Below are positions 1 to 64,000 of a stretch of DNA of 64,000 bases, piece by piece. The notes beneath the pieces are model-generated. The model was not told the origin of the DNA and did no database searches. It saw nothing but the letters and a program-made list of their open reading frames with translations. The stretch lies in contig NZ_JAFEWE010000006.1 in NCBI RefSeq assembly GCF_017355785.1, forward strand, positions 1 through 64,000. The letters run 5' to 3'. A program made the position numbers and the translations under genes. Origin of the DNA: Desertivirga arenae. GTDB lineage: Bacteria; Bacteroidota; Bacteroidia; Sphingobacteriales; Sphingobacteriaceae. Position 1 is the first letter of the stretch. Every line of letters begins with the position of its first letter.

Positions 1-52
1 TTCAGCAAGAACAATTGCTATATTCGAGCTAAATAAAATGTAATCCTTAATC

Positions 53-121
53 AGGATATGTTAAGTCCTATTCAGGACGATGTCAAATTAATCCAGGACG
101 AGTGTAAAGCTATACTAGGAC
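53..121. promoter_or_regulatory. Phased AGGAC box array
   Basis: The pentamer AGGAT/AGGAC occurs at 53-57, 74-78, 95-99 and 117-121, so the spacing is 21, 21 and 22 bases, close to two helical turns each. The first two copies also form small hairpins with the preceding ATCCT (43-47) and GTCCT (65-69). Regular two-turn spacing is typical of cooperatively bound regulators, but no regulator can be named and the flanking bases are not conserved. It could be chance. Confidence 0.3.
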
Positions 122-144
122 TAGACAAGTTATACCTGAGTATT

Positions 145-204
145 GAACATCGCCGGTTCAATGCCGGATCAGCTTCGGTATGCGGCCGGTATTAACCGAT
201 GTTC
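145..204. other. Long stem-loop, possible structured RNA
   Basis: GAACATCG at 145-152 pairs with CGATGTTC at 197-204. After a short asymmetric bulge the pairing continues as GTT (156-158) with AAC (194-196), then AATGCCGG (160-167) with CCGGTATT (186-193, one G-U pair). The top contains a CUUCGG-like loop (173-178). That is about 19 pairs in a 60-nt element. There is no T-run after it, so it is not an ordinary terminator. It could be a 3'-end or leader structure of an unseen transcript. Confidence 0.4.
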
Positions 205-340
205 ACCTGGCCAGAGTCCGGTGCTGGTAGGGGCTTAAACTAAAGACAGTAAGTATCAGGAATTAATTCGTAGTTAACTCAGAAGCATTCCTGTTAGTAT
301 ATTTTTATATTATATTACTCGGAGAAAAACCTTGTAAATG

Positions 341-375
341 CAAGAGGCCGGCGATATTGGCTTGCCGGCTTCTTG
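341..375. other. GC-rich hairpin
   Basis: CAAGAGGCCGGC (341-352) faces GCCGGCTTCTTG (364-375), with 11 of 12 positions complementary and an 11-nt loop, followed by AAAAATT. It lies in AT-rich sequence. The orientation is unclear because no T-run follows on the plus strand and AAAACC-type sequence precedes it on the left. It could be a weak terminator or a folded untranslated element. Confidence 0.35.
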
Positions 376-701
376 AAAAATTATGTACTTTTAACACGCT
401 TTCAAATACTTCCTAAAGATGATTAGCTACTGCTATGATTTCAAAAGTTTACAGAAAAGGGGACAGAAACTGCATCAATATTTGTACACTTTTATTTTTT
501 AAGCCTTTCAAATAAAACCTTTACAAGCCTCAATTCCCTATAAATACACTAGACTTAACCTGAACTTTTTAAAGAGTTAAACTACCTGTAACACGCATGT
601 ATAAATACGGGTTAAAGAATCCTATTTTCAAGTAATTTCCCCATCTCTGGCATTTTGGTCCCGCGATTGTATAAGAAGGCCGTATTGATAAAGCCAGTAA
701 G

Positions 702-1172
702 ATGGAAGAACTTAACTTAAATTCTTCAGAACCGGATCAGGAACTGAATGCAGGAAAATCTGAGATCCAGGTTATCAGCAAGGAGAAAATTGTGATTCCT
801 GTAGTTGAAGAGCAGATAACGATAGAGAAACAGGTTATAGAAACCGGAAAAGTAAGTGTTAGTAAAAAAGTAAATGAATACACTGAAAGCGTTGACATCC
901 CTCTAACGAACGAAGAAGTAGACGTAAATAGAATAGAGATCAATCAGTACGTAACAGAAGCTCCTCCTGCAATAAGACAGGAAGGTAATAAAACAATTAT
1001 TCCTATTCTAAAAGAAGTTTTAGTAGTAGAGAAAAAACTTCTACTTGTAGAAGAGGTACACATTACGAGAAAACAAGTAAAAACTTCTACCACCCGACAG
1101 GAAACCTTGAGAAAGGAAGAGGTGGTAATTAGTCGTACAGAAACTGAACCGAGTCAGAATAAATCAAATTAA
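702..1172 (+). CDS. DUF2382 (YsnF/AvaK-type) stress protein, two half-repeats
   Basis: The 156-residue, highly charged protein consists of two related Glu/Lys/Val-rich segments (about 25-85 and 92-150), each starting with an I-P-V/I pair followed by alternating V-E-K strands. This is the signature of DUF2382, the C-terminal domain of YsnF-type stress proteins. There is no signal peptide or membrane segment, so it is probably cytoplasmic. The molecular function of the family is unknown, and it is usually found among general stress genes. It sits 23 bases upstream of a second DUF2382 gene, very probably in the same transcript, and the shared terminator lies after that gene. Confidence 0.8.
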   Translation: MEELNLNSSEPDQELNAGKSEIQVISKEKIVIPVVEEQITIEKQVIETGKVSVSKKVNEYTESVDIPLTNEEVDVNRIEINQYVTEAPPAIRQEGNKTIIPILKEVLVVEKKLLLVEEVHITRKQVKTSTTRQETLRKEEVVISRTETEPSQNKSN

Positions 1173-1195
1173 CATTTACCAAAAATTTGAAAAAC

Positions 1196-2065
1196 ATGTC
1201 AAAAACAGTAATTGGAATCTTCGACAGCGCCCGGGATGCGCAAGAAGCAGTAAGCCGTTTAAGCACGGCCGGAATTGAAAGAGAAAGAGTTGACATTGCT
1301 AATCGTGCTGAAACAAACACCAGTGTGGATAGAGATGATGATAATGACACAGGCTTCGGCAATAGCATCAGCAGCTTCTTCAGCAACTTATTTGGAGATG
1401 ACGATGACGACGCCAAAAAATATTCTGAAGTTGCGCAACGTGGTTACACCATCACGGTACACGCGAATACTGCAGAAGAAGCTGACAGGGCAGCAGAAAT
1501 ACTTGATAACACCGGAGCAATCGATGTAGACGAAAGAGCTACACAGTTAAGAAGCGGCTATACTAGCTCAGAGAATTACACCTCCTCCGTCGACACAAAT
1601 CGAATAAGTGACAGAGATTCAGATATAACTAATCGTTCTATTCCAGTTATCGAAGAGAATCTGGAAGTAGGAAAACGGGAAGTACAAAGTGGAGGGGCTC
1701 GTTTACATAGCCGTATTGTTGAAAGACCTGTTGAAGAACACATCCGTCTACGCTCTGAAAGAGTGAATGTAGAACGTAATCCTGTTAATCGGGAAGCAAC
1801 TTCAGCTGATTTCGATACATTTAAAGAGGGTACAATCGAGCTAACAGAACGCAAAGAAATACCTGTTGTAAATAAAGAAGCGCGCGTTGTTGAAGAAGTT
1901 TCACTCAACAAAGAAGTAGAAGAAACTGAAGAAACAATCAGAGATACCGTAAGAAAAACGGAAATTGATGTAGAAAATCTAAGTGACGAAGAAATCCGTC
2001 GCCGTCGTGACTCATCCTCGTACAACGACTCGTCGTACAACAGGGACGATGACAGAACTATTTAA
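1196..2065 (+). CDS. YflT-like / DUF2382 two-domain stress protein
   Basis: I start at ATG 1196, reading MSKTVIGIFDS. A TTG nine bases upstream is in frame but less likely. Residues 1-115 form a YflT/GSP17M-like module: VIGIFDS, AQEAVSRL, an FFSNLFGDDDDD insert, then EEADRAAEILDNTGAIDVDE. Residues 145-260 are a DUF2382 domain with the same charged strands as the upstream protein. The tail is Ser/Asp/Arg-rich and probably disordered. No membrane segment is seen. The same N-terminal module recurs in the PRC-barrel proteins at 26963-27739 and 48372-49292. Function is unknown, and a role in general or envelope stress is inferred only from the family. Confidence 0.8.
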   Translation: MSKTVIGIFDSARDAQEAVSRLSTAGIERERVDIANRAETNTSVDRDDDNDTGFGNSISSFFSNLFGDDDDDAKKYSEVAQRGYTITVHANTAEEADRAAEILDNTGAIDVDERATQLRSGYTSSENYTSSVDTNRISDRDSDITNRSIPVIEENLEVGKREVQSGGARLHSRIVERPVEEHIRLRSERVNVERNPVNREATSADFDTFKEGTIELTERKEIPVVNKEARVVEEVSLNKEVEETEETIRDTVRKTEIDVENLSDEEIRRRRDSSSYNDSSYNRDDDRTI

Positions 2066-2080
2066 ACAGCGAAAGCAAGA

Positions 2081-2110
2081 ACGGCGGAATACATGTTCCG
2101 CCGTTTTATT
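2081..2110 (+). terminator. Intrinsic terminator of the DUF2382 pair
   Basis: Perfect 9-bp stem ACGGCGGAA (2081-2089) / TTCCGCCGT (2096-2104), loop TACATG, followed by TTTATTTT. It ends the plus-strand transcript and lies 6-36 bases from the stop of the convergent small gene. Confidence 0.85.
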
Positions 2111-2116
2111 TTCAAG

Positions 2117-2317
2117 CTAAGCTTCCACGAGTTCCAAACAACCACTACGGTGGTACTGCAGAGCATCATAAAGAGCCTGACAAGCCACATAATCTTCCTT
2201 TGCTTCTAAAACTCTCAACGTTTTTTCAACTAACTCAACCCTTCCGTTACTAATATCGGTATCAGCCCCTATTCTGAAAACGATATAATGCTTTGTGTTA
2301 CGTAAATCCTTTTTCAT
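2117..2317 (-). CDS. Small conserved-looking protein of unknown function
   Basis: A 66-residue protein with no recognised motif. It begins MKKDLRNTKH and has a mixed strand/helix look: YIVFRIGAD, a helix RVELVEKTLRVLEAKE, then VACQALYDALQY. No signal peptide or membrane helix is present. It stands alone, converging on the DUF2382 transcript with a terminator between them. The ATG at 2317 is the only reasonable start. The short gene-like composition and amphipathic helices argue that it is real, but a function cannot be proposed. Confidence 0.55.
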   Translation of the reverse strand: MKKDLRNTKHYIVFRIGADTDISNGRVELVEKTLRVLEAKEDYVACQALYDALQYHRSGCLELVEA

Positions 2318-2575
2318 TCTAAACTCTCATCAGACCCCTATTGTGGGCATATCCAAGATAAAAAGATAATGTTATCAAATCAATATTTTTTCAAATTAAC
2401 CAAACAAAGAGAAGGAATATTTGTAAGGTGATATTCTTTAAAGAAAGAGAAAATTTAATTCTTTTAACGTTATATTTCTGAGCAATCCCTGTTTTTGAAA
2501 CGAACGGGCTTATTAGCTTAAAGGGCTGAAAAAAGGCACGATCTTCTTGTTTATCAGTTGGTAGGTAAAAAAGTT

Positions 2576-3163
2576 CTAGACTGACAGTGCTTTTTGGATC
2601 ATCTGGAGTCCCAATTCAGAATACTGAAGCTGGAGAGCAGCCTGCCTTCCAGGGTCACTCATTTTGTTCCATGTCTTTTGAATAATCCGAATAAGCTTGT
2701 CCTCGTCATGTTTTAGTACAAAGTCGGCAAATTGATATTCAAGAAAAACCAGACATAAGGCATTTTCAATTGTTTGAACCTCTGGGTCAGCTTTCAATTG
2801 CTGCTTGGTTATTATAGTCCTAACGCGTTCAATCTCCTCTGTAAAGTAACCTGCTTGTTCCATTAGTTCGCCAGCTTTTTGCGCATGGTACTTCCCCAGA
2901 TTAGATCGCCAGTTCAAGTAACCAGCCTTGTTCATTGGATACGCGTCTCTTGGGATTTCCCATCGTCCGATATGCTGACTTCTTGAAGCTAGTTTTAAAG
3001 CCTCAGAGGCTTCCGGCTCCAGTTTTACAATCCACTCATACAGCTTAATTGCATAAAAGTATTCTGCAGCAAAAACTTCTCCATCCCAGGTCACTTTATT
3101 AGGATCTTGCTTGTTATAGGAGTCGAACAACTCAAAAGCAATTTCAAGTCTATCTTTTATCAT
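2576..3163 (-). CDS. DUF4202 family protein
   Basis: A 195-residue, all-helical looking cytoplasmic protein. The segment around residues 60-95 (ASRSQHIGRWEIPRDAYPM, then GYLNWR and KYHAQ) matches my memory of the DUF4202 family, which is found in bacteria and eukaryotes and whose His-rich core resembles HD-type metal-binding folds. Visible candidate metal ligands are H64 and the later H of KYHAQ. The reaction is unknown. It is monocistronic, followed downstream by an AT-rich gap and divergent from the mqo gene across about 280 bases. The family call rests on pattern memory only. Confidence 0.65.
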   Translation of the reverse strand: MIKDRLEIAFELFDSYNKQDPNKVTWDGEVFAAEYFYAIKLYEWIVKLEPEASEALKLASRSQHIGRWEIPRDAYPMNKAGYLNWRSNLGKYHAQKAGELMEQAGYFTEEIERVRTIITKQQLKADPEVQTIENALCLVFLEYQFADFVLKHDEDKLIRIIQKTWNKMSDPGRQAALQLQYSELGLQMIQKALSV

Positions 3164-3232
3164 CTGTATGTATATAATTCTACAATCTAATCACTTAAAT
3201 AAATAACAATAATACTTATAAAAATACTTTTT

Positions 3233-3240
3233 TATCTTTG
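3233..3240 (+). promoter_or_regulatory. Possible Bacteroidota -7 box (TATCTTTG)
   Basis: TATCTTTG fits the TAnnTTTG -7 consensus of Bacteroidota sigma-ABfr. It lies about 205 bases upstream of the mqo start, in a very AT-rich gap without any gene. No clear TTTG -33 box is found at the right distance, so this is weak. Confidence 0.2.
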
Positions 3241-3444
3241 TGCAATTTATTTTTCCCCTCCAAAACCAATTGAAAGGCTTTTTTTCTTAAAAAAATTAAG
3301 ACTAAAAGAACAATAAAGAGAAATGTGTGTAATAACGCCAAACGTTTTGGACTTGATTTTGCAGTAAACAATGAGAAAGAAGAGACAATTACTGTCTTTT
3401 TTTCACCCAATAAATGCTTTAACAGCGAGAGCTAAAATAAGATA

Positions 3445-4965
3445 ATGACAACAAAAAGTGATAATTCTTCAAAAGGCCCTGATGTAGTTTTGATCGGGGC
3501 TGGTATCATGAGTGCTACACTTGGTGTAATGCTTAAAGAACTCGAGCCTAATATTACTATCGAAATTTACGAAAGGCTGGATGTAGCGGCGGCCGAAAGT
3601 TCAGATGCGTGGAATAACGCAGGAACAGGACACGCAGCTTTTTGTGAACTAAATTATACTCCGGAACTGGAAAACGGCAGTGTAAATATTTCAAAGGCAG
3701 TTAAAGTTGCCGAGTCATTTGAAGAATCAAGACAATTCTGGTCTTACCTGGTAGAAAAAGGATTCCTCGATAAACCAGAATCTTTTATCAAGTCGATCCC
3801 TCACATAAGCTTTGTTTGGGGAGAAAATAATGTTAATTTCCTTAGAAAAAGACATCAGGCGCTAACCCAGAATCCTTTGTTCAAAGGCATGGAATACGCT
3901 GAAGACAAAGAAACTCTGCTAAACTGGATGCCATTAGTGATGGAGGGCCGTGATGCCTCTCAGAAAGTGGCGGGAACAAAGATGGATATAGGAACGGACG
4001 TAAATTTCGGGGCTCTTACCAGATGCATGTTCAGCCAGCTTAAACAGATGCCTGGTGTTAAAATACATTTTGCTGAAGAGGTTGACAGCCTGAAGCAAGA
4101 CAGGAGCGGTCGCTGGAAGATAACGATGAAAAACCTCAAGACTGGTGACAAGAAGAAAGTATCCTCCAAATTTGTGTTCATCGGTGCTGGAGGCGGATCT
4201 TTACCACTCCTTATTAAATCAGGTATTCCTGAAGGAAAAGGATATGGAGGGTTCCCTGTTAGCGGGCAATGGTTAAAGTGTACTAACCCTGAAATTATTG
4301 CAAAACACGAGGCAAAGGTTTACGGAAAAGCAGCCGTAGGGTCGCCTCCGATGTCAGTACCTCACCTTGATTCAAGAATGATCGGTGGAAAAAAAGCTCT
4401 TCTTTTTGGCCCTTATGCTGGTTTTACTACCAAATTCTTGAAGAACGGATCGATATTAGATCTATTTAAATCCGTAAAGATCAGCAATATTAAGCCTATG
4501 CTTGCTGCCGGTATCGATAATATACCTTTGACTAAATACCTGATCGATCAAGTGAAACAAAGTCCGGAAGAAAGACTGGAAGCTTTGAAAGAATATTTTC
4601 CAAGTGCAAGAATGGAAGATTGGGAACTTGAAATTGCAGGGCAACGTGTACAGGTGATCAAAAAAGACGAAAAGAAAGGCGGTGTACTTGAATTTGGTAC
4701 AGAGGTAGTAAGTGCAGCGGATGGATCGATTGCTGCCCTTTTGGGTGCTTCTCCAGGAGCTTCAACTACAGTTTCTATCATGATCAATCTTCTTGGACGC
4801 TGCTTCAAGGAGAAGATGAAAACGGCAGAATGGCAAGCAAAAATTAAACAGATGGTTCCCTCACATGGTATCCCCCTAAGCACAAATGCAGAACTCTGTT
4901 ATCAAATAAGAAACAAAACTGCAGAAACGCTTAAGTTGACAAAACAAGAAGAAGTTACAGTATAA
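3445..4965 (+). CDS. mqo: Malate:quinone oxidoreductase
   Basis: Mqo (EC 1.1.5.4) oxidises L-malate to oxaloacetate with FAD and passes electrons to the quinone pool at the inner face of the membrane. The 506-residue length is normal for the family. The N-terminal dinucleotide fold reads VVLIGAGIMSATLG (residues 14-27), followed by the family-typical EIYERLDVAAAESS and WNNAGTGHAAFCE segments. A C-terminal region with GASPGASTT closes the FAD domain. The gene stands alone between an AT-rich leader and a strong bidirectional terminator, and it faces argS. Together with the citrate synthase gene at 58773 it fits an aerobic TCA cycle feeding the cbb3 chain encoded in this window. Confidence 0.95.
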   Translation: MTTKSDNSSKGPDVVLIGAGIMSATLGVMLKELEPNITIEIYERLDVAAAESSDAWNNAGTGHAAFCELNYTPELENGSVNISKAVKVAESFEESRQFWSYLVEKGFLDKPESFIKSIPHISFVWGENNVNFLRKRHQALTQNPLFKGMEYAEDKETLLNWMPLVMEGRDASQKVAGTKMDIGTDVNFGALTRCMFSQLKQMPGVKIHFAEEVDSLKQDRSGRWKITMKNLKTGDKKKVSSKFVFIGAGGGSLPLLIKSGIPEGKGYGGFPVSGQWLKCTNPEIIAKHEAKVYGKAAVGSPPMSVPHLDSRMIGGKKALLFGPYAGFTTKFLKNGSILDLFKSVKISNIKPMLAAGIDNIPLTKYLIDQVKQSPEERLEALKEYFPSARMEDWELEIAGQRVQVIKKDEKKGGVLEFGTEVVSAADGSIAALLGASPGASTTVSIMINLLGRCFKEKMKTAEWQAKIKQMVPSHGIPLSTNAELCYQIRNKTAETLKLTKQEEVTV

Positions 4966-4966
4966 A

Positions 4967-5005
4967 AACAAAGAAGGGCGCCAAATCGGCGCCCTTCTTT
5001 GTTTT
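4967..5005. terminator. Bidirectional terminator between mqo and argS
   Basis: A 16-bp perfect stem (4967-4982 with 4988-5003) around GGGCGCC/GGCGCCC, loop AAATC, with an A-run on the left and T-run on the right, so it can serve both convergent genes. Confidence 0.9.
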
Positions 5006-5033
5006 CAGAACCTTATTATTACAGTTGTTCCTA

Positions 5034-6800
5034 TTACATCTTTTCGGGAACTTCTATACCCAACAATTTCATTGCCTTTCTGATCACAGAGGCAGTAGCC
5101 GAGGAAAGCGCTAACCGGAAGTCCTTCACCTGAAGATCTTCAACTTTCAAGATTGGCTCTTCGTGATAGAATTTATTGTAAAGCTTCGCTAGTTCGTAAA
5201 CGTAATTAGCGATTTGGGCAGGACTGTGTTCCCTTGCAGCAATCTCTAAAGTTTCTATATACTTACTTAAAGAAAGGATCAATTCCCGCTCAGTAGCAGT
5301 TAAAGATTTAATCGCCGGGGAAGCAGCCCCTTTACTACCAGCTTTATTCAAAACCGAGCAGATACGAGCGTGCGTATATTGAATGAAAGGACCTGTATGC
5401 CCCTGAAAGTCTATTGATTCGTTAGGATCAAATAACAAGCGCTTCTTAGGCTCTACTTTCAATAAGAAATATTTCAATGCCCCCAAGCCTATCATCCGGT
5501 ACAGCTTTTCTTTCTCTTCGTCTGAAAAACCTTCCACCTTTCCTAACTCTTCGGTACGCTGCTTTGCCGTATCGATCATCTCCTGTATCAGATCATCCGC
5601 ATCAACTACAGTTCCTTCCCTGGATTTCATCTTACCAGAGGGCAGGTCGACCATACCATAGGATAAATGATAAAGTCCTTTAGCCCAGGATTTTCCTAAT
5701 TTGTCAAGGATAAGGAACAATACTTTAAAGTGATAATCCTGCTCGTTCCCTACTACATATATGGATTCATCTACACCGAAGTCTTTATACTTCAATTCAG
5801 CAGTACCCAGGTCTTGAGTGATATAAACAGAAGTACCGTCTCCTCTTAATACTAATTTCTCATCAAGGCCGTCTGCTGTCAGGTCGATCCAGACTGAGTT
5901 GTCCTCCTTCTTGAAAAACACGCCTTTTTCAAGTCCTTCATCTATAATGTCTTTTCCTAACAGGTACGTGTTAGACTCATAATAATACTTGTCAAAGTTA
6001 ACGCCCAGTTTATTGTAAGTAACCTCGAAACCCGCATACACCCAGGAATTCATTGTTTTCCACAAGGAGATAACTTCATCATCCCCAGCTTCCCACTTTT
6101 GAAGCATAAGTTGTGCTTCCTTTATCAAGGGAGCATTTTTCTTGGCTTCGTCTTCGGTTTGCCCCTGGGCCTTTAGCTCATCTATTTGCTTTTTATATTC
6201 CTTGTCAAAAATGACATAGTAATTCCCTACCAGCTTATCTCCTTTTAACCCACTGCTTTCCGGAGTTTCGCCCTGACCAAATTTCTGCCATGCCAGCATA
6301 GATTTACAAATGTGAATGCCCCGGTCGTTAACCAAATTAGCCTTGATAACATCGTAACCATTAGCAGCAAGAATTTCAGATACAGAGTATCCTAAAAGGT
6401 TATTTCGGATATGGCCAAGGTGTAAAGGTTTATTCGTGTTTGGAGAAGAATACTCCACCATTACCTTCCTTCCGGCTGATGGGATCTTACCAAAATCTTC
6501 TTGTGATATGTTATTTGTAAAAGCATTCAACAGAAAGGAGTCGGTTACGGAAATATTTAAAAATCCTTTTATGACATTAAATCCCGCTACCTCATTCAGA
6601 TTATTTACCAGATATTCCCCTATCTCATTTCCTGTCTGCTCCGGAGATTTTCTGGAAAGCTTGGTCAACGGGAATGTTACCACGGTTACCTCGCCTTCAA
6701 ATTCTTTACGGGTTTCCTGAAGATTAATATCTGATTCTTTAAGATCTGCGTTATATAAAGCTTTTACTGCTTCGAGAGTGCCTTTTACTATAAAATCCAT
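5034..6800 (-). CDS. argS: Arginyl-tRNA synthetase
   Basis: A class I aminoacyl-tRNA synthetase that charges tRNA-Arg (EC 6.1.1.19). At 588 residues it has the expected length. An N-terminal additional domain (1-100) precedes the HIGH motif HLGH at residues 127-130 in the context NTNKPLHLGHIRNN. The KMSKS-type loop appears as GKMKSREGT in the second half, and a helical anticodon-binding domain (DALR type, HARICSVL onward) ends the protein. The gene is monocistronic, and the convergent mqo terminator lies downstream. The ATG at 6800 gives the family-typical N-terminus. Confidence 0.97.
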   Translation of the reverse strand: MDFIVKGTLEAVKALYNADLKESDINLQETRKEFEGEVTVVTFPLTKLSRKSPEQTGNEIGEYLVNNLNEVAGFNVIKGFLNISVTDSFLLNAFTNNISQEDFGKIPSAGRKVMVEYSSPNTNKPLHLGHIRNNLLGYSVSEILAANGYDVIKANLVNDRGIHICKSMLAWQKFGQGETPESSGLKGDKLVGNYYVIFDKEYKKQIDELKAQGQTEDEAKKNAPLIKEAQLMLQKWEAGDDEVISLWKTMNSWVYAGFEVTYNKLGVNFDKYYYESNTYLLGKDIIDEGLEKGVFFKKEDNSVWIDLTADGLDEKLVLRGDGTSVYITQDLGTAELKYKDFGVDESIYVVGNEQDYHFKVLFLILDKLGKSWAKGLYHLSYGMVDLPSGKMKSREGTVVDADDLIQEMIDTAKQRTEELGKVEGFSDEEKEKLYRMIGLGALKYFLLKVEPKKRLLFDPNESIDFQGHTGPFIQYTHARICSVLNKAGSKGAASPAIKSLTATERELILSLSKYIETLEIAAREHSPAQIANYVYELAKLYNKFYHEEPILKVEDLQVKDFRLALSSATASVIRKAMKLLGIEVPEKM

Positions 6801-6952
6801 TTAGGACAAAGTTAACTTTTTATATTAATCGGTGGTAGAAGATCAGAATCTTCATTTACCTGATCTTTTCTGCCATTCACCGACCAACCACATCGTCTAA
6901 CCTAAATCTTCTAACAATTTTTTTGAAAACAGCCTAAGTTTGAGAAAAAAAG

Positions 6953-7348
6953 ATGGAAACTAATAGTTCATATAAAGAAAAACGTTCCAGGGTAAAAGTT
7001 GCAATGGGACTAGTGTTCGTAATTTTCGGCGGACTTATGTTTGGTAGTAATCTTGGGCTGGGTGTGCCTTCATGGCTCACCAGCTGGCCGGTGTTATTAA
7101 TTTTATTAGGTGTTGTTGCTGGGATAAAACATCAATTCAGAAGGCCGGGAGCTTATGTGCTTATCTTAATCGGAACAGTATTCTTAACAGACAAACTTAT
7201 ACCTGGATTCCAATTTCATGAACTTATGTTTCCTTTGGCAGTAACCAGCACAGGAATATTTTTAATCTTAAAAAGGAATGAAGGAGCCGGCTTCAGACAT
7301 TGTCACCAGTTCAAAGGATTTAGACAGACTAAGGAATCTCAGGAATAA
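6953..7348 (+). CDS. LiaF/LiaI-like transmembrane protein (DUF5668 type)
   Basis: A 131-residue membrane protein with a short charged N-terminus (METNSSYKEKRSRVK) and four predicted hydrophobic stretches, at about 16-32, 42-57, 67-80 and 88-105. The G-L-V/I-F-G-L-F and W-P-V-L-L-I-L-L-G pattern is that of the LiaF/DUF5668 transmembrane domain. The C-terminal extracytoplasmic domain of full LiaF proteins is absent. These domains often accompany envelope-stress regulators, but none is adjacent here. A His-containing tail (FRHCHQFKGF) is unusual. Function is unknown. Confidence 0.6.
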   Translation: METNSSYKEKRSRVKVAMGLVFVIFGGLMFGSNLGLGVPSWLTSWPVLLILLGVVAGIKHQFRRPGAYVLILIGTVFLTDKLIPGFQFHELMFPLAVTSTGIFLILKRNEGAGFRHCHQFKGFRQTKESQE

Positions 7349-7361
7349 ATTGTATGGATAC

Positions 7362-7401
7362 AATGGCAGGAGAATTAAAATGGCAAAGGCCTCCTGCCAT
7401 T
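7362..7401. terminator. Hairpin between convergent genes, probable terminator
   Basis: AATGGCAGGAG (7362-7372) pairs perfectly with CTCCTGCCATT (7391-7401), with an 18-nt loop. Neither flank carries a real T-run, so termination strength is uncertain, but the position between two convergent 3' ends fits that role. Confidence 0.55.
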
Positions 7402-7433
7402 AGTAAACTGATTTAGGTAAAATTCATTTCATC

Positions 7434-7661
7434 TTATGTCCAACCTTCTCCTTGTTTAGCCTTTTTAGCCTTAATAAAATCTTCAGCTTTCGCCTTACTC
7501 AGAATGGCCGACATATTATTGCCTTCGCTATCTTTTCCAATTGCGATATATTTTCCTGATTTCACATTGATCACGGGATCAATCATAGGAACGTTTTTAG
7601 TTTTTGTTTTCACCGAATACGCAGTGATACCACTTTGTTCTTCTTTCTTCTCTTTAGCCAT
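7434..7661 (-). CDS. Small Lys-rich protein of unknown function
   Basis: A 75-residue soluble protein, MAKEKKEEQS at the start and a Lys-rich helical end (SKAKAEDFIKAKKAKQGEGWT). The middle (VINVKSGKYIAIGKDSEGNN) looks like two or three beta strands. No known motif is present. It is monocistronic with an AT-rich upstream gap of about 300 bases in which no other gene is visible. Composition and a clear start make a real gene likely, but the function is unknown. Confidence 0.55.
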   Translation of the reverse strand: MAKEKKEEQSGITAYSVKTKTKNVPMIDPVINVKSGKYIAIGKDSEGNNMSAILSKAKAEDFIKAKKAKQGEGWT

Positions 7662-7959
7662 ATAATTAGATTATCTTTACTGTGGTAATGTATCAAAGTC
7701 TTTTTTTGTTTTACACACCTAAAAAAGTAACCTCGAAGAAATTATCCTATGAAGAAATTATTAAAAGAAGTGCAAATACGCGAAACGAAAATTCTCAATT
7801 TACATAATGAGATTTTCTGAACAAAAAAAATATAGTTTCCAAACAAAAGGCACGGTTATTTTATTTTAACCTTAAGGAAACTGAATTAATATTACAAATT
7901 GCGCAAATGATTAAGGACCATTTGCAAAGAACACTGTAATTACTGTAAATCATCTCTAT

Positions 7960-9159
7960 ATGAAGACATCTTTAAGGGTGGAATCCATCCAGTTACTGCG
8001 CGCTGTCGCGGTGATCCTGGTTGCTTATGTGCATATTGTTGATTCCTCCACATTCGCCAGTCCTCAACAAAAGAATCTTTTTTATCTTGAAAATTGGGGC
8101 GCTATCGGTCTTGATCTTTTTTTCGTGATTAGCGGTTTTATCATGACCGTTATTACCCCAAACTATGTCAATACCGGGAACTGGAAAGATTTTTTGTTGA
8201 AAAGAGCTTTAAGGATCATCCCAATCTACTGGCTATTATCCATTTTTTCCTATGTGGTATCAACAGCACGAGGTTCCTCCTTCAGCTTCGAAAAAATTAT
8301 AAAGACCGTTCTGTTCCTCCCGGTATTTGACACCTCCGAGTTTGTATTTCCAATCATCCCTGTAGGCTGGTCACTTTCTCTTGAAATGTACTTCTATCTT
8401 ATGATTGCAGGGCTGCTTATATATGCAAATAAGAATATTTATAGAAATCTTTTGATACTACTTGCGTGCCTGCCTGTTTTAGGACTTTTTCTTAAACCAG
8501 AAGCAGCGGTTTTTAAATTTTTATTCTCACCTCTCCTACTTGAGTTTGGAATGGGTATTATCAGCGGCCTGATCTTTCGTCGACTCACTTCGACCGTTAA
8601 TTCAGGGAACCGGTTGCAAATGCAAGCTCTGGCGACTACCCTAACTGTATTAGGCATGGGTCTTATGATCACCACTCTATTTACCGGATTTTCAAACGTT
8701 GCTGATGCAACAGTGGTGTCCGAGAATATAAACAAAGCCCTTTTGCGCGCTTTGATATGGGGAATACCATCTGCCCTATTCCTTACCGGTGTGGTTCTAT
8801 TAGAAAACCTCTTTCACCTAAGTTCTCCTAAATTGTTCGTTAGCCTGGGTGACGCGTCTTACTCATGTTACCTTCTACACACTACCATCCTTATTCCGAT
8901 CTCAATGAAGATCTTCAAGCTATCGGGTGTTGGAAATGGGGACCTATACATTTTTTTCAGCCTGCTCTTTGTGCTGGGTGGAAGCTTGTTTTTTTATGAG
9001 TTTGGCGAAAAGAGACTTAATAACTTTATTTACAACAATTACCTGGCAAAAAGGAACACTTCTAAGGTTAAAAAAGACAGGAAGCCAAAGCTGTTGGTGA
9101 ATAGAATGGCATTTCGACTGCGACGACCGTCTAAAACTACTGATAGCCCATTAGTTTAA
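7960..9159 (+). CDS. Acyltransferase-3 family membrane protein (OafA-like)
   Basis: A 399-residue integral membrane protein with about ten hydrophobic segments. The start SIQLLRAVAVILVAYVHI carries the family RxxA and H (residue 25), followed by NWGAIGLDLFFVISGFIM, the classic acyltransferase-3 signature. These proteins move O-acyl groups, often acetyl, onto surface polysaccharides or lipids, and the substrate here is unknown. The basic C-terminus (KVKKDRKPK) is cytoplasmic. The last 23 bases overlap the 3' end of the convergent ferredoxin gene, so the two transcripts share an antisense end. No sugar-modification genes are adjacent. Confidence 0.88.
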   Translation: MKTSLRVESIQLLRAVAVILVAYVHIVDSSTFASPQQKNLFYLENWGAIGLDLFFVISGFIMTVITPNYVNTGNWKDFLLKRALRIIPIYWLLSIFSYVVSTARGSSFSFEKIIKTVLFLPVFDTSEFVFPIIPVGWSLSLEMYFYLMIAGLLIYANKNIYRNLLILLACLPVLGLFLKPEAAVFKFLFSPLLLEFGMGIISGLIFRRLTSTVNSGNRLQMQALATTLTVLGMGLMITTLFTGFSNVADATVVSENINKALLRALIWGIPSALFLTGVVLLENLFHLSSPKLFVSLGDASYSCYLLHTTILIPISMKIFKLSGVGNGDLYIFFSLLFVLGGSLFFYEFGEKRLNNFIYNNYLAKRNTSKVKKDRKPKLLVNRMAFRLRRPSKTTDSPLV

Positions 9160-9454
9160 TATGTAGTCCGTCTATTTGAGGGTTCACTTTTAGCTGACAC
9201 GCGAGGCGACTGGATGCTGTGGCATCTGGCCTCGCGTCTAATGTTATTAATTCAGCTTCTTCAGGTTCTGGCAGATCATTACCGCCATTAATAACCTTAC
9301 AATGGCAATCGGCACATAATGCCATCCCGCCACAAGTAGCACGCATGTCATAATCAAATGTTTTAAGTGTTTCCATCAGGTTCAGATCAATTTCTTCTGG
9401 AATATCCAGTTTACGAACAACTCCTTCCCGGTCTTCAACTGTTATCCTTATCAT
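9137..9454 (-). CDS. [2Fe-2S] ferredoxin, adrenodoxin type
   Basis: I choose ATG 9454, which begins one base after the stop of the reductase gene and gives MIRITVEDREG. Two in-frame starts upstream (9466 and GTG 9472) would overlap that gene. The protein has 105 residues. The cluster motif is C-x5-C-x2-C (TCGGMALCADC) with the fourth Cys in RLACQL. Such ferredoxins carry one electron between a reductase and an acceptor. Its likely partner is the ferredoxin-NADP reductase encoded immediately upstream in the same operon. The terminal acceptor is not encoded nearby. Confidence 0.88.
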   Translation of the reverse strand: MIRITVEDREGVVRKLDIPEEIDLNLMETLKTFDYDMRATCGGMALCADCHCKVINGGNDLPEPEEAELITLDARPDATASSRLACQLKVNPQIDGLHIKLMGYQ

Positions 9455-9455
9455 A

Positions 9456-10466
9456 TCAAAATGCATTGACACCGTAAACGGTAGTGTACTTAAAACTTAG
9501 TTTCTGGTCAGGATATACATACTTAAAAGCACTTTGCGCCATTAACGCAGCTTCATGGAATCCCGAAAGTATTAATTTAAGTTTTCCTGGATAAGTATTT
9601 ATGTCTCCTATGGCGTAAATCCCTTCAACATTGGTAGAATAGTCGAAGGTATTCACTTCGATAGCAGCCTTGTCAATGTTCAAATTCCAATCTGCAATAG
9701 GTCCTAATTTAGGAGTAAGGCCAAATAAAGGAATAAAGAAGTCCGCATCAGTAATTAGCTTTTCATTATTCTTATCTGTAATAATTACTCCGCTTAGACG
9801 CTCGTCCCCCACCAGGGTACTTACCTGTGCTTGCAAAATCAGATTTATCCGGCCCAGTTTTGCCAGTTCAAACACTTTTTCAGCTGAGTCTGGGGCACCC
9901 CGAAAAGTTTCAGCACGATGGACAAGCGTCACTTCTTCTGCAACATCTGCCAGAAATATTGCCCAGTCTAAAGCAGAATCGCCACCTCCTGAAAGAACAA
10001 CTTTTTTACTTCTGAAAAGCTCAGGATCTTTTATCATGTAAGCAACACCTCTTCCTTCAAAAAGCTCCAGCTTTTCGATAACAGGCTTTCTAGGCTCAAA
10101 GCACCCTAATCCCCCGGCAATAACTACAGCCTTTGCCTCAACTACCGTATTGTCGGAAGTCCTTATTATAAAACTGCCGTCGGGTAGCTTTTGCAACTCG
10201 TCAACTCTTTCACCCAAGGTAAAGCCAGGATTAAAAGGAGCAGCCTGCTCCATCAGGTTATTCACCAATTCCTGGGCATTGATAACAGGATAGCCAGGAA
10301 TATCATAAATAGGTTTCTGAGGATATATTTCGGATAACTGTCCGCCCACTTGTGGAAGAACATCAATGAGATGGCAGCGCATCTTTAACAAGCCGGCTTC
10401 GAATACTGCAAAAAGACCTACTGGTCCTGCGCCTATAATGCAAATGTCTGTAATAACATGATCCAT
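9456..10466 (-). CDS. Ferredoxin--NADP reductase, thioredoxin-reductase-like type
   Basis: A flavoprotein of about 336 residues from ATG 10466 (MDHVITDICIIGAGPVG). A longer 12-residue N-terminus from 10502 looks non-native. The FAD-binding motif GAGPVGL is at the start, and the NADP-binding motif GGGDSALD lies mid-protein. The redox Cys pair of thioredoxin reductase is missing, as expected of the TrxR-like FNR class (EC 1.18.1.2). The end, AIGDINTYPGKLKLILSGFHEAALMA, is the typical FAD domain close. The stop is followed after one base by the ferredoxin start, so the pair is co-translated. A LysR gene lies 73 bases upstream on the same strand. Confidence 0.9.
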   Translation of the reverse strand: MDHVITDICIIGAGPVGLFAVFEAGLLKMRCHLIDVLPQVGGQLSEIYPQKPIYDIPGYPVINAQELVNNLMEQAAPFNPGFTLGERVDELQKLPDGSFIIRTSDNTVVEAKAVVIAGGLGCFEPRKPVIEKLELFEGRGVAYMIKDPELFRSKKVVLSGGGDSALDWAIFLADVAEEVTLVHRAETFRGAPDSAEKVFELAKLGRINLILQAQVSTLVGDERLSGVIITDKNNEKLITDADFFIPLFGLTPKLGPIADWNLNIDKAAIEVNTFDYSTNVEGIYAIGDINTYPGKLKLILSGFHEAALMAQSAFKYVYPDQKLSFKYTTVYGVNAF

Positions 10467-10539
10467 AATTATTTGCTTTTGATGAAGCAAATGTTGGAAC
10501 AATGCGGACCTGAAACAAATGATTAAAACTTATTCAGGA

Positions 10540-11439
10540 TTACTTTAAGTTATAATGAGTTGCACAAAAACGTTTAAAAAGGTGAACAAGCGAACTCACA
10601 TTTCCTTGAGAATGAACAAATTGAAAATCTCTGGAAATTTCGAGACCTTTAACATCTATAATGGTTAATTCGTTATATCGAAGTTCTTTTGTGATTGCCT
10701 GAACGGAGAGGAAAGCAGCCGCATCTGAATGCAGTAGATATTCTTTAATAGAAGCGGAGTTTTCAATCCTTGCTTCTACATTGAGATCTCTAGGATTCAA
10801 GCCAATTGCCAGGAGTGCGTTGTTGATCACCTCCAGTGTACCAGAGCCTTGCTCGCGCTTTATCAGGGGGATGTCGAGTAGCTGGCGGGGAACTATTTCA
10901 GTTAGCTTAGCCAATTGACTTCCACTTCTGGCTACCAGCACTATTTCATCTTTGATGAAATTGGAGTAGGCAAGCTGAGGAAAATGAGAACTCCCTTCTA
11001 CAAGACCAATATCCAATTTCTCATCAATAATTTTGTGAGAAATAGCATCTGTATTAGCCTCAGTAAAGGTAAAAGAAACGGCCGGGTAGGATTTTTTAAA
11101 CAAAGCAAGGAGCTTCGGAAGAACGGCTTGAGCGATCGTAGTACTTGCCCCAATTCTGAGAGTACCACCAATTGTATTATTCAGCTGTGCCAGCTCGGTA
11201 TCCAAAGCCGAATAAATATCAAAAACCTTCTCAGCATACCGCAAAAGAAGCTCTCCTGCAGCTGTCAAGCTAACAGAATTCCCATTTCTCTTGAAAAGCC
11301 TTTGGCCAGTTTGCTGCTCCAGCTCGCGGATGTGTTTTGTTACTGCAGGTTGGGTAATGAAAAGTTCCAGTGCGGCCTTCGTAAAGCTAAGCTTAGTTGC
11401 TACCGTATGAAAAACTTTAAGGCGGAAATCAAAAATCAT
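10540..11439 (-). CDS. LysR-family transcriptional regulator
   Basis: 299 residues, the standard LysR length. The N-terminal winged helix-turn-helix reads FHTVATKLSFTKAALELFITQPAVTKHIRELE, and residues 90-295 form the periplasmic-binding-like effector domain. The closest general look is to CysB/CbbR/CysL-type regulators. It is unusual in being co-directional with its probable target operon (reductase and ferredoxin) rather than divergent. A possible 27-residue membrane peptide starts just upstream. The effector cannot be deduced. Confidence 0.92.
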   Translation of the reverse strand: MIFDFRLKVFHTVATKLSFTKAALELFITQPAVTKHIRELEQQTGQRLFKRNGNSVSLTAAGELLLRYAEKVFDIYSALDTELAQLNNTIGGTLRIGASTTIAQAVLPKLLALFKKSYPAVSFTFTEANTDAISHKIIDEKLDIGLVEGSSHFPQLAYSNFIKDEIVLVARSGSQLAKLTEIVPRQLLDIPLIKREQGSGTLEVINNALLAIGLNPRDLNVEARIENSASIKEYLLHSDAAAFLSVQAITKELRYNELTIIDVKGLEISRDFQFVHSQGNVSSLVHLFKRFCATHYNLK

Positions 11440-11462
11440 ATTAAAGACCCGGGGAAACTAAA

Positions 11463-11546
11463 CTAAAACTTATTAACCTTCCGCATGCGGATTAAAATCA
11501 GAAGAATGAACACCAGCACGGCCACCAAAACTTTTAAATACAGCAT
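11463..11546 (-). CDS. Possible 27-residue single-helix membrane peptide
   Basis: ATG at 11546 opens a frame reading MLYLKVLVAVLVFILLILIR and then MRKVNKF before TAG at 11463-11465. It is almost entirely one transmembrane helix with a positively charged tail. It ends 23 bases before the LysR start, on the same strand, so both could share a transcript. Such short hydrophobic peptides resemble KdpF/CydX-type subunits or leader peptides, but no partner is adjacent. Length alone makes a chance frame possible. Confidence 0.35.
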   Translation of the reverse strand: MLYLKVLVAVLVFILLILIRMRKVNKF

Positions 11547-11708
11547 AACACTATCAATCGTTTAATAAAGATGAATGTAAAGTTAAGTCACAAACACAAT
11601 TGAAATTAAAAAAACTGACATTTTAGAAGTTTTAACTTTTAAATTAGGATTAAAATACTTCTATTTGAATTATAAATCTTACCCCCCACAAGTAGAATCT
11701 GAATAGAT

Positions 11709-12470
11709 ATGAAAGTTCCTGGCAGAAGAAGTTTTATTCAAAAAGCATCAATGGGTACTTTGATGGCTTTAAGTATACCTCAGCTAATACTCACTGCGTT
11801 TGCAGAAGATGATGCAAAGAACAAGAAAATACCTTTAGCAAAAAACGAGATCGTGTTATTTCAGGGTGATTCTATCACCGATGCAGGAAGGGCAAGGGAA
11901 AACTTTAACGTGAACGATCAAAAAGCGTTAGGCAACGGATACGCTTACCTTGCTACTGCAGACCTTCTGAATGACAATCCTCAGAAGCACCTTAAAATAT
12001 ATAACAGAGGTATTAGCGGTAATAAAGTTTATCAGCTTACTGAACGATGGGAAGAGGATACGTTTAAGTTAGAACCTACAGTCCTTAGTATCCTTATCGG
12101 AGTGAATGATTTTTGGCACATGAAAAAACATGGATACTCAGGAACGCTGGAGACTTACAGGAACGATTATAAGGCGCTATTAGACAAAACAAAGCAGAAA
12201 TTGCCGGATCTAAAGTTGATAATAGGAGAACCCTTTGCGATTCTTGGTACAGCAGTAGATGCAAGCTGGTTCCCGGCATTTAAAGAATATCAGGAAGCAG
12301 CAAAAGAAATAGCCAACAGCTATAATGCCGCGTTCATTCCCTATCAGCGCATCTTCGATAACGCGTTGAAACTGGCACCAGGAGAATACTGGGCCCCAGA
12401 TGGAGTGCATCCTAGTATAGCAGGTGCACGATTAATGGCCACTGCATGGTTAGAAACTATTAAGGGATAA
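11709..12470 (+). CDS. Tat-exported SGNH/GDSL-type hydrolase
   Basis: A 253-residue esterase or deacetylase of the SGNH fold. The signal RRSFIQKAS followed by a hydrophobic stretch is a twin-arginine export signal, so the enzyme should fold before export to the periplasm. Block I is GDSITDAG (catalytic Ser), block II is the GISGN region, block III is GVND, and block V is DGVHPS (catalytic Asp-x-x-His). Substrates of such proteins include acetylated sugars and lipids, and the one here is unknown. The gene is monocistronic with its own strong terminator. The preceding gap of about 160 bases is AT-rich. Confidence 0.9.
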   Translation: MKVPGRRSFIQKASMGTLMALSIPQLILTAFAEDDAKNKKIPLAKNEIVLFQGDSITDAGRARENFNVNDQKALGNGYAYLATADLLNDNPQKHLKIYNRGISGNKVYQLTERWEEDTFKLEPTVLSILIGVNDFWHMKKHGYSGTLETYRNDYKALLDKTKQKLPDLKLIIGEPFAILGTAVDASWFPAFKEYQEAAKEIANSYNAAFIPYQRIFDNALKLAPGEYWAPDGVHPSIAGARLMATAWLETIKG

Positions 12471-12475
12471 TATAG

Positions 12476-12512
12476 AAACAAAGAAGGAAGCCTGAGGCTT
12501 CCTTCTTTGTTT
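12476..12512. terminator. Bidirectional terminator after the SGNH hydrolase gene
   Basis: Perfect 17-bp stem, 12476-12492 with 12496-12512, with core GGAAGCC/GGCTTCC and a 3-nt loop, with AAACAAAG and CTTTGTTT flanks. Its right arm overlaps the stop codon of the convergent SYLF gene. Confidence 0.9.
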
Positions 12513-13185
12513 AAAATGAAGTTAATGACTCCTTCAGATCTTTAACAGATGATTGGCTTGTAGATGAAGACGTTGATAAAACTGATGAAGCTTTAACACT
12601 TTTTCCATAGAAAGCAGTATTATACTCCTTATCCACATCGAGGACCGTACCATTCAAAGTTATGCCTGCAAATAAGCCCTTGCTACGTGAGTAAGAGTAA
12701 ACTTCGGCGTCCAATTTGGTGTCAGTATTAGCGGTTGCGTTACGACCTACAGGCCCGGCAGCCACAGATGCATCGCCTCCAAGACTAAATTTTCTCTGAC
12801 CAATATTGGCTAACGTAGATCTGTTTTTGAATACTAACACAAGATCAACTGCCTGTACTCCAGCCTGAAAGCCTATACTTCCGCCGGTAAGGGTAACAAA
12901 CAAAGGATCACTCCAATTACCATCTGCATTCTTAACCATAGCAACACCTTTGCCTCTTTTACCGCCAATTCCAAGGCCTGCATTAATCATACTTGGAATG
13001 ATCACAATTCCTTGGGCTTGTTGTAAAAGTTCTTCCGGTATAGACTCTTTCATGTTCTTGAATTCGTTCAGGATCTCTGTCGATTTCTGAATCTTCTCCT
13101 GTTGTTTAGTCTGTGCACTCGCGGGCACTACCAGAGCAAGAACGCATAGAAATGCACCTACTCTCTTTAACAATTGTCTTTTCAT
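12511..13185 (-). CDS. SYLF (Ysc84-type) lipid-binding domain protein, exported
   Basis: 224 residues. The basic start MKRQLLKRV and a hydrophobic stretch ending in PASAQT form a Sec signal peptide, so the protein is periplasmic or outer-membrane associated. The SYLF/Ysc84 domain spans about 30-190, with IPEELLQQAQGIVIIPS, the G-rich GIGGKRGKGVAMVK and the conserved GPVGRNATANTD segment. In other organisms SYLF domains bind phosphoinositides or lipids, and the bacterial role is unknown. The tail is Ser-rich and low in complexity. It is monocistronic and shares a terminator with the convergent SGNH gene. Confidence 0.85.
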   Translation of the reverse strand: MKRQLLKRVGAFLCVLALVVPASAQTKQQEKIQKSTEILNEFKNMKESIPEELLQQAQGIVIIPSMINAGLGIGGKRGKGVAMVKNADGNWSDPLFVTLTGGSIGFQAGVQAVDLVLVFKNRSTLANIGQRKFSLGGDASVAAGPVGRNATANTDTKLDAEVYSYSRSKGLFAGITLNGTVLDVDKEYNTAFYGKSVKASSVLSTSSSTSQSSVKDLKESLTSF

Positions 13186-13297
13186 AGCTATTTCTATTGA
13201 TGTACAGGTTTAACTAATGAAAAAATGAGAGGTTTTCATTAAATTGATTTTTACTTAATCCCTGCAAAAACCATAAAGCTCTGCTTATACAATTCCT

Positions 13298-13305
13298 TAC
13301 CTTTG
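13298..13305 (+). promoter_or_regulatory. Consensus -7 box directly before queG (TACCTTTG)
   Basis: TACCTTTG matches TAnnTTTG exactly and ends five bases before the ATG at 13311. If used, transcription would begin at or next to the start codon, giving a leaderless mRNA. A -33 TTTG is not obvious. Confidence 0.4.
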
Positions 13306-13310
13306 TATAG

Positions 13311-14273
13311 ATGAACTTGGAGGCCGGGAGATATAGTCAACTCATTAAGAACGAGGCAAAAAGACTCGGATTTTTATTTTGTGGAATTTCAAAGGCTGAG
13401 TTTCTTGAAGAGGAAGCTCCGCGGCTTGAAAACTGGCTTAAGAATCAGTACAATGGCAAAATGGGCTATATGGAGAATCATTTTGACAAAAGGCTCGACC
13501 CCACCAAATTAGTGGAAGGAGCTAAATCTGTAATCTCCCTTGCCTATAACTACTTCACACCTACCCTTCAGAAAGATCCCGATGCTCCAAAAATATCTAA
13601 ATATGCGTACGGCACAGATTATCATTTTGTAATCAAAGAAAAGCTTAAAGAGCTGCTCAATACAATCCATGAGCAGATAGGTCAGGTGGGGGGACGAGCC
13701 TTTGTTGATTCTGCGCCAGTGCTTGACAAAGCCTGGGCTAAAAAAAGCGGGATTGGCTGGACAGGAAAAAATTCAAATCTTCTTAATAAAAGTGCAGGCT
13801 CCTTCTTTTTTCTTGCAGAGCTTATCATTGATACCGAACTGGAATACGATACGCCTTCAACTAAAGATCATTGTGGCACCTGTACCCGTTGTATTGACGC
13901 CTGCCCTACTGATGCTATTGTTTCTCCTTATATCGTAAATGGTAGCCGGTGTATCTCTTATCTGACTATAGAATTGAAGGAGGAAATCCCCTCTGAGTTT
14001 AAGGGCAAGATGGACAATTGGATATTTGGCTGTGACATTTGTCAGGATGTTTGTCCATGGAACCGATTCTCGACCCTTCACAATGAGGCAGCATTTAATC
14101 CCCATCCCGAGTTAAAAGACATGAACAAGCGGAATTGGGAAGAAATTACGGAGGAAGTGTTTGCCCGGATATTCAAGAACTCAGCAGTTAAAAGGACTAA
14201 GTTTTCCGGGTTAAAAAGGAATATTAGCTTTTTGCAGGAAGTCTCTGTTGAATCCACAGAAGAATTACCTTAA
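13311..14273 (+). CDS. queG: Epoxyqueuosine reductase
   Basis: QueG (EC 1.17.99.6) performs the last step of queuosine synthesis in tRNA, reducing epoxyqueuosine with a cobalamin cofactor and two [4Fe-4S] clusters. The 320-residue protein shows the cofactor-proximal segment [17 protein letters not shown] with WTGKN (residues 131-153), the first ferredoxin motif C188-GT-C191-TR-C194-IDA-C198-P, and the second set C241-DI-C244-QDV-C248-P plus an extra Cys at 214. The C-terminal HEAT-like extension of longer homologues is absent. The last four bases overlap the convergent receptor gene. Confidence 0.95.
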
Positions 14274-17125
14274 TAAAAGCTTCCATCTCCCCTGCGCATC
14301 ATTTGCCGTCCGTTCCTTGTTGGTGTTCCTGTCCATTTGGAAGGTGCCCAACGAAAATTCAACATAAAATAACGACTAAGAGCATTTGATTGCGTTTGCG
14401 TACGACTATTTGCCGTAACAGTAAGATTAGTAAAGCTATTCTCTTTCAGGATATCGAATACCTGAAGACCCAGGGTGCCGTTCTTGCGTTTAAAAAATTG
14501 TTTCTGGATAGAGGTATTTATAACCAAAGGATTAGAGGTAAGCGCTGCACTTAAACCACTCGTAAAATTTTGACTAGCACTAAATGTTAGATAGGTTGTC
14601 TTTTGAAGATAAACTCTGCCATCTGCATTAAATGCCCATCTTCGGTTCCAGGTATTTCGATCAGAAATAGAGTAGTCTGCTTTAGTATAAACGAAGTTGA
14701 TGTTAGGGTTAAATTCTACGGCCTCTGCAGGATTGATCTGCAAGCCGAGGCGTTGGTTGAAATTCCAGCTATTTGAGGTTATTTTGAGTGGAACAGCGTC
14801 AGGGTCGAGTCTTTTGTCAGCGCGACTAAAGGTAATTCCATGATTGTTGGAAATAGTTCCGTTATACCTCAAGCTATATTTTCTATCTGCAAAAGATTTA
14901 CTGATATTATAGTTTCCTGAATAGGCTCTGATTCCGCTTACGTTAGTATAAGTTGTTTCATAAATAAAATTGGTGCTATCTCCATAATAAGTGGAATTTG
15001 CAACGACAGAATTTTCAACGAAGCGGGCTGTAAGGTTCAGTGAATAATTCAACCTGGAGTTCGCAATATAATTATTATAAGCAAAATTGATATTGTGATT
15101 AAACGATGCTTTCAGATTTGGATTTCCAACAACCGGATTATTTATATTAGATACATCTCTAACTGGTTGGATCTGATCAAAAGTTGGTTCCTGCGCATTT
15201 CCTGTATAGTTTAAACTTAACCTGTGCTGGCGGGAAAACTGATACTCCAGTCGTGCAATAGGGATCAGAAAGAAATTTGTTCTTCTTAAACCTGTATCTA
15301 TCGAAGCTTTTTTCCGCTCACCCTCCAGAAGGGTTGGAATTGCGGTAACACCTAACGAGAAGTTGTATTTTTTTTCTGTAAATCGGTAGTTCAACGATAA
15401 GCGCGTTTCTGTAAATGAGTAGTTGAAAATATTACTAAGTGAATCAATTCTAAAGGGTGTTCCGTTGATTGTATTATCTGTAAAAGCCCTGTTATCGTAG
15501 GCTCTTCTGTTAGTCTGAGCGTTAAAATCCATTCTTGATTTGTTACTTAGACTTTCCGAAAAGGTGGCGCTTGCACGAAGGGAATTTGTAAGACTATTTC
15601 TTATTATGAGTCGCCTTATTAGAGAGTCTTTGAAAGCAATGTCGTCATTCGTGCGGGGATCGTAGAATTGAAGGTTTGTATTTTGTTCGGTCTCAATTTC
15701 TGTAGAATTGTTAGAATAGTTTACGTTGACAGAGAAGTTCCTGCCTTTTTTCGCAAAGATGTGCTGATAAAGAAGACTTCCTCCAAAAGTTGGCGCAGTG
15801 TTATCGGTTGAGTTTTTCCCTGAACTTATCTGCCTGTTTCTTAATGAACGTTGTGAATTAATAGTATTGGAGCCATTTAGCGAATAGGTATAGCTGATAT
15901 TAGGCTGAACACGCAAATAATTAAATTTATCAATATCGTATTCCAAATCGAAATTAAAATTTCCAGATTGACCATTTCGATCATTTGCTCCATTTCTTTC
16001 GGTGTAAATCGTATTAACACTATCTATAAATGTTTCCGTAATGCTATTGCTGGTAGAGTTATTATTATTTAATCTAAAAGATAGACCGGTATTAAGATCC
16101 ATTTTCGGGTTTATTTTATCCCTGTAACCGAAAGAGGCATTTCCAGTTTTATTCGTTCCACTGGTTCCCGATACTCCGCCAGAGAAATTTCCACTATTAG
16201 CGTTTCCTGAACCGTTACCTCTGTTTCCAGAACCATTGTTTCCCTGATTGCCACCGTTGTTCCCTCCACCAGAAAAGCCTCCATTACCAGATCCCGCAAC
16301 CCCAATAACGGTATTGCTAAGACCCGTACTAGCCGTAAGCACCCTATTTCCACTCATTCGTTGTCCCCACAGTCCTGTTTCCAGTCGCTCATTGCTTCCA
16401 AGCCCTCCATTTATCCTGGCAATATTACCCACTGATCTATTTGCCTTGGTAGTTAGATTCAGCACTTTTCTTGGCTCGCCATCTTTAATTCCAGTCCTCG
16501 CTGCCTGATCCCCATAATCGTCCACAAACTGCGCTTTTTCGATGATCTCAGCAGGCAGGTTCTGTATTGCATTTGCCACATCGCCACCTGAATAATCCTT
16601 TCCATTCAACCGGGCTTTTGTAACTGCTTGTCCCTGGAATGTGACGGAGCCGTCAGTACCAACCTCAACTCCTTCCATTTTCTTCAAAAGCTCATCCACT
16701 GTTGCATTTTCCCTTACTTTATAATCGGTTGCCCTGAATTCAACGGTATCTTCTTTGTAGGTAATAGATGGAGTACCATTCACCGTTACTTCCTTTAGAA
16801 GATTTGATGAAGATTTCAAAATAATCGGATCCAGGATGAGCCGTTTAGTTGCATCATTATATAGGAAACGCTTATTAAAATTACTAAAACCAAGGCTCTT
16901 CACTGAAATTACAAACTGTCCTGCCTGAACATTTTTGAAGATGAAGATACCATCGCCATTTGTTACTGTTTTTAAAGTGTCTTTCGTCGAGGTTAAAGTA
17001 ACTGAAGCAGCAATTACTGTGTTATCTGTACTATCTTTTACAATTCCGCTAACTTCATGACTTAGCTGGGCCTTCAGCGCCAATGTCAACAGAAGCAGAC
17101 AGCACAGAGATAAGATCTTTTTCAT
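14270..17125 (-). CDS. TonB-type outer-membrane beta-barrel receptor with CarboxypepD-regulatory domain
   Basis: 951 residues. A Sec signal peptide ([20 protein letters not shown]) precedes a carboxypeptidase-regulatory-like beta sandwich (about 22-105), then a plug-like domain ([39 protein letters not shown]), then a long beta barrel ending in an aromatic residue. This is the outer-membrane beta-barrel type common in Bacteroidota, related to SusC but without a SusD neighbour. Residues about 272-325 form an extreme Gly/Asn/Ser-rich insertion, probably a surface loop or linker. The gene lies 17 bases downstream of a secreted Gly-rich protein gene and probably shares its transcript. The ligand is unknown. 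Confidence 0.87.
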
Positions 17126-17142
17126 TTTATATTGGGCTAAGG

Positions 17143-17955
17143 TTATTGCTTCGCAAGCGTGTATTTTTCCCAGAAGAAGGTTGGTTCAAACATAGAAGGA
17201 TCAAAGTTCTGACGACTTCCTCCGCCTCCATTTCCTCCGCCTCCAAAGCCACCAGCCCCAAATCCACCCTCCCGGTTTCCTCCACCCTCAAACCTGATAT
17301 TCATTTGACGGCCATTTACTTTTATACTATAGGCAAACTCTTTAGACTTGGCCGCATCAATTTGCAGCAAAGTAAAGGGAATTGCTAATTCATAAATATA
17401 AGTTCCGTGAAGGTCTACACGCGATACTGCTTTGACACCGTACTCATTGTAAATAGAAATTAGTGAATCTGCTATACTTTCCACTCCTAATACTTTAATT
17501 TCCCTGGACTGTGCAAGTTGCTGCTTTCTACGCTCAAGCACCGCAGCAGAATCCACCGTTCCTCCCTGCCCCCCCATTCTTTGTCCAAATCCTCCCTGCC
17601 CTCTTTGTCCTCTGGTTTGCCTGCTTACTACCGGAAACGTAAATGACGCAGCGTCCTTTTCCTTTTTCTTTCCAGCAGCATTCACCGTGAAAGTTATTCC
17701 TCCCATTAATATCTTGTTTACATCGGTCGACTGAATAACGAGATAGAGATTAGTAGCATCATTACTTAAACTGTAAGAGAGACGGGTATTTTTATTGTAA
17801 GCCTGAAACCTTGTTGCCGGATCAAGCTTTCCATCGGCTTTTAAGGGAGAAGCAGCCCAGAGTGCATTTTGCTGAGTTTCGGGTAATTTCTGGCCAATGG
17901 CCTGAAGTGCAACAGATGCAAGGATAGCGCTAACTGTGAGTTTTAAAAGATTCAT
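17143..17955 (-). CDS. Secreted Gly-rich protein, possible CBM9/DOMON-like fold
   Basis: 270 residues with a Sec signal peptide ending near AIGQK. Residues 30-80 (LWAASPLKADGKLDPA, LSYSLSNDATNLYLVIQSTD) resemble the start of CBM9-type or DOMON beta sandwiches, which bind sugars or haem in the periplasm. This is only a resemblance. Two Gly-rich inserts stand out: one around 113-135 (RGQRGQGGFGQRMGGQGG) and one near the end (GGNREGGFGAGGFGGGG). It is the first gene of a two-gene unit with the TonB-type receptor, so a role in binding or processing that receptor's ligand is a fair inference. Confidence 0.6.
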   Translation of the reverse strand: MNLLKLTVSAILASVALQAIGQKLPETQQNALWAASPLKADGKLDPATRFQAYNKNTRLSYSLSNDATNLYLVIQSTDVNKILMGGITFTVNAAGKKKEKDAASFTFPVVSRQTRGQRGQGGFGQRMGGQGGTVDSAAVLERRKQQLAQSREIKVLGVESIADSLISIYNEYGVKAVSRVDLHGTYIYELAIPFTLLQIDAAKSKEFAYSIKVNGRQMNIRFEGGGNREGGFGAGGFGGGGNGGGGSRQNFDPSMFEPTFFWEKYTLAKQ

Positions 17956-18092
17956 TTGGTCGATTGATGTTAGATAAGCAATTGTAGTGATAAGTACATT
18001 CTTTAGAAAACGAAAGATACCTTGCCCGGAAAAAAAGATACGACCTGCCTCTTTTCTGCGATTTTATCCCCAGTAAAAATTCTTAAAAGAAA

Positions 18093-18128
18093 AAACCCGT
18101 AGGAAAGCATAACTTATCCTACGGGTTT
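18093..18128 (-). terminator. Terminator of the exonuclease gene
   Basis: AAACCCGTAGGA (18093-18104) pairs with TCCTACGGGTTT (18117-18128). On the minus strand it is followed by TTTTTTCTTTT, so it ends the exonuclease transcript. Confidence 0.88.
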
Positions 18129-18150
18129 ACAATAACTTTATGAGCAAAGG

Positions 18151-19146
18151 TTATTTCCCGAACTTCTGCTTTAGCAAATCGAGCATATCGTTCGTAATAG
18201 GCTCAGACTTTTCAGGCTTTTTATAGTTCGGATTATACTCCTTCTTTTGAAAATTCGGCTTCTGCCCCTGGTATTGATTCCTGTTTTGTCGTACTTCCTC
18301 AACCGTAACCGTACGGGTAGTTTCCTGTTTTACCAAAACCTTCTTGTTATTCCAGCGTACCCAGATCTTCTCCAAACATCTTTTTGTGTATAAAGGAAAA
18401 TCTCCCTGTTGCATCCAGGAATAGTAACTGGGTTCTAAAGTAAATACTTCCTCTACACATTTTCCTTTGTGTTTACCAAAGTTGAATACTTCTATCCCGT
18501 GTTCATTAAAAACCATCCTTCCGGCAAAATCAACGGGGCGGCTCAAATTTGTAAATACGTGAAGGGCATCTACATCATTTTGCACAGGCTTGGATTTATT
18601 GCCTTTTTTATCTTCCCATTCCGTGTCCTGATATTTTTCTAACTGAGCTAATAATACTTCGTAAGTAGCACGGATATCAGCCTCGGCAGAATGCGCATTC
18701 TCTATCTGCTTCCCGCAGTAGAATTTGTACGCAGCCTTTAAAGTCCGCTGCTCCATCTGGTGAAAAATATTCTGTACATCGACAAACTTGCGATCATCAA
18801 GCTCAAATGCTACTCCTGCCCTCAAGAATTCTTCCATCAGCATAGGAATATCAAACTTATTTGAATTATAGCCCGCAAGGTCACAGTCTATAAGGAAGTC
18901 GGCGAACTCTTGACCGATTTGTTTGAAAGTAGGCTCATCTTTAATATCTTCATCGTATATACCATGAATTAAAGATGTTTCTAAAGGAATAGGCATCTCC
19001 GGATTAATCCTCGATACCTTCATTTCCTGAGATCCGTCAGGAAGGACTTTCAGGACTGCAATCTCCACAATGCGATCCACACCAAGATTAGTACCTGTAG
19101 CCTCAAGATCAAAAAAGGCAAGAGGTCGTTTTAAATTGAGCTTCAT
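18151..19146 (-). CDS. DEDDh 3'-5' exonuclease (DnaQ/RNase T fold)
   Basis: 331 residues. The exonuclease fold covers 1-175: Exo I is FFDLEATGTN (Asp and Glu metal ligands), Exo II includes GYNSNKFDIPML, and Exo III is HSAEADIRAT, giving the H-x-A-x-x-D ending of DEDDh enzymes. Residues 175-250 carry an additional small domain (GKHKGKCVEEVF, SYYSWMQQGDFP) seen in Bacteroidota DNA polymerase III epsilon-like exonucleases, and the tail is Gln/Lys-rich. It probably works in DNA repair or nucleic-acid turnover, because no polymerase is adjacent. It is monocistronic and divergent from the DUF3857 genes. Confidence 0.88.
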   Translation of the reverse strand: MKLNLKRPLAFFDLEATGTNLGVDRIVEIAVLKVLPDGSQEMKVSRINPEMPIPLETSLIHGIYDEDIKDEPTFKQIGQEFADFLIDCDLAGYNSNKFDIPMLMEEFLRAGVAFELDDRKFVDVQNIFHQMEQRTLKAAYKFYCGKQIENAHSAEADIRATYEVLLAQLEKYQDTEWEDKKGNKSKPVQNDVDALHVFTNLSRPVDFAGRMVFNEHGIEVFNFGKHKGKCVEEVFTLEPSYYSWMQQGDFPLYTKRCLEKIWVRWNNKKVLVKQETTRTVTVEEVRQNRNQYQGQKPNFQKKEYNPNYKKPEKSEPITNDMLDLLKQKFGK

Positions 19147-19249
19147 GTATTTTCAAAGGTCGGAAAATCCTTTTAGAAAAGAATTAAAATTTTTATAAGC
19201 TTTATTAAAATTTTATTATTGTATTGAGTTTAGGCAAAAACCTTATTAC

Positions 19250-21223
19250 ATGAAAAAGACATTGATTTTGGGCCTATTAGCCCTATCTTGCTTTCACCTT
19301 AAAGCACAAGAAGATTTCCAGTTTGGTAAACCTACATCAACAGAGTTCGAGTTAAAAAAGTATGGTCAGGATACCAGCGCGAATGCTGTGGTCCTAAGAG
19401 AATTTGGTACGGCTTATATCAGCAGTAGCAACTCCAATCTTATTTTTAATTATCATGTTCGCCTGAAGATCTTCAATAGCAAGGCTTTCGACAAAGGACA
19501 AATAGCGGTAATGATACGAAATCAGGGCGGCGACGCCTTTGAGACGATGAGAGACATAAAAGGCGTAACGTTCTATCCAGATGAAAACGGGTTGATGCGC
19601 CAGAGCGATCTTGATCCTAAGCAGATATTTAAGCAGACAAAAGCTACTAAATTCAGCGACCAGGTAAAATTTGCCCTGCCAAATATCCGCCCAGGAAGTA
19701 TCATTGAGTACTCTTACCAAATTGAATCTCCCTTTATACACAACTTTCGTACCTGGGAGTTTCAGGAGGATATCCCTAAGATCTATTCAGAGTTCTCTCC
19801 AAGAATTCCCGGCAACTACAATTATAATGTGTCGCTTCGCGGACCATTCAAGCTAAGCAAAAATAAGGGGGAGGTTGAAAAAGAATGTTATTCTCCGGGG
19901 GGAGGATTCAAGGTAGATTGCTCTAAAATGATCTATGCCATGGAAAATATTCCCGCATTTAAGGAGGAAGCCTACATGACAGCCGCAAGCAATTTTAAGG
20001 CAGCAATGTATTACGAGCTCTCAGATTACACCGATTTCCATGGTGTTAAAACAAATTACACTAAGGAGTGGAAGGATATTGATCACGAGCTTAAAACGCA
20101 CGAATGGTTTGGCCTGCAACTGAAAAAGAAAGATTTCTTCAAGGACCGACTTCCAGCTACGACGCTTACAGCATCAGATCCCCTTGAAAAAGCTAAGGGT
20201 ATATATCATTTTATGCAAACCTGGTTTCGCTGGAATGGTATCAGAGGAAAATACACAGACGAGGGCCTGAAGAAAGCATTTGAGGGACATGCAGGAAACG
20301 TGGGAGACATTAATCTTTCTTTGGTTGCTGCTATGAATTCTGCAGGCCTGGATGCTGAAGCTGTAATGCTGTCTACCCGGGATAATGGTCTGATAAATAA
20401 TTTATTTCCTGTAGTGAGCGATTTTGACTACGTAGTTTGCAAGGTGAATATTGGGGATACTTATTACTTACTTGACGCCACCGATCAGCTTCTGCCCTTT
20501 GGCTTATTGCCTTTACGGTGCATTAACGACAGAGGAAGGGTAATGTCATTAAATAAAGCGTCATACTGGATCGATTTAAAAGCATCTCAAAAACAAAGTA
20601 AAACCGTAAGCCTGAAACTAGATATTAATGAGAATGGCAAGGCTGCAGGGACTTTTTCTGTCTATTCTGCTGGTTATGAGGCCTACGATAAGCGTAGGAT
20701 GATCAAAAAATATAACTCTATTGATGACTACGTGGAGAACCTTGACGAAAGCCTTCAGAAGATTAAGATATTGAAACACGATATTCAGAACCTTGACACG
20801 GTTGATCAGTCCTTATCGGAGAAATATGAAATTGAGATAGACATTGCTGACAAAGTTTCTAAAGATCGCTTAATTCTAAATCCTTATTTTCTGGAGAGGC
20901 TCTCCGAAAACCCTCTTAAGCTGGAAGAACGAAACTACCCTATTGATCTTGGAGCCGCTTCTGAGACCAGGATCATCGTCGAAATTAACTATCCAGCAAA
21001 TTTCGAAATCACAAATAAACCTTCAAATATTGGTTTAGCCTTGCCAAATAGTGGCGGTAAATTTATTTCAAATACGGCTGTAGAAGCTAATACTCTAACC
21101 TTTATGAACCACAAGTTGTTAACTAAAGCGATTTATAGTCCCGAGGAATATCCTTACCTGAAGGAGTTGTATAATAAGATTATTCAATCACAACAAGTGG
21201 ACCTGATATTCAAGAAGAAATAA
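19250..21223 (+). CDS. DUF3857 / transglutaminase-like protein, catalytic residues lost
   Basis: 657 residues with a signal peptide (MKKTLILGLLALSCFHLKAQ). An N-terminal DUF3857 beta domain (about 45-230) is followed by a transglutaminase-like core and a C-terminal DUF3858-type beta domain. In active members the core has GDC; here the aligned site reads GDI at 352-354, so the nucleophilic Cys is Ile. The usual His region reads DFDYVV with no His. The Asp-containing strand YYLLDATD is kept. The fold should therefore be a non-catalytic, periplasmic binding module. Its stop overlaps the ATG of the next gene by one base, so the two are translationally coupled. Confidence 0.85.
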   Translation: MKKTLILGLLALSCFHLKAQEDFQFGKPTSTEFELKKYGQDTSANAVVLREFGTAYISSSNSNLIFNYHVRLKIFNSKAFDKGQIAVMIRNQGGDAFETMRDIKGVTFYPDENGLMRQSDLDPKQIFKQTKATKFSDQVKFALPNIRPGSIIEYSYQIESPFIHNFRTWEFQEDIPKIYSEFSPRIPGNYNYNVSLRGPFKLSKNKGEVEKECYSPGGGFKVDCSKMIYAMENIPAFKEEAYMTAASNFKAAMYYELSDYTDFHGVKTNYTKEWKDIDHELKTHEWFGLQLKKKDFFKDRLPATTLTASDPLEKAKGIYHFMQTWFRWNGIRGKYTDEGLKKAFEGHAGNVGDINLSLVAAMNSAGLDAEAVMLSTRDNGLINNLFPVVSDFDYVVCKVNIGDTYYLLDATDQLLPFGLLPLRCINDRGRVMSLNKASYWIDLKASQKQSKTVSLKLDINENGKAAGTFSVYSAGYEAYDKRRMIKKYNSIDDYVENLDESLQKIKILKHDIQNLDTVDQSLSEKYEIEIDIADKVSKDRLILNPYFLERLSENPLKLEERNYPIDLGAASETRIIVEINYPANFEITNKPSNIGLALPNSGGKFISNTAVEANTLTFMNHKLLTKAIYSPEEYPYLKELYNKIIQSQQVDLIFKKK

Positions 21224-23124
21224 TGAATATAAAAATAATATTTCTGAGCCTTATACTTCTTGGATCAAAGGCTTTTGCACAAACGAATTATGCTGTTAGC
21301 TCTATACCGAAAAATCTACTGATTAAAGCTGGTGCAGTGGTAAGAGCGTACGACGAAGAAATCAGGGTGAATGATTTGACCGATGTAGTATACCACACGA
21401 AATTTGCGGTTACTATACTGAATGAGTCGGGCCGTAGCGAGGGAAGGATGAGATTTTATTATGACAAGATAAGTCAGATAAAGTCCATTAAGGGTTCGAT
21501 ATACAACGAGTTTGGATTACCGGTTGGAAAGTTTGGAGAGAAGAACTTTCAGGATCAGAGCATCTCAGATTATTCGCTTTACCTTGATGATAGAGTGAAA
21601 CATTACAACCCCGCAGTTACCACCTACCCCTACACCATTGAATATGAGGTGGAGATCAAGACTAAACAAAGCCTTTTCTTCCCTAGCTGGGTACCTGTTA
21701 ATTCAACAGCTGTATCCCTGGAAAAAAGCAGTCTGAAATTCATTTGCCCCATCGATTTCAAACTGCGTTTTAAAGAGTATTGCTTTTCAGGAAAGCATAG
21801 CGAGACCACTGAAGGCAACACTAAAATGCTAAGCTGGGAGATAAATAATATAGCTGCATTAAGGGACGAACCTTACAGCCCGGACTACGATAAATTCCTC
21901 CCAATGGTTAAGCTAGCTCCAGAGAATTTTGCCTATAAAGGAATCAAGGGAAGCTTTAGTAATTGGGCTGAGTATGGAAGATGGATGAGCGAAACCTTAC
22001 TTAAAGGAAGAGATGTATTAACAGAGCAAACCCGGCAGGAAATTCTGGAATTGATTAAAAATGCTGTAACGCCCAAAGAAAAAGCAAAACTGGTCTATCA
22101 ATACATGCAGAAGAAAACCCGCTATATCAGCGTTCAAATAGGAATTGGAGGATATCAGCCCTTTCCAGCTGCAGAGGTAGACCGGTTAGGCTATGGTGAT
22201 TGCAAAGGCCTTGTAAATTATACCAAGGCTCTGTTGAATGTAGCAGGGATAGAATCCTATTACTGCGTTGTTTATGCGGGCTCGTTCAGACGAAACATCG
22301 AAGATTCATTTACCAGTTTAAATCAGGGAAACCACGTTATCCTGTGTTTGCCATTTAAAAGCGACACAACCTGGTTGGAGTGTACAAGTCAGCATTCTCC
22401 ATTTGGTTTTCTTGGTGATTTTACTGATGACCGGGTGGTACTTGCCTGCACTCCGGAAGGTGGGAAACTAATGCGGACACCTAAGATGGAAACAAAAGAA
22501 AATGCTCAGATAAGAACGGCTGAACTTACTATTTCTGCTCAGGGAGCGGTAACGGGAAAATTAACCACCCAATTCTCAGGGGCCCAGTACGACAATCATG
22601 ACGAGTTATTGAATGAACCCTACGAAGAACAGGTAAAAAAAATCGGAGATCTGTATCCCAAGTTAACCTTTCAGACCACACAACTCCAATATAAAAAGCT
22701 AGAAGACCCTAAACCATCGACCATTGAAAATCTTTCCTTTATATCTAATGATTATTGTTCTTTAGTAGATGGCAAGCTCCTTTTGCCTATTAATAAGTTG
22801 AATGTTTTTGACCGCGTACCAAAGGAGGTGCGGAACCGCCTAAATGCGGTGTATATTAACCGAAGCTGGTACGATGAAGATCTTATTACTTTTAATTTGC
22901 CAGAAAACTACAATACAACTTTTCCTGCCGAAAAAAGAATAGTAGACAAGGCTTTTGGCAAATACACCTGCGACATATCGTACTCTGGAAATAAAATAAT
23001 TTATAAGCGCACCTTGCAATTAAATGATGGGACCTATCCCGCAGAACAATATGCAGACCTTGTAAATTTTTTCCAGGAGATCCACGAGTTGGATACCGGA
23101 ATTATCACCTTGGTAAGAAGGTAA
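21223..23124 (+). CDS. DUF3857 / transglutaminase-like protein, catalytic residues intact
   Basis: 633 residues, signal peptide ending at KAFAQ. The architecture is the same as the upstream protein: DUF3857, transglutaminase core, DUF3858-like end. Here the core is intact, with C327 in YGDCKG, H371 in NHVI and E386 in WLECTSQ, the acid position usual for this family. Such exported transglutaminase-like proteins may act as proteases or amide-forming enzymes in the periplasm, with substrate unknown. The gene starts on the last base of the preceding stop codon. An active/inactive pair made in equal amounts suggests a hetero-complex (inference). Confidence 0.87.
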   Translation: MNIKIIFLSLILLGSKAFAQTNYAVSSIPKNLLIKAGAVVRAYDEEIRVNDLTDVVYHTKFAVTILNESGRSEGRMRFYYDKISQIKSIKGSIYNEFGLPVGKFGEKNFQDQSISDYSLYLDDRVKHYNPAVTTYPYTIEYEVEIKTKQSLFFPSWVPVNSTAVSLEKSSLKFICPIDFKLRFKEYCFSGKHSETTEGNTKMLSWEINNIAALRDEPYSPDYDKFLPMVKLAPENFAYKGIKGSFSNWAEYGRWMSETLLKGRDVLTEQTRQEILELIKNAVTPKEKAKLVYQYMQKKTRYISVQIGIGGYQPFPAAEVDRLGYGDCKGLVNYTKALLNVAGIESYYCVVYAGSFRRNIEDSFTSLNQGNHVILCLPFKSDTTWLECTSQHSPFGFLGDFTDDRVVLACTPEGGKLMRTPKMETKENAQIRTAELTISAQGAVTGKLTTQFSGAQYDNHDELLNEPYEEQVKKIGDLYPKLTFQTTQLQYKKLEDPKPSTIENLSFISNDYCSLVDGKLLLPINKLNVFDRVPKEVRNRLNAVYINRSWYDEDLITFNLPENYNTTFPAEKRIVDKAFGKYTCDISYSGNKIIYKRTLQLNDGTYPAEQYADLVNFFQEIHELDTGIITLVRR

Positions 23125-23126
23125 TG

Positions 23127-23165
23127 AACATTCGGACGCGGAGGTTTATTCCACGTCCGAATGTT
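23127..23165. terminator. Terminator hairpin between convergent genes
   Basis: AACATTCGGACG (23127-23138) pairs perfectly with CGTCCGAATGTT (23154-23165), 12 bp. It begins two bases after the stop of the plus-strand gene and overlaps the last codons of the convergent receiver gene. Confidence 0.75.
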
Positions 23166-23532
23166 TCTTAGTATAAGCCCTAAATGCCTTACTAACAGTT
23201 TCCTCCAACTGAGATATGTTAAAAGGCTTTTGAAGGATAAAATCTGCCCCGGCCTCTTTTGCCAGCTCGTCGATATCACTATTTGCTGTAAAATAGATAA
23301 CAGGGATCTGCTTATAATCAGGGTCATTTTTTATCTGTTGTGTGGCTACAATGCCTCCCTCATCCGGAATTTTATTATCCATAAAAATAACGGAAGGGTT
23401 TATTGATGCAACCTTCTCTATTATATTATTGCAATCAGGTAGAGTATAAACCTCCCAATCTGCATCAGTTAGTACCAATGCAACTATTTCTGAGATAGTT
23501 ATATCGTCGTCGCATACCAAAACGCGTTTCAT
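23146..23532 (-). CDS. Single-domain response regulator (receiver)
   Basis: A 128-residue CheY-like protein. The acidic pair CDDD at 8-10, the phospho-acceptor D52 in FMDNKIPDE, the Thr/Ser of YFTANS and the Lys of LQKPF are all present, so it should be phosphorylatable. There is no output domain. No kinase gene is adjacent, so its partner is unknown. The last codons lie inside the shared terminator hairpin. It stands alone, separated by 270 bases from the divergent polyprenyl synthase gene. Confidence 0.9.
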   Translation of the reverse strand: MKRVLVCDDDITISEIVALVLTDADWEVYTLPDCNNIIEKVASINPSVIFMDNKIPDEGGIVATQQIKNDPDYKQIPVIYFTANSDIDELAKEAGADFILQKPFNISQLEETVSKAFRAYTKKHSDVE

Positions 23533-23802
23533 GTTCTTTGTTCGTGTAAAATTTAAACGTATTAATACTCAAGTGGTTTTTAACTACATCTGAAATAACC
23601 CTTTGATTTTTCAACATCAAACCCGTTATAAACACACCCCACCTACTATCATCTGAATATTATCAAATATTAAGCCCAATTTTCCCAGAAATATCTTTTT
23701 CGATTTTAGGCTTTTCAATTAAACAAAACATTAAGCGAATATTGTTATAAATTCGCGGCACACATAAAAAGTAAGCAGGGCCATTACAGCGTAACAAAAA
23801 CT

Positions 23803-24777
23803 ATGTATTCAATTTCTCAACTTCAAGATCTGATTAACAAACAAATTGCTGAAAAAGAATATCCAGTGTCTCCTTCAGAACTTTATGAACCCATAAGGTA
23901 CATAATGTCATTAGGAGGGAAACGGCTAAGACCGGCACTATTACTCATGGCCTGCAACCTGTTTGACGGCAGTGTGTTAAAAGCGCTTGACCCTGCAGTT
24001 GCAATTGAAGCATTTCACAACTTCACCTTAATGCACGATGACATTATGGATAAAGCCCCGTTAAGGCGAGGAAAACCTACCGTCCATGCCAAGTGGAATG
24101 ATAGCATCGCAATTCTTTCTGGTGATGTTATGCTTGTTAAAGCATATGAGCTTTTAATGAGCGTGGACGATCGTATTTTACGGGAAGTGTTGAGAATTTT
24201 TAATCAAACCGCAACGGGAGTATGTGAAGGGCAGCAGATAGACATGAATTTCGAAGGATTAGACGGCGTAACTATTGCCGAATACCTTGAAATGATCCGT
24301 CTAAAAACCGCCGTATTACTAGCCGGAAGCTTAAAAATAGGTGCCCTGATTGGAAATGCGGCTAAGGAACAGGCTGAACTTTTGTATGATTTCGGAGAAA
24401 ATTTGGGACTAGCCTTTCAACTTCAGGACGACATACTGGATGTTTATGGAGATCCTCATAAGTTCGGTAAACAAGTGGGTGGCGATATTATTTCTAATAA
24501 GAAGACTTTCCTTCTGATCAAGGCTCTCGAATTAGCAGAAAACTTGGAAGAAGAGCAGTTGAATTATTGGTTGAACGCTGAAGAATTTGACGCACAAACC
24601 AAGGTAAGAGCTGTAACCGATATCTATAATCAGTTGGGCGTGCGCCAACTTGCCGAGGAACAAATGAATGATTTTGCTGAAAAAGCACTTTCGGCTTTAG
24701 CTAAAGTAAATGCAAGCAGCGAGAAGAAAGATCTGCTTAAAACATTTGCGGAAGAATTACTGGTTAGAGAAAATTAG
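23803..24777 (+). CDS. Polyprenyl diphosphate synthase
   Basis: A 324-residue trans-prenyltransferase that condenses isopentenyl diphosphate with allylic diphosphates. The first Asp-rich motif is DDIMD (in HDDIMDKAPLRRGKPTVH) and the second is DDILD (in QLQDDILDVYGD). GGKRLRPAL near the N-terminus binds isopentenyl diphosphate. Chain length cannot be read reliably: the residues just before the first motif (FTLMH) are bulky-aromatic to small, as in medium or long-chain enzymes. It may supply quinone side chains or carotenoid precursors. It is monocistronic, with a 6-base gap to the convergent DUF2721 gene. Confidence 0.92.
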   Translation: MYSISQLQDLINKQIAEKEYPVSPSELYEPIRYIMSLGGKRLRPALLLMACNLFDGSVLKALDPAVAIEAFHNFTLMHDDIMDKAPLRRGKPTVHAKWNDSIAILSGDVMLVKAYELLMSVDDRILREVLRIFNQTATGVCEGQQIDMNFEGLDGVTIAEYLEMIRLKTAVLLAGSLKIGALIGNAAKEQAELLYDFGENLGLAFQLQDDILDVYGDPHKFGKQVGGDIISNKKTFLLIKALELAENLEEEQLNYWLNAEEFDAQTKVRAVTDIYNQLGVRQLAEEQMNDFAEKALSALAKVNASSEKKDLLKTFAEELLVREN

Positions 24778-24783
24778 AACGCC

Positions 24784-25182
24784 TTATTTTTTATCTTCCT
24801 CTAATTCCTGTAACGCTATTTGAAGAGCGGTAGCAGAAATCTGAATTTCGCGAAAGCAACAGGCAAGCGCCATTAGAAGCAAGATCAGGCTTATGCTAAA
24901 GCTGATCTTGGCAGCCAGAAGCCAGTTAGCAAACAAGCACAACATGCAGGTGGAACAAAACAGCAGGCAGCATACGCCAGCAGCCTGCATGCTTCTGATT
25001 AGAAATATACGCTTTTTTAAGTTTTCCATTTCCTTTAGTAACCCAGGCTGCTGCTGCTGCTGAAACTTATTTTTCAATGCTCTGACCAGGCTTCCTAAGT
25101 GGATTAGCTTAGCGGTGTAAGCCAAAAGAATTAGAGAGGTTGCAGGAAATAGAATTGCAGGAGTGGTGACTGAAAAGTCCAT
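24784..25182 (-). CDS. DUF2721 membrane protein (second of tandem pair)
   Basis: 132 residues. It starts MDFSVTTPAILFPATSLILLAYTAK, the DUF2721 signature, with an N-terminal helix and two further hydrophobic segments (about 70-85 and 90-110) ending in REIQISATALQIAL. It is a close paralogue of the gene one base upstream (25184-25603) with the same layout. Unlike its twin it has a Gln run (NKFQQQQQPG) in the loop and several extra Cys residues in the membrane segments. The function of the family is unknown. The pair must be co-transcribed. Confidence 0.8.
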   Translation of the reverse strand: MDFSVTTPAILFPATSLILLAYTAKLIHLGSLVRALKNKFQQQQQPGLLKEMENLKKRIFLIRSMQAAGVCCLLFCSTCMLCLFANWLLAAKISFSISLILLLMALACCFREIQISATALQIALQELEEDKK

Positions 25183-25183
25183 T

Positions 25184-25603
25184 CTAGTTTTGCTTTAATT
25201 TCGACTCCTTCATCAGTTCTTCCAAATCACTTAACTCAATCTCCAACGCCTTCACTGATATTTGAATCTCCCTAAGAGAGATAAAAAGTGAGATCATTAA
25301 AAGAAGTAAACTGGCGCCAAAGCTATACTTCGCTATTAGTTGTTCCCCATTATATAGCAGCCACATGGTTAATACACACATAAAAAAGCTAAGAATAGCG
25401 CAGGCCTGCATGTTCCGTATTTGAAGGATCCTGGTACGCAGATTTGAAATTTGACCCAGAAGGTTTGGATTTAGACTTTCCTGGTACTGAGTCTTCAAAT
25501 TCCTGACCAATCCTGCGAGGGCAAGAAATCTATTGGTGTAGGCAAGTAGCAGAAGAGAAATAGCAGGAAAAAGAAGAGCCGGCGTAGTAAGAGTAATTTC
25601 CAT
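25184..25603 (-). CDS. DUF2721 membrane protein (first of tandem pair)
   Basis: 139 residues. LTTPALLFPAISLLLLAYTNRF is the family start, then a polar loop (LKTQYQESLNPNLLGQ), two membrane segments and REIQISVKALEIELSDLEEL. The stop lies one base before the next gene's start, so the tandem copies form one operon, probably from a local duplication. The family is uncharacterised: small three-helix membrane proteins with the C-terminal coiled segment in the cytoplasm. The duplicates may assemble together, which is inference. Confidence 0.8.
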   Translation of the reverse strand: MEITLTTPALLFPAISLLLLAYTNRFLALAGLVRNLKTQYQESLNPNLLGQISNLRTRILQIRNMQACAILSFFMCVLTMWLLYNGEQLIAKYSFGASLLLLMISLFISLREIQISVKALEIELSDLEELMKESKLKQN

Positions 25604-25755
25604 TTTATTGCAGAAAAAAAGCGCTTAAATGTACATCTTCTCACGCATTTAATAACCGAAGTAAACTTAGGAGCTTCAACATTTATTACGCTTTAATGAT
25701 CTAAACATTCAGTTCTGCTAAACAATATTCTTTATTTTAGTAACGATTAAAAAAT

Positions 25756-26895
25756 ATGTCCGAGTCATCCATTCATTCAGCCAAGATAGTAGCATCAGCA
25801 GTTGCTTCACATTTCGAAAATCACTTCGCTGCAATTGCAGGTAAAGAGAGTGATGCATTTTTGCAGCAGCCTGATATCAAAACTATCGAAGCTATTATCA
25901 ATGCAGGCTTTTGGTCTAGCCTTCGGAGGGAAGAAGGACGCTCTCCCAAAATATCTCTTGCATTCTTACCTCCGGGTGAGTGTGAAAATCCATTATTGTT
26001 TGGGAGAAAGCTGCCGTTGAGTCCAAAAATCCTTACGAAGATTGCTCCGGGTGTAGAAAGAAGCGGGATCCACCTGGGTGTATGGAGAGATTCTGAGGAG
26101 CTATATCTTTGGGGCACAACTAAGTCGGTACCGCCGTTTTGCTTCATCTTAGAGGTGGTAGAACCGGGCCTGTTAGTAGTGAAACACAGGCGGACACAAG
26201 GCTTCGGTAAATTTGTTAACGTAGCAATCCTGGATGGAGATCAGGTGAAGATCGTACTGGATGAAACATCAACCATACCCGATTGCCCCGACTTGCTCAC
26301 CAATATGATGGGTCTAAATTCTACATCATCCTGGAATACATCCATTAATGTTCTGGTGCAAATGGCTGCTTCGATGAGAGCTCATGGACGCGGTGGTGCA
26401 TTGCTTGTTGTACCTAAAGATACAGACGAATGGAAAAGATCAATTGTTCAACCCATTACTTATCCTGTAGCTCCCTCCTTTAACGGACTCGCCCAGTTAC
26501 TTCAGCAAAGCAAACAAGAAAAGCAGGATGTATCCTGGCAAACTGCATTAAACAGGGAAGTTGATTATATTACCGGTCTATCTGCAGTAGATGGTGCCAC
26601 TATTATTACCCAGGACTGTGAGTTGCTTGCCTTTGGAGCTAAAATTCACCGGGCATCAGGAAGTGAACAAGTGGAGAAAATTATCCTTACAGAACCCGTA
26701 GTTGGCAATAAGGCATTGGTGGTGCATCCTTCTCTAACAGGGGGAACAAGGCATCTTTCTGCAGCCCAATTTGTACACGACCAAAAAGGTTCGCTGGCTC
26801 TCGTTGCTTCCCAGGATGGACGCTTTACCATCTTTGCATGGTCACCATGTGAGGGAATGGTTCATGCCCATCGCGTGGATTCCTTACTTCTTTAG
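25756..26895 (+). CDS. Diadenylate-cyclase-like protein with DACNV-type sensor domain
   Basis: 379 residues, no signal or membrane segment. The C-terminal part (about 200-379) looks like a DisA_N/DAC domain: the GALLVVP strand (214-220), the DGA motif at 279-281 (LSAVDGATIITQD), then GG-T331-R332-H333 followed by LSAA. In DisA and CdaA this site is GTRHR, so the second Arg of RHR is Leu here. The N-terminal 190 residues fit what I remember as the DACNV putative sensor domain. If active it would make c-di-AMP from two ATP in the cytoplasm, and the altered motif leaves this open. The PRC-barrel gene 68 bases downstream may share the transcript. Confidence 0.7.
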   Translation: MSESSIHSAKIVASAVASHFENHFAAIAGKESDAFLQQPDIKTIEAIINAGFWSSLRREEGRSPKISLAFLPPGECENPLLFGRKLPLSPKILTKIAPGVERSGIHLGVWRDSEELYLWGTTKSVPPFCFILEVVEPGLLVVKHRRTQGFGKFVNVAILDGDQVKIVLDETSTIPDCPDLLTNMMGLNSTSSWNTSINVLVQMAASMRAHGRGGALLVVPKDTDEWKRSIVQPITYPVAPSFNGLAQLLQQSKQEKQDVSWQTALNREVDYITGLSAVDGATIITQDCELLAFGAKIHRASGSEQVEKIILTEPVVGNKALVVHPSLTGGTRHLSAAQFVHDQKGSLALVASQDGRFTIFAWSPCEGMVHAHRVDSLLL

Positions 26896-26962
26896 GTTCT
26901 GAAAGAAGTTTCAACAATTAGCATTATGACTTGTTAGAGCTTCAGGACTTATAACTTAAAAC

Positions 26963-27739
26963 ATGTTAGATAACCTGAATTACAGCAGTCGACTTGAACA
27001 ATTGGAAGGTGAAGCCCTTTCAACGGTTGATTTTCCTATTGATATACGTAACCGCAACGTCAGGAACGCAAACGGTGAAGTAATTGGCAAGATAAGCGAT
27101 CTCTTATACGATGTACAGTCGAAGAAAGTAAGGTATGTGATCCTCGATATTGGCTTAAATAGTGGGAATGCCAGGCAAATATTGGCACCGATCGGAGTAA
27201 TTGTTGTAGACAATCCAGAATATATTGAAATTTCGTCTTTAAGCTCCTCCTTCATTGAGCATCTGCCCGATTACATGAAAGGCCAGGTAAATCCAGGAGT
27301 AGAAAATATGGTGCGACTAGCGTACCTTGAAGAACAAAAAGAAGAAGAAAGTACGCCTATAACAGGCCACCCTGAGACTATTGACCCGGAGAGTTTCTAT
27401 AGTAACAAACTCTTTAGCACTACTCACTTGTTTAATTTTGTAGGATCTGCAGAGACGGTAAAAAAGGTGCAAGCGGTGTTTGATGACGGACTTGAGGCTG
27501 AGTCGGCAATAACTGAACTTCTGGCGGCGGGGTTTAATGCAGATGATGTGGAACTTTCTTCTACCGCTGCTGCAACCAACACTGGCGCAGATGAAATTGA
27601 AACACCAAGTGTAGCAAACGGAGGTTCCCTTATTAGTATCCGAATTAACAATTCTAATGAAGCGCTGAGAGCTTCAGAGATATTGAACAAGAACGGCTCT
27701 GTGTCTATCTTCGAACAAGAGGAAAAGTCTGAAGGATAG
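26963..27739 (+). CDS. PRC-barrel / YflT-like two-domain protein
   Basis: 258 residues. An N-terminal PRC-barrel (about 18-100: RNRNVRNANGEVIGKISDLL, VRYVILDIG, RQILAPIGVI) resembles the small beta barrel of photosynthetic reaction-centre H subunits and RimM. Residues 165-255 carry the YflT-like module seen also at 1196 and 48372 (KVQAVFDDGLEAESAI, AAGFNADDVEL, ALRASEILNKNGSV). A charged linker joins the two. It is soluble. The function of such bacterial PRC-barrel stress proteins is not known. It follows the DAC-like gene by 68 bases and precedes a repeat-rich gap. Confidence 0.8.
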   Translation: MLDNLNYSSRLEQLEGEALSTVDFPIDIRNRNVRNANGEVIGKISDLLYDVQSKKVRYVILDIGLNSGNARQILAPIGVIVVDNPEYIEISSLSSSFIEHLPDYMKGQVNPGVENMVRLAYLEEQKEEESTPITGHPETIDPESFYSNKLFSTTHLFNFVGSAETVKKVQAVFDDGLEAESAITELLAAGFNADDVELSSTAAATNTGADEIETPSVANGGSLISIRINNSNEALRASEILNKNGSVSIFEQEEKSEG

Positions 27740-27810
27740 GGTACCGAAGGGACCAAGTTATACCCAAGTCCGAGACTGGTTCAGGGCAGGTTCGGAAAGG
27801 CTTCGAAGTT

Positions 27811-27902
27811 TTCCGAAGAAGGTACCCCCTTTTTCCGAACAATCCCCGAAGAAAGTACCCATCCTTCCGCAAATAGCCGCAAATAGCCGCAAAAGTCCGC
27901 AA
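27811..27902. repeat. Short direct repeats in the gap after the PRC-barrel gene
   Basis: CCGAAGAAGGTACCC (from 27813) recurs as CCGAAGAAAGTACCC (27846-27860). Directly after it, CCGCAAATAG is repeated in tandem from 27867, followed by CCGCAAAAGT and CCGCAA up to 27902. The 297-base gap 27740-28036 holds no gene I would support. Open frames on the minus strand through the repeats read as Arg/Gly/Phe-rich low-complexity peptides. These could be slippage products or binding sites. Confidence 0.6.
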
Positions 27903-28036
27903 TCACGTTCAGGTTTCTTTCTTTGAACCTTAACTAGTGGATCTGTAGGCATGAAGCGGATTTCCAGGATGGAAAAACAGGTGAGGTTATTTCTTGAAAG
28001 CAAAGCGGTGTAATGACCTATCAGGAATACCTTAAT

Positions 28037-28831
28037 TTAAACCAAAGCATCGTCTACCTGCTGAACTACTCCCAAAATCCTTTTCAGCTTCTCTTCCTCA
28101 AACTCTGGTTGAATCAGAATTTTGTACTCTTTACTTTCGGAATTCCTCTCAATCTGACAACTCATACGTCGAATTTCGGTAGCTGTATACGGTTCAGCAG
28201 TTAAAAAATCTTCAGCTAGTCCCAATTTAGCAAGAAAATCATTCTTACTTACAGATATATCTTCGTCTCCATTAAATAACTTATTAAGCTGAGCGGACGG
28301 AATAAATCGTTCGTTTTCGGTGTAGTACTCCCATTGAGCAACACCTGCAAGATCAAAAACCTGTTTAAATCTTTCAATCTTGCCCAACAGTGTTTGGTTA
28401 TACTCTTTAGCATGCTCATATAAGACTAGAATTTCCTGATTCTGACGGGAATTATCTTGCTTCGCTTCGTATAACTTGTAAATGGTCTTGACCTTTAAAA
28501 GTAGAAGATCGGTATCAACCGGTTTGGTGATATAATCAACAGCTCCCTGATTATATCCTTTAATGATCATATTGATATCGGTATAATTAGCAGACAAAAA
28601 TACAACAGCAGTATCTTTGGCTTTTTTGAATCCCCTGATATTTTCTGCTACTTCAAAACCGTCAATGCCTGGCATCTGGACATCCAATAAGATAAGGACA
28701 TATTGCTTTGAAAGGATCTTTCTTAATGCCTCTTCTCCTGAAAAAGCAGTGTCTACCTGGAATCCGTGAAATTCCAATACTTTTTGTAATGAATATACAT
28801 TTTCAGGTACATCATCAACAATTAAAATCAT
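28037..28831 (-). CDS. Response regulator with C-terminal PAS-like region
   Basis: 264 residues. Residues 1-120 are a complete receiver: VDD at 5-7, D50 in LLDVQMPG, the Ser of FLSANY and the Lys of ITKPVD. A coiled segment (about 115-155, KLYEAKQDNSRQNQEI) leads to a 100-residue end (VFDLAGVAQWEYYTENERFIPS) that looks like a PAS-type sensor fold without a catalytic domain. There is no DNA-binding output, so signalling is probably by protein contact. Its kinase is not adjacent. It is monocistronic. Confidence 0.83.
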   Translation of the reverse strand: MILIVDDVPENVYSLQKVLEFHGFQVDTAFSGEEALRKILSKQYVLILLDVQMPGIDGFEVAENIRGFKKAKDTAVVFLSANYTDINMIIKGYNQGAVDYITKPVDTDLLLLKVKTIYKLYEAKQDNSRQNQEILVLYEHAKEYNQTLLGKIERFKQVFDLAGVAQWEYYTENERFIPSAQLNKLFNGDEDISVSKNDFLAKLGLAEDFLTAEPYTATEIRRMSCQIERNSESKEYKILIQPEFEEEKLKRILGVVQQVDDALV

Positions 28832-29050
28832 AGGCTACCTATTTAGTGATTTGGTTCCTGGAATAGTTTAATTTAATAATAACTCTACAACTTACGAAAT
28901 CTTGTGAAAAAGGAATACAGAAATTATTATTTTTTCCTCGCCGAAAAATTCACCTTGAGTTAACAAGCCTGATTAATGTTTGTTTGAGTTTTAGCAACAA
29001 TTACAAAATCCCTTATCTGGAGTCATAATTCAAGTGATTTTAGAAAGGGG

Positions 29051-30877
29051 TTAAACAGCAGTTGCCAGCGTTTTGCCAGCTTGTAAAAGCTCTGCAGTTA
29101 TACTTCGGGTATAGGCCTTTATTTCTTCTTTGAATTCTTCGACAGAAGCCCCTGATCTTATTTCCTCCAATCGTTTTTCCCATTGTCCTGTCAATTCAGC
29201 CTGGGCAATTTTCTTCTCTTTCACCACTTCGTAAACAGCAAGACCCTTATTGGTAGGTACCAGGTTCTTTTTTTCGCGTATTACGTACTCACGGGTTATA
29301 AGGGTTTCAATAATTGAGGCACGGGTTGCTGGTGTACCTAACCCGCTATCCTTCATTGCGTAGCGCAATTCTTCATCCTCTATTTCTTTACCAGCTGTTT
29401 CAAGGGCCTTTAAAAGGGTAGCTTCATTGTAGAGTGGCTTGGGTTTCGTTTGTTTTTCAACCAGAGCTTTATTCTCCACGGGAAGATGTTCTCCTGCTAC
29501 TACTTTCGGTAAAGATGCATTCTCTTCATCTTTTTTCTCATCATCAGGTTCATTATAAACAGATCTCCATCCGGCGGATTTAATAACTGTTCCGGAGGCT
29601 GTAAACTTAGATCCTGATTCTACTGTAATTTTAGTAAGATCTTTCAAACATTCTTTATGGAAGGCCTCCAGCATGCGACCGACAACCATTTCGTAAACGG
29701 CTTTTAAGTCTTCCCGCAAGTAACCCGGATTTTCACCTGTAGGAAGGATTGCATGATGATCGGTTACCTTTTTGGCATTAACACTTCTTTTATTTAAGGT
29801 TGTGCCCAGCAGAAACTGAGCCTGCTTACCAAAGTCGGGATGATTCGTTTGTTTTTCGATCAAAGAAGGAATAGTGGCGAAAATGTCATCTCCAATATAG
29901 CGACTTCCTGTACGGGGATAAGTAACGAGCTTGCTCTCGTATAAGTTCTGAAGGAGGCCAAGCGTCTGATCAGCAGTGTACCCCTTCTTCTTATTCGCTT
30001 CCTGCTGAATACTGCTCAGATCATGCAACAGCGGAGGGGGCTCTTTTTTAGACTTTGCCTCTACATTCAGAATATGTCCGCCTGCAGCATGTCCGGAAGC
30101 AACGTCCAGCACCTTGTTAAAAACCTCCTGCGCCTGTTCCTTATCCTTAAAGTTCTGAATGGAAACGGCTTTAAAAGTCTGTCCCTCCTTATTAAGCATA
30201 ATTGCAACCTGATAATACGTTTGAGGCACAAAGTTCTTAGTCTCCAAATAACGGGAGCAGATCATAGCGAGTGTTGGGGTCTGGACACGACCAAGTGATA
30301 ACACTGATTTATTCCCGGCAGAGATGCTTAAGGCCTGAGTAGCATTCATCCCCACCAACCAATCAGAAACCGAACGGCAATGGGCTGAGCTAAACAAAGT
30401 ATCGTATTCTGTGCCCGGTTTAAGGTTTCTGAATCCATCCTTTATCGCCGCATCTGTTTGAGAAGATATCCAAAGACGTTTGAAGGGTTTTTTACACTTA
30501 AGATAATGATATATATATCGGAAGATTAATTCACCCTCCCTCCCGGCATCCGTTGCTACTATAATTTCTTCGGCTTCTTCAAATAGCTTATTAATAATAT
30601 CGAGCTGCTTTTTCACAGACGGATCGTCCACTATGCCGTCTTTTGTCTTCACCTTCCGTATGGAAAGCTTAAATCGTTCAGGCAGCATGGGAAGATTTTG
30701 AACGCGCCAACCGTAATAGCCATATTCCTGAGGAGGAGCTAATTGAAGCAGGTGACCAAAAGCCCAGGTAAAAGAATAATTTTTTCCTTCTATATATCCG
30801 TCCTTTTTCCCAGTTGCGCCAAAAACCTTTGCAAGTTCGCGGGCTACGGAGGGCTTTTCTGCTATCACTACCTTCAT
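29051..30877 (-). CDS. topB: DNA topoisomerase III
   Basis: A type IA topoisomerase (EC 5.6.2.1) that passes one DNA strand through a transient break, important for decatenation. 608 residues, a little shorter than E. coli TopB, because there is no extended C-terminal zinc or nucleic-acid domain. The Toprim motif begins at EKPSVA (7-12), and the acidic metal site is ATDAGREGELIFRY. The catalytic Tyr lies in LVTYPRTGSRYI (about residue 316), and TRASIIETLI is typical of the domain IV region. It is monocistronic and divergent from the cbb3 locus. Nothing around it suggests a plasmid or conjugative element. Confidence 0.95.
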   Translation of the reverse strand: MKVVIAEKPSVARELAKVFGATGKKDGYIEGKNYSFTWAFGHLLQLAPPQEYGYYGWRVQNLPMLPERFKLSIRKVKTKDGIVDDPSVKKQLDIINKLFEEAEEIIVATDAGREGELIFRYIYHYLKCKKPFKRLWISSQTDAAIKDGFRNLKPGTEYDTLFSSAHCRSVSDWLVGMNATQALSISAGNKSVLSLGRVQTPTLAMICSRYLETKNFVPQTYYQVAIMLNKEGQTFKAVSIQNFKDKEQAQEVFNKVLDVASGHAAGGHILNVEAKSKKEPPPLLHDLSSIQQEANKKKGYTADQTLGLLQNLYESKLVTYPRTGSRYIGDDIFATIPSLIEKQTNHPDFGKQAQFLLGTTLNKRSVNAKKVTDHHAILPTGENPGYLREDLKAVYEMVVGRMLEAFHKECLKDLTKITVESGSKFTASGTVIKSAGWRSVYNEPDDEKKDEENASLPKVVAGEHLPVENKALVEKQTKPKPLYNEATLLKALETAGKEIEDEELRYAMKDSGLGTPATRASIIETLITREYVIREKKNLVPTNKGLAVYEVVKEKKIAQAELTGQWEKRLEEIRSGASVEEFKEEIKAYTRSITAELLQAGKTLATAV

Positions 30878-30969
30878 CTATGCTTTAGCTTTTGTGTTTA
30901 TTATAATAGAGCCTGCAAAGGTGTAACTTTTATCTCATTTGCGGGAGAGGTGTTGAAAGTTTGAGACTT

Positions 30970-30983
30970 GTGATCTCTATCAC
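30970..30983. promoter_or_regulatory. CRP/FNR-like palindrome upstream of ccoI
   Basis: GTGATCTCTATCAC is a perfect palindrome, GTGA-N6-TCAC, equally readable as GTGAT-N4-ATCAC, the spacing used by CRP/FNR-family dimers. It lies 59 bases before the ccoI start. A similar site precedes ccoNO (34093-34106). Control of a cbb3 locus by an oxygen- or redox-sensing FNR-type regulator would be typical. No such regulator gene is in the window. Confidence 0.5.
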
Positions 30984-31042
30984 TTTCTAGCTTAACTCAC
31001 ATCATTCCTTAAGGTGTCATTTATCGGAATATTTGTATCGTT

Positions 31043-33433
31043 ATGATTACGGAGGCTACTCTTAAAGATACCAAGTGCTACCATTGCGGGGCTGAGATAA
31101 AACAAACGACTTACACGTTTGACGAAAAGGCATTTTGTTGCGCAGGATGCGAGAGTGTATACCAGGTCCTTTCTGCAGGAAACCTTTGTGACTACTATGC
31201 CTATAATAGTACACCGGGACAGACGCAGAAAATCAATGAGCAACAGTATGCTTTTCTGGAAGAAGAGTTTATTATCAAAGACCTTATTGATTATCGCGAC
31301 AATACGATCACGAAAATAACTTTTTACATCCCCTCTATTCATTGCAGTTCCTGCATCTGGTTGCTGGAACATTTATATAAACTGAATCAGGGAATCCTTC
31401 ATTCAAGGATAGACTTTCTGAAAAAACAGGTTGCGGTGACCTTTAAGCATGAAGAGGTAAGTTTAAAACAGGTAGTAGAATTAATGGTCTCTGTTGGCTA
31501 TGAGCCACTGATTAGCTTGCAGGATGTAGTAAAGGAGAAACACAGTTCTGTTAACAGGGATCTCATAAAAAGGATCGCGGTTGCCGGATTATGTATGGGA
31601 AATGTTATGTTATTCAGCTTTCCGGAATATTTCGGGCTTTCGGCATTTGAATATCAATACAAAACACTGTTTGGATATTTGAACCTTGCTTTCGCAGTTC
31701 CTGCAACCCTTTATTGCAGCAGGGAGTTTTTCGAATCAGCCTGGAGTGGTTTGAAAAACAAGTTAATTAACCTGGATGCACCATTAGCCTTAATAATCGC
31801 GGTGCTTTTTATCCGCACGGTATTTGAAGTCCTTACTCAAACCGGAGCTGGTTTCTCTGATACATTGACTGGCTTAATCTTCTTGCTGTTGATGGGCCGC
31901 TGGGTTAAGCAAAGGAGTTATTATCACTTATCCTTTGAGCGCGACTATCGTTCATACTTTCCGGTAGCGGTCAGTGTATTAAAGAACGGGAGTGAAAAAG
32001 TTCAGGCAGTTGCAGAACTTAATGTGAATGACAGGATGCTTATCCACAATAATGAAATAACGCCGGCAGATGCTATCCTGATGAAAACAGAGGCATTTTT
32101 TGATTTTAGTTTCGTTACAGGAGAATCAGAGCCCGTTAAAAAAGTGGCTGGAGAAGTTGTGTACGCCGGTGGACGTTTGATCGGTGCTGCTGCAGAACTT
32201 GAAGTGATCAAGCCCGTTTCTCAAAGTTATCTTACCAGTTTATGGAATAATGAGACCTTCTCTAAGAAGACTATCGAAGAGAATTTTAATGATACTATAG
32301 CTAAGTATTTTAGCCTGGTAAGTTTCGTAATTGCCTTTGCAGCTGCTGGTTATTGGCTCTATGCTAATGATAGCAGCAAAGCTTGGGCAGCATTTACGGC
32401 AGTACTAATAGTGGCCTGTCCCTGTGTACTTTCCTTAAGCACTCCATTTACTCTTTCTGCATTATTAGGTGTTTTTGACAAGAATAAATTCTATTTGAAA
32501 AACACTGATGTAGTTGAGAAACTTGCTAAAGTAGACACAACCGTTTTCGATAAGACCGGAACCATTACAGGGACAAGTGGTATTAGCCTTACGGGAGAGT
32601 TAAACGAACTGGATAAAGTATATGTTGCTTCGGTTGCTCACAATTCTCTGCATCCGTTAAGTCGGGAGATCGTTAAATTTTTAAATCCCAACACTTTTCT
32701 GGAAGTGAGGAACTTTGAAGAGAAACCAGGTAACGGTGTTGCAGGATTTGTTAACAATACAGAGATCCGCCTCGGAAGCCATGCCTTTGTGAATACTTCC
32801 GGTGATTACTCTGTTGATTCATCCGTAGTTTATGTAGAGATAGACGGGACTTATAAAGGGTATTTTACTGTTGGTCAGCAATGGAGAGAGGGATTATATG
32901 GGCTGTTTTATGGATTAAGAAAGCTCACCGATCTCCACTTGCTTTCTGGAGATACAGATCAGGACAAACACACATTGTATCATATTTTTCCTTCTCCAGA
33001 CCAAATGCTCTTTCAGCAATCACCTCATGAGAAGCTGGAGTACATAAAAGATCTTCAAAGTCAAAACAAGCATGTAATGATGTTAGGCGATGGATTGAAC
33101 GATGCAGGAGCACTGAAGCAAAGTGATCTGGGAATAGCTGTAACAGATAATATTAACAATTTCAGTCCGGCTTGTGATGCAATTATAAAGGGAGAATCAA
33201 TGGTGAAGCTTCCAAAATTTATCAGACTTGCTAAGAAAGCTATGTTGACTATAAAGCTGAGTTTTGTAATCTCAGCCTCTTATAATCTTATCGGAGTATA
33301 CTTCGCAATTCAGGGTACGCTTTCTCCACTTACAGCAGCTGTGCTTATGCCTTTAAGTACCATTACGATCATCACTTTTACTAGTGTATGCACACGGTAT
33401 TTCTCTAAACAGTTGAAATTAAGAAAGGCTTAG
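31043..33433 (+). CDS. ccoI: Copper-transporting P-type ATPase for cbb3 oxidase assembly
   Basis: 796 residues. The N-terminus has a Cys-rich metal-binding domain (C12-x2-C15 and FCCAGC at 31-36), then an HMA domain with C101-SS-C104. Eight membrane helices follow. The ion path is marked by ACPCVLSLSTP in the sixth helix, the phosphorylated Asp by DKTGTITG, and the hinge by GDGLNDAG. This is the CcoI/FixI type, which exports Cu toward the periplasm for insertion into the CcoN active site. ccoS starts 23 bases downstream. A palindromic site upstream suggests redox control. Confidence 0.93.
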   Translation: MITEATLKDTKCYHCGAEIKQTTYTFDEKAFCCAGCESVYQVLSAGNLCDYYAYNSTPGQTQKINEQQYAFLEEEFIIKDLIDYRDNTITKITFYIPSIHCSSCIWLLEHLYKLNQGILHSRIDFLKKQVAVTFKHEEVSLKQVVELMVSVGYEPLISLQDVVKEKHSSVNRDLIKRIAVAGLCMGNVMLFSFPEYFGLSAFEYQYKTLFGYLNLAFAVPATLYCSREFFESAWSGLKNKLINLDAPLALIIAVLFIRTVFEVLTQTGAGFSDTLTGLIFLLLMGRWVKQRSYYHLSFERDYRSYFPVAVSVLKNGSEKVQAVAELNVNDRMLIHNNEITPADAILMKTEAFFDFSFVTGESEPVKKVAGEVVYAGGRLIGAAAELEVIKPVSQSYLTSLWNNETFSKKTIEENFNDTIAKYFSLVSFVIAFAAAGYWLYANDSSKAWAAFTAVLIVACPCVLSLSTPFTLSALLGVFDKNKFYLKNTDVVEKLAKVDTTVFDKTGTITGTSGISLTGELNELDKVYVASVAHNSLHPLSREIVKFLNPNTFLEVRNFEEKPGNGVAGFVNNTEIRLGSHAFVNTSGDYSVDSSVVYVEIDGTYKGYFTVGQQWREGLYGLFYGLRKLTDLHLLSGDTDQDKHTLYHIFPSPDQMLFQQSPHEKLEYIKDLQSQNKHVMMLGDGLNDAGALKQSDLGIAVTDNINNFSPACDAIIKGESMVKLPKFIRLAKKAMLTIKLSFVISASYNLIGVYFAIQGTLSPLTAAVLMPLSTITIITFTSVCTRYFSKQLKLRKA

Positions 33434-33456
33434 CAGGTAATTTAAAATTTAAAGAA

Positions 33457-33624
33457 ATGGGTATAATATATTTTCTGATAGGTTGTAGTATTGTGATTGC
33501 CCTGATTTTTTTAACCGCTTTTTTCTGGGCAATGCGAACAGGACAAAACGACGACATGCACACTCCGGCAATGCGCATTTTATTCGACGATGATGCCCCA
33601 AAAGGCTCAGAAGATTCAAAATAA
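33457..33624 (+). CDS. ccoS: cbb3 oxidase assembly protein CcoS
   Basis: A 55-residue protein: MGIIYFLIGCSIVIALIFLT and AFFWAMRTGQ form one membrane helix, followed by the typical hydrophilic end with DDMHTPAMRILFDDD. That D-x-P-A-x-R-x-L-x-D-D pattern is diagnostic of CcoS, which is needed for haem and copper assembly of cbb3 oxidase. It starts 23 bases after ccoI and is clearly co-transcribed with it, in the same order as in other bacteria. Confidence 0.93.
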   Translation: MGIIYFLIGCSIVIALIFLTAFFWAMRTGQNDDMHTPAMRILFDDDAPKGSEDSK

Positions 33625-33651
33625 GCATGCGGGTAATAGAATGATTAAGAC

Positions 33652-33722
33652 ACTTGATTGATGGTTAGTTAGAGGTAACAATAAGAGGAAGCCCCCATGG
33701 CACCTCTTACTCGTTGCCCAAA
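33652..33722 (+). repeat. Structured repeat, copy 1
   Basis: Starts with 29 bases (33652-33680) identical to copy 2, with core GATGGTTAGTTAGAGGTAAC. The repeat end enters a hairpin: GGTAAC (33674-33679) with GTTGCC (33713-33718, one G-U pair) and TAAGAGG (33682-33688) with CCTCTTA (33703-33709). The loop holds CCCAT. The presence of the same fold with different stem bases in copy 2 argues for an RNA structure, orientation plus. Confidence 0.6.
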
Positions 33723-33805
33723 TTAAATCAGCTTTCGAATAAAGAATACTCCACTTAGAATTTGGCAGTAAGACAATGCTGAAGATTGTAAGGTTAGGAA
33801 CCAAT

Positions 33806-33882
33806 ACTTGATTGATGGTTAGTTAGAGGTAACAGAGAGGCTGTTCTCCCATAGATAAGCCCTCTGCTCTGTTACCCAATCA
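33806..33882 (+). repeat. Structured repeat, copy 2
   Basis: The same 29-base start (33806-33834), then a stronger stem: GGTAACAGAG (33828-33837) with CTCTGTTACC (33867-33876), 10 bp perfect, extended by AGG (33838-33840) with CCT (33861-33863), and again CCCAT in the loop. The U-G pair of copy 1 is a U-A pair here. The two copies are 154 bases apart, so this is a tandem duplication and not a CRISPR array. Confidence 0.6.
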
Positions 33883-34092
33883 AAATCCAAACTTAAACAT
33901 TTAGAATTTCCAAAAAAACTTCTTGTCATTGGCAATACAATTACACACATTTTCAGCGACGAAACTCTTCAACCAACCTGGATAGAAACACAAATCATTA
34001 TGAGCCAATAAATTAAATAAAAAAACAAGATTTTATAAACCTTTATCTACTACTACTTTAGCTATTCCTATATGGCAAGAAAAAGAAAAAAG

Positions 34093-34106
34093 TGATGAAT
34101 GTCACT
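34093..34106. promoter_or_regulatory. CRP/FNR-like palindrome upstream of ccoNO
   Basis: GTGATGAATGTCAC, again GTGA-N6-TCAC, flanked by A and T to give five-base arms. It ends 29 bases before the ccoNO start. Its position this close to the gene would suit repression, or activation of a promoter nearer the start codon. Finding the same half-sites and spacing before ccoI supports a shared regulator. Confidence 0.5.
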
Positions 34107-34135
34107 GTTCTTAGCCACGCAAATCATTCGCTATC

Positions 34136-36313
<2,178 letters not shown>

Positions 36314-36340
36314 CGGTCAAAACATTAAAATACAACAACA

Positions 36341-36514
36341 ATGTTCAAACAATTTATAGACAAAGTAGGCGGTAGCGAAGTCTATCTGATCTCTTCCCTT
36401 TGGATATTCCTGATATTCTTCATCCTGGTTGCAGTAATGCTATTTAAGATGAAAAAAGACCATATAGAATATATGAGTGAGCTCCCTTTAAATGATACGG
36501 AGGAAGAACAATGA
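36341..36514 (+). CDS. Small single-helix subunit, CcoQ-like
   Basis: 57 residues from ATG 36341: MFKQFIDKVGGSEVYLISS, then one hydrophobic helix (WIFLIFFILVAVMLF), then a charged tail (KMKKDHIEYMSELPL). It lies exactly where ccoQ lies in proteobacterial ccoNOQP operons, and its stop overlaps the ccoP start (ATGA), so translation is coupled. The sequence is not recognisably CcoQ; I assign it by size, topology and position. Its likely role is to stabilise the association of CcoP with the core. Confidence 0.7.
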   Translation: MFKQFIDKVGGSEVYLISSLWIFLIFFILVAVMLFKMKKDHIEYMSELPLNDTEEEQ

Positions 36515-37422
36515 GAAGAGCTATTTATACCCTTGGCCTCCTTGCTTTAAGCACAGCTGTTTTCTCTCAAGAGCAGGCAGCGGCAGCTGATTCAGTGATC
36601 GTTCAGCCCTCAACTCCGGGCTTTCTTGGAACGGGCAGTGTTGCACTCGATTTTCTTTGCGTAGCCATAGCATTACTGGTCCTTATATTATTACTAGTAG
36701 CACTGGTTCTGTTAAACACATTCAAGAAGCTTTCGAAGGAGCTTGCTAATCCAACTCCGGTTAACAACGAGCCGGAAAAGATGCTTGAGTATTATGAATG
36801 GGAGGCCTTACAAAAGAGCAAGCCAGGTATCTGGAGTAAGATCCTCGGATTAAAACCGCTCGAAGAAGAGAAAGATATCCTCCTTGAACATGAGTTCGAC
36901 GGAATTTCAGAATTAGACAATCCTACCCCAGCCTGGTTCATGTGGCTATTCTATGCCACGATTGCTATTGGTGCAGGATACCTCTTCACCTATCATTTTT
37001 CCGGATGGGGTAAACTTCAGGAAGAAGAATATGTGATAGAAATGGATGAAGCTAAAGCAGCAAAAGATGCTCTGCTGAAAGGCTCTGCCAATAATATAGA
37101 CGAGAATAGTGTTAAGGAAACAACTGATAAGGCTGCTCTTTCTTCGGGGGCAGTGGTATATAGTGCAAACTGTATCGCATGTCATGGAGACAAGGCGCAG
37201 GGTGTAGTAGGACCTAATTTAACTGATGAATACTGGCTCCACGGGGGAACAATTAACAGCGTATTTAAGACTATTAAATATGGAGTTCCAGACAAGGGAA
37301 TGGTTTCATGGGGTAAATCTTTAAGTCCGAAACAAATCTCCGATGTAGCAAATTACATCAAGTCGTTAAAAGGATCGAATCCAGCTAACCCGAAAGCTCC
37401 ACAGGGAGAAAAAGAGGGTTAA
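36511..37422 (+). CDS. ccoP: cbb3 oxidase subunit III, mono-haem cytochrome c
   Basis: 303 residues. A signal-like first helix (1-20) is followed by a second helix (45-70), a cytoplasmic stretch with many acidic residues, a third helix (141-160, PAWFMWLFYATIAIG) and a C-terminal cytochrome c domain with one haem site, CIACH at 221-225, and the distal region GTINSVFKTIKYGVPDKGMVSWG. Proteobacterial CcoP carries two haems, and only one is present here, as known for Bacteroidota. The subunit brings electrons to CcoO. It overlaps the upstream small gene, and the stop is followed at once by a G/C hairpin. Confidence 0.92.
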   Translation: MRRAIYTLGLLALSTAVFSQEQAAAADSVIVQPSTPGFLGTGSVALDFLCVAIALLVLILLLVALVLLNTFKKLSKELANPTPVNNEPEKMLEYYEWEALQKSKPGIWSKILGLKPLEEEKDILLEHEFDGISELDNPTPAWFMWLFYATIAIGAGYLFTYHFSGWGKLQEEEYVIEMDEAKAAKDALLKGSANNIDENSVKETTDKAALSSGAVVYSANCIACHGDKAQGVVGPNLTDEYWLHGGTINSVFKTIKYGVPDKGMVSWGKSLSPKQISDVANYIKSLKGSNPANPKAPQGEKEG

Positions 37423-37424
37423 AA

Positions 37425-37443
37425 TCCCCCCCGGGTGGGGGGA
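37425..37443. other. G/C-tract hairpin between ccoP and ccoG
   Basis: A run of seven C (37426-37432) followed by GGGT and six G (37437-37442), closed by a T-A pair (37425/37443), in otherwise AT-rich DNA. It begins three bases after the ccoP stop. There is no T-run, so it is more likely an RNA stability or processing structure, or a partial attenuator, than a full terminator. Confidence 0.5.
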
Positions 37444-37520
37444 ATATACAAAATCTGAAACACAGAAAAACAAGAACGCTAATAGTGAAAAATTCCCTTT
37501 CAGGGAGTTCGGGGGACGAT

Positions 37521-38909
37521 ATGGAAGTAACATTCAGAGATAGAACATCAACCGTTACTGAAGATGGAAAAAATAGGCGATGGATCTATCCAAAGATCAT
37601 TAAAGGCGCGTTCTATAGATACCGCACCTGGTTTAGCTATGTATTATTAACCCTTTTATTTACAGGGCCTTTTATTAAGCTTAACGGGGAGCAATTGATC
37701 CTTCTGAATATTATTGAAAGGAAGTTCGTATTCTTTGGAGTCGTTTTCCTACCTCAGGACTTTTACATCTTTGTTCTTGCCAGTCTTACATTCCTTGTAT
37801 TTGTTTTGCTTTTTACATTGGTATTTGGGCGGGTCTGGTGTGGCTGGGCCTGCCCTCAAACCATCTTCATGGAGATGCTCTTTCGTAAGATCGAGATCCT
37901 GATTGAAGGAGATGCTTCAAAGCAAAAAAAGTTGAATGCCTCGCCGCTAACTGGAGAGAAGCTATTCAAAAAAAGCTTGAAACACGGAATTTTCATCATC
38001 CTCTCTTTTCTTATTGCCAACATCTTCCTCGGCTATATTATTGGCTCTGCTGAAGTAATAAAGATCATTAAAGAGCCAATTAACCAGCATGTTGTTGGAT
38101 TTATCTCAATAGTAATTTTCACCGCAGTTTTCTACCTGGTATTTTCGAAATTAAGAGAATTGGTGTGTGTGGTGATCTGTCCATATGGAAGACTGCAGGG
38201 AGTATTACTGGATAGTAAAAGTCTAGTTGTAGCATACGATTATATAAGAGGAGAACCAAGAGGAAAAAGAAAAAGGAACAATCCTACCCCGGAAAAAGGC
38301 GATTGTGTTGATTGTGATCTTTGTATACAGGTTTGCCCTACTGGAATTGACATCCGAAATGGGACTCAACTGGAGTGCATTAATTGCACCGCTTGTATAG
38401 ATGCCTGTAATTCGGTTATGCGAAAACTGAACCTTGCAGAAGACTTAATCGGGTTCAAATCAGAGGAAAACATAAAAAGCCGTCAAAAATTCAAATTTGG
38501 TAAAAGAATTTATGGTTATGCAGCGATCCTCCTGGTGATGATGACAGCTACGACAACTTTAATTGTTCGCCGGACTGATATAGAAACCACTGTTTTAAGG
38601 GCAGGTGGAACATTGTATCAGGAAAGAGATAATGGAACTGTAAGTAATCTTTACAACGCAGAACTGACAAATAAGACGTCGGGTGCCCTGAGGTTCTCTA
38701 TTGAAGCTGATGAACGGAATTGTGAGATCCAGGTGATCAACAAGGAGAACAAAATTAATAAGGGAGAAAGTGTTAAAGTAACCTTCTTCGTTATTAAACC
38801 GAAAAAAGGAATAAAAGAATATAAGTCAACAGTTTCGCTTAAAGTTATATCCGGTGGAAAAGTGCTGGATAAAGTTGAAACTACATTTATTGCACCACCA
38901 AATAGTTAA
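37521..38909 (+). CDS. ccoG: Cytochrome c oxidase accessory protein CcoG
   Basis: I prefer ATG 37521 (MEVTFRDRTSTV), which matches the usual N-terminus. An in-frame GTG at 37485 would add 12 residues. The protein (462 residues) has five membrane helices, the motif WCGWACPQT, and two ferredoxin-like clusters (CVDCDLCIQVCP and CINCTACIDAC), then a C-terminal immunoglobulin-like domain in the periplasm. CcoG/FixG/RdxA is thought to reduce Cu(II) for the CcoI pathway. It belongs to the ccoNO operon, with the fixH gene four bases downstream. Confidence 0.93.
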   Translation: MEVTFRDRTSTVTEDGKNRRWIYPKIIKGAFYRYRTWFSYVLLTLLFTGPFIKLNGEQLILLNIIERKFVFFGVVFLPQDFYIFVLASLTFLVFVLLFTLVFGRVWCGWACPQTIFMEMLFRKIEILIEGDASKQKKLNASPLTGEKLFKKSLKHGIFIILSFLIANIFLGYIIGSAEVIKIIKEPINQHVVGFISIVIFTAVFYLVFSKLRELVCVVICPYGRLQGVLLDSKSLVVAYDYIRGEPRGKRKRNNPTPEKGDCVDCDLCIQVCPTGIDIRNGTQLECINCTACIDACNSVMRKLNLAEDLIGFKSEENIKSRQKFKFGKRIYGYAAILLVMMTATTTLIVRRTDIETTVLRAGGTLYQERDNGTVSNLYNAELTNKTSGALRFSIEADERNCEIQVINKENKINKGESVKVTFFVIKPKKGIKEYKSTVSLKVISGGKVLDKVETTFIAPPNS

Positions 38910-38913
38910 GCTT

Positions 38914-39336
38914 ATGAACTGGGGAAAGAAAATAGTATTCGTGATGTTTTTGTTTATGTCGTTCATTGTATTTTTAAGTGCAAGGATGGTACTAAGTGAT
39001 AACGATGAGCTGATCGACAAGAACTATTATGAGGAGGGCCTTAATTATGACAAAGAATATAATGCTCATAAGGCTGCATTGAAAGACTCTGTGATTCCTG
39101 AACTGGACATCCAGACAGATGGAATACATGTTTCCTTTCCTTGCGATGTAGAATACAAGATTAATAGTAAATGCCTTGCCAATGCGGGTAGAGACCATAT
39201 CTATAAAGGATCAACTGTTAATAAAGCGCTATTGATACCTTCAGCTCAATTAAGAAAAGGCGAATGGGTGTTGAATTTCGAGTACACAGCTGCCGGAAAA
39301 GTATATCAGGTTAAAAAAGAGATTATAATGCCATGA
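38914..39336 (+). CDS. fixH: FixH family protein
   Basis: 140 residues from ATG 38914 (MNWGKKIVFVMFLFM), four bases after the ccoG stop; earlier starts would overlap ccoG. One N-terminal membrane helix (8-26) precedes a periplasmic beta domain: VLSDNDELIDKNYYEEGLNYD is the conserved FixH segment, and the end GEWVLNFEYTAAGKVYQVKK is a typical beta hairpin. FixH/CcoH is needed for cbb3 assembly or stability. The stop overlaps the next ATG (ATGA). Confidence 0.88.
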   Translation: MNWGKKIVFVMFLFMSFIVFLSARMVLSDNDELIDKNYYEEGLNYDKEYNAHKAALKDSVIPELDIQTDGIHVSFPCDVEYKINSKCLANAGRDHIYKGSTVNKALLIPSAQLRKGEWVLNFEYTAAGKVYQVKKEIIMP

Positions 39337-40016
39337 GTTACCAGGCGCTAGCATTCTTTACCGGACTATTTGGAAGTCTGCACTGTGTAGCCATGTGCGG
39401 CCCTCTGGTAATGGCTATTCCTTTTCAGGGACTGTCTATATTCTCGGTATTGTTTCAGCGTATTTCATACCAAGCGGGTAGAATTCTTGTTTACACGATC
39501 ATTGGATTGTTAGCAGGAGTGGTTGGTAAGCAATTCGACCTGTTGGGATGGCAAAAAGGGTTAAGCGTATTTTCCGGTCTGATCTTGATCCTGCTTGCCC
39601 TTCCGTATTTCTTGCCGCAGAGATTTCGCCATAAAACTCAGTTTAAAGTGAAGTTCAGTCAGCCCCTGGCACTGCTATTTAGCAAGGTTTTGACGAAACC
39701 TTACGGCGGAGTAATTGCGGGAGCATTAAACGGACTGCTTCCATGCGGGATGGTCTACATGGCATTAGCAGCCTCCTTGAATACAGGTTCTGCCGAACAG
39801 GGGGCAAGTTTTATGTTTTTCTTTGGACTTGGAACTACTCCGCTTATGCTTTTAACCGCGCTTGCTCCTATCCTTTTTAAAAAGAGAATTAAATTTAGTG
39901 CAGTAACCCCTTTTCTTTTCCTTATAATCGGTTCATGGTTGGTGATCAGGGGAAGCAATTTTAATGTACCATTTATCCATGAACAGCAAACACCAGGGGT
40001 TAGTAGTTGCAAATAG
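39333..40016 (+). CDS. TauE/SafE-like (DsbD_2-type) membrane protein of the cbb3 locus
   Basis: 227 residues, six predicted membrane helices. The first helix has GLFGSLHCVAMCGPLVMA, with the H-C-x3-C pattern found in members linked to copper or cbb3 assembly, and a second related segment occurs as GALNGLLPCGMVYMALA. It overlaps fixH by four bases and closes the operon. Database names call it sulfite exporter TauE/SafE, but the context and the Cys/His/Met residues suggest metal or electron transport for oxidase maturation, which is inference. No clear terminator follows. Confidence 0.82.
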   Translation: MSYQALAFFTGLFGSLHCVAMCGPLVMAIPFQGLSIFSVLFQRISYQAGRILVYTIIGLLAGVVGKQFDLLGWQKGLSVFSGLILILLALPYFLPQRFRHKTQFKVKFSQPLALLFSKVLTKPYGGVIAGALNGLLPCGMVYMALAASLNTGSAEQGASFMFFFGLGTTPLMLLTALAPILFKKRIKFSAVTPFLFLIIGSWLVIRGSNFNVPFIHEQQTPGVSSCK

Positions 40017-40052
40017 CTTGATTTCTTTATCTCACTGCATTATCCGTTTGCA

Positions 40053-40742
40053 TTAAATTCTTTCTAATAACTCCTTTACCAAATTTGGCACACCCACGCT
40101 TGCCTTTTCTGCGATTGCACGAAGATTAGGAAGATAAAGATCAGGAACCTTCGGATCTATCAAAATTTTTTCTGCATCCTTACTTACAAAATCAGATAAA
40201 CCTGCTGCCGGATAAACATTTAGGGAAGTCCCTACTATGATGAATATATCTGCGCCGGCACAAATTTTAGCAGCTGGTTCTATCATGGGTACCGCTTCTC
40301 CAAACCATACAACATGAGGGCGCAACTGTGAACCTAAAGCACAGGTCTCCCCCATCTTCAATTCCCAGCCATCAATATCATAAAGCAGGTTAGGATTTTT
40401 AGACGACTGAGCTTTGGTGATAATCCCGTGAAGATGAACTACATTACCAGATCCAGCTCTCTCATGAAGGTTGTCTACATTTTGAGTGATGATAGTAACC
40501 TTATATTTTTCTTCAAGCTTAGCCAGTGCATAGTGAGCAGGATTAGGACTTGCTTCCAGCACTGACTTTCGGCGCATATTATAAAACTCCTGAACCATCT
40601 CTGGATTTGCCTGCCACGCCTCAGGAGTAGCTACGTCATATACATTGTAACCCTCCCAAAGTCCGTCTGCATCCCGAAAGGTCTGGAGGCCACTTTCTGC
40701 AGAAATTCCCGCTCCTGTTAACACCACAATATTATTCTTCAT
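40053..40742 (-). CDS. cobB: Sirtuin NAD-dependent protein deacylase, zinc site missing
   Basis: 229 residues. The NAD-binding motifs GAGISAESGLQTFRD (10-24) and TQNVDNLHERAG (86-97) are intact, as is the catalytic H105 in HLHG. Y54 and R57 (FYNMRR) are the pair that lets class III sirtuins act on succinyl or malonyl lysine. The four Cys that normally bind zinc are absent: the region between HLHG and LRPHVVWFGE reads ITKAQSSKNPN then GETCALGSQ. The same loss is seen in other Bacteroidota sirtuins as far as I recall. It is monocistronic. Confidence 0.9.
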   Translation of the reverse strand: MKNNIVVLTGAGISAESGLQTFRDADGLWEGYNVYDVATPEAWQANPEMVQEFYNMRRKSVLEASPNPAHYALAKLEEKYKVTIITQNVDNLHERAGSGNVVHLHGIITKAQSSKNPNLLYDIDGWELKMGETCALGSQLRPHVVWFGEAVPMIEPAAKICAGADIFIIVGTSLNVYPAAGLSDFVSKDAEKILIDPKVPDLYLPNLRAIAEKASVGVPNLVKELLERI

Positions 40743-40850
40743 GATCTTATTAACATAGTCTTATAACAAATGTACAAAAGGAATTTAGTATAGATTGTTC
40801 ATCCCTATGTAATCTCAATTCAAAATCACTAACATCTCGTATCTAATATC

Positions 40851-40858
40851 TATTTTTG
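40851..40858 (+). promoter_or_regulatory. Consensus -7 box (TATTTTTG)
   Basis: TATTTTTG fits TAnnTTTG exactly, about 39 bases before the start of the membrane-anchored protein at 40898. A -33 box is not clear. It is a plausible promoter for that gene. Confidence 0.4.
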
Positions 40859-40897
40859 CCGCCGTTTGGAGTTTTTCCTTTCTCTTATTATTCATTC

Positions 40898-41392
40898 ATG
40901 AGTGACAGATTTAAAAGAATATTTCTTGGTCTAAGTATCGTAGTTCCTTTCCTTATTTATTCCCTTTATTATTATGGGATGATGGTTAAAAATGCTCCCT
41001 ATAAGTTTTCAGAGTTTAAAGAGTTAACCTTTAAATATGGCCTGGGTGATAGTTTAGCAAACAGCTATAATTCAAAAACCATGGAGTACCAATATCTTAA
41101 TGAGAGCGATTCTATAGTTAAGAAAAAAGTTAAATTAACAAAAGACGATTTACTTTATCTGCATCGGAAGGCGGCAGATCTTGGTTTTTGGAACTTCCCG
41201 GAGAAGATGGAAGGAAGCTCAGAGGGGACCGGAACAGTTCAACCGCATTACTATCTCGAATTCAAATACGAGAGAAAAACTAAACACATTGATTTTGATG
41301 TTGACTTTGCAGGTAAACCTAAACTTAAAGATGCAGTGAGACAGTTAATTGAAGTGGTCGACGAACGGATAAAAACCGCAGAAAGCAGGTAA
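40898..41392 (+). CDS. Membrane-anchored protein of unknown function
   Basis: I start at ATG 40898 (MSDRFKRIFLG); an upstream in-frame ATG would put a Phe-rich stretch before it. 164 residues: one N-terminal helix (8-29, IFLGLSIVVPFLIYSLYYYG) and a periplasmic domain that alternates short strands and charged helices (FSEFKELTFKYGLGDSLANS, DDLLYLHRKAADLGFWNFPE, HYYLEFKYERKTKHIDFD). The end is a helix, LKDAVRQLIEVVDERIK. No family is recognised. It is monocistronic between a sirtuin and a phosphoesterase gene. Confidence 0.65.
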   Translation: MSDRFKRIFLGLSIVVPFLIYSLYYYGMMVKNAPYKFSEFKELTFKYGLGDSLANSYNSKTMEYQYLNESDSIVKKKVKLTKDDLLYLHRKAADLGFWNFPEKMEGSSEGTGTVQPHYYLEFKYERKTKHIDFDVDFAGKPKLKDAVRQLIEVVDERIKTAESR

Positions 41393-41519
41393 TTACTTTC
41401 ACAAAGCTTGGTTGCTGACAATAGGTTGTAACATTCTTTTGTCATAAGAACCTACGACAAACTTTCTTGTGTAGCAATTTGTAACAAGGCTCGTCCAAAA
41501 CTTTTACTGTTACTGATTC

Positions 41520-42749
41520 ATGAGATCTATACGAATACTTCCTATTGCTCTATTACTTGTATTTATTTTACTAATAGACTTTTATGCTTTCCAGGCGCTG
41601 GGTCCTATCATATCAAAATTTGGTAAAAGTTCTCAAGAACTTGTCTCCGCAGCATACTGGGGAATTACAGGTTTTATCCTCTTTTCACTTCTTTTTACTC
41701 TAAAAGCAGCTCTAAAAGTTGGCAAACTTACTAATGCCTTAAAAAACTGTATAAATACGGTATTAGTCAACTTTGTAACTAAGCTTGTCTTTGTTCTATC
41801 AATTTTTATCCAGGATATAATCAGAGTACTGGCGAGTGTATTTAATGCTGGTGTTTTACCAGCACGGAATGATATCGCCATTTTTGTCGGACTAGGATTA
41901 GCCTTTCTTATTTTTCTGGCCTTTTTACATGGGGTAACACTCGGTAAGTACAATTATAAGGTTCATAAATTGAACCTGCATTTCGATGATCTACCGGAAG
42001 CATTTGATGATTTTAAGCTCGTGCAGATCTCTGATGTTCATGCAGGCAGTTTTGACAACGCCAGAGCGGTAGAAAAAGGCATTCGTCTGATAAATGATCA
42101 AGAGCCCGATCTTTTTGTATTTACGGGCGATTTGGTGAATAATCAATCAGAAGAAATCCTTCCCTGGATAGAAAAGTTCGGCAGGATAAAAGCTAAATAC
42201 GGGAAGTATTCGATTTTGGGGAATCATGACTACGGCGATTACATTCAATGGAGCAGTCATCATGAGAAAGCGATGAATCTCGAGCATCTTAAAATATACC
42301 ATTCTAATATGGGCTTCGAGTTACTTTTGGATCAGCATGCTTTGATAAAAAAGGACGGACAAGAAATTGCCCTGTTAGGAGTGGAAAACTGGGGCCTGGG
42401 ATTTGGACAAAGAGGTGATATTAAAAAAGCTCTTTCGGGGGTGAATCCTGATGCCTTCAAAGTTCTTCTTTCTCATGACCCTACCCATTGGCAAAGTATT
42501 ATCAAAGAACTTCCGGTCAAAATAGATTTAACACTTTCAGGACATACGCATGGGATGCAATTTGGAATAGAAGCCCTTGGGATTAAATGGAGTCCGGTAA
42601 AATACAGGTATAAGCACTGGGCTGGATTAACGGAGTATAAGAGCCGCTATCTTTACATCAACAGAGGCTTCGGTTTTTTAGGTTTTTCAGGAAGAGTAGG
42701 AATCTGGCCGGAAATAACGGTAATAACATTGAAAAAATCTTATGCTTAA
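41520..42749 (+). CDS. Membrane-bound metallophosphoesterase
   Basis: 409 residues. Four N-terminal membrane helices (about 5-25, 40-62, 80-102 and 118-140) are followed by a calcineurin-like phosphoesterase domain: QISDVHAGSF, FTGDLVNN, LGNHDYGDY, LSHDPTH and SGHTHGMQFG supply the two-metal site. This is the YkuE/YaeI-type arrangement, in which some members cleave lipid A precursors or other phosphodiesters, and the substrate here is unknown. The stop directly abuts the stop of the convergent DNA-repair gene (42749/42750), with no terminator space between them. Confidence 0.9.
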   Translation: MRSIRILPIALLLVFILLIDFYAFQALGPIISKFGKSSQELVSAAYWGITGFILFSLLFTLKAALKVGKLTNALKNCINTVLVNFVTKLVFVLSIFIQDIIRVLASVFNAGVLPARNDIAIFVGLGLAFLIFLAFLHGVTLGKYNYKVHKLNLHFDDLPEAFDDFKLVQISDVHAGSFDNARAVEKGIRLINDQEPDLFVFTGDLVNNQSEEILPWIEKFGRIKAKYGKYSILGNHDYGDYIQWSSHHEKAMNLEHLKIYHSNMGFELLLDQHALIKKDGQEIALLGVENWGLGFGQRGDIKKALSGVNPDAFKVLLSHDPTHWQSIIKELPVKIDLTLSGHTHGMQFGIEALGIKWSPVKYRYKHWAGLTEYKSRYLYINRGFGFLGFSGRVGIWPEITVITLKKSYA

Positions 42750-43508
42750 TCACACTCCTTTTTCAACCAGATATTTCCAGTATCTTTTGGGAACGTGCCT
42801 TAAATGAAGCTTTGTGTTCTTCCGCTCCTGTATATTAACATGTTGAAAGTAATCTTTCCACAATGATTGATAAAGTTCCTCAGACTCCTCAAACACAGAG
42901 CTTTCTCCTTTAGTGTTCCAGTCTTCAGTAGAAGCGAAAGTGATCTCTTCAACACTTTCCAGATTGTAATAGATACCATATTTTCTTCTCAGGTCGTAGA
43001 TCAACCATTTCTGGTCGGCATACCGTTTTCGAAAATGCTCTGTAACCAGGGGTAGCACATTAAAATCAGGTTCTATTTCTGCAAAATAAATATTATCCTT
43101 AGTTAATTTAAAGCGGACAAAAGCCTCCATCCTATGCCTCTCCCGGTGAACCATTTTGGCGACCTGGCTCACTTTCAACACCGCAGGATTAGCAAAAGCC
43201 TTCTCTGCTTCCTTCGTTGAGAATGCCAGCTGTATAAATTTCAAAAGTGTATTTTCTATTCCAGGAATTTCCGAGAGGTAGCAGCAATAGATATTTTTAC
43301 AGGATGAGACAGGTAAGTGTTTTAGTAAACCGTTCCATACTCGTTCAGCTTTCAGCTTATTAGTGGCTACCTCATATCTTCCAGCGAATGCTTCCGGTAG
43401 ATAAAAAGCTTCTTTTAAGATCGAAACCAGAGAAAACTTCTTTTCATAGACTTCAAAAACCGCTGATAAAAATCCATACCAGGAGCCATCATAAGTAAGA
43501 TTGACCAT
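42750..43508 (-). CDS. TIGR03915 family putative DNA repair protein
   Basis: 252 residues, no membrane segment. It begins MVNLTYDGSWYGFLSAVFEVYE, the typical start of TIGR03915 proteins, and contains MVHRERHRMEAFVRFK and YFAEIEPDFNVLPLV. These proteins are always encoded with the radical-SAM protein TIGR03916 and are thought to act on DNA, perhaps as part of a uracil-DNA-glycosylase-like repair unit. The biochemical activity is unknown. The start overlaps the stop of the radical-SAM gene by one base, so the two are translationally coupled. Confidence 0.85.
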   Translation of the reverse strand: MVNLTYDGSWYGFLSAVFEVYEKKFSLVSILKEAFYLPEAFAGRYEVATNKLKAERVWNGLLKHLPVSSCKNIYCCYLSEIPGIENTLLKFIQLAFSTKEAEKAFANPAVLKVSQVAKMVHRERHRMEAFVRFKLTKDNIYFAEIEPDFNVLPLVTEHFRKRYADQKWLIYDLRRKYGIYYNLESVEEITFASTEDWNTKGESSVFEESEELYQSLWKDYFQHVNIQERKNTKLHLRHVPKRYWKYLVEKGV

Positions 43509-44761
43509 TAAAAAAGACTTAGTTGAGGAGTGATCGACTTCAAATGTTTACTCTGTGAAGAGGCAAGAATAAATTGCTTTATCTGACTCTCTGAATAATT
43601 TTTTCGCTCAAACTGTGAACTATTACAGGTAATAAAATACCTCGCCCGGTTCAATGCTACTCCTATCTTCTTCAAGTGTTCCCAATTTAATCGTTGAAAC
43701 CTTCGGGCTTCGACGATCTTGTGTGCGGATTGAAGACCAATTCCCGGCACACGGAGAATTAAGTGCAGATCTGCCTTGTTAATATCTAATGGAAATTCAT
43801 GTAGGTTCCGAAGAGCCCAACCCAATTTGGGGTCAATATCAAGATCAAGATTAGGATGATCGTTATTTACGATTTCCTGTACTTTAAAACCATAAAATCT
43901 CAGCAACCAGTCGGTTTGATAAAGTCTGTTCTCCCTGATAGTAGGAACGGCGGAACTTAATCCCGGTAAACGACTATCGTTGCTTATCGGAACATAACCA
44001 GAGTAATAAACGCGCTTAAGATTGAAGTTCCTGTAAAAGCTGTTAGCTGTAAACATAATATCCTTATCGGTTTCCCTGGAAGCTCCAATGATCATCTGGG
44101 TACTTTGCCCGGCCGGAGCAAAGAGAGGGGCTTTTTTGAATAACTTTTTCTCCTCTCTGTTCTGAATGATCTCCTCCTTAAGGTAATTCATTGGTTGGAT
44201 CATATCCTTTCGGTCTTTATCGGGAGCAAGAAGCTTTAAGCCCTGTTCGGTTGGGATCTCGATATTAACACTAAGGCGGTCTGCGTATAAGCCAGCTTCA
44301 TGCATCAATTCGTCACTTGCTCCGGGGATAGATTTGAGATGAATATAACCATTAAACTTGTGCTCAGTACGGAGCTTCTTTGCTACACGGACAAGGCGTT
44401 CCATGGTATAGTCGGCATTTTTAAAAATTCCCGAACTAAGAAAAAGGCCTTCTATGTAGTTTCTTCGGTAAAAATTTATGGTTAGATCGACAACTTCCTG
44501 AACAGTAAAAGCCGTTCGCTGGATATCATTACTTTTCCTCGTTACACAATAGGCGCAATCGTATATACAAAAGTTGGTTAGAAGTATTTTTAGCAGGGAT
44601 ACACAACGACCATCCTCTGTGTAAGTATGACAAATTCCATTTCCAGTATCTCCTAAACCTTTATTATGATTTTTACGATTACTTCCGCTGGAAGAGCATG
44701 AAACATCGTACTTCGCCGCATCTGCTAATATTTGCAATTTCTCTCTTATCCTCTCCGACAT
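43508..44761 (-). CDS. TIGR03916 family radical-SAM putative DNA modification/repair protein
   Basis: 417 residues. The radical-SAM cluster is C-x3-C-x2-C in NFCIYDCAYC, following two more conserved Cys-rich stretches (DVSCSSSGSN, GICHTYTEDGRC). A C-terminal helix-hairpin-helix (HLILRVPGIGLQSAHKIVEARR) should bind DNA. Together with the downstream TIGR03915 partner it forms a conserved two-gene unit whose reaction has not been established as far as I know. By family it would use S-adenosylmethionine to repair or modify a base. It is the first gene of the operon. Confidence 0.88.
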   Translation of the reverse strand: MSERIREKLQILADAAKYDVSCSSSGSNRKNHNKGLGDTGNGICHTYTEDGRCVSLLKILLTNFCIYDCAYCVTRKSNDIQRTAFTVQEVVDLTINFYRRNYIEGLFLSSGIFKNADYTMERLVRVAKKLRTEHKFNGYIHLKSIPGASDELMHEAGLYADRLSVNIEIPTEQGLKLLAPDKDRKDMIQPMNYLKEEIIQNREEKKLFKKAPLFAPAGQSTQMIIGASRETDKDIMFTANSFYRNFNLKRVYYSGYVPISNDSRLPGLSSAVPTIRENRLYQTDWLLRFYGFKVQEIVNNDHPNLDLDIDPKLGWALRNLHEFPLDINKADLHLILRVPGIGLQSAHKIVEARRFQRLNWEHLKKIGVALNRARYFITCNSSQFERKNYSESQIKQFILASSQSKHLKSITPQLSLF

Positions 44762-44856
44762 AAATCAAAAATACTAAAATAATTAGTAAAGGATAAAATC
44801 AATTTGAAATTCAATTTGTTTATTTAAATGAAGGAAAAGGCAATAATTTTTTAACT

Positions 44857-44873
44857 TGCCAAAACAGTTGGCA
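44857..44873. promoter_or_regulatory. Short palindrome upstream of the FUSC gene
   Basis: TGCCAA (44857-44862) and TTGGCA (44868-44873) form inverted arms around AACAG, 35 bases before the start at 44909. It could be an operator or a small leader hairpin. There is no further support. Confidence 0.3.
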
Positions 44874-44908
44874 CAGTTTCCTGGCCTTTTTTACCCCACA
44901 GATTTAAC

Positions 44909-47083
44909 ATGAAGCAAACCAGGGAGATAAAGAATTTCATATATAGTCAATATTTTACCGATGGCCTTCGGATTACATTTGGGGTACTTCTACCCCCTTT
45001 AATTTTTTCGCAAGCAGGGCATTTAGATATCGGCATTACTGTTTCATTGGGAGCTATTACAACAAGTATTCCTGATACCCCCGGCCCGGTTGTTCATAAG
45101 AGAAATGGTATGATGGCTAGCATTGGTTTCATGCTATTTACTGCCTTGCTTACAGGGCTGATAAATCACTCGCCGGTCCTGGTTGCTATGGAGGTTCTTC
45201 TTTTATCCTTTTTTTATTCCATGTTCAATGTTTATGGTAACCGGGCATCTTCTGTTGGAACAGGGGTTCTGATTGTCATGATATTAAATATTGAAAGAGA
45301 GTTTAGTGCGGCTCAACTTTTCCAGTATTGCGGGTTCTTACTATTGGGAGGCATCTGGTATATGGCTCTTAGCGTGGCAATTTCAATGCTTCAACCGTAT
45401 AGGATTGCCCAGCAGGCTTTAGGGGAATCCATAGAAAAAGTGGCTGATTACCTGCGATTGAAAGCTCGGTTTTATAATCCAGTTACAGATCTTGATCTGA
45501 ACTACAAAAAACTGGTAGAAAAGCAGATCGACGCCCACCAACAACAAGATGTAGTGCGAGAAATTCTCTTCAAGAATAAGTTGGTTACCAAAAATCCATC
45601 AGATACTGCTCGCTTGCTGGTTCTGCTTTTCTCTGATATTGTAGATCTATTTGAGCAGAGCATGGCTACTCATTATGATTACAGGGCCGTAAGGGAAAGA
45701 TTTGAAGGCAGTTCTGTACTACGTGAGTTTCAAACTATTATTCAGAACATTGGTGACGAATTGGAGAACTTAGGCCATGCTGTAACAGCTAATGAGCGGC
45801 CTAAACAGCTTCATAATTTTCAAAATCAGTTAGAACAGTTGAAGTACCATATTGATATGGTGGACAATAATCTTATCCTCAAAAAGATATTAATTAATGT
45901 TCGGAACATCATAAATCGCATTCAATCTATTTATGGGTATTTCAGGGAGAAAAAAGTAGATAATATTAAGAAAGGGACAGAAAAAGATCTTGACAGGTTT
46001 GTTTCCCGACAAGCTATCGATCCCAAATCCTTTGTTGATAATCTTAGTCTTAAATCCAACAACTTCAGACATGCTTTACGTGTTTCCATTGTTTGTGTAT
46101 TAGGTTACATTATCTCTACCATGATCGGTGGAAGTCATAGTTATTGGGTGTTACTAACTATTGTAGTTATCCTGAAACCAGCCTTTAGCCTGACTAAAGA
46201 ACGTAACTATCAGCGTTTAATTGGAACCTTTGTAGGAGGAATTGTGGGAGCACTGGTGATCTACTACGTGAAGGACCCAACACAACGCTTCCTCATCATG
46301 CTGGTTTTTATGATCGGTGCCTATAGTTTTCAACGGCTTAACTATGTAGTTACAGTTCTGTTCATGACTCCTTTTATCCTGATCATGTTAAGCTTTATTG
46401 GTTACGGAAGTTTGAAAGTAGTTGAAGAACGCATTATTGACACCTTTATAGGTTCTTTTATTGCATTAGTGGCGAGTTACTTTGTTTTTCCTGCCTGGGA
46501 GTATTTCCACCTCCGTTCGCATATGCGAAAACTCCTGATTGCTAATTATCATTACCTTGCTGAAATAGCATTAACTTTTACCGGAAAAGAACTTGATGTG
46601 GTAGAGTATAAACTAGCTAGAAAAGAGGTGTATGTTCAGTCGGCTAATATGGGATCTGTGCTTCAGCGAATGTTATCAGAACCTAAAGACAAACAGATGC
46701 ATGTTAATGAGGTGAACAATTTCATTGTTTTAAACCATAGTCTTTCCTCTTACATTGCAACTTTAGCGACTCATATAAAAGCTGAGGAAAGACAGCTGAT
46801 CAATCCGGGGCATGTAAAAACCTTAAGGAAAGCCCTGTTCCACTTGTGTGAAAGTATTGCGCAACTGCAGTCAGATAACCAAACCGGATTTAAGGAGATT
46901 GATTTGAAAGCTCCGGAGGCTGCTTTGAAACTTGCTGAAGAAAGTCCGGATTCGAGGTTAATTACTGAACAGTTAGATTTTATTAGCAAAGCATCATCGG
47001 ATTTGTTAAAGATCACGCAAAAAGTGAGCGGTCAGGTTGAAAATCCAACTTTAGAAAAAGCAGTAAATACGCAGCCTGCTTAA
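44909..47083 (+). CDS. FUSC family membrane protein (YccS/YhfK-like)
   Basis: 724 residues. Two sets of membrane helices (about 15-165 and 388-540) flank a cytoplasmic domain (185-380), and a third cytoplasmic region ends the protein. SHSYWVLLTIVVILKPAFSLTKERNYQRLIGTFVGG is the FUSC signature in the second half. The family includes the aromatic-acid efflux component AaeB and YccS/YhfK, probably exporters or permeability proteins. No efflux partner (membrane fusion protein or outer-membrane channel) is adjacent. It is monocistronic. Confidence 0.88.
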   Translation: MKQTREIKNFIYSQYFTDGLRITFGVLLPPLIFSQAGHLDIGITVSLGAITTSIPDTPGPVVHKRNGMMASIGFMLFTALLTGLINHSPVLVAMEVLLLSFFYSMFNVYGNRASSVGTGVLIVMILNIEREFSAAQLFQYCGFLLLGGIWYMALSVAISMLQPYRIAQQALGESIEKVADYLRLKARFYNPVTDLDLNYKKLVEKQIDAHQQQDVVREILFKNKLVTKNPSDTARLLVLLFSDIVDLFEQSMATHYDYRAVRERFEGSSVLREFQTIIQNIGDELENLGHAVTANERPKQLHNFQNQLEQLKYHIDMVDNNLILKKILINVRNIINRIQSIYGYFREKKVDNIKKGTEKDLDRFVSRQAIDPKSFVDNLSLKSNNFRHALRVSIVCVLGYIISTMIGGSHSYWVLLTIVVILKPAFSLTKERNYQRLIGTFVGGIVGALVIYYVKDPTQRFLIMLVFMIGAYSFQRLNYVVTVLFMTPFILIMLSFIGYGSLKVVEERIIDTFIGSFIALVASYFVFPAWEYFHLRSHMRKLLIANYHYLAEIALTFTGKELDVVEYKLARKEVYVQSANMGSVLQRMLSEPKDKQMHVNEVNNFIVLNHSLSSYIATLATHIKAEERQLINPGHVKTLRKALFHLCESIAQLQSDNQTGFKEIDLKAPEAALKLAEESPDSRLITEQLDFISKASSDLLKITQKVSGQVENPTLEKAVNTQPA

Positions 47084-47295
47084 TATTAGATACTCTTTAA
47101 AGGGTTGGCAAGGATCTATGAAAGGAAAAAATCTTCCAGACTACTTAATAACCTGAGCGCTTGATTTCGGTATGGGTACCTCCTATCCTCCTCCTGACTG
47201 CAATTGGTATAGAATCTAATTTGAAGAAATAAAAGTTTGCTGTTCTTATGGAGAAGAACCTGCTTTAGCATCTTTATACTATAGAACCTAAAGCA

Positions 47296-47829
47296 ATGGC
47301 AGAATTAAACTCTTCAGCTGGAAGCCTCAGAGGCAAAGGCCGTACTTCAACTTTATCTCCAAAGGTAGACATGACTCCAATGGTAGATCTTATGTTCCTT
47401 CTTATCACGTTCTTTATGCTAACCACCTCCCTGGCCAAGCCATTTATGATGTCACTAGCTATGCCTGTTGGCGAGACTCCTGGATTAGAGGTTGCAGATA
47501 ATCGTACCATGAATATATGTATTGGTAAGGATAACAGTTTACAGTGGTATATGGGAAAAGCTGACAGTCCCCTAACATCTCCACATATTATCAATTTTTC
47601 TATAGAGGGTTTGCGGAAAACGTTGAACACCCAGAATAAGAGAGTTCAGCAATTGACGCGGAGCCGGGAGAAAGGAGTAATCGTCTTAATTAAGCCAACA
47701 GATAAGTCTAACTATAAAAATCTGGTAGATGTATTGGATGAGTTGAAAATAACTGGAATAGATAACTACATGATAGTAGACGCTTTACCTAAAGATATTG
47801 AAAGAATGAAAAGTTCGGCAATTTATTAA
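47296..47829 (+). CDS. ExbD/TolR-type biopolymer transport protein
   Basis: 177 residues. A short basic cytoplasmic start, one helix (about 33-52) preceded by the functionally key Asp in VDMTPMVDLMFLLITFFML, then a periplasmic domain ending VIVDALPKDIER. ExbD uses the proton gradient with ExbB to energise TonB. No exbB or tonB gene is adjacent, so this is an isolated copy, and it may work with components elsewhere or support the TonB-type receptor of this window. The gap upstream (47084-47295) shows no other gene. Confidence 0.9.
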   Translation: MAELNSSAGSLRGKGRTSTLSPKVDMTPMVDLMFLLITFFMLTTSLAKPFMMSLAMPVGETPGLEVADNRTMNICIGKDNSLQWYMGKADSPLTSPHIINFSIEGLRKTLNTQNKRVQQLTRSREKGVIVLIKPTDKSNYKNLVDVLDELKITGIDNYMIVDALPKDIERMKSSAIY

Positions 47830-47841
47830 ATCTATAAAAAA

Positions 47842-47862
47842 GACCAGAGCAATGCTCTGGTC
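47842..47862 (-). terminator. Terminator of the PRC-barrel stress cluster
   Basis: Perfect 9-bp stem GACCAGAGC (47842-47850) / GCTCTGGTC (47854-47862), three-base loop. On the minus strand it is followed by TTTTTT, so it ends the transcript from 49515 to 47891. The plus strand has no T-run. Confidence 0.85.
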
Positions 47863-47890
47863 CTGATTCCCTGATAAAGGCTAAAAGTGA

Positions 47891-48340
47891 TTATTGCTGA
47901 TCTTTAAGCCGCTTATCCAGATCTATCTCAGAACTTGTTTTATCGAGGTTCTCACGGAAGTTCTCTTTAATGTTCTCCGAATTATATTGAACCTGATCTT
48001 TTCCCATATCTCCATTTGTTCCTGCATCAAAAGCAATTTGCTCACTTCCCGGAGGATTATCTCCTAGCAAGTTCTTAGTTACCGGAGCCTCAGCATCATT
48101 CAGAGGATCTGTATTATTATCTGGGATGGTTTTTTCCAGAAAGTTACTGACACCCTCATCGTTGCCAGGAACAGTATTCAGCACTTCATCCTGATCATCG
48201 AAGTCTGGCCGATTTTCATCCTCAATTCTTGTCACCAGGTCCATACTATTCAACTGCTCCTGTTCATCCAGGGATGTGGACTGTTCAGGCTGGTCTTCAC
48301 CAAAGCCTTCATCTTCCAAATAATCATCTTTATCTATCAT
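47891..48340 (-). CDS. Acidic, probably disordered protein of unknown function
   Basis: 149 residues, extremely rich in Asp, Glu, Asn and Gln, with almost no hydrophobic core: MIDKDDYLEDEGFGEDQPEQ at the start and DLDKRLKDQQ at the end. It has no recognisable domain, signal or helix. It lies 31 bases downstream of the PRC-barrel/YflT gene with a terminator after it, so it belongs to that stress cluster. Such proteins often act as hydrophilins or desiccation protectants, which is only a suggestion by composition. Confidence 0.6.
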   Translation of the reverse strand: MIDKDDYLEDEGFGEDQPEQSTSLDEQEQLNSMDLVTRIEDENRPDFDDQDEVLNTVPGNDEGVSNFLEKTIPDNNTDPLNDAEAPVTKNLLGDNPPGSEQIAFDAGTNGDMGKDQVQYNSENIKENFRENLDKTSSEIDLDKRLKDQQ

Positions 48341-48371
48341 AGGGATGTATTTTTACTTTAACAAATTTAAA

Positions 48372-49292
48372 TTATCGTTCGATGATCCTGCTTCTGAATC
48401 GTCTTGGCGAATTTGAAGAGCTGGATGCAATTCTGCTACGGTACGCCTTTACTGTTTCATCTATATTAATCGCTCCGTTTCGATCCAGTATTTCAGCGGC
48501 CCTTTCTGCTTCTGCGATCGATAACTTGTTAATGATCACAACAGGATATTTCCGACCGTCATCAGAATCGAGCCAGCCTGATTCTTCAGAACTAAATAAA
48601 TTTGAAAAAAAACCACTGATTCCTTCTTTCTCGTGCAGGTTACCCCGGGCTATATCCTCTTGATCGCGAAAGACAATTTGAACTTCTCTTCTATTAAAGC
48701 CGCTTTCTAATAAATGATTTTCTGCCAATTCAGCTTCCCTTCTCGATTGAAAAACACCCGCCACTGATTGCTTTCTAACTTCGTCACTTTCATAACGATC
48801 CGTAATTTGTTCAGCCGCAACAGGTCTTTCATCTTTTGTTATATACTCCCGGGATGTTCCAGTGTAACTTCTGGTATCGGTAACCAAATTGGCGGAAGGT
48901 CTATTTCCAGAACTGAAGTTATGGAAGGTATTATTAATAATCTCTTCGGTTTTAACAGTGAGGCTATTTCTATCGTAATTTGGTAAAGAACTTAGCTCGT
49001 TAGCAGAAATGCCTGGGTAAACTACATTCTTGTATACTTCATCCAATTCTGCGTACTCAAGGGGTAAGAGAATCTTTCTTCCCATCATATACAATTCGTT
49101 TCCATCCGTATCTAGAATAAAGTACTTCACTTTATGAGCCTTGGTATCAAGAATAAGATCGTTAACCTTACCCAGGATCCTCCCATAATCGTTTTTTACT
49201 ATCCAGCCTCTTATATCTGGTTCTCCAGGGGCCATTTCGTATTTACTATTGCCTAGTTCTCTAAAATGTGTAATTTGATTATTTTCAGCCAT
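48372..49292 (-). CDS. PRC-barrel / YflT-like stress protein
   Basis: 306 residues. A PRC-barrel (about 22-110: IRGWIVKNDYGRILGKVNDLI, VKYFILDTDGN) is joined by a Ser/Asn/Arg-rich linker to a YflT-like module (about 175-285: VAGVFQSRREAELAE, SGFNRREVQIVF, FFSNLFSSEESG, AERAAEILDRNGAINIDE). The FFSNLF segment and the AAEILD-N-GAI-D ending are nearly the same as in the protein at 1196-2065. The tail is basic and Ser-rich. It probably heads a unit with the acidic gene downstream. Function is unknown, with stress association from the family. Confidence 0.82.
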   Translation of the reverse strand: MAENNQITHFRELGNSKYEMAPGEPDIRGWIVKNDYGRILGKVNDLILDTKAHKVKYFILDTDGNELYMMGRKILLPLEYAELDEVYKNVVYPGISANELSSLPNYDRNSLTVKTEEIINNTFHNFSSGNRPSANLVTDTRSYTGTSREYITKDERPVAAEQITDRYESDEVRKQSVAGVFQSRREAELAENHLLESGFNRREVQIVFRDQEDIARGNLHEKEGISGFFSNLFSSEESGWLDSDDGRKYPVVIINKLSIAEAERAAEILDRNGAINIDETVKAYRSRIASSSSNSPRRFRSRIIER

Positions 49293-49386
49293 AATACTCT
49301 CTTATTAGGTTTTACAAGAAAAGATTGAATGAAAGGTCTTAGGCCCTTCATTCAACACTTTATTTATTGATCTTGCCAAGGTTGAA

Positions 49387-49515
49387 TTAGGAATGCAACT
49401 GTCCGGACTGGTAATACATGTATAAAAAATACAAAGCCGCAGCCAGTATAAGTATTACAATAAGCCAAAGCCACCCTGTGCTTCTGCGCTTGCGTTGAAC
49501 GTGTAATTCTGCCAT
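49387..49515 (-). CDS. 42-residue single-helix membrane protein
   Basis: From ATG 49515: MAELHVQRKRRSTGWLWLIV, then ILILAAALYFLYMYYQSGQLHS. A strongly basic cytoplasmic start (QRKRR) is followed by one clear membrane helix and a Tyr-rich end, a topology expected for a genuine membrane micro-protein. It lies 94 bases upstream of the PRC-barrel gene on the same strand and may be the first gene of that stress unit. Similar tiny proteins accompany PRC-barrel or CsbD-type stress genes in related organisms as far as I recall. Confidence 0.6.
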   Translation of the reverse strand: MAELHVQRKRRSTGWLWLIVILILAAALYFLYMYYQSGQLHS

Positions 49516-49711
49516 TGTTGTTTTTTAGCTTTTAATTGTACAAAAGTTAGCAAATCACTATATTGCCTTATAGAGCTATTATCATACCAAAATCAGGATC
49601 GCTGACCTTTTTAATTCTTAAAGAACATTTTGATTACCCCTGCCGTAAAACGAAGGAATAAAAAGCGATGTGATCGCAGGATAGGTATTAAATATAACGA
49701 GCATCAATTCT

Positions 49712-50176
49712 ATGCCTGATAAAAAAATAACAGTACTTTACGTAGACGACGAACCAAATAACTTATTTTCTTTTAAAGCTACGTTCAGATTAAAGTACAA
49801 TATAATTACTGCAACGAGTGGCGATGAAGCCATGGAGATCCTAAAAAAGACTCCTATCGAAATTATTATCACTGACCAGCGCATGCCGAATATGACTGGC
49901 GTGGAGTTCCTGGAGAAAGTGCTCGAAATTAATGCTGAGCCCATGCGACTGTTATTAACCGGATATGCGGATATGAATGCGGTGATAGATGCAGTTAATA
50001 AAGGGAAGATTTTCCATTACCTGACCAAACCCTGGAATGAAGAAGAACTTACTATGTCAATAGAACGGGCTTACGAAGTCTATGTCCAGCAAAAAGAAAT
50101 TGTGGATATGAATAGCAAACTTTTAGTATCTAATGATCAGCTTGAATTTTTGCTGAGGCAGAAATTACTGGATTAA
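49712..50176 (+). CDS. Response regulator (receiver with helical tail)
   Basis: 154 residues. The receiver has VDDEPNN at 11-17, phospho-site D55 in ITDQRMPN, Thr of LLTGYAD and Lys of LTKPW, all intact. A 30-residue helical tail (RAYEVYVQQKEIVDMNSKLL) follows instead of an output domain. It is clearly a paralogue of the N-terminal receiver of the hybrid at 50667-51752 (same DDEPNNL, FKA, FRL-Y and TGY-D patterns). It faces the signalling operon on the other strand across a very strong terminator and may compete for, or carry, phosphate from the same kinase. Confidence 0.9.
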   Translation: MPDKKITVLYVDDEPNNLFSFKATFRLKYNIITATSGDEAMEILKKTPIEIIITDQRMPNMTGVEFLEKVLEINAEPMRLLLTGYADMNAVIDAVNKGKIFHYLTKPWNEEELTMSIERAYEVYVQQKEIVDMNSKLLVSNDQLEFLLRQKLLD

Positions 50177-50187
50177 AAAGCTTTATT

Positions 50188-50233
50188 CGATATAAAAGCA
50201 AAAGGGCCAAAAGGCCCTTTTGCTTTTATATCG
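50188..50233. terminator. Very strong bidirectional terminator
   Basis: A 21-bp perfect stem: 50188-50208 with 50213-50233, core AAAAGGGCC / GGCCCTTTT, loop AAAA. Both strands give a T-rich right arm. It insulates the two converging signalling transcripts. Confidence 0.9.
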
Positions 50234-50265
50234 GTTTCTACAATTATCCGGGTATTTAATAAGAA

Positions 50266-50658
50266 TTATTGGAGTAATAAAGGAGACAGAGACTCGGCTG
50301 TGATCGGTTTATCCATAATATTGTTCACTGTATCATAACTGCAAATCTTGTCAATATCATTCTTATTCATAGAAGAAGTAAGAGCTATGATCTTATACTT
50401 GTCTTTCGTATCCTGAGGCAGTTTCTCAAACTCCTCAACAAATACAAAGCCACTCATAATTGGCATTAATACATCAAGTATGACAATTGTTAGAGGAGTA
50501 TCCTCCCTGACTGGCGACTCTTTAATAAATTCGAGTGCTTCTGTAGCTCCCAAAAAGCAATTCACCTCCTCACATTGTCCTGTATACCTTATCATCTTTT
50601 CTGCTATATAGCAGTCCAGCGCACTATCATCAATAATAATAAACTTATACTTTCCCAT
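50266..50658 (-). CDS. Single-domain response regulator
   Basis: 130 residues. Acidic pair IDDS (9-12), phospho-site D62 in ILDVLMPIMSG, Ser/Thr in ALTSSMN and Lys in MDKPIT are present. The loop before the active site (KESPVREDTPL) is longer than usual. There is no output domain. The gene starts eight bases after the stop of the receiver-kinase hybrid and is the last gene of the signalling operon, so it is a likely phosphate acceptor of the two kinases upstream. Confidence 0.9.
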   Translation of the reverse strand: MGKYKFIIIDDSALDCYIAEKMIRYTGQCEEVNCFLGATEALEFIKESPVREDTPLTIVILDVLMPIMSGFVFVEEFEKLPQDTKDKYKIIALTSSMNKNDIDKICSYDTVNNIMDKPITAESLSPLLLQ

Positions 50659-50666
50659 CTAGCTAA

Positions 50667-51752
50667 TCATTTACTTGGAATAGTCACATTGAAGGTCGCC
50701 CCTTCTCCTAGTTCCGATTCTACCTTAATCTCCCCGTTAAGCTTTAACAATGCATCCTTAACATTATACAGGCCAAATCCTGAACCTGCTTCAGTAGTAG
50801 TTGCCCTATAAAACAAGTTAAAGATCTCTCCCAAATGATTGGAGGGGATACCGATCCCATTATCTCTTACTGTAAAATAGGCGGTATTTTTGATCACCTC
50901 TGCACTAAGTTCCACTTTTTTATTCGGAAGATCTCTTTTCTGATATTTAAAGGCATTTGACAATAAGTTATTGAGGATCAACTTCAGCGAGGTTTCATCG
51001 CAGCGGAAAGCCTCTGTCTGAGAAACAGTAGTATTAAAGGTAATACCATTAGCATTACTATAAATACTATAAATATCCGTGAGATCTTTAATTACGTTCT
51101 CAAGGCTGATCTCCTTGATCTTTAGTTCTCCACGCTGGAGATTATAATAGTCATGAACACTTAGAATAAAGGTATCAAGCTTTTTAACGGAATTCTCCAT
51201 TAAGTACAACATCTCCTTCATGTCTTCAATTGACTCCAAATGTTTTACTACCCTTATTGCTCCAAGAATCCCGGAAAGGGGACCTCTTATATCGTGACTA
51301 ACGCTGTAAGCAAACTTATCTAATTCGTTATATGCAATCTGTAGCTCTTCATTTTTCAACGCAAGAAGAGAGTTAGATATATAAAATTTATTTGCCTCTT
51401 CTATGGCTGAAATAATATCAGCATCCACCCAGGGTTTCTTCACATACCTGAAAATGTGCCCACGGTTAATGGCGTCGATTACAGCTTCTATATCAGTATA
51501 TCCGGTTATAAGGATCCTTATAGGCAGTGGATGCTTTTCCCTAACCTCTTCAAAAAATTCCACTCCTGTTTTATTCGGCATCCTCTGATCACAAAAAATA
51601 ATTCTTGTGTCGGGATGCTTATCCAGGATTCCATAAGCATCCTCAGTGTTGCTTGCCGTATATACACTATAATCCAACCGGAATGATGCCTTAAAACCTA
51701 CAAGGTTATTAGGCTCATCATCAATATATAATATCTTAACTTTTTCTGGCAT
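50667..51752 (-). CDS. Receiver-histidine kinase hybrid
   Basis: 361 residues, soluble. N-terminal receiver with D55 (FCDQRMPN) and VKKPW Lys, a linker helix, then a HisKA domain with H153 in AYSVSHDIRGPLSG, and an ATPase domain with N-box LNNLLSNAFKYQ, DNGIGIP and GSGFGLYNV. The receiver-first order means that the kinase can be switched by phosphorylation, for example from the membrane kinase encoded just upstream. It ends eight bases before a lone receiver gene. This is a typical phosphorelay middle element, with the final output not encoded here. Confidence 0.9.
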   Translation of the reverse strand: MPEKVKILYIDDEPNNLVGFKASFRLDYSVYTASNTEDAYGILDKHPDTRIIFCDQRMPNKTGVEFFEEVREKHPLPIRILITGYTDIEAVIDAINRGHIFRYVKKPWVDADIISAIEEANKFYISNSLLALKNEELQIAYNELDKFAYSVSHDIRGPLSGILGAIRVVKHLESIEDMKEMLYLMENSVKKLDTFILSVHDYYNLQRGELKIKEISLENVIKDLTDIYSIYSNANGITFNTTVSQTEAFRCDETSLKLILNNLLSNAFKYQKRDLPNKKVELSAEVIKNTAYFTVRDNGIGIPSNHLGEIFNLFYRATTTEAGSGFGLYNVKDALLKLNGEIKVESELGEGATFNVTIPSK

Positions 51753-51806
51753 TATGCCTATAATTTAATATTTAAGGTGAAAGGGAGGTTGTAATTTATA
51801 CAAGTT

Positions 51807-53996
51807 TTACACCGGTATAGTTGCCTCTAATTTATGTATTACCGGCAAATTGATGATAAATTCTGTACCCTCTCCTAAGGTCGAGTTCATAGTAATAATA
51901 CCATTATGCTTTTTAATAGTATTATAGGCTATGGACATACCTAAACCGGTTCCCTCACCCACTTCTTTTGTGGTGAAGAAAGGTTCGAAAATTTTCCTCA
52001 TTGTCTTCTCATCCATCCCTGTTCCGTTATCAGAAATCTTTATGAATACATGCTCTTCATCGTGACTTGTAATAATTTTAACCTCTCCGCCAGGAGTATC
52101 TCCAAACTTTTTATTAATTGCATGGATTCCATTAGAAATGATATTTAGAAAAACCTGATTTAGCTTCCCCGGATAGCATTCAATTAACGGAAGATTAGCG
52201 TATTCCCTGGAAACCACTATCCTATTATTAAGCAAGTTATTAATAATAATCAAGGTTGAGTCTAAACCTTCATTAATATCTGCCCGTTTTAAGTCGTCTT
52301 CATCCACACGGGAAAAGATCCTGAGGCCTTTAACTATTTCAGCTGTACGAGAAGCACCTTCATGAATACCTTTAAGCAGATGATCAATTTCGATCTTAAG
52401 GTAATCAAAATCCATCTCTTCCTTATACTCTTCTATTTTTCTGACCTTCTCATCCTGCGCGTCTGCCGATAAACCTACTTCTTCAATAGTATGGATCACA
52501 TCCAGAAGCATTTTAACATCACGTTTTAATGGAGCTACGTTAGATGTAACGAAGTTGATCGGGTTGTTGATTTCGTGAGCAATTCCAGCAGTTAACTGTC
52601 CAAGTGACGCCATCTTTTCTGAATCAACTAATTGACTTTGAGTTTGCTTCAAATGTTCAAGGGTGGTATTTAATTCCTCATTGGATTCCTTCAACTCTAT
52701 GGTGCGTTCAGCTACTCTTTGCTCTAGAACAACGTTTTGCTCGCGGATAATTCTTTCGTTTTCCTGAGCAACTTTCAATGCCTGTAACTGAGACAATTCT
52801 TTTTCCTTCTTTAATGTGTTGATCTTTCCAGCCAATGCAAAAGACAGGAATACAGCCTCAAGAGCAGAGCCAATCTCAACAGAATGCAGTGTGAAGGCAT
52901 TATAAGGAACAATGCCGTAATCTTTAGCCACGAAAACAAGAATACTTGCAAAGAAGATTGTCCAGCTGAGCAAGAAGTACCTGGCGGGCGCAAAGTTTCT
53001 TCTATAGACCACCCAAGCAACGATCATGATCAATATAGACACAATAGCAGCATTGACATTTACTATTTGAAAAGCCACAGGCTTATGTCCAACCAACAAA
53101 ACAATTATTGAAGTTATGTAAACACCTATTGTTCCGTAAAGAAGCAGACTTAAACGGGGTGAATATAAGCTGGTCCTGAGGAAGGATATAGAAAACATAA
53201 TAGTTCCAATACCTGACATTGCTCCACATATAATTACCATATTCTCGGCCAACCACTTGTTCTCAGGCCAAAGGAAACGATGAGAAAAACCCAAAAGTGT
53301 AGCTTGGGTAAGCGTTACCCAGAAGTTATAATGACAGTAAACAAGATAATCTCTATCGCGTGTAGTAAAGTATATAAAAAGATTGTACAAAAGCATTACC
53401 AGCATAATACCGAGGTAAAAGCTTGTACGACTATCAGAAACACTTATGTCCTGGAAAATCTTTTTCTCGGTTGCCAGGCTTAAAGGCGCAAGTATTTGCT
53501 GATTGCTTTTTAATTTAACAAAGCATTCGACTTTTTCATTCTTCTTTAGATAAATGTCATAAAGATAGAACTGGTGTTTATACGGTCGATTTGTAAAATA
53601 ATCCGAATTATTAATTTTGATACTGTCAACCCTGTTACTTCTAACGATGTAAAGATTAGCAATATCAATTATAGGATTTGATATATTTAAAGTAACCTTT
53701 CCTAGTTCAGTATCATTTTTAATAAGAAATTTAACCCAGTTATTAGCCTTACTCACTCCCAGATTAGGAACATCAGAAATACTCTTTTTGAAAATATTCC
53801 GGGTGGCTTTCACCTGATCAAATGACAAGCTTTCACTGGAGTCCTGGAAGATGTAAAGATCCTTCCCAATAAAATTCTCATGAATTGCCTTGCTAAGGGC
53901 AATAGTGTCCTGACCCTTCACACGTATAGATGCTACCAAACACATAAAGGCAAGCAGCATCAAATACTTTCCTCTCATATAATAAGCTTTAAACAT
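51807..53996 (-). CDS. 7TMR-DISM sensor histidine kinase
   Basis: 729 residues. Signal peptide (1-28), a periplasmic DISMED2-type beta domain (about 35-180), seven membrane helices (190-390) with LGIMLVMLLYNLFIYF at the start, a coiled coil (395-460) and a kinase core: H474 in GIAHEINNPINF, N-box FLNIISNGIHAI, DNGTGM and GEGTGLGMSI. 7TMR-DISM proteins sense ligands outside the cytoplasm, often sugars or lipids by their lectin-like domain. The gene lies 24 bases after the ThiF-like gene and 54 bases before the hybrid kinase, in one operon. Confidence 0.92.
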   Translation of the reverse strand: MFKAYYMRGKYLMLLAFMCLVASIRVKGQDTIALSKAIHENFIGKDLYIFQDSSESLSFDQVKATRNIFKKSISDVPNLGVSKANNWVKFLIKNDTELGKVTLNISNPIIDIANLYIVRSNRVDSIKINNSDYFTNRPYKHQFYLYDIYLKKNEKVECFVKLKSNQQILAPLSLATEKKIFQDISVSDSRTSFYLGIMLVMLLYNLFIYFTTRDRDYLVYCHYNFWVTLTQATLLGFSHRFLWPENKWLAENMVIICGAMSGIGTIMFSISFLRTSLYSPRLSLLLYGTIGVYITSIIVLLVGHKPVAFQIVNVNAAIVSILIMIVAWVVYRRNFAPARYFLLSWTIFFASILVFVAKDYGIVPYNAFTLHSVEIGSALEAVFLSFALAGKINTLKKEKELSQLQALKVAQENERIIREQNVVLEQRVAERTIELKESNEELNTTLEHLKQTQSQLVDSEKMASLGQLTAGIAHEINNPINFVTSNVAPLKRDVKMLLDVIHTIEEVGLSADAQDEKVRKIEEYKEEMDFDYLKIEIDHLLKGIHEGASRTAEIVKGLRIFSRVDEDDLKRADINEGLDSTLIIINNLLNNRIVVSREYANLPLIECYPGKLNQVFLNIISNGIHAINKKFGDTPGGEVKIITSHDEEHVFIKISDNGTGMDEKTMRKIFEPFFTTKEVGEGTGLGMSIAYNTIKKHNGIITMNSTLGEGTEFIINLPVIHKLEATIPV

Positions 53997-54020
53997 TTCT
54001 TAATTTAACCAGGTTGACAT

Positions 54021-55088
54021 TTACCCATTAAAAATTTGATCAAGGTCTACGTAATACCTTCCGGAGGTTTGATGTTCCCCCAGCAGAATTCGGCGACATA
54101 TATCAGTAGTGATAGCTCCTCCCAATACTACGGAAGAAGCCAGTTGTGGCCAGGTGTTAATAGTTATATTAATTTCCTTCATGGACATCTTCATGCGCTC
54201 TGACAGTGTATCAAAATTCAGGATTGCATTAACCACTTCCATCCGATTTTTATCTGTCACTTCTATCGCTCCATTTTCAATAAATGCCTCCAACCGGCCA
54301 TGCATTATTGGCCTTTCAGGTTCCAGATCGAATCGCTCTACATCAAGCATCCCCCTGTCGTTTGTATCCATCACAACAGGCATTTTAAGTTGTTTTGCCT
54401 TAAACCTGCTTACTAATTTCATCCCAATCCCATCACATACTTCTACGTACAGATCCAGCTTCCGTTCCAAACCGAAAAAGGCATCTATATTATCTTCTTG
54501 AAGACCGTCATTGAATATCTCTACTTTAACAAAAGGATCAATTTCAGCAATTTCCCGTGCGGCGATGATAGTTTTCCTTAATCCCAAATTATGAACCCCT
54601 GTTCTTATTCGATTCAGATTACTAAGTTCGGCGGTATCAAAATCAGCCAATCTTATCTCTCCGCAAGTCCTTTCCATTACAAGCGTTAGCGCTATAGACT
54701 GTCCCACAGATAAACCTGCAATCCCTATACATTTAGTACGAAGGATATTTTGCTCCTCCCGTGTGATCTTATTGCGGTTCCGATTTGTCCTGACTTCTAT
54801 AAATTCTTCCTCATCCAGGAGGTGTACTATGGTACGGCTCCAGGGATAATACACCCAAACTCCATACTCACTTAATTCCTTATCGCCAATATGTTCTGAA
54901 ATGAGGCTTTGAAAATCTTCCTCAGAAAGCTTCATTGAGGGGTGCTTAATCTTAATAAGCTCACGAATTTGCCCTATGATCTCGTCGTGAACTATAATTT
55001 GGGGATCACCATCCAGCAAAGCATCGAACGAAACCTTCTCTGGCAAATTAGCAGTACGAAATATAGTAGGTAAAAAAATCTCTTGCAT
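54021..55088 (-). CDS. ThiF/E1-like adenylyltransferase
   Basis: 355 residues. An N-terminal region (1-110) without known motif is followed by an E1-like Rossmann fold: glycine-rich IAGLSVGQS (123-131), DFDTAELSNLNRIRTG (149-164, acidic and Arg residues for Mg-ATP), then NDRGMLDVERFD. The zinc Cys pairs of MoeB/ThiF and an obvious thiolation Cys are absent. Such enzymes adenylate a C-terminal carboxylate. No ubiquitin-like or ThiS partner gene is nearby, so a small molecule may be the substrate (inference). It sits between the GNAT-like gene (33 bases) and the sensor kinase (24 bases). Confidence 0.85.
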   Translation of the reverse strand: MQEIFLPTIFRTANLPEKVSFDALLDGDPQIIVHDEIIGQIRELIKIKHPSMKLSEEDFQSLISEHIGDKELSEYGVWVYYPWSRTIVHLLDEEEFIEVRTNRNRNKITREEQNILRTKCIGIAGLSVGQSIALTLVMERTCGEIRLADFDTAELSNLNRIRTGVHNLGLRKTIIAAREIAEIDPFVKVEIFNDGLQEDNIDAFFGLERKLDLYVEVCDGIGMKLVSRFKAKQLKMPVVMDTNDRGMLDVERFDLEPERPIMHGRLEAFIENGAIEVTDKNRMEVVNAILNFDTLSERMKMSMKEINITINTWPQLASSVVLGGAITTDICRRILLGEHQTSGRYYVDLDQIFNG

Positions 55089-55121
55089 AAATAAGTTCGA
55101 CTGAGCGAGTTTTGATTGTAA

Positions 55122-55937
55122 TTAATTAAATGGAAAGCTCATTTTTGCTTCATCAGGTTTAGCGTTCTGGTAGTTTCGATAAGCCTCTGAGATCGTATCC
55201 GTCAAACTCCATTTTTCCAGATTAGGAACCTGTGTTTGATAGTGTATCGTTATATTCTTCCCCCTTAACGTTTCCATTCTGACCGTATTAAAACTATTCC
55301 GGATATTCAAAATTGCCTGCCTGTCATCCTCTTGGGCAGTAGAAAGCCCTTCTAAATCTGTAACTACCATTGTTGTTGCAACAAGATCCTCCTTTGGATA
55401 ATAGAAGGTTCCATCTTTTCCTACCCTTGGTTCTAATTGCATACCAACTCCTTCAACCGGCTTTACTGTATAGGGGGCACAAAGCGCAAAAAGCGATTTT
55501 AAACCTATCTGATAAGCTACCGCTACAGCCGCCCTTATTAGAAATATACTTCCGATCCCATATCCTGCGATCTCTCTCGAATTCCATAAACCACACAACT
55601 CACCTGTACCATTCTGAGCATAAGACCAAACTAAGTCGAAAACGTTGGGATCAATAGCACCTGTGGCTTGTTCTAAAGGCAACAATTCTGTTCCTCCCGA
55701 AACATGTACCCGGGCTCCGCCATATACACGCTCGCCGTCCAATGATTCTACGATCAATACGAAAGCAGCAGGATTTTTGGTCCATTCGTTCTTTGATGAA
55801 GTAACTTTGGTAATTCCAATACTCGTTAATACATGTTCATGTCCCTGGACAAAGAGTTGGCAAGCCTCAGGATCATCAACTGCACGAAAGGCCCTCAATC
55901 GGACCTCTGGATTTTCCTTATTTAAAGCGTTCCCCAT
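55122..55937 (-). CDS. Autoinducer-synthase/GNAT-like acyltransferase
   Basis: 271 residues, soluble. Residues 15-190 look like the GNAT fold as used by LuxI/FeeM-type N-acyl synthases: RAFRAVDDPEACQLFVQGH at the start, the strand pair YGGARVHVSGG, and after GTGELCGLWNSREIAGYG an alpha helix (SIFLIRAAVAVAYQIG) leading into LFALCAPYT. In LuxI-type enzymes an E/S-R residue pair lies at the same place. If this holds it would join an acyl group from acyl-ACP or acyl-CoA to an amine. It is the first gene of the signalling operon. The call is by pattern only. Confidence 0.6.
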   Translation of the reverse strand: MGNALNKENPEVRLRAFRAVDDPEACQLFVQGHEHVLTSIGITKVTSSKNEWTKNPAAFVLIVESLDGERVYGGARVHVSGGTELLPLEQATGAIDPNVFDLVWSYAQNGTGELCGLWNSREIAGYGIGSIFLIRAAVAVAYQIGLKSLFALCAPYTVKPVEGVGMQLEPRVGKDGTFYYPKEDLVATTMVVTDLEGLSTAQEDDRQAILNIRNSFNTVRMETLRGKNITIHYQTQVPNLEKWSLTDTISEAYRNYQNAKPDEAKMSFPFN

Positions 55938-56311
55938 TAAGTAAATGAATTAGTTTTCCAGCAAATTAAAAACCATAACAACTTGTATAATATCATCAGG
56001 AGTTTTATTTGCTAACCCAAAAGTTTATACGGATCGGTTTTAGAAAAAGATCACTTAATTTGAAAAAGAGTTTTTTAATGTTTTATATATGACATTGATT
56101 TTAAAAGTATTCCCTGATTTTCGGCTGCTATTTAGTGGGGAATAGCAGGAGGAAAGAATTTAATTACAAAACTTTATATACCTTAAGGCCTGTAAAACAA
56201 AATTTGCAACCAGCAATACAAGCAAAGGCATTGAGCTGGCGGGTAAGCTAGGGAGAATACACTTTGAAGCTTGAAAAGAACTAATACAGGATAAATATAT
56301 TATAAAGGACA
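55938..56311. other. Gene-free divergent intergenic region
   Basis: 374 AT-rich bases between the signalling operon and the plus-strand gene at 56312, so both promoters should lie here. One hairpin is visible: CTGCTATT (56125-56132) with AATAGCAG (56141-56148), loop TAGTGGGG. No gene is supported, as short frames encode fewer than 20 residues. No clear TAnnTTTG box was found. Confidence 0.55.
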
Positions 56312-56839
56312 ATGGAACTTAATATCGGAATTGGCTCACGTGTTGCCCACCCTTCCTTTGGTAAGGGTGTTGTAATAAACATCAGGTCTAATGCTTATCT
56401 GATTACATTTATAGAAAGTGGATATAAAGAGATACCTCTTTCGGATGATATTGAGGTGCTCGATGATATGGCGCCCGATACGGACATGGTGAGTGCCTGG
56501 GAAGTGGAACAGACGTTGAAGAAGATCCTGCAGAAGTGGTCGGATGTTTCTGAAGTGGTGCCCTTAGGAGACAAGTGGAAGAATGGAAAGATGGTCTTGC
56601 ACCCTGGGAATGCTGGGCTTGCTCCTAAAGAAATCCCTATCGACCAATTCTTCAATAAGATTGTTATGGTAAGGGACAGACTAAGAGTAATGGAACAAAG
56701 GATTAATGCCAGTGACCTTAGCAATGAAGAAAAAGTAAACCTTCAGCAATACATTACAAGGATCTATGGAAGCTTAACAACCTTCAACATCCTTTTCAAA
56801 TACAAAGAAGATCAGTTTGTGGGAGAGAAAACCTCTTAA
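56312..56839 (+). CDS. Protein of unknown function with Tudor-like N-terminus
   Basis: 175 residues, soluble. Residues 5-45 (IGSRVAHPSFGKGVVINI, then YLITFIESGYKEIPL) resemble the small beta barrel found at the end of UvrD/PcrA helicases and in some RNA-polymerase-binding proteins. The rest is helical (VSAWEVEQTLKKILQKWSD, FFNKIVMVRDRLRVMEQRI, LSNEEKVNLQQYITRIYGSL). A role in binding nucleic acid or polymerase is a guess from the first part. It is monocistronic with its own terminator. Confidence 0.65.
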   Translation: MELNIGIGSRVAHPSFGKGVVINIRSNAYLITFIESGYKEIPLSDDIEVLDDMAPDTDMVSAWEVEQTLKKILQKWSDVSEVVPLGDKWKNGKMVLHPGNAGLAPKEIPIDQFFNKIVMVRDRLRVMEQRINASDLSNEEKVNLQQYITRIYGSLTTFNILFKYKEDQFVGEKTS

Positions 56840-56852
56840 ATCATCTTTTAAT

Positions 56853-56890
56853 AAATGGAAAGTAATACTAATAAGTAATACTTTCCATTT
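56853..56890. terminator. Terminator between convergent genes
   Basis: AAATGGAAAGTA (56853-56864) pairs with TACTTTCCATTT (56879-56890), 12 bp, followed by TCTTTT on the plus strand. It serves the gene ending at 56839 and possibly also the convergent CBM48 gene. Confidence 0.8.
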
Positions 56891-56898
56891 TCTTTTAA

Positions 56899-57189
56899 TT
56901 AAACGACAAGAACACTGTTAGTGCTGCCAAAAGCGTTAGGACTTTGCTTATCTGCATCCGGCTCCTCTAACCATTCGGTTCCGTCAATCCTGTATTTGAA
57001 TTCATGTTCGGTGTTTTTTGGCAAAGTAACCTCTGCACTAAAAGTACCGTCTTTCTTCTTATTCAATAAAATAGAATTTTCCCAATCGCTATTTAATCCT
57101 AATATCTCTACCTTTTCAGCACTTTCTGGCTTAACTATAAATTTAACCTTGCAGAGATCCTTAGTCTTTAAGTATGTTTTTTGAAGCAT
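56899..57189 (-). CDS. Isoamylase-N/CBM48-like (AMPK glycogen-binding) domain protein
   Basis: 96 residues forming a single early-set beta sandwich: CKVKFIVKPESAEKVEILGL, NSDWENSILLNKKKDGTF, the aromatic-rich EFKYRIDGTEWLEEPDA, then NSVLVV. This is the isoamylase-N/CBM48 type that binds alpha-glucans in glycogen-branching enzymes and AMP-activated kinase. Here it stands alone without a catalytic domain, as in many Bacteroidota. The conserved W and E-F-K-Y-R-I-D-G pattern is clear. Partner and role are unknown. Confidence 0.85.
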   Translation of the reverse strand: MLQKTYLKTKDLCKVKFIVKPESAEKVEILGLNSDWENSILLNKKKDGTFSAEVTLPKNTEHEFKYRIDGTEWLEEPDADKQSPNAFGSTNSVLVV

Positions 57190-57489
57190 AATTTTTATTG
57201 CATTAATAATTTAATACCAATTTTAAGAAATAATAAACATTTTCATAGTAAAACTAGAAATAAATTTTAATTATCAAAAAAAGTATTGAAAATTTATTTA
57301 CCAGTTGAACATTTTATTATAATGTCGACTTGCGTATAACACCCTACTGCTGCTTTTGTTTAGGATATATGAAGCATGCACTGATATTTCTTCAACAATT
57401 ATCTCAGAAACTTGAAAATGTGTAAACCTTAAATGAGAAATGCCCCTGGATTAACAGGGGCATTTCTCATTTAAAGTTATATTTTCTCT
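57190..57489. other. AT-rich intergenic region with a possible 18-codon frame
   Basis: 300 bases between two minus-strand genes. The left 180 are very AT-rich and probably hold the promoter of the CBM48 gene. On the plus strand a frame from ATG 57369 to TAA 57425 reads MKHALIFLQQLSQKLENV and is followed four bases later by a strong hairpin, so a tiny transcript or small RNA is possible. I would not call it a gene. Confidence 0.3.
57431..57472. terminator. Long hairpin, terminator of the phosphatase-like gene
   Basis: 18-bp perfect stem, 57431-57448 with 57455-57472, core TGCCCCTG/CAGGGGCA, loop GATTAA. It begins 18 bases after the stop of the minus-strand gene at 57490. The T content after it is modest on both strands. 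Confidence 0.75.
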
Positions 57490-58608
57490 CTAAAGATCTT
57501 TCACCTTCACAACTTGTAATTGCCTGCGTTTAAATTCCTTCAAAATGGCTAAAGCTGATTTTGACTCAGTGTTCCAATGATGAACTACCAAAGGGCGAGG
57601 ACTTTCAAGGATCTGATCAGCAATTTCTTTGACTTTTTTGTTACTTGCGTCCTCAGCAAGTGGTAAATTAACAACAGATAACTCATAGGGATTTAACATA
57701 GCCTTCTCTTCTTCTACGATTTTCCTTATATCAGGTGTTGTTGGGTTTAGTAAGTTAACTACAGTCTTATAATTTCCGGCTAATATATATCCAAGGAACT
57801 CCTCTTTTGTAGGATAAGGAATAAAATAGAGGCCTTCCGTTACCTTATATATGTCTCCCCTTTCAAAGCTTCCAATTTCTTCCAGAGTGCGATGGGCAAC
57901 CGTTGAGCCTATCTTTGTTGTATCACTTATCCTCGAAATTAAATTCTTCACAACATTCACCCGATCTTTTCCAAGGTAGCAGTGTACATAGTACTTTCCT
58001 TTTCCAGATTTGACAAGCTTTTTAATTACTTCAATTGATTGAGTATTCTCACTTAACCAAGGAAGCATTGGTGCCTTTATCAACTCAATGCCTGATGATC
58101 TGGCGTTCTCCTCCTCATCCGAAAGCAACTTTAGCTCAAAAGGAGCCACAGCAGGATGCAATAAAGTAATAATGCCTGTATATCCTTCAGCCTTTAATTT
58201 CTCAACCTGCGCTTTCTCAGGATAAGGACCTATCGTGAAGCGATCTGAAACTACATGGTTTTCACCTGATGTATTAATTGCAGCTGGATTCATCATATAA
58301 GCGACTGCTACGGTGCTTAAAATGAGAGGTATCACGAAAATAGCTACTTTAGCAATAGAGCTTTTTGAATTCCGTAATGTTGTCAATGCCCATAAAGATA
58401 GAGCTACTGAAATTAAGATCAGTAGTGCGATTAAAAGCATAACACTTGCACTCTCCGAGCTCTGACTCCAGTTATGATCTCTGGAATAATTAATAACAGA
58501 TCGCAATGGACCGAGAAGTAATCCTGTTCCTATTGGGTACCCTATAAAGACTATTAAAAAAACAAGGATCAGCCATTCCCTCAAGCCCTTTGGCAGATTT
58601 CTTTTCAT
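57490..58608 (-). CDS. Membrane protein with tandem dual-specificity-phosphatase-like domains
   Basis: 372 residues. Three N-terminal membrane helices (12-34, 56-78 and 88-107), then two similar soluble domains. Domain 1 (118-240) has the tyrosine-phosphatase signature H209-C210-YLGKD-R216, that is C-x5-R, and a preceding strand with FTIGPYPEKAQVEKL. Domain 2 (255-372) repeats the layout (YFIPYPTKEEFLGYI, TVVNLLNP), but its site reads H343-H344-WNTES-K350, so Cys and Arg are replaced. The first should be a phosphatase, the second a binding or regulatory copy. The substrate could be phosphoprotein, lipid or inositol phosphate. Confidence 0.75.
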   Translation of the reverse strand: MKRNLPKGLREWLILVFLIVFIGYPIGTGLLLGPLRSVINYSRDHNWSQSSESASVMLLIALLILISVALSLWALTTLRNSKSSIAKVAIFVIPLILSTVAVAYMMNPAAINTSGENHVVSDRFTIGPYPEKAQVEKLKAEGYTGIITLLHPAVAPFELKLLSDEEENARSSGIELIKAPMLPWLSENTQSIEVIKKLVKSGKGKYYVHCYLGKDRVNVVKNLISRISDTTKIGSTVAHRTLEEIGSFERGDIYKVTEGLYFIPYPTKEEFLGYILAGNYKTVVNLLNPTTPDIRKIVEEEKAMLNPYELSVVNLPLAEDASNKKVKEIADQILESPRPLVVHHWNTESKSALAILKEFKRRQLQVVKVKDL

Positions 58609-58729
58609 ATAGTAAGGTTAAACAGAGGATCTTACGCTTAGTATAATCCAAGGGTTACAGTTTGTTTCGGTAAGGCTGGAGAAAGACTACCAGAATAAGA
58701 GGTAAGATTGTTCAATAAGTTACAACAAA

Positions 58730-58753
58730 AAACCCGGACATCTGCCCGGGTTT
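58730..58753 (-). terminator. Terminator of citrate synthase gene
   Basis: AAACCCGG (58730-58737) pairs with CCGGGTTT (58746-58753). On the minus strand it is followed by TTTTTTGTTG. It lies 20 bases after the gltA stop. Confidence 0.85.
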
Positions 58754-58772
58754 CCTATATCTTCTAAAAAAG

Positions 58773-60059
58773 TTAACGTTTCGAACGTTCCACAAATTCT
58801 CTTTCTACATGCCCTACGTAAACCTGACGAGGACGACCTATAGGCTCTTTATTTTCACGCAACTCTTTCCATTGTGCTATCCATCCAGGTAACCGACCTA
58901 AAGCAAATAATACAGTAAACATATCCGTAGGGAAACCTAAAGCACGGTAAATGATACCGGAATAGAAGTCTACGTTCGGGTAAAGTTTACGCTCTACGAA
59001 GTATGAATCATTAAGAGCAGCTTCCTCCAGTTTCTTAGCGATCTCAAGTACAGGATCGTTTATTCCAAGTTTGTCAAGAATATCATCGCAAGCCTTTTTA
59101 ATGATCTTAGCCCTTGGATCAAAGTTTTTATATACCCTATGACCAAAGCCCATCAGGCGGAAATTGTCGTTCTTATCTTTCGCTTTCGCAATCCACTTAT
59201 CAGTGTCACCACCATCTTCCTTAATTTTCTCTAGCATTTCGATCACCGCCTGATTAGCGCCACCGTGAAGAGGCCCCCAAAGTGCGGAAACACCAGCCGA
59301 GATAGATGCATATAAATTAGCTTCAGAAGAACCTACTATACGTACAGTAGATGTTGAACAGTTTTGCTCGTGATCTGCGTGAAGGATCAAAAGTTTATTC
59401 ATTGCATCAACAACAACAGGATCAACTTCAATTTCATGAGTAACCTGACCGAAAGTCATATTCATGAAGTTTGAGATATAATCTAGTTTGTGTTGAGGAT
59501 AGATGAATGGCTCTCCCAAAGAACCCTTATAGATCCAGGAAACGATAGTTGGCATTTTAGCCAATAGCTTAATGATGGTAAGATTTATATCGTCTTTCGT
59601 TGGATGAGTATTTAAACTCTCCGGATCAAAGGCTGAAAGAGAACTTACAAGAGATACCAATTGCCCCATGGGATGAGCCTTTGGAGGGAAACCGTCGTAG
59701 AACTTTTTATAATCTTCGTGCAGAAGCGCATGCTTGCTCAACTGGGCCTGAAAATCATCTAACTGCGTTTGCGATGGAAGATCTCCATATATTAAAAGGT
59801 AAGCTACCTCCAGGAAAGAGGTTTTCTCAGCTAATTGCTCAATAGGATAGCCTCTGTATTTTAGAATACCCTGCTCACCATCTAAATAAGTGATCGCACT
59901 TTTAGTACATCCGGTATTTTTATATCCGCTGTCAAGTGTGATATAACCAGTTAAATCACGAAGCTTTGAAATATCAATCGCTTTCTCATTTTCGGTGCCG
60001 GTAATCACCGATAAGTCGTACGTTTTGTCGTCTAGGGTTAAAGAGGCTTTATCTGACAT
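58773..60059 (-). CDS. gltA: Citrate synthase
   Basis: Type II citrate synthase (EC 2.3.3.16), condensing acetyl-CoA and oxaloacetate. I start at ATG 60059 (MSDKASLTLDDK), giving 428 residues; an upstream in-frame ATG adds seven unlikely residues. The N-terminal beta domain (1-50) of the hexameric type is present. Catalytic and substrate residues lie in LILHADHEQNCSTSTVR, GALWGPLHGGANQAV and RLMGFGHRVYKNFDPR, with FYSGIIYRALGFP carrying the active-site Asp. It is monocistronic with its own terminator. It fits with Mqo in an oxidative TCA cycle. Confidence 0.97.
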   Translation of the reverse strand: MSDKASLTLDDKTYDLSVITGTENEKAIDISKLRDLTGYITLDSGYKNTGCTKSAITYLDGEQGILKYRGYPIEQLAEKTSFLEVAYLLIYGDLPSQTQLDDFQAQLSKHALLHEDYKKFYDGFPPKAHPMGQLVSLVSSLSAFDPESLNTHPTKDDINLTIIKLLAKMPTIVSWIYKGSLGEPFIYPQHKLDYISNFMNMTFGQVTHEIEVDPVVVDAMNKLLILHADHEQNCSTSTVRIVGSSEANLYASISAGVSALWGPLHGGANQAVIEMLEKIKEDGGDTDKWIAKAKDKNDNFRLMGFGHRVYKNFDPRAKIIKKACDDILDKLGINDPVLEIAKKLEEAALNDSYFVERKLYPNVDFYSGIIYRALGFPTDMFTVLFALGRLPGWIAQWKELRENKEPIGRPRQVYVGHVEREFVERSKR

Positions 60060-60253
60060 ATATATTGGATGTTGACGCAAAAATAATCAAATAAGCCTTT
60101 TCTGAAATTTTATTTTCATTTGAGGCGGTGTTTTATGAGTTGCGTCATACTTTTTGATAAAAAAATTACATAAAGAAAGCGTCGAAGGCTTTCTTAGGGT
60201 ATTGGTAAGGCTTAAAATGGAAGCTTTTCCAATTAAATAAAGCTATAAAACAA

Positions 60254-60282
60254 AGAAGCCCTGCTAAAAAAGCAGAGCTTCT
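60254..60282 (-). terminator. Terminator of the beta-barrel gene
   Basis: AGAAGC-CCTGCT (60254-60265) pairs with AGCAG-A-GCTTCT (60271-60282) with one mismatch and an AAAAA loop. On the minus strand TTTGTTTTATAG follows. It ends the tandem outer-membrane genes. Confidence 0.8.
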
Positions 60283-60302
60283 AATACTTTTCTAATGATT
60301 TC

Positions 60303-60818
60303 TTATTTGCTCAGGTTAAAACCGTAAGCAATTCTTAATGCTACTTGTCCAAGGCCAGCGTTCTGATATCTAAATTCTTCGTAACGAAGACCCAGATCAA
60401 GTCCGTTGTTAAAACCCAGGCCAATACCAGGAGCCCAAACAAACGCCGTTTTCTGATTTTCATCAGTTCCAAATCCTGCTCCCAGCTCACCACTTATATA
60501 AAAGCGCTCTATAGGAAATACTTTCAATCCTGCTTTTAAAGGAACAAAACCTACGCTTCCCATATCTTCACCTTTAAGTGAAAAGTTGGTATATCCCAGA
60601 GACAAGAGACCAGAAACATTACTGTAGAAATCTTTTTGAAGACGTAAATCGCCACCTACGGCAAAGTTATACGCATCGTGCGTAGGAATTCCCAGGCTCA
60701 GACCAATTCCCAGACGAGTGTCTCTTGAATCACCACCTCTACTTTGAGCATTAGCTGTAGTATAAGAAACGATGATCGCTACCAGTGCAGCTATAAATTT
60801 AAGGTTAAATGTTTTCAT
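60303..60818 (-). CDS. Small outer-membrane beta-barrel protein (second of pair)
   Basis: I start at ATG 60818 (MKTFNLKFIAALVAII), which gives a clean signal peptide ending in ANAQS; earlier starts lack one. The protein (171 residues) alternates hydrophobic strands with Gly turns (LGIGLSLGIPTHDAYNFAVG, YSNVSGLLSLGYTNFS, GLGFNNGLDLGLRYEEF) and ends in strand-like VALRIAYGFNL, as in OmpA/OmpW-like eight-stranded barrels. It is a paralogue of the gene upstream (60943-61476), 124 bases apart. No ligand can be proposed. Confidence 0.78.
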   Translation of the reverse strand: MKTFNLKFIAALVAIIVSYTTANAQSRGGDSRDTRLGIGLSLGIPTHDAYNFAVGGDLRLQKDFYSNVSGLLSLGYTNFSLKGEDMGSVGFVPLKAGLKVFPIERFYISGELGAGFGTDENQKTAFVWAPGIGLGFNNGLDLGLRYEEFRYQNAGLGQVALRIAYGFNLSK

Positions 60819-60942
60819 ACCTATATATATTATGTGTTTACTTATTACCGCTTTGAAACAACAAATGCTACAAATAGTTGGCTGTTTATTTAAAATCGTA
60901 AACACCTTAAACATTAAGGATTGATAATCAGAATAAAAAAAA

Positions 60943-61476
60943 TCAATTCCTCTGTATCAAACTCGTTAAATTTATCCCGTAAGCCACCCTAAGCGCAAAC
61001 TGGCCTGTTCCCATCCCCCTTCTTCGGGACTCTTCATATCTCAAGCCCAAATCCAGTCCGTTATTAAAGGCCCAGCCTAAGCCGGGTGACCATAAAAAGC
61101 TAGACTCCTGCGCCTTGTGCTGCTTAATAGCCGTACCAACCTCTGCAGTTACATATAATTTTTCCAAGGGGAAAACTTTTGTTCCTAGTTTAAATGGAAC
61201 GAAACCAAAATCAGCGAAGTTATTTTTATGATCATGCTGAAACTCACTATATCCGAGGGTAAGAAGACCAGATACACTTCTCGAAAAGTCCTTTTGGGCT
61301 CTCACGTCTCCTCCATAAACCGCGTTAAATCCATGTCGGGTTGGTATACCGGTGCTAAAACCAAGGCTTAGCCGAATAGCTCTGGAATCGGCAGGTTGAG
61401 CACTTGCAATAAATGATGATAATATAAACAGGGCAAATAAAGCCCCGGCAATAGACTTTGTATTGATCATTTTCAT
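60943..61476 (-). CDS. Small outer-membrane beta-barrel protein (first of pair)
   Basis: 177 residues with a signal peptide (MKMINTKSIAGALFALFILS, ending IASAQ). The strand pattern matches its neighbour almost throughout: LSLGFSTGIPTRHGFNAVYG, VSGLLTLGYSEF, FVPFKLGTKVFPLEKLYVTA, FNNGLDLGLRYEES and FALRVAYGINL. It has a short extra C-terminus (TSLIQRN). The tandem paralogues arose by duplication and may be expressed together or from separate promoters, since 124 bases separate them. Confidence 0.78.
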   Translation of the reverse strand: MKMINTKSIAGALFALFILSSFIASAQPADSRAIRLSLGFSTGIPTRHGFNAVYGGDVRAQKDFSRSVSGLLTLGYSEFQHDHKNNFADFGFVPFKLGTKVFPLEKLYVTAEVGTAIKQHKAQESSFLWSPGLGWAFNNGLDLGLRYEESRRRGMGTGQFALRVAYGINLTSLIQRN

Positions 61477-61864
61477 AGGCGTTTTAATTATTTATTGTTT
61501 TCCAATTTTAGAACAAAACATTTCTGAAAAAGTTCACAAACAGCCTTAATTGAATTATTTCTGTATCCCTCTTTTCTCAAAATTTCACAAGGAAGAAAAT
61601 TTTGACGGACGATTTAGATTCGTGGTCTGGGACTATTTTAAGATTACCAGGCGAAGGCAGCTCCACGGTCGTTAATCCAAAGCCCAATTTCAAAATTACT
61701 CTAAAAATCTTCATTCTATTGATAAAGATTTAAAGCATCTGCCTTTTCATTATTAGTTTTTTAGTATCTTAGCTCATTATTAAAACGAGATATTTGTAAC
61801 CCAGATAAGGGTTTGTCGTAGAACGAGAAATATCTTAGTAACGCTTTTAGATAGGGGAACTTGC
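61477..61864. other. Divergent intergenic region with a folded leader
   Basis: 388 bases without a gene, between the outer-membrane pair (minus) and the receiver gene (plus). Close to the receiver start lies a nested fold: AGATATTT (61788-61795) with AAATATCT (61828-61835), enclosing AACCC (61798-61802) with GGGTT (61809-61813). If transcribed it would be a structured 5' leader ending about 30 bases before the ATG at 61865. I see nothing else in the rest. Confidence 0.45.
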
Positions 61865-62257
61865 ATGAAAAAACAAATACTAATTGTTGATGATGAAGTT
61901 AGTATTCTTAAACTGCTGAATTTTGTATTATCCAAGGAATATGACCTTATAATCAAAAACAGTGGCGTTGAGGCAATTAGCTGGTTGGAACAAGGCAACG
62001 ATCCTGAGCTTATTATATCTGACCTTCAGATGCCATATTTCGATGGCAGTTCGCTTATTAGAAATTTAAAGATTAGCGGTTACTACAGAGACACCCCGGT
62101 AATTTTACTGTCAGGAGCAGATGATCTTGACGAAAGGGTAAGCCAAATGTCTGTCAAGGTTGAAAGTTACATGCAAAAACCATTCAATCCCACAACCTTG
62201 AAGAGAGTAATTAGTGAATTAATAGCCCGTAAGAATGATCTTGAGCTCTCCAATTAA
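61865..62257 (+). CDS. Single-domain response regulator
   Basis: 130 residues. VDDE (8-11), phospho-site D53 in IISDLQMPYFDG, Ser of LLSGADD and Lys of MQKPF are all present. There is no output domain. The last 23 bases overlap the start of the sugar transferase gene, in another frame, so the two are tightly coupled. A likely role is to control the transferase or its partner proteins by contact, with a kinase encoded elsewhere. Confidence 0.9.
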   Translation: MKKQILIVDDEVSILKLLNFVLSKEYDLIIKNSGVEAISWLEQGNDPELIISDLQMPYFDGSSLIRNLKISGYYRDTPVILLSGADDLDERVSQMSVKVESYMQKPFNPTTLKRVISELIARKNDLELSN

Positions 62258-63326
62258 TAATCTTTCGCATCAAACAGGGGTCAACGCAAAAGTGGCCTAT
62301 GCTGGTTCTGAATTGAAGGAAATGATCCTACCGGAACTTGTGGCTCAATTTGAGGTAGAATATGATGGTCTTGACCTGGAAAACATCGAGCAATATTTGA
62401 ACGATCAATCCCTCTTAACTCTTCCGGATATCATCCTTTTGGAGGCCGATAAAAAAGAAAACTGGTTGGCTCTGATAAGCCGGATAAGAAAGAACCCTCT
62501 ATTACAGGGTATTATTATCGTTGTTGTGTCTGCTTTCTCCAATAAGGCCTGGAAGAAAAAAGCGATGGCTTTAAAGGTTCACGATTTCTATACTTATCCT
62601 TTTCCTCTCGAAGATCTTTGCGAACGTTTGGGATTCCTTGTAAAGTTTAAACTCATTAAACCTAAGTTAGCAGAACTGGCAGAACAGGTAGATGTTCGAT
62701 ATAAAATGCCTCTTTACAAACGTACCTTCGATATCATCGTTTGTTCTGTAGCATTATTATTCCTATCTCCCCTATTCCTGGTTATTGCCGCTTTGGTTCG
62801 TCTGGAATCAAAAGGACCTATTATTTATAAAAGTAAGCGGGTAGGCACAGGCTATAAGATCTTTGATTTTTATAAGTTCCGTTCAATGAGAACTGGCGCG
62901 GACAAAGAAATAGCAACACTATCGGCACTGAATCAATATTCAGATACAGAAACCGGAAAATCTGCCTTTGTTAAAATAAAAGACGATCCGCGGATAACCA
63001 AAGTAGGACATTTCATCCGCAACACTAGTATAGATGAGTTACCGCAGCTGTTTAATGTATTAAAAGGTGATATGTCTTTGGTAGGTAATCGCCCTCTTCC
63101 TTTATACGAAGCAGAAATGCTTACATCAAACGAATGGACCACTCGTTTCCTTGGGCCCGCTGGATTAACTGGTTTATGGCAGATCAGCAAACGCGGAAAA
63201 GAAGAAATGTCTGAGAGAGAGAGAAAGAAGCTGGATAACTATTATGCAGCTAATTACTCCTTCTGGTTGGATCTTAAGATTATCATCGGAACATTCCCGG
63301 CATTATTACAAAAAGAAAAAGTTTAA
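62235..63326 (+). CDS. Sugar transferase with N-terminal pseudo-receiver
   Basis: 363 residues. Residues 15-145 look like a receiver fold that has lost its phospho-acceptor: the site reads LPDIILLEADK, with Glu70 in place of Asp, but SAFSN and YPFPLEDL keep the later pattern. Residues 155-363 are a bacterial sugar transferase (WcaJ/PssY type): YKRTFDIIVCSVALLFLSPLF (membrane hairpin), IIYKSKRVG, FDFYKFRSMRTGA, the DELPQLFNVLKGDMSLVGNRP motif and GLTGLWQISKRG. The enzyme moves a sugar phosphate to undecaprenyl phosphate, starting a surface polysaccharide. Glu at the receiver site may imitate phosphorylation. Confidence 0.85.
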   Translation: MILSSPINNLSHQTGVNAKVAYAGSELKEMILPELVAQFEVEYDGLDLENIEQYLNDQSLLTLPDIILLEADKKENWLALISRIRKNPLLQGIIIVVVSAFSNKAWKKKAMALKVHDFYTYPFPLEDLCERLGFLVKFKLIKPKLAELAEQVDVRYKMPLYKRTFDIIVCSVALLFLSPLFLVIAALVRLESKGPIIYKSKRVGTGYKIFDFYKFRSMRTGADKEIATLSALNQYSDTETGKSAFVKIKDDPRITKVGHFIRNTSIDELPQLFNVLKGDMSLVGNRPLPLYEAEMLTSNEWTTRFLGPAGLTGLWQISKRGKEEMSERERKKLDNYYAANYSFWLDLKIIIGTFPALLQKEKV

Positions 63327-63356
63327 AAGAGGTTTCTTTTAAAAGATTCACCATAG

Positions 63357-63394
63357 AAAAAAGGACAGCCGTTTAAGTACAGCTGTCCTTTTTT
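63357..63394 (+). terminator. Terminator of the receiver-sugar transferase unit
   Basis: Six A plus GGACAGC (63357-63369) pairs with GCTGTCC plus six T (63382-63394), 13 bp, loop of 12. Strong, plus-strand T-run present. Confidence 0.9.
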
Positions 63395-63514
63395 CGTAAT
63401 AGACTTATTCATTTTTTTGAGATTATTAACTGCCTCTCGAATGGTCTAATTATAAATTCTAACACAAGTTTTCGATAATTTTCGTTGTTACCATTACAGA
63501 ACTGAGCATAAAAA

Positions 63515-63538
63515 AAGTGCCCCGGTTATGAGGCACTT
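63515..63538 (-). terminator. Terminator of the Thx gene, holding its stop codon
   Basis: AAGTGCC (63515-63521) pairs with GGCACTT (63532-63538), and on the minus strand the right arm is followed by TTTT. The stop codon of the Thx gene (63526-63528) lies inside the loop, so translation ends within the terminator. Confidence 0.75.
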
Positions 63539-63654
63539 AATTCAGCTTTTTCTTTTTTAGCTGCCCTGTTCTTTTTGGTTTGTTTCGGTCTTTTTTTTCC
63601 GAAAGATCCCATGGATATTTTTCCTTTTTTACTTTTCTTGTCGCCTCTTCCCAT
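63526..63654 (-). CDS. 30S ribosomal protein Thx family
   Basis: 42 residues from ATG 63654: MGRGDKKSKKGKISMGSFGK, then KRPKQTKKNRAAKKEKAELS and AS. The start M-G-R-G-D-x-K-T/S-K-x-G-K-I and the G-S-F/Y-G-K-x-R-P segment are the Thx/THX signature, a tiny basic protein that fills a cavity in the 30S head of Thermus and Bacteroidota ribosomes. The last four or so codons lie in the terminator. It is monocistronic. Confidence 0.85.
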   Translation of the reverse strand: MGRGDKKSKKGKISMGSFGKKRPKQTKKNRAAKKEKAELSAS

Positions 63655-63729
63655 AGTTTAAAATGTTAGCTATTAAGAATTTCAACAAGGAGCGAAGATG
63701 ATTGTTCTAAAATCTGCTAAAGAAATTTT

Positions 63730-64000
63730 CTAACCTACTTCAGCGTGCTCTTTCGCTGCAAGATATCTTTCTGCTTCCAAAGCAGCCATACAGCCACTTC
63801 CTGCAGCTGTTACAGCCTGCCTGTAATGTTTATCCTGAACATCACCGCAAGCAAATACACCTTCTATATTTGTTAAAGGAGTACCCGGCTTAGTAATAAG
63901 ATACCCTGTTTCATCCATATCCAACCATCCTTTAAAGATATCAGTGTTTGGTTTATGTCCGATAGCGACAAAGAAACCTGTTACATCAACTACCTTCTCT
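63730..64000 (-). CDS. trxB: Thioredoxin reductase, C-terminal part (continues beyond the window)
   Basis: Only the last 90 codons are inside; the 5' part lies beyond position 64000. Visible are [31 protein letters not shown] and the closing FAD motif [20 protein letters not shown] followed by [14 protein letters not shown], all diagnostic of thioredoxin-disulfide reductase (EC 1.8.1.9), which reduces thioredoxin with NADPH. The active-site CxxC is outside the window. The protein ends KEHAEVG. Confidence 0.93.

Follow-up and report, generated by a model that had tools for sequence, protein, structure and literature searches.

The junction of two cytochrome-oxidase gene sets, ccoIS and ccoNOQP, in the window (the whole 64-kb stretch of DNA analysed here) holds two copies of an element of about 80 bases, for which the best explanation appears to be a lineage-specific pair of structured, cis-acting RNA elements in the 3' UTR of the ccoIS message. 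This reading is tentative: we give it a probability of roughly 0.38. Each copy would consist of an unpaired block (ACUUGAUUGAUGGUUAGUUAGA) followed by a long hairpin, bulged and capped by the invariant loop CCCAU. The pair would most likely work in cis on ccoIS transcripts that extend towards ccoNO, as a duplicated site at which an RNA-binding protein or a nuclease terminates, trims or stabilises the message and thereby keeps it apart from an independently started ccoNOQP message. That the elements are transcribed, that selection acts on the RNA and that a protein partner takes part are steps that we infer.

Several features support this reading: the letters of the stems vary yet their pairs are kept, a wobble pair points weakly to the + strand, the elements run in the same direction as ccoIS, an FNR-type box lies before ccoI, a promoter for ccoNO is predicted downstream, and the spacers have diverged beside an unchanged block. 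Against it count that there are only two sequences, from one genome and with no convincing relative, that no Rfam family corresponds to them, that copy 2 with its flanks has a better alternative fold, and that the region as a whole folds only mildly better than shuffles.

The locus and the two copies

The genes, the predicted promoter boxes and the parts of the elements are as follows (coordinates are those of the window).

31043-33433, + strand (co-directional with the elements): ccoI, with Pfam support
33457-33624, + strand: ccoS (FixS, PF03597), with Pfam support
33625-34085 (boundaries approximate): extra sequence of about 460 bases, absent from most relatives, separating the ccoS stop from the putative ccoNO promoter
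33652-33729, + strand: first copy of the element, made up of 29-base block, hairpin and CCCAAATTAAATC tail
33652-33680, + strand: identical block of copy 1, whose GGTAAC (33674-33679) forms the 5' side of the outer stem
33674-33718, + strand: hairpin of copy 1, GGTAAC...GTTGCC, with loop CCCAT at 33694-33698
33806-33887, + strand: second copy of the element, made up of 29-base block, hairpin and CCCAATCAAAATC tail
33806-33834, + strand: identical block of copy 2, with its GGTAAC at 33828-33833
33828-33876, + strand: hairpin of copy 2, GGTAAC...GTTACC, with loop CCCAT at 33848-33852
34092-34105, + strand: GTGATGAATGTCAC, the FNR/CRP-type box of the putative ccoNO promoter
34150-34157, + strand: TACTTTTG, the predicted -7 box of ccoNO, matching TAnnTTTG
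34178-36313, + strand: ccoNO fusion (COX1 PF00115 and FixO PF02433), with Pfam support; the start is the one conserved in relatives
36511-37422: ccoP, with Pfam support
37485-38909: ccoG, with Pfam support

A small ORF in the position of ccoQ has no Pfam match. From the ccoS stop to the ccoNO start conserved in relatives there are 553 bases; copy 1 begins 27 bases past that stop, ccoS being its nearest co-directional gene, and both copies point the same way as ccoIS. (Elsewhere in the window, at 57425-57478, an almost perfect inverted repeat of 24 bases encloses a 6-base loop; it may be a terminator.)

The preliminary description of this DNA had pointed to an identical 29-base block occurring twice, 154 bases apart, and so it does; no other direct repeat family of 24 bases or longer was reported within the window. 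The three-codon mini-frame ATGGTTAGTTAG that had been remarked on in each block is likewise there twice, only because the block itself is. Likeness between the copies is distributed very unevenly: the block is identical at 29/29 positions and the loop at 5/5, and the 3' part agrees at 13/17, while the stretches holding the two arms of the inner stem agree at 3/13 and 4/14. It extends slightly beyond the hairpins, into the tail CCCAANNNAAATC. Outside the elements it is marginal: as high a score is reached by 71 of 2000 shuffles for the spacers that follow each copy and by 49 of 2000 for the stretches upstream, where the similarity in copy 2 stops about 20 bases before the block. Spacers that have lost nearly all similarity beside a block that has not changed at all argue against a plain recent duplication.

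The AUGG of each block (33661-33664 and 33815-33818) is complementary to the CCAU of the loop, four bases being weak evidence. A lineage-specific tandem RNA device in the ccoIS 3' UTR could be built on this pairing, within or between copies, with folding or a bound protein deciding whether transcription reads into ccoNOQP. It would amount to a new class of RNA proposed from one genome, and we consider it quite improbable.

Pairing and fold

Each hairpin is built in the same order: outer stem GGTAAC/GTTRCC, bulge, 7-pair inner stem, small internal loop, 3-pair stem and loop CCCAT. On an N-padded alignment of the two copies, all 16 of 16 pairs form in both (32/32 cells), which bears out the earlier picture of hairpins of one shape with differing inner stems around a shared loop. 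Seven of the 16 pairs differ between the copies on both sides, one differs on one side and eight are invariant; these are the compensating changes previously claimed, as counted on two sequences from one genome that were padded by hand to line up the stems. The count is biased towards structure because the alignment was fitted to that structure. Its pairing values are matched by 6 of 500 shuffles, and sliding the alignment by 1-3 columns leaves 0-3 two-sided pairs.

Folding that does not depend on the alignment gives z values of -4.2 and -4.5 for the two hairpins (0 of 200 shuffles in each case). The inner parts of the hairpins alone are equalled by 72 and 448 of 20,000 shuffles. The addition of neighbouring sequence makes for a less simple picture: 1) Copy 1 with its block and a short flank folds less strikingly (z -2.6). 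2) Copy 2 with its flanks has an alternative fold, at -28.5 kcal/mol, that displaces the shared outer stem; the shared fold stands at -21.2, or at -25.0 if an extra outer helix is added, so that the alternative is favoured by at least 3.5 kcal/mol. 3) That extra helix, UUGAUUG/CAAUCAA, yields a gain in energy in copy 2 and none in copy 1. 4) The 556-base region as a whole is mildly structured (z -1.68, with 6 of 100 shuffles as good).

The one-sided change lies in the outer stem, where, as had been noted, GGTAAC/GTTGCC in copy 1 stands against GGTAAC/GTTACC in copy 2. On the + strand it exchanges U-A for U-G; on the - strand it leaves copy 1 with an A-C mismatch. This single wobble pair weakly favours an RNA of the + strand over an RNA of the - strand or a DNA cruciform. 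Letters that are free where just pairing counts and fixed in the block and the loop have the look of an element recognised as a folded single strand, which would most simply be RNA. The case is one built on pattern, in two copies from one genome, and not on descent.

Could the pattern have arisen with no function at all? Template switching maintains the complementarity of the arms of a quasi-palindrome without selection, and by rewriting both arms of each copy together it might have generated the differences seen between two drifted products of a tandem duplication. A 154-base duplication of this kind could have left the marginal similarity that the spacers and the upstream stretches still show. 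Drift would, however, have had to spare the 29-base block, the loop and the greater part of the 3' tail even as it wore the spacer down almost completely, and we regard this explanation as improbable.

Searches for further copies

Rfam 15 at its gathering score has no match in the window, and its two sub-threshold matches in 33600-34140 (E 5.2 and 7.4) both lie outside the elements. When 276 bases were compared as DNA with 100 genomes, including the window's own, 97 of the 100 gave some match at E <=10; the best outside the window was 0.001, and the foreign matches listed are short pieces. Twenty-two bases of the block, with up to 3 mismatches allowed, were found among 60 genomes in the window's own genome only, at two places.

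In the window's own genome model R1 has five matches at E <=10: the two copies, and three weak ones (E 0.235, 0.433 and 5.44) that were judged non-homologous after their alignment had been viewed. A sample of 201 genomes of the family yielded 22 genomes at E <=1, the best foreign match standing at 0.016; the foreign matches were set aside as non-homologous by alignment, 8 of 21 having been viewed. A sample of 399 yielded three genomes at E <=0.02, the two foreign ones representing homologous coding sequence: the matches G687/L194, G699/L195 and G163/L069 are homologous to one another and are not copies of the element, and that in L194 falls within a 394-residue ORF read as an efflux adaptor. 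At the level of the class (395 genomes), two genomes have matches at E <=0.01, and the foreign one, G272/L090, scores 35.8 bits, with an E-value of 2.8e-4 for the single genome and about 0.1 across the 395 searched. It lies just past a short ORF of the opposite strand, may be a terminator, and was judged not to be a homologue; a distant relation is a weak possibility.

Model R2, which is confined to the hairpin, finds the two copies alone in the window's own genome at E <=10. Among the 399 genomes of the family it gives 8 at E <=0.05, the window's own included, where about 20 would be expected by chance on these rough E-values. Its 7 foreign matches were put down to chance; two of them (L199 and L202) end in T-runs, and none has the block in its printed flank. 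(A technical note: the genome samples used with R1 and R2 overlap, and searches of more than 40 genomes used stricter filters.)

An exact 20-mer of the block has no match in the GTDB contigs, from which genomes very near the window's may be absent, and neither the 20-mer nor a 17-mer of the block occurs in the viral contigs. Among the matches listed from phage and plasmid collections, none spans more than 11% of the region. Fifteen viral contigs with the gapped pattern GGTAACA..CCCAT..GTTRCCCAA were rejected: in none is the pattern preceded by the block, and several are identical to one another. At 80 GTDB ccoNO loci the element was not found at E <=1.

The genomes searched thus hold no convincing further copy, and this is so far a single-genome element, real and RNA-like. 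The preliminary description had itself looked to related genomes for more copies with compensating changes; the models found no convincing ones there, G272 being weak, and a conserved RNA family is consequently not demonstrated. What the window offers at present is a well-formed but solitary pair, whose value lies mainly in its use as a query for future sequences of close relatives; the genus was represented here by only two other genomes. If real as RNA, the pair would serve to couple or to keep apart the assembly-factor genes and the structural genes of the cbb3 oxidase; to our knowledge, few such elements are known in this phylum.

The ccoS-ccoNO junction and comparison with known systems

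In 71 of 80 GTDB ccoNO loci, ccoS lies upstream in the same direction (of the other 9, 8 yielded no ccoS and 1 has it elsewhere than directly upstream), and the gap to ccoN in those 71 is at most 90 bases in 64, 111-292 in 5 and more than 2000 in 2. In a second set, with ccoS upstream in 15 foreign loci, the gap is at most 115 bases in 13, 582 in G005 and 1387 in G001 (two more loci had no ccoS match, and the rest of the set lacked the start of a close ccoNO relative). Since the gap is short in most relatives, the roughly 460 bases are extra to the lineage of the window, and other, unrelated sequence has been added at this junction elsewhere. The 1387 bases of G001 (L172/L033), which is of the same genus, include a gene of the opposite strand; G005 (L037) is a member of the family; and a 292-base gap in Mucilaginibacter psychrotolerans (L100) appears to hold long inverted stretches. 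The extra bases have no similarity above shuffles to the sequence in G001 (the best local score is 33, against shuffles that reach 45; 28 against 47 in a second comparison) or G005 (29 against 37). A decayed gene was looked for among them without success: there is just one 41-residue frame, with no Pfam match.

The extra bases end at a putative promoter that is readable from an alignment of about 130 bases before ccoN in the window and 16 hand-chosen relatives (7 from the 30 loci of the second set, 9 from the 80 GTDB ccoNO loci). A TAnnTTT[GAT] box is present in 17/17, and a strict FNR-type box (GTGAN6TCA) in 11/17; from box start to box start the distance is 58 bases in 10 of these 11 and 59 in the other, and the remaining 6/17 sequences are degenerate at the position of the FNR-type box. 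The box at 34092 would be of the FNR/CRP type. A predicted ccoNO promoter that this group conserves, its FNR-type box 58-59 bases ahead of a TAnnTTTR box, is a by-product that stands more firmly than the reading of the elements. A -7 consensus TAnnTTTG at -12 to -5 is described for flavobacteria (PMC9723704); with the boxes at 34092 and 34150, transcription of ccoNO would be expected to begin near 34162, some 275 bases past copy 2, and the FNR-type box itself lies about 200 bases past the elements.

With this promoter downstream of them, the elements are probably outside the ccoNO leader. The preliminary description had proposed a folded RNA or cis-regulatory element in front of the oxidase operon: the folded element and its pair-preserving differences have stood up, and the placement in a leader has become doubtful. 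A leader element or riboswitch of ccoNO would lie, as these do, upstream of ccoNO on the same strand; the promoter, conserved in relatives, is predicted some 200 bases further downstream and the 80 ccoNO loci are without the element, making this the least credible of the readings considered. Another FNR-type box, GTGATCTCTATCAC, lies upstream of ccoI at 30970-30983. Taken together with the predicted ccoNO promoter, it makes the ccoIS 3' UTR the simplest place for the elements.

Why should such elements not simply be doubled intrinsic terminators of ccoIS? They lie directly past the ccoS stop, and some weak foreign matches to the hairpin model (L199, L202) do end in T-runs. Neither stem in the window is trailed by a T-run, however: a terminator scan of 33400-34300 found one terminator-like site, on the - strand, and none on the + strand; moreover, the ccoS-ccoN gap is short in most relatives. 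We think terminators very improbable.

The invariant 5' part and shape-conserved hairpin would also suit a pair of sibling small trans-acting RNAs, in which the 29-base block is the common pairing region and the hairpin a scaffold that needs shape alone. Against this, an exact-match scan of the + strand of 33601-34180 finds TAnnTTTG solely at ccoNO, the similarity upstream of the copies is marginal and ends in copy 2 about 20 bases short of the block, and the + strand has no U-run terminator; we rate sibling RNAs, too, as improbable. (On the - strand, TAAGTTTG at 33895-33888 is a -7-like box pointing into copy 2, a single 8-base match that may be due to chance.)

The main rival, possible though on the unlikely side, is a (formerly) mobile hairpin, REP-like or like the end of an IS200/IS605 element: a single-stranded DNA element, its flank conserved and its stem variable in sequence, of which two insertions would lie ahead of the ccoNO promoter, both pointing the same way. 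The elements do lie within extra sequence absent from most relatives, at a junction that holds other additions in G001 and G005 (both unrelated to the window's) and in L100, and the TTGAT of the block resembles the target of ISDra2. Its difficulties are that the genome has just two copies, that the Y1 (RAYT) transposase, PF01797, is found in 0 of 1 genome, that block and tail lack GTAG and CGTC, that the wobble pair points to RNA, that the copies stand head to tail, and that the block k-mers are absent from viral contigs and no listed phage or plasmid match spans more than 11% of the region. (A reading of the elements as attC sites was dropped in view of the core consensus of such sites.)

The hairpins of L199 and L202, read from their sequences as intrinsic terminators of the family, are like the window's in running from a purine-rich to a pyrimidine-rich arm at similar length; they have T-runs, whereas the window's elements have none and do have the 29-base block. 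Among sibling small RNAs such as OmrA/OmrB, Qrr and LhrC, copies share an identical stretch and a shape-conserved hairpin, and in this the window's copies resemble them; they differ in that neither a promoter of their own nor a U-run terminator is seen on the + strand.

A study of REPs (PMC3733652) describes GTAG- and CGTC-tagged units, among them subfamilies with alternative complementary stem residues and dimers; CGTC-tagged REPs occur in Bacteroidetes, and the CGTC families are listed there without association to transposase genes. Some families have thousands of units and many have 20-100 or even less, and among dimers the head-to-tail order is under-represented in most genomes (ibid.). 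The window's elements are like these REPs in having an unpaired tag beside a stem with complementary changes, and REPs form dimers; the window's elements are unlike them in being two copies only, in head-to-tail order, with no GTAG or CGTC tag and no Y1 transposase in the genome. The pan motif, one of several tandem RNA motifs (Weinberg 2010, PMC2864571), is located upstream of pan genes in three phyla, whereas the window's pair is downstream of ccoS, in one genome and with no Rfam match. The likeness is one of design: in the pan motif, too, the stems keep few unpaired bases invariant and mostly occur in tandem, and a dimeric protein-binding motif has been suggested there.

Follow-up and report, generated by a model that had tools for sequence, protein, structure and literature searches.

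Members of the Rv1355c/TrzS family close N-acyl amino acids into oxazolones. TrzS (Rv1355c), which needs the ATP-site aspartate D217, makes N-acyl tryptazolones together with its N-acyltransferase partner TrzA, and the group characterising these acid-labile mycobacterial compounds regards the role of bacterial oxazolones as a major unresolved question (PMC12856293). In stieleriacine and N-acyl dehydrotyrosine clusters (NasY), genes for ThiF, nitroreductase and methyltransferase proteins accompany that of an N-acyl amino acid synthase (PMC12479983). In the operon described here, from the soil-type Bacteroidota bacterium Desertivirga arenae, as in TrzAS (Rv1356c–Rv1355c), TyzACB and OxzAB, a FeeM-like N-acyltransferase gene lies beside a ThiF cyclase gene of the same family. 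The flavin oxidase of those pathways, which is also fused in many Bacteroidota relatives, is missing from the D. arenae operon, and the Bacteroidota cassette is tied to a 7TMR-DISM kinase with a phosphorelay, an arrangement not described for TrzAS, TyzACB or OxzAB. We analysed the operon in a window comprising the whole 64,000-nucleotide stretch of D. arenae DNA and propose, with a probability of roughly 0.7, that it is a self-contained system that makes a small acyl amino-acid signal and senses it with its own kinase.

Operon architecture

The operon consists of five minus-strand genes separated in the list of open reading frames (ORFs) by 33, 24, 54 and 8 bases, with coordinates and gaps exactly as in the original prediction of a single operon (Table 1). 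A perfect inverted repeat sits between gene 5 and a convergent receiver gene on the plus strand; it is probably a terminator common to both, closing the operon. The convergent gene adjoins the operon in most loci, on either side and sometimes at the other end than here, and belongs with it. An Rfam search of positions 46000–60000 returned no RNA element, scans for sigma-70 promoters and terminators gave hits not above chance level, and none of the operon's listed ORFs encodes an E2, JAB or ubiquitin-like protein.

Table 1 Features of the D. arenae operon and its convergent neighbour (window positions)
Feature	Position	Strand	Basis
Gene 1: predicted FeeM-like N-acyl amino acid synthase, GNAT fold, 271 aa	55122..55937	-	ORF, AlphaFold2, Foldseek, invariant columns
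Gene 2: predicted ThiF/E1-like cyclase, Rv1355c (TrzS) family, without nitroreductase (FDO) half, 355 aa	54021..55088	-	NF005901, invariant residues, genome FDO search
Gene 3, whole: 7TMR-DISM kinase, 729 aa	51807..53996	-	ORF and domains
Gene 3, residues 1-400: exchangeable sensor half (signal peptide, DISMED2 jelly roll, 7TM)	52797..53996	-	PF07696 and PF07695, AlphaFold2, RetS match, identity breakpoint
Gene 3, remainder: conserved kinase half (coiled coil, HisKA, HATPase)	51807..52796	-	Domains, cross-locus identity
Gene 4: receiver-histidine kinase, REC-HisKA-HATPase, 361 aa	50667..51752	-	Domains, genome-level co-presence with gene 1
Gene 5: single-domain receiver, 130 aa	50266..50658	-	PF00072, position kept in most related loci
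Perfect 21-nt inverted repeat, 4-nt loop: probable bidirectional terminator	50188..50233	.	Inverted-repeat sequence
Convergent single-domain receiver, 154 aa	49712..50176	+	Domain; neighbour of operon in most loci

Predicted biosynthetic enzymes

The product of gene 1 matched no model in Pfam or NCBIfam and sequence-only searches were likewise empty, so its assignment came from structure. Foldseek placed its AlphaFold2 model (pLDDT 91.9) closest, among solved structures, to FeeM (2g0b; E 3e-7, probability 1.00), with BjaI, MesI and RpaI, all CoA-dependent AHL synthases, next in rank. The best structural match is thus an acyl-synthase fold, as expected from the N-acyl-synthase-like GNAT fold of the original prediction. 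The sequence match to an autoinducer-synthase family that marks LuxI-type AHL synthases was absent in Pfam and NCBIfam, and FeeM outranks the AHL synthases structurally. Twenty-three columns are invariant among 43 homologues, and the gene adjoins that of the cyclase, as in oxazolone pathways. We propose that the enzyme attaches a fatty acyl group to an amino acid.

Gene 2 encodes a ThiF domain (PF00899, E 2e-13) and matches the Rv1355c family NF005901 with E 2e-134 and 449.3 bits, over profile positions 13–339 of 722 only and below the curated equivalog cut-off of 476 bits; no member exceeded the cut-off in the control genomes of this search. Four residues, R160, K172, D219 and D244, are invariant across 144 homologues, in keeping with a ThiF cyclase of this family with its ATP-site residues, and D219 is the putative counterpart of TrzS D217. 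Gene 2 had been read as an E1-like adenylyltransferase without a sulfur-carrier partner; the ThiF assignment holds, but the family match points to the cyclase half of the Rv1355c/TrzS family, a predicted TrzS-type N-acyl-amino-acid cyclase, rather than to an orphan E1.

The flavin oxidase (FDO, nitroreductase fold) was absent from the D. arenae genome in fused, adjacent or stand-alone form, in a search that recovered FDO in three control genomes, and it is present in oxidase-type relatives of the operon. Because the oxidase of every characterised oxazolone pathway is absent, the product of the operon would be a saturated, probably reactive azlactone, or else a different compound.

Sensor kinase and phosphorelay

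Gene 3 is a 7TMR-DISM histidine kinase with 7TMR-DISMED2 (PF07696), 7TMR-DISM_7TM (PF07695), HisKA (slightly under its cut-off) and HATPase_c domains. In its AlphaFold2 model (pLDDT 90.5), the best structural match of the sensor domain is the RetS periplasmic domain (3jyb). Identity between related loci breaks near residues 360–420, and the sensor half before this breakpoint is the putative region of receptor specificity. With the REC-HisKA-HATPase and REC proteins that follow, the last three genes have the domains of the sensor and phosphorelay expected of them. The operon encodes single-domain receivers and a receiver-kinase only, with no response regulator that has the DNA-binding output of a quorum-sensing system.

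Conservation of linkage

A kinase lies within 2.5 kb of the ThiF gene in 51 of 58 sampled loci across the class Bacteroidia, three of the seven others being contig ends, and the arrangement recurs in 38 of 39 GNAT loci sampled at family level. The families thus stay together, and there is no tendency for the two enzyme genes to be found mainly away from the kinases, which would have counted against the original prediction. At genome level, genes 1 and 4 were both present in 80 cases, gene 1 alone in 6, gene 4 alone in 1 and neither in 64 (Fisher p = 2e-34). As in quorum-sensing systems, synthase and membrane kinase are therefore encoded together and co-inherited. Since the 6.19-Mb genome holds only two 7TMR-DISM proteins and the arrangement recurs at these frequencies, we conclude that it is not due to chance. 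The enzymes are kept without a kinase in a few loci (L044/L182, L063, L064, L154, L161 and L170), and in L064 ThiF and GNAT are fused in a single ORF.

Co-variation of sensor half and tailoring enzyme

Related loci fall into three tailoring types: cyclase only, as in D. arenae, cyclase–oxidase fusion, and methyltransferase. Where the type differs, sensor halves share about 30% identity while their own kinase halves and the downstream genes share 70–94%; kinase halves alone are 70–92% identical across loci with sensor halves about 30% identical. Compared with a methyltransferase-type locus of the same genus, the D. arenae locus is 33% identical in the sensor half, 70.5% in the kinase half and 73% in gene 4; the corresponding values for a same-type locus of the genus are 68%, 77% and 72%. 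When only pairs at least 75% identical downstream are considered, those of different type reach no more than 39.8% identity in the sensor.

The trees agree with this pattern. Methyltransferase-type sensor halves form one clade (support 100), and the methyltransferase label changes once on the sensor tree, compared with 8 times on the kinase-half tree and 9 times on the gene 4 tree; an AU test rejects a single clade for methyltransferase-type kinase halves (p = 7e-6). In oxidase-type loci, sensor identity tracks oxidase-half identity (partial Mantel, partial r = 0.58, against at most 0.12 in 500 permutations) but shows no such relation to its own kinase half (partial r = −0.07). Loci L016 and L027, for example, are 28% identical in the oxidase half and 31% in the sensor half, with 89% identity in the gene between them and 92% in the kinase half. 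Independent-pair sign tests on the kinase trees gave 2 and 4 pairs on supported branches, all concordant and too few for significance. The pattern is not without exceptions: L023 combines an intact oxidase with a sensor of the D. arenae (cyclase-only) type, and sensor clusters 11, 17 and 21 mix tailoring types. The sensor cluster of the D. arenae locus also includes L039, in which the oxidase domain is degenerate.

Signal-making enzyme and sensor half thus co-vary in a pherotype pattern over about 120 related genomes, which is also the behaviour of established bacterial systems for communication between cells. This mosaic, read from sequence comparison, is the strongest evidence and supports making and sensing well beyond co-location. 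It also lends independent support to the earlier suggestion that the kinase would detect the product of the first two genes, since the sensor half follows the tailoring enzyme rather than the kinase half of the same protein.

Proposed mechanism and alternatives

By homology to TrzAS, OxzAB, TyzACB and FeeM, the N-acyl amino acid made by gene 1 would have its carboxylate activated with ATP by gene 2 and be closed into an oxazolone (azlactone)-type ring, which in the D. arenae type no oxidase step would desaturate. The product may pass to the periplasm or to neighbouring cells, and the DISMED2 and 7TM half of the kinase would recognise it. Phosphate would then move on to the REC domains of genes 4 and 5, with the convergent receiver a probable further target. 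Elsewhere among related species, this chassis with a cyclase–oxidase fusion or methyltransferase would yield other products, the sensor half being exchanged to match.

The enzymes could instead make an antimicrobial, a surfactant or a membrane lipid, with a kinase that senses an external cue (stress, a competitor or the envelope state) and only regulates production, and with enzyme and sensor co-exchanged by hitch-hiking through crossovers confined to conserved flanking genes. N-acyl tyrosines (stieleriacines) are antimicrobial, and tryptazolone mostly stays in cells (PMC12856293, PMC12479983). The immediate neighbour of the tailoring gene in many loci is the end of the kinase gene that encodes the sensor, and part of the co-exchange could reflect this physical linkage. 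We nevertheless consider this account unlikely: the oxidase and sensor halves of L016 and L027 changed together across a conserved gene, sensor identity still tracks the enzymes once every flanking gene is corrected for, and a sensor of external cues would have no reason to track product chemistry through about 7–9 re-assortments.

Low sensor identity might also mean that the sensor half is merely fast-evolving or promiscuously shuffled, its correlation with chemistry being a by-product of shared ancestry. Distances among relatives are indeed non-independent, and among pairs with kinase halves at least 60% identical the sensor half falls below 0.6 of the kinase-half identity in 60% of same-type pairs too. 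However, the proportion is 96% in different-type pairs, same-type pairs with low values mostly have an oxidase or acyltransferase that is divergent, and an unlinked 7TMR-DISM protein taken as a control shows sensor-half collapse in 0 of 210 pairs. Since the trees, the AU test and the partial Mantel analysis each favour the enzyme over ancestry, we regard this explanation as highly improbable. That the ThiF protein activates a protein or peptide in E1-like fashion, for example in a ubiquitin-like or defence conjugation system, is scarcely credible, and we rejected such a reading of gene 2. Its weak matches to a PADLOC E1–E2 model (E 6e-6) and UBA5 (E 2e-5) are expected from the shared fold, whereas the TrzS family match is far stronger; its FeeM-like partner is constant, L064 has the ThiF–GNAT fusion, and the operon lacks the accompanying conjugation genes.

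Relation to known signalling systems

A search of the open-access literature found no description of such a make-and-sense system. To our knowledge, few signalling molecules of the Bacteroidota's own have been described. We lean, by a small measure, towards the wider view that these operons form a widespread class of cell-to-cell signalling in Bacteroidota that has not been described before, in which small acyl amino-acid or oxazolone pheromones are read by 7TMR-DISM kinases and many interchangeable signal–receptor types have spread by modular exchange, agr-like but built from small-molecule enzymes. If so, oxazolones would gain a function and 7TMR-DISM kinases a self-made class of ligands with concrete candidates, and many specificity types within the roughly half of the family's sampled genomes that carry the system would open a large new field of cell-to-cell communication. 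With a close cyclase relative tied to a putative receptor, and the sensing half of that receptor varying as the chemistry does, the role of oxazolones becomes directly testable.

In CqsA/CqsS and LuxM/LuxN, a small-molecule synthase adjoins its own multi-pass membrane histidine kinase; the synthases and sensor domains are unrelated to those described here and the signal chemistry is different. RetS, LadS and other 7TMR-DISM kinases share the DISMED2 jelly-roll and 7TM sensor of gene 3, RetS having the structurally closest periplasmic domain, and we know of none encoded with a signal synthase; an exchangeable sensor half in such a kinase is new. NasY clusters hold the same tailoring set that alternates between Bacteroidota loci, but make Planctomycetota secondary metabolites with no linked receptor described. 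In the specificity groups of staphylococcal agr (AgrBDCA), too, the signal-making genes and the sensor half of the kinase lie in one variable region, and the remaining kinase half and the downstream signalling genes, both conserved, flank it (PMC10482373). Agr pairs a peptide with an AgrC-type kinase in Firmicutes, whereas the Bacteroidota operon would pair a small acyl amino-acid product with a 7TMR-DISM kinase and has no DNA-binding regulator of its own; it resembles agr by analogy in how it would work, and is not homologous to it.

An operon that probably makes and senses a signal

The original prediction held that the first two of five minus-strand genes make a small signal that the kinase encoded by the third detects, and its five open reading frames proved exact in their coordinates and in the gaps of 33, 24, 54 and 8 bases between them. 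From the N terminus onward, the gene 3 kinase comprises a hydrophobic helix, DISMED2, 7TM, HisKA and HATPase, and the predicted structure of residues 1–400 (pLDDT 90.5) matches the periplasmic domain of RetS. Gene 4 encodes a receiver-kinase, and gene 5 and a convergent gene encode single receivers; no DNA-binding output was found among the domains of the operon. The closest named relatives at the operon locus are Pedobacter and Mucilaginibacter. The genome (6.19 Mb) encodes only two 7TMR-DISM proteins, the second of which (L225) has orthologues widespread across the family.

Coordinates of features in the window and in related loci
Feature	Position	Strand	Description
Convergent receiver gene	49712-50176		
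Inverted repeat	50188-50233		perfect, 21-nt; between operon 3' end and convergent receiver gene
Operon	50266-55937	-	genes 1 to 5
Divergent gene	56312-56839	+	upstream of operon; 175-aa, no confident family; 82% identity in both same-genus relatives, operon-adjacent there too
Membrane protein	57490-58608	-	phosphatase-like region at C terminus; weak family matches only
L225	G000:C12:996204-998123		second of the genome's two 7TMR-DISM proteins; C-terminal end zinc-ribbon, transposase-like, not kinase
Fused gene	L064:6409-8307		Saprospiraceae MAG; cyclase and acyltransferase in a single 632-aa ORF, no adjacent 7TMR-DISM kinase
Methyltransferase	L202:8921-9685		example from L202-L213

The gene 2 protein is a cyclase half alone, and its match to the Rv1355c family (NF005901; E 2e-134) is confined to the profile's first half. 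Rv1355c is TrzS, which acts after TrzA has N-acylated tryptophan: its ThiF domain closes the ring using ATP and its flavin oxidase domain desaturates the product to N-acyl tryptazolone, and the D217A substitution abolishes cyclisation (PMC12856293). R160, K172, D219 and D244 are all invariant in 144 cyclase homologues. We found no TrzS-type oxidase elsewhere in the genome, using a search that matched clearly in three oxidase-type genomes. An acyltransferase partner and a cyclase half without the oxidase lead us to expect, by homology, that the product would be a saturated oxazolone formed by ring closure of an N-acyl amino acid, or a derivative of such a compound.

The gene set is kept together across genomes

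In an even sample of 395 Bacteroidia genomes, a 7TMR-DISM kinase lay within 2.5 kb of the cyclase in 51 of the 58 cyclase loci read; three of the other seven are at contig ends. Within the family, the kinase was linked in 38 of 39 acyltransferase loci, and 80 of 151 genomes had both acyltransferase and gene 4, 64 had neither and 7 were discordant (Fisher p 2e-34). Gene order varies, with acyltransferase or cyclase first, yet the set stays together. The cyclase-oxidase genes of two loci (L154, L161) have no neighbouring acyltransferase or kinase, and may have a different role or be remnants.

Three tailoring types were distinguished. Type A, to which the window belongs, has the cyclase only; in type B the cyclase is fused to an oxidase; and type C has a SAM methyltransferase where the cyclase would be. 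Type B oxidase halves form about 20 groups. In L039 and L022 the oxidase (FDO) half is degenerate, its SGGNxQPW-type conserved residues gone, and the cyclase half is intact. In about a dozen loci (L202-L213), the methyltransferase replaces the ThiF cyclase between acyltransferase and kinase, and presumably acts on the N-acyl amino acid.

Sensor halves change with the tailoring chemistry

We compared the sensor half of the kinase (first 400 residues) with the remaining kinase half. Against a same-genus type A locus, the window shows 68% identity in the sensor half, 77% in the kinase half and 72% in gene 4; against a same-genus type C locus, the values are 33%, 70.5% and 73%. Sliding windows place the identity break at kinase residues 360–420, the end of the 7TM domain. 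Across 123 non-redundant loci compared pairwise, sensor half identity reached at most 39.8% in different-type pairs with at least 75% downstream identity. Methyltransferase type requires one change on the sensor-half tree, and eight, nine and seven on the kinase-half, gene 4 and gene 1 trees, respectively. Type C sensor halves form one clade (support 100), and for the kinase halves of type C the AU test rejects monophyly (p 7e-6). The A/B/C labels require 11 changes on the sensor tree, and shuffled labels at least 40. We conclude that the sensor half goes with the tailoring chemistry.

This co-variation is not just physical linkage. Among type B loci, sensor identity correlates with that of the oxidase half when cyclase, acyltransferase, kinase half and gene 4 are all corrected for (partial r 0.58, against at most 0.12 in 500 permutations). 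With the kinase half of the same protein, the sensor half is not partially correlated (−0.07). Between L016 and L027, oxidase halves are 28% and sensor halves 31% identical, despite 89% identity in the acyltransferase gene that separates the two and 92% in the kinase half; this clean case, with a well conserved intervening gene, is a single event. L039 has a sensor of the cyclase-only type. Sensor half identity fell below 0.6 of C-terminal half identity in 96% of different-type pairs of operon kinases and in 0 of 210 pairs of an unlinked 7TMR-DISM control protein from the same family. The relatives used in all these comparisons are not independent of one another, and sensor clusters 8, 11, 17 and 21 contain mixed types.

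Relation to known signalling systems

Sequence, folds, linkage and the mosaic pattern are observed. The operon most likely both makes a signal and senses it, as the original prediction had proposed, within a system that comes in many specificity types. We infer its product, secretion, ligand binding, phosphate route and density dependence. Neither the enzyme families nor the kinase family is new, and two-component quorum sensing is an established idea. We found no description in the open literature, with subscription papers and preprints outside this scope, of these elements combined with tailoring of a small molecule and with 7TMR-DISM sensor halves that are exchangeable. Within two-component cell-to-cell signalling, we rate the signal class and receptor class as new. 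The arrangement is the same as that of the staphylococcal agr specificity groups, in which variable signal-making genes and a variable kinase sensor half sit within a conserved chassis (PMC10482373).
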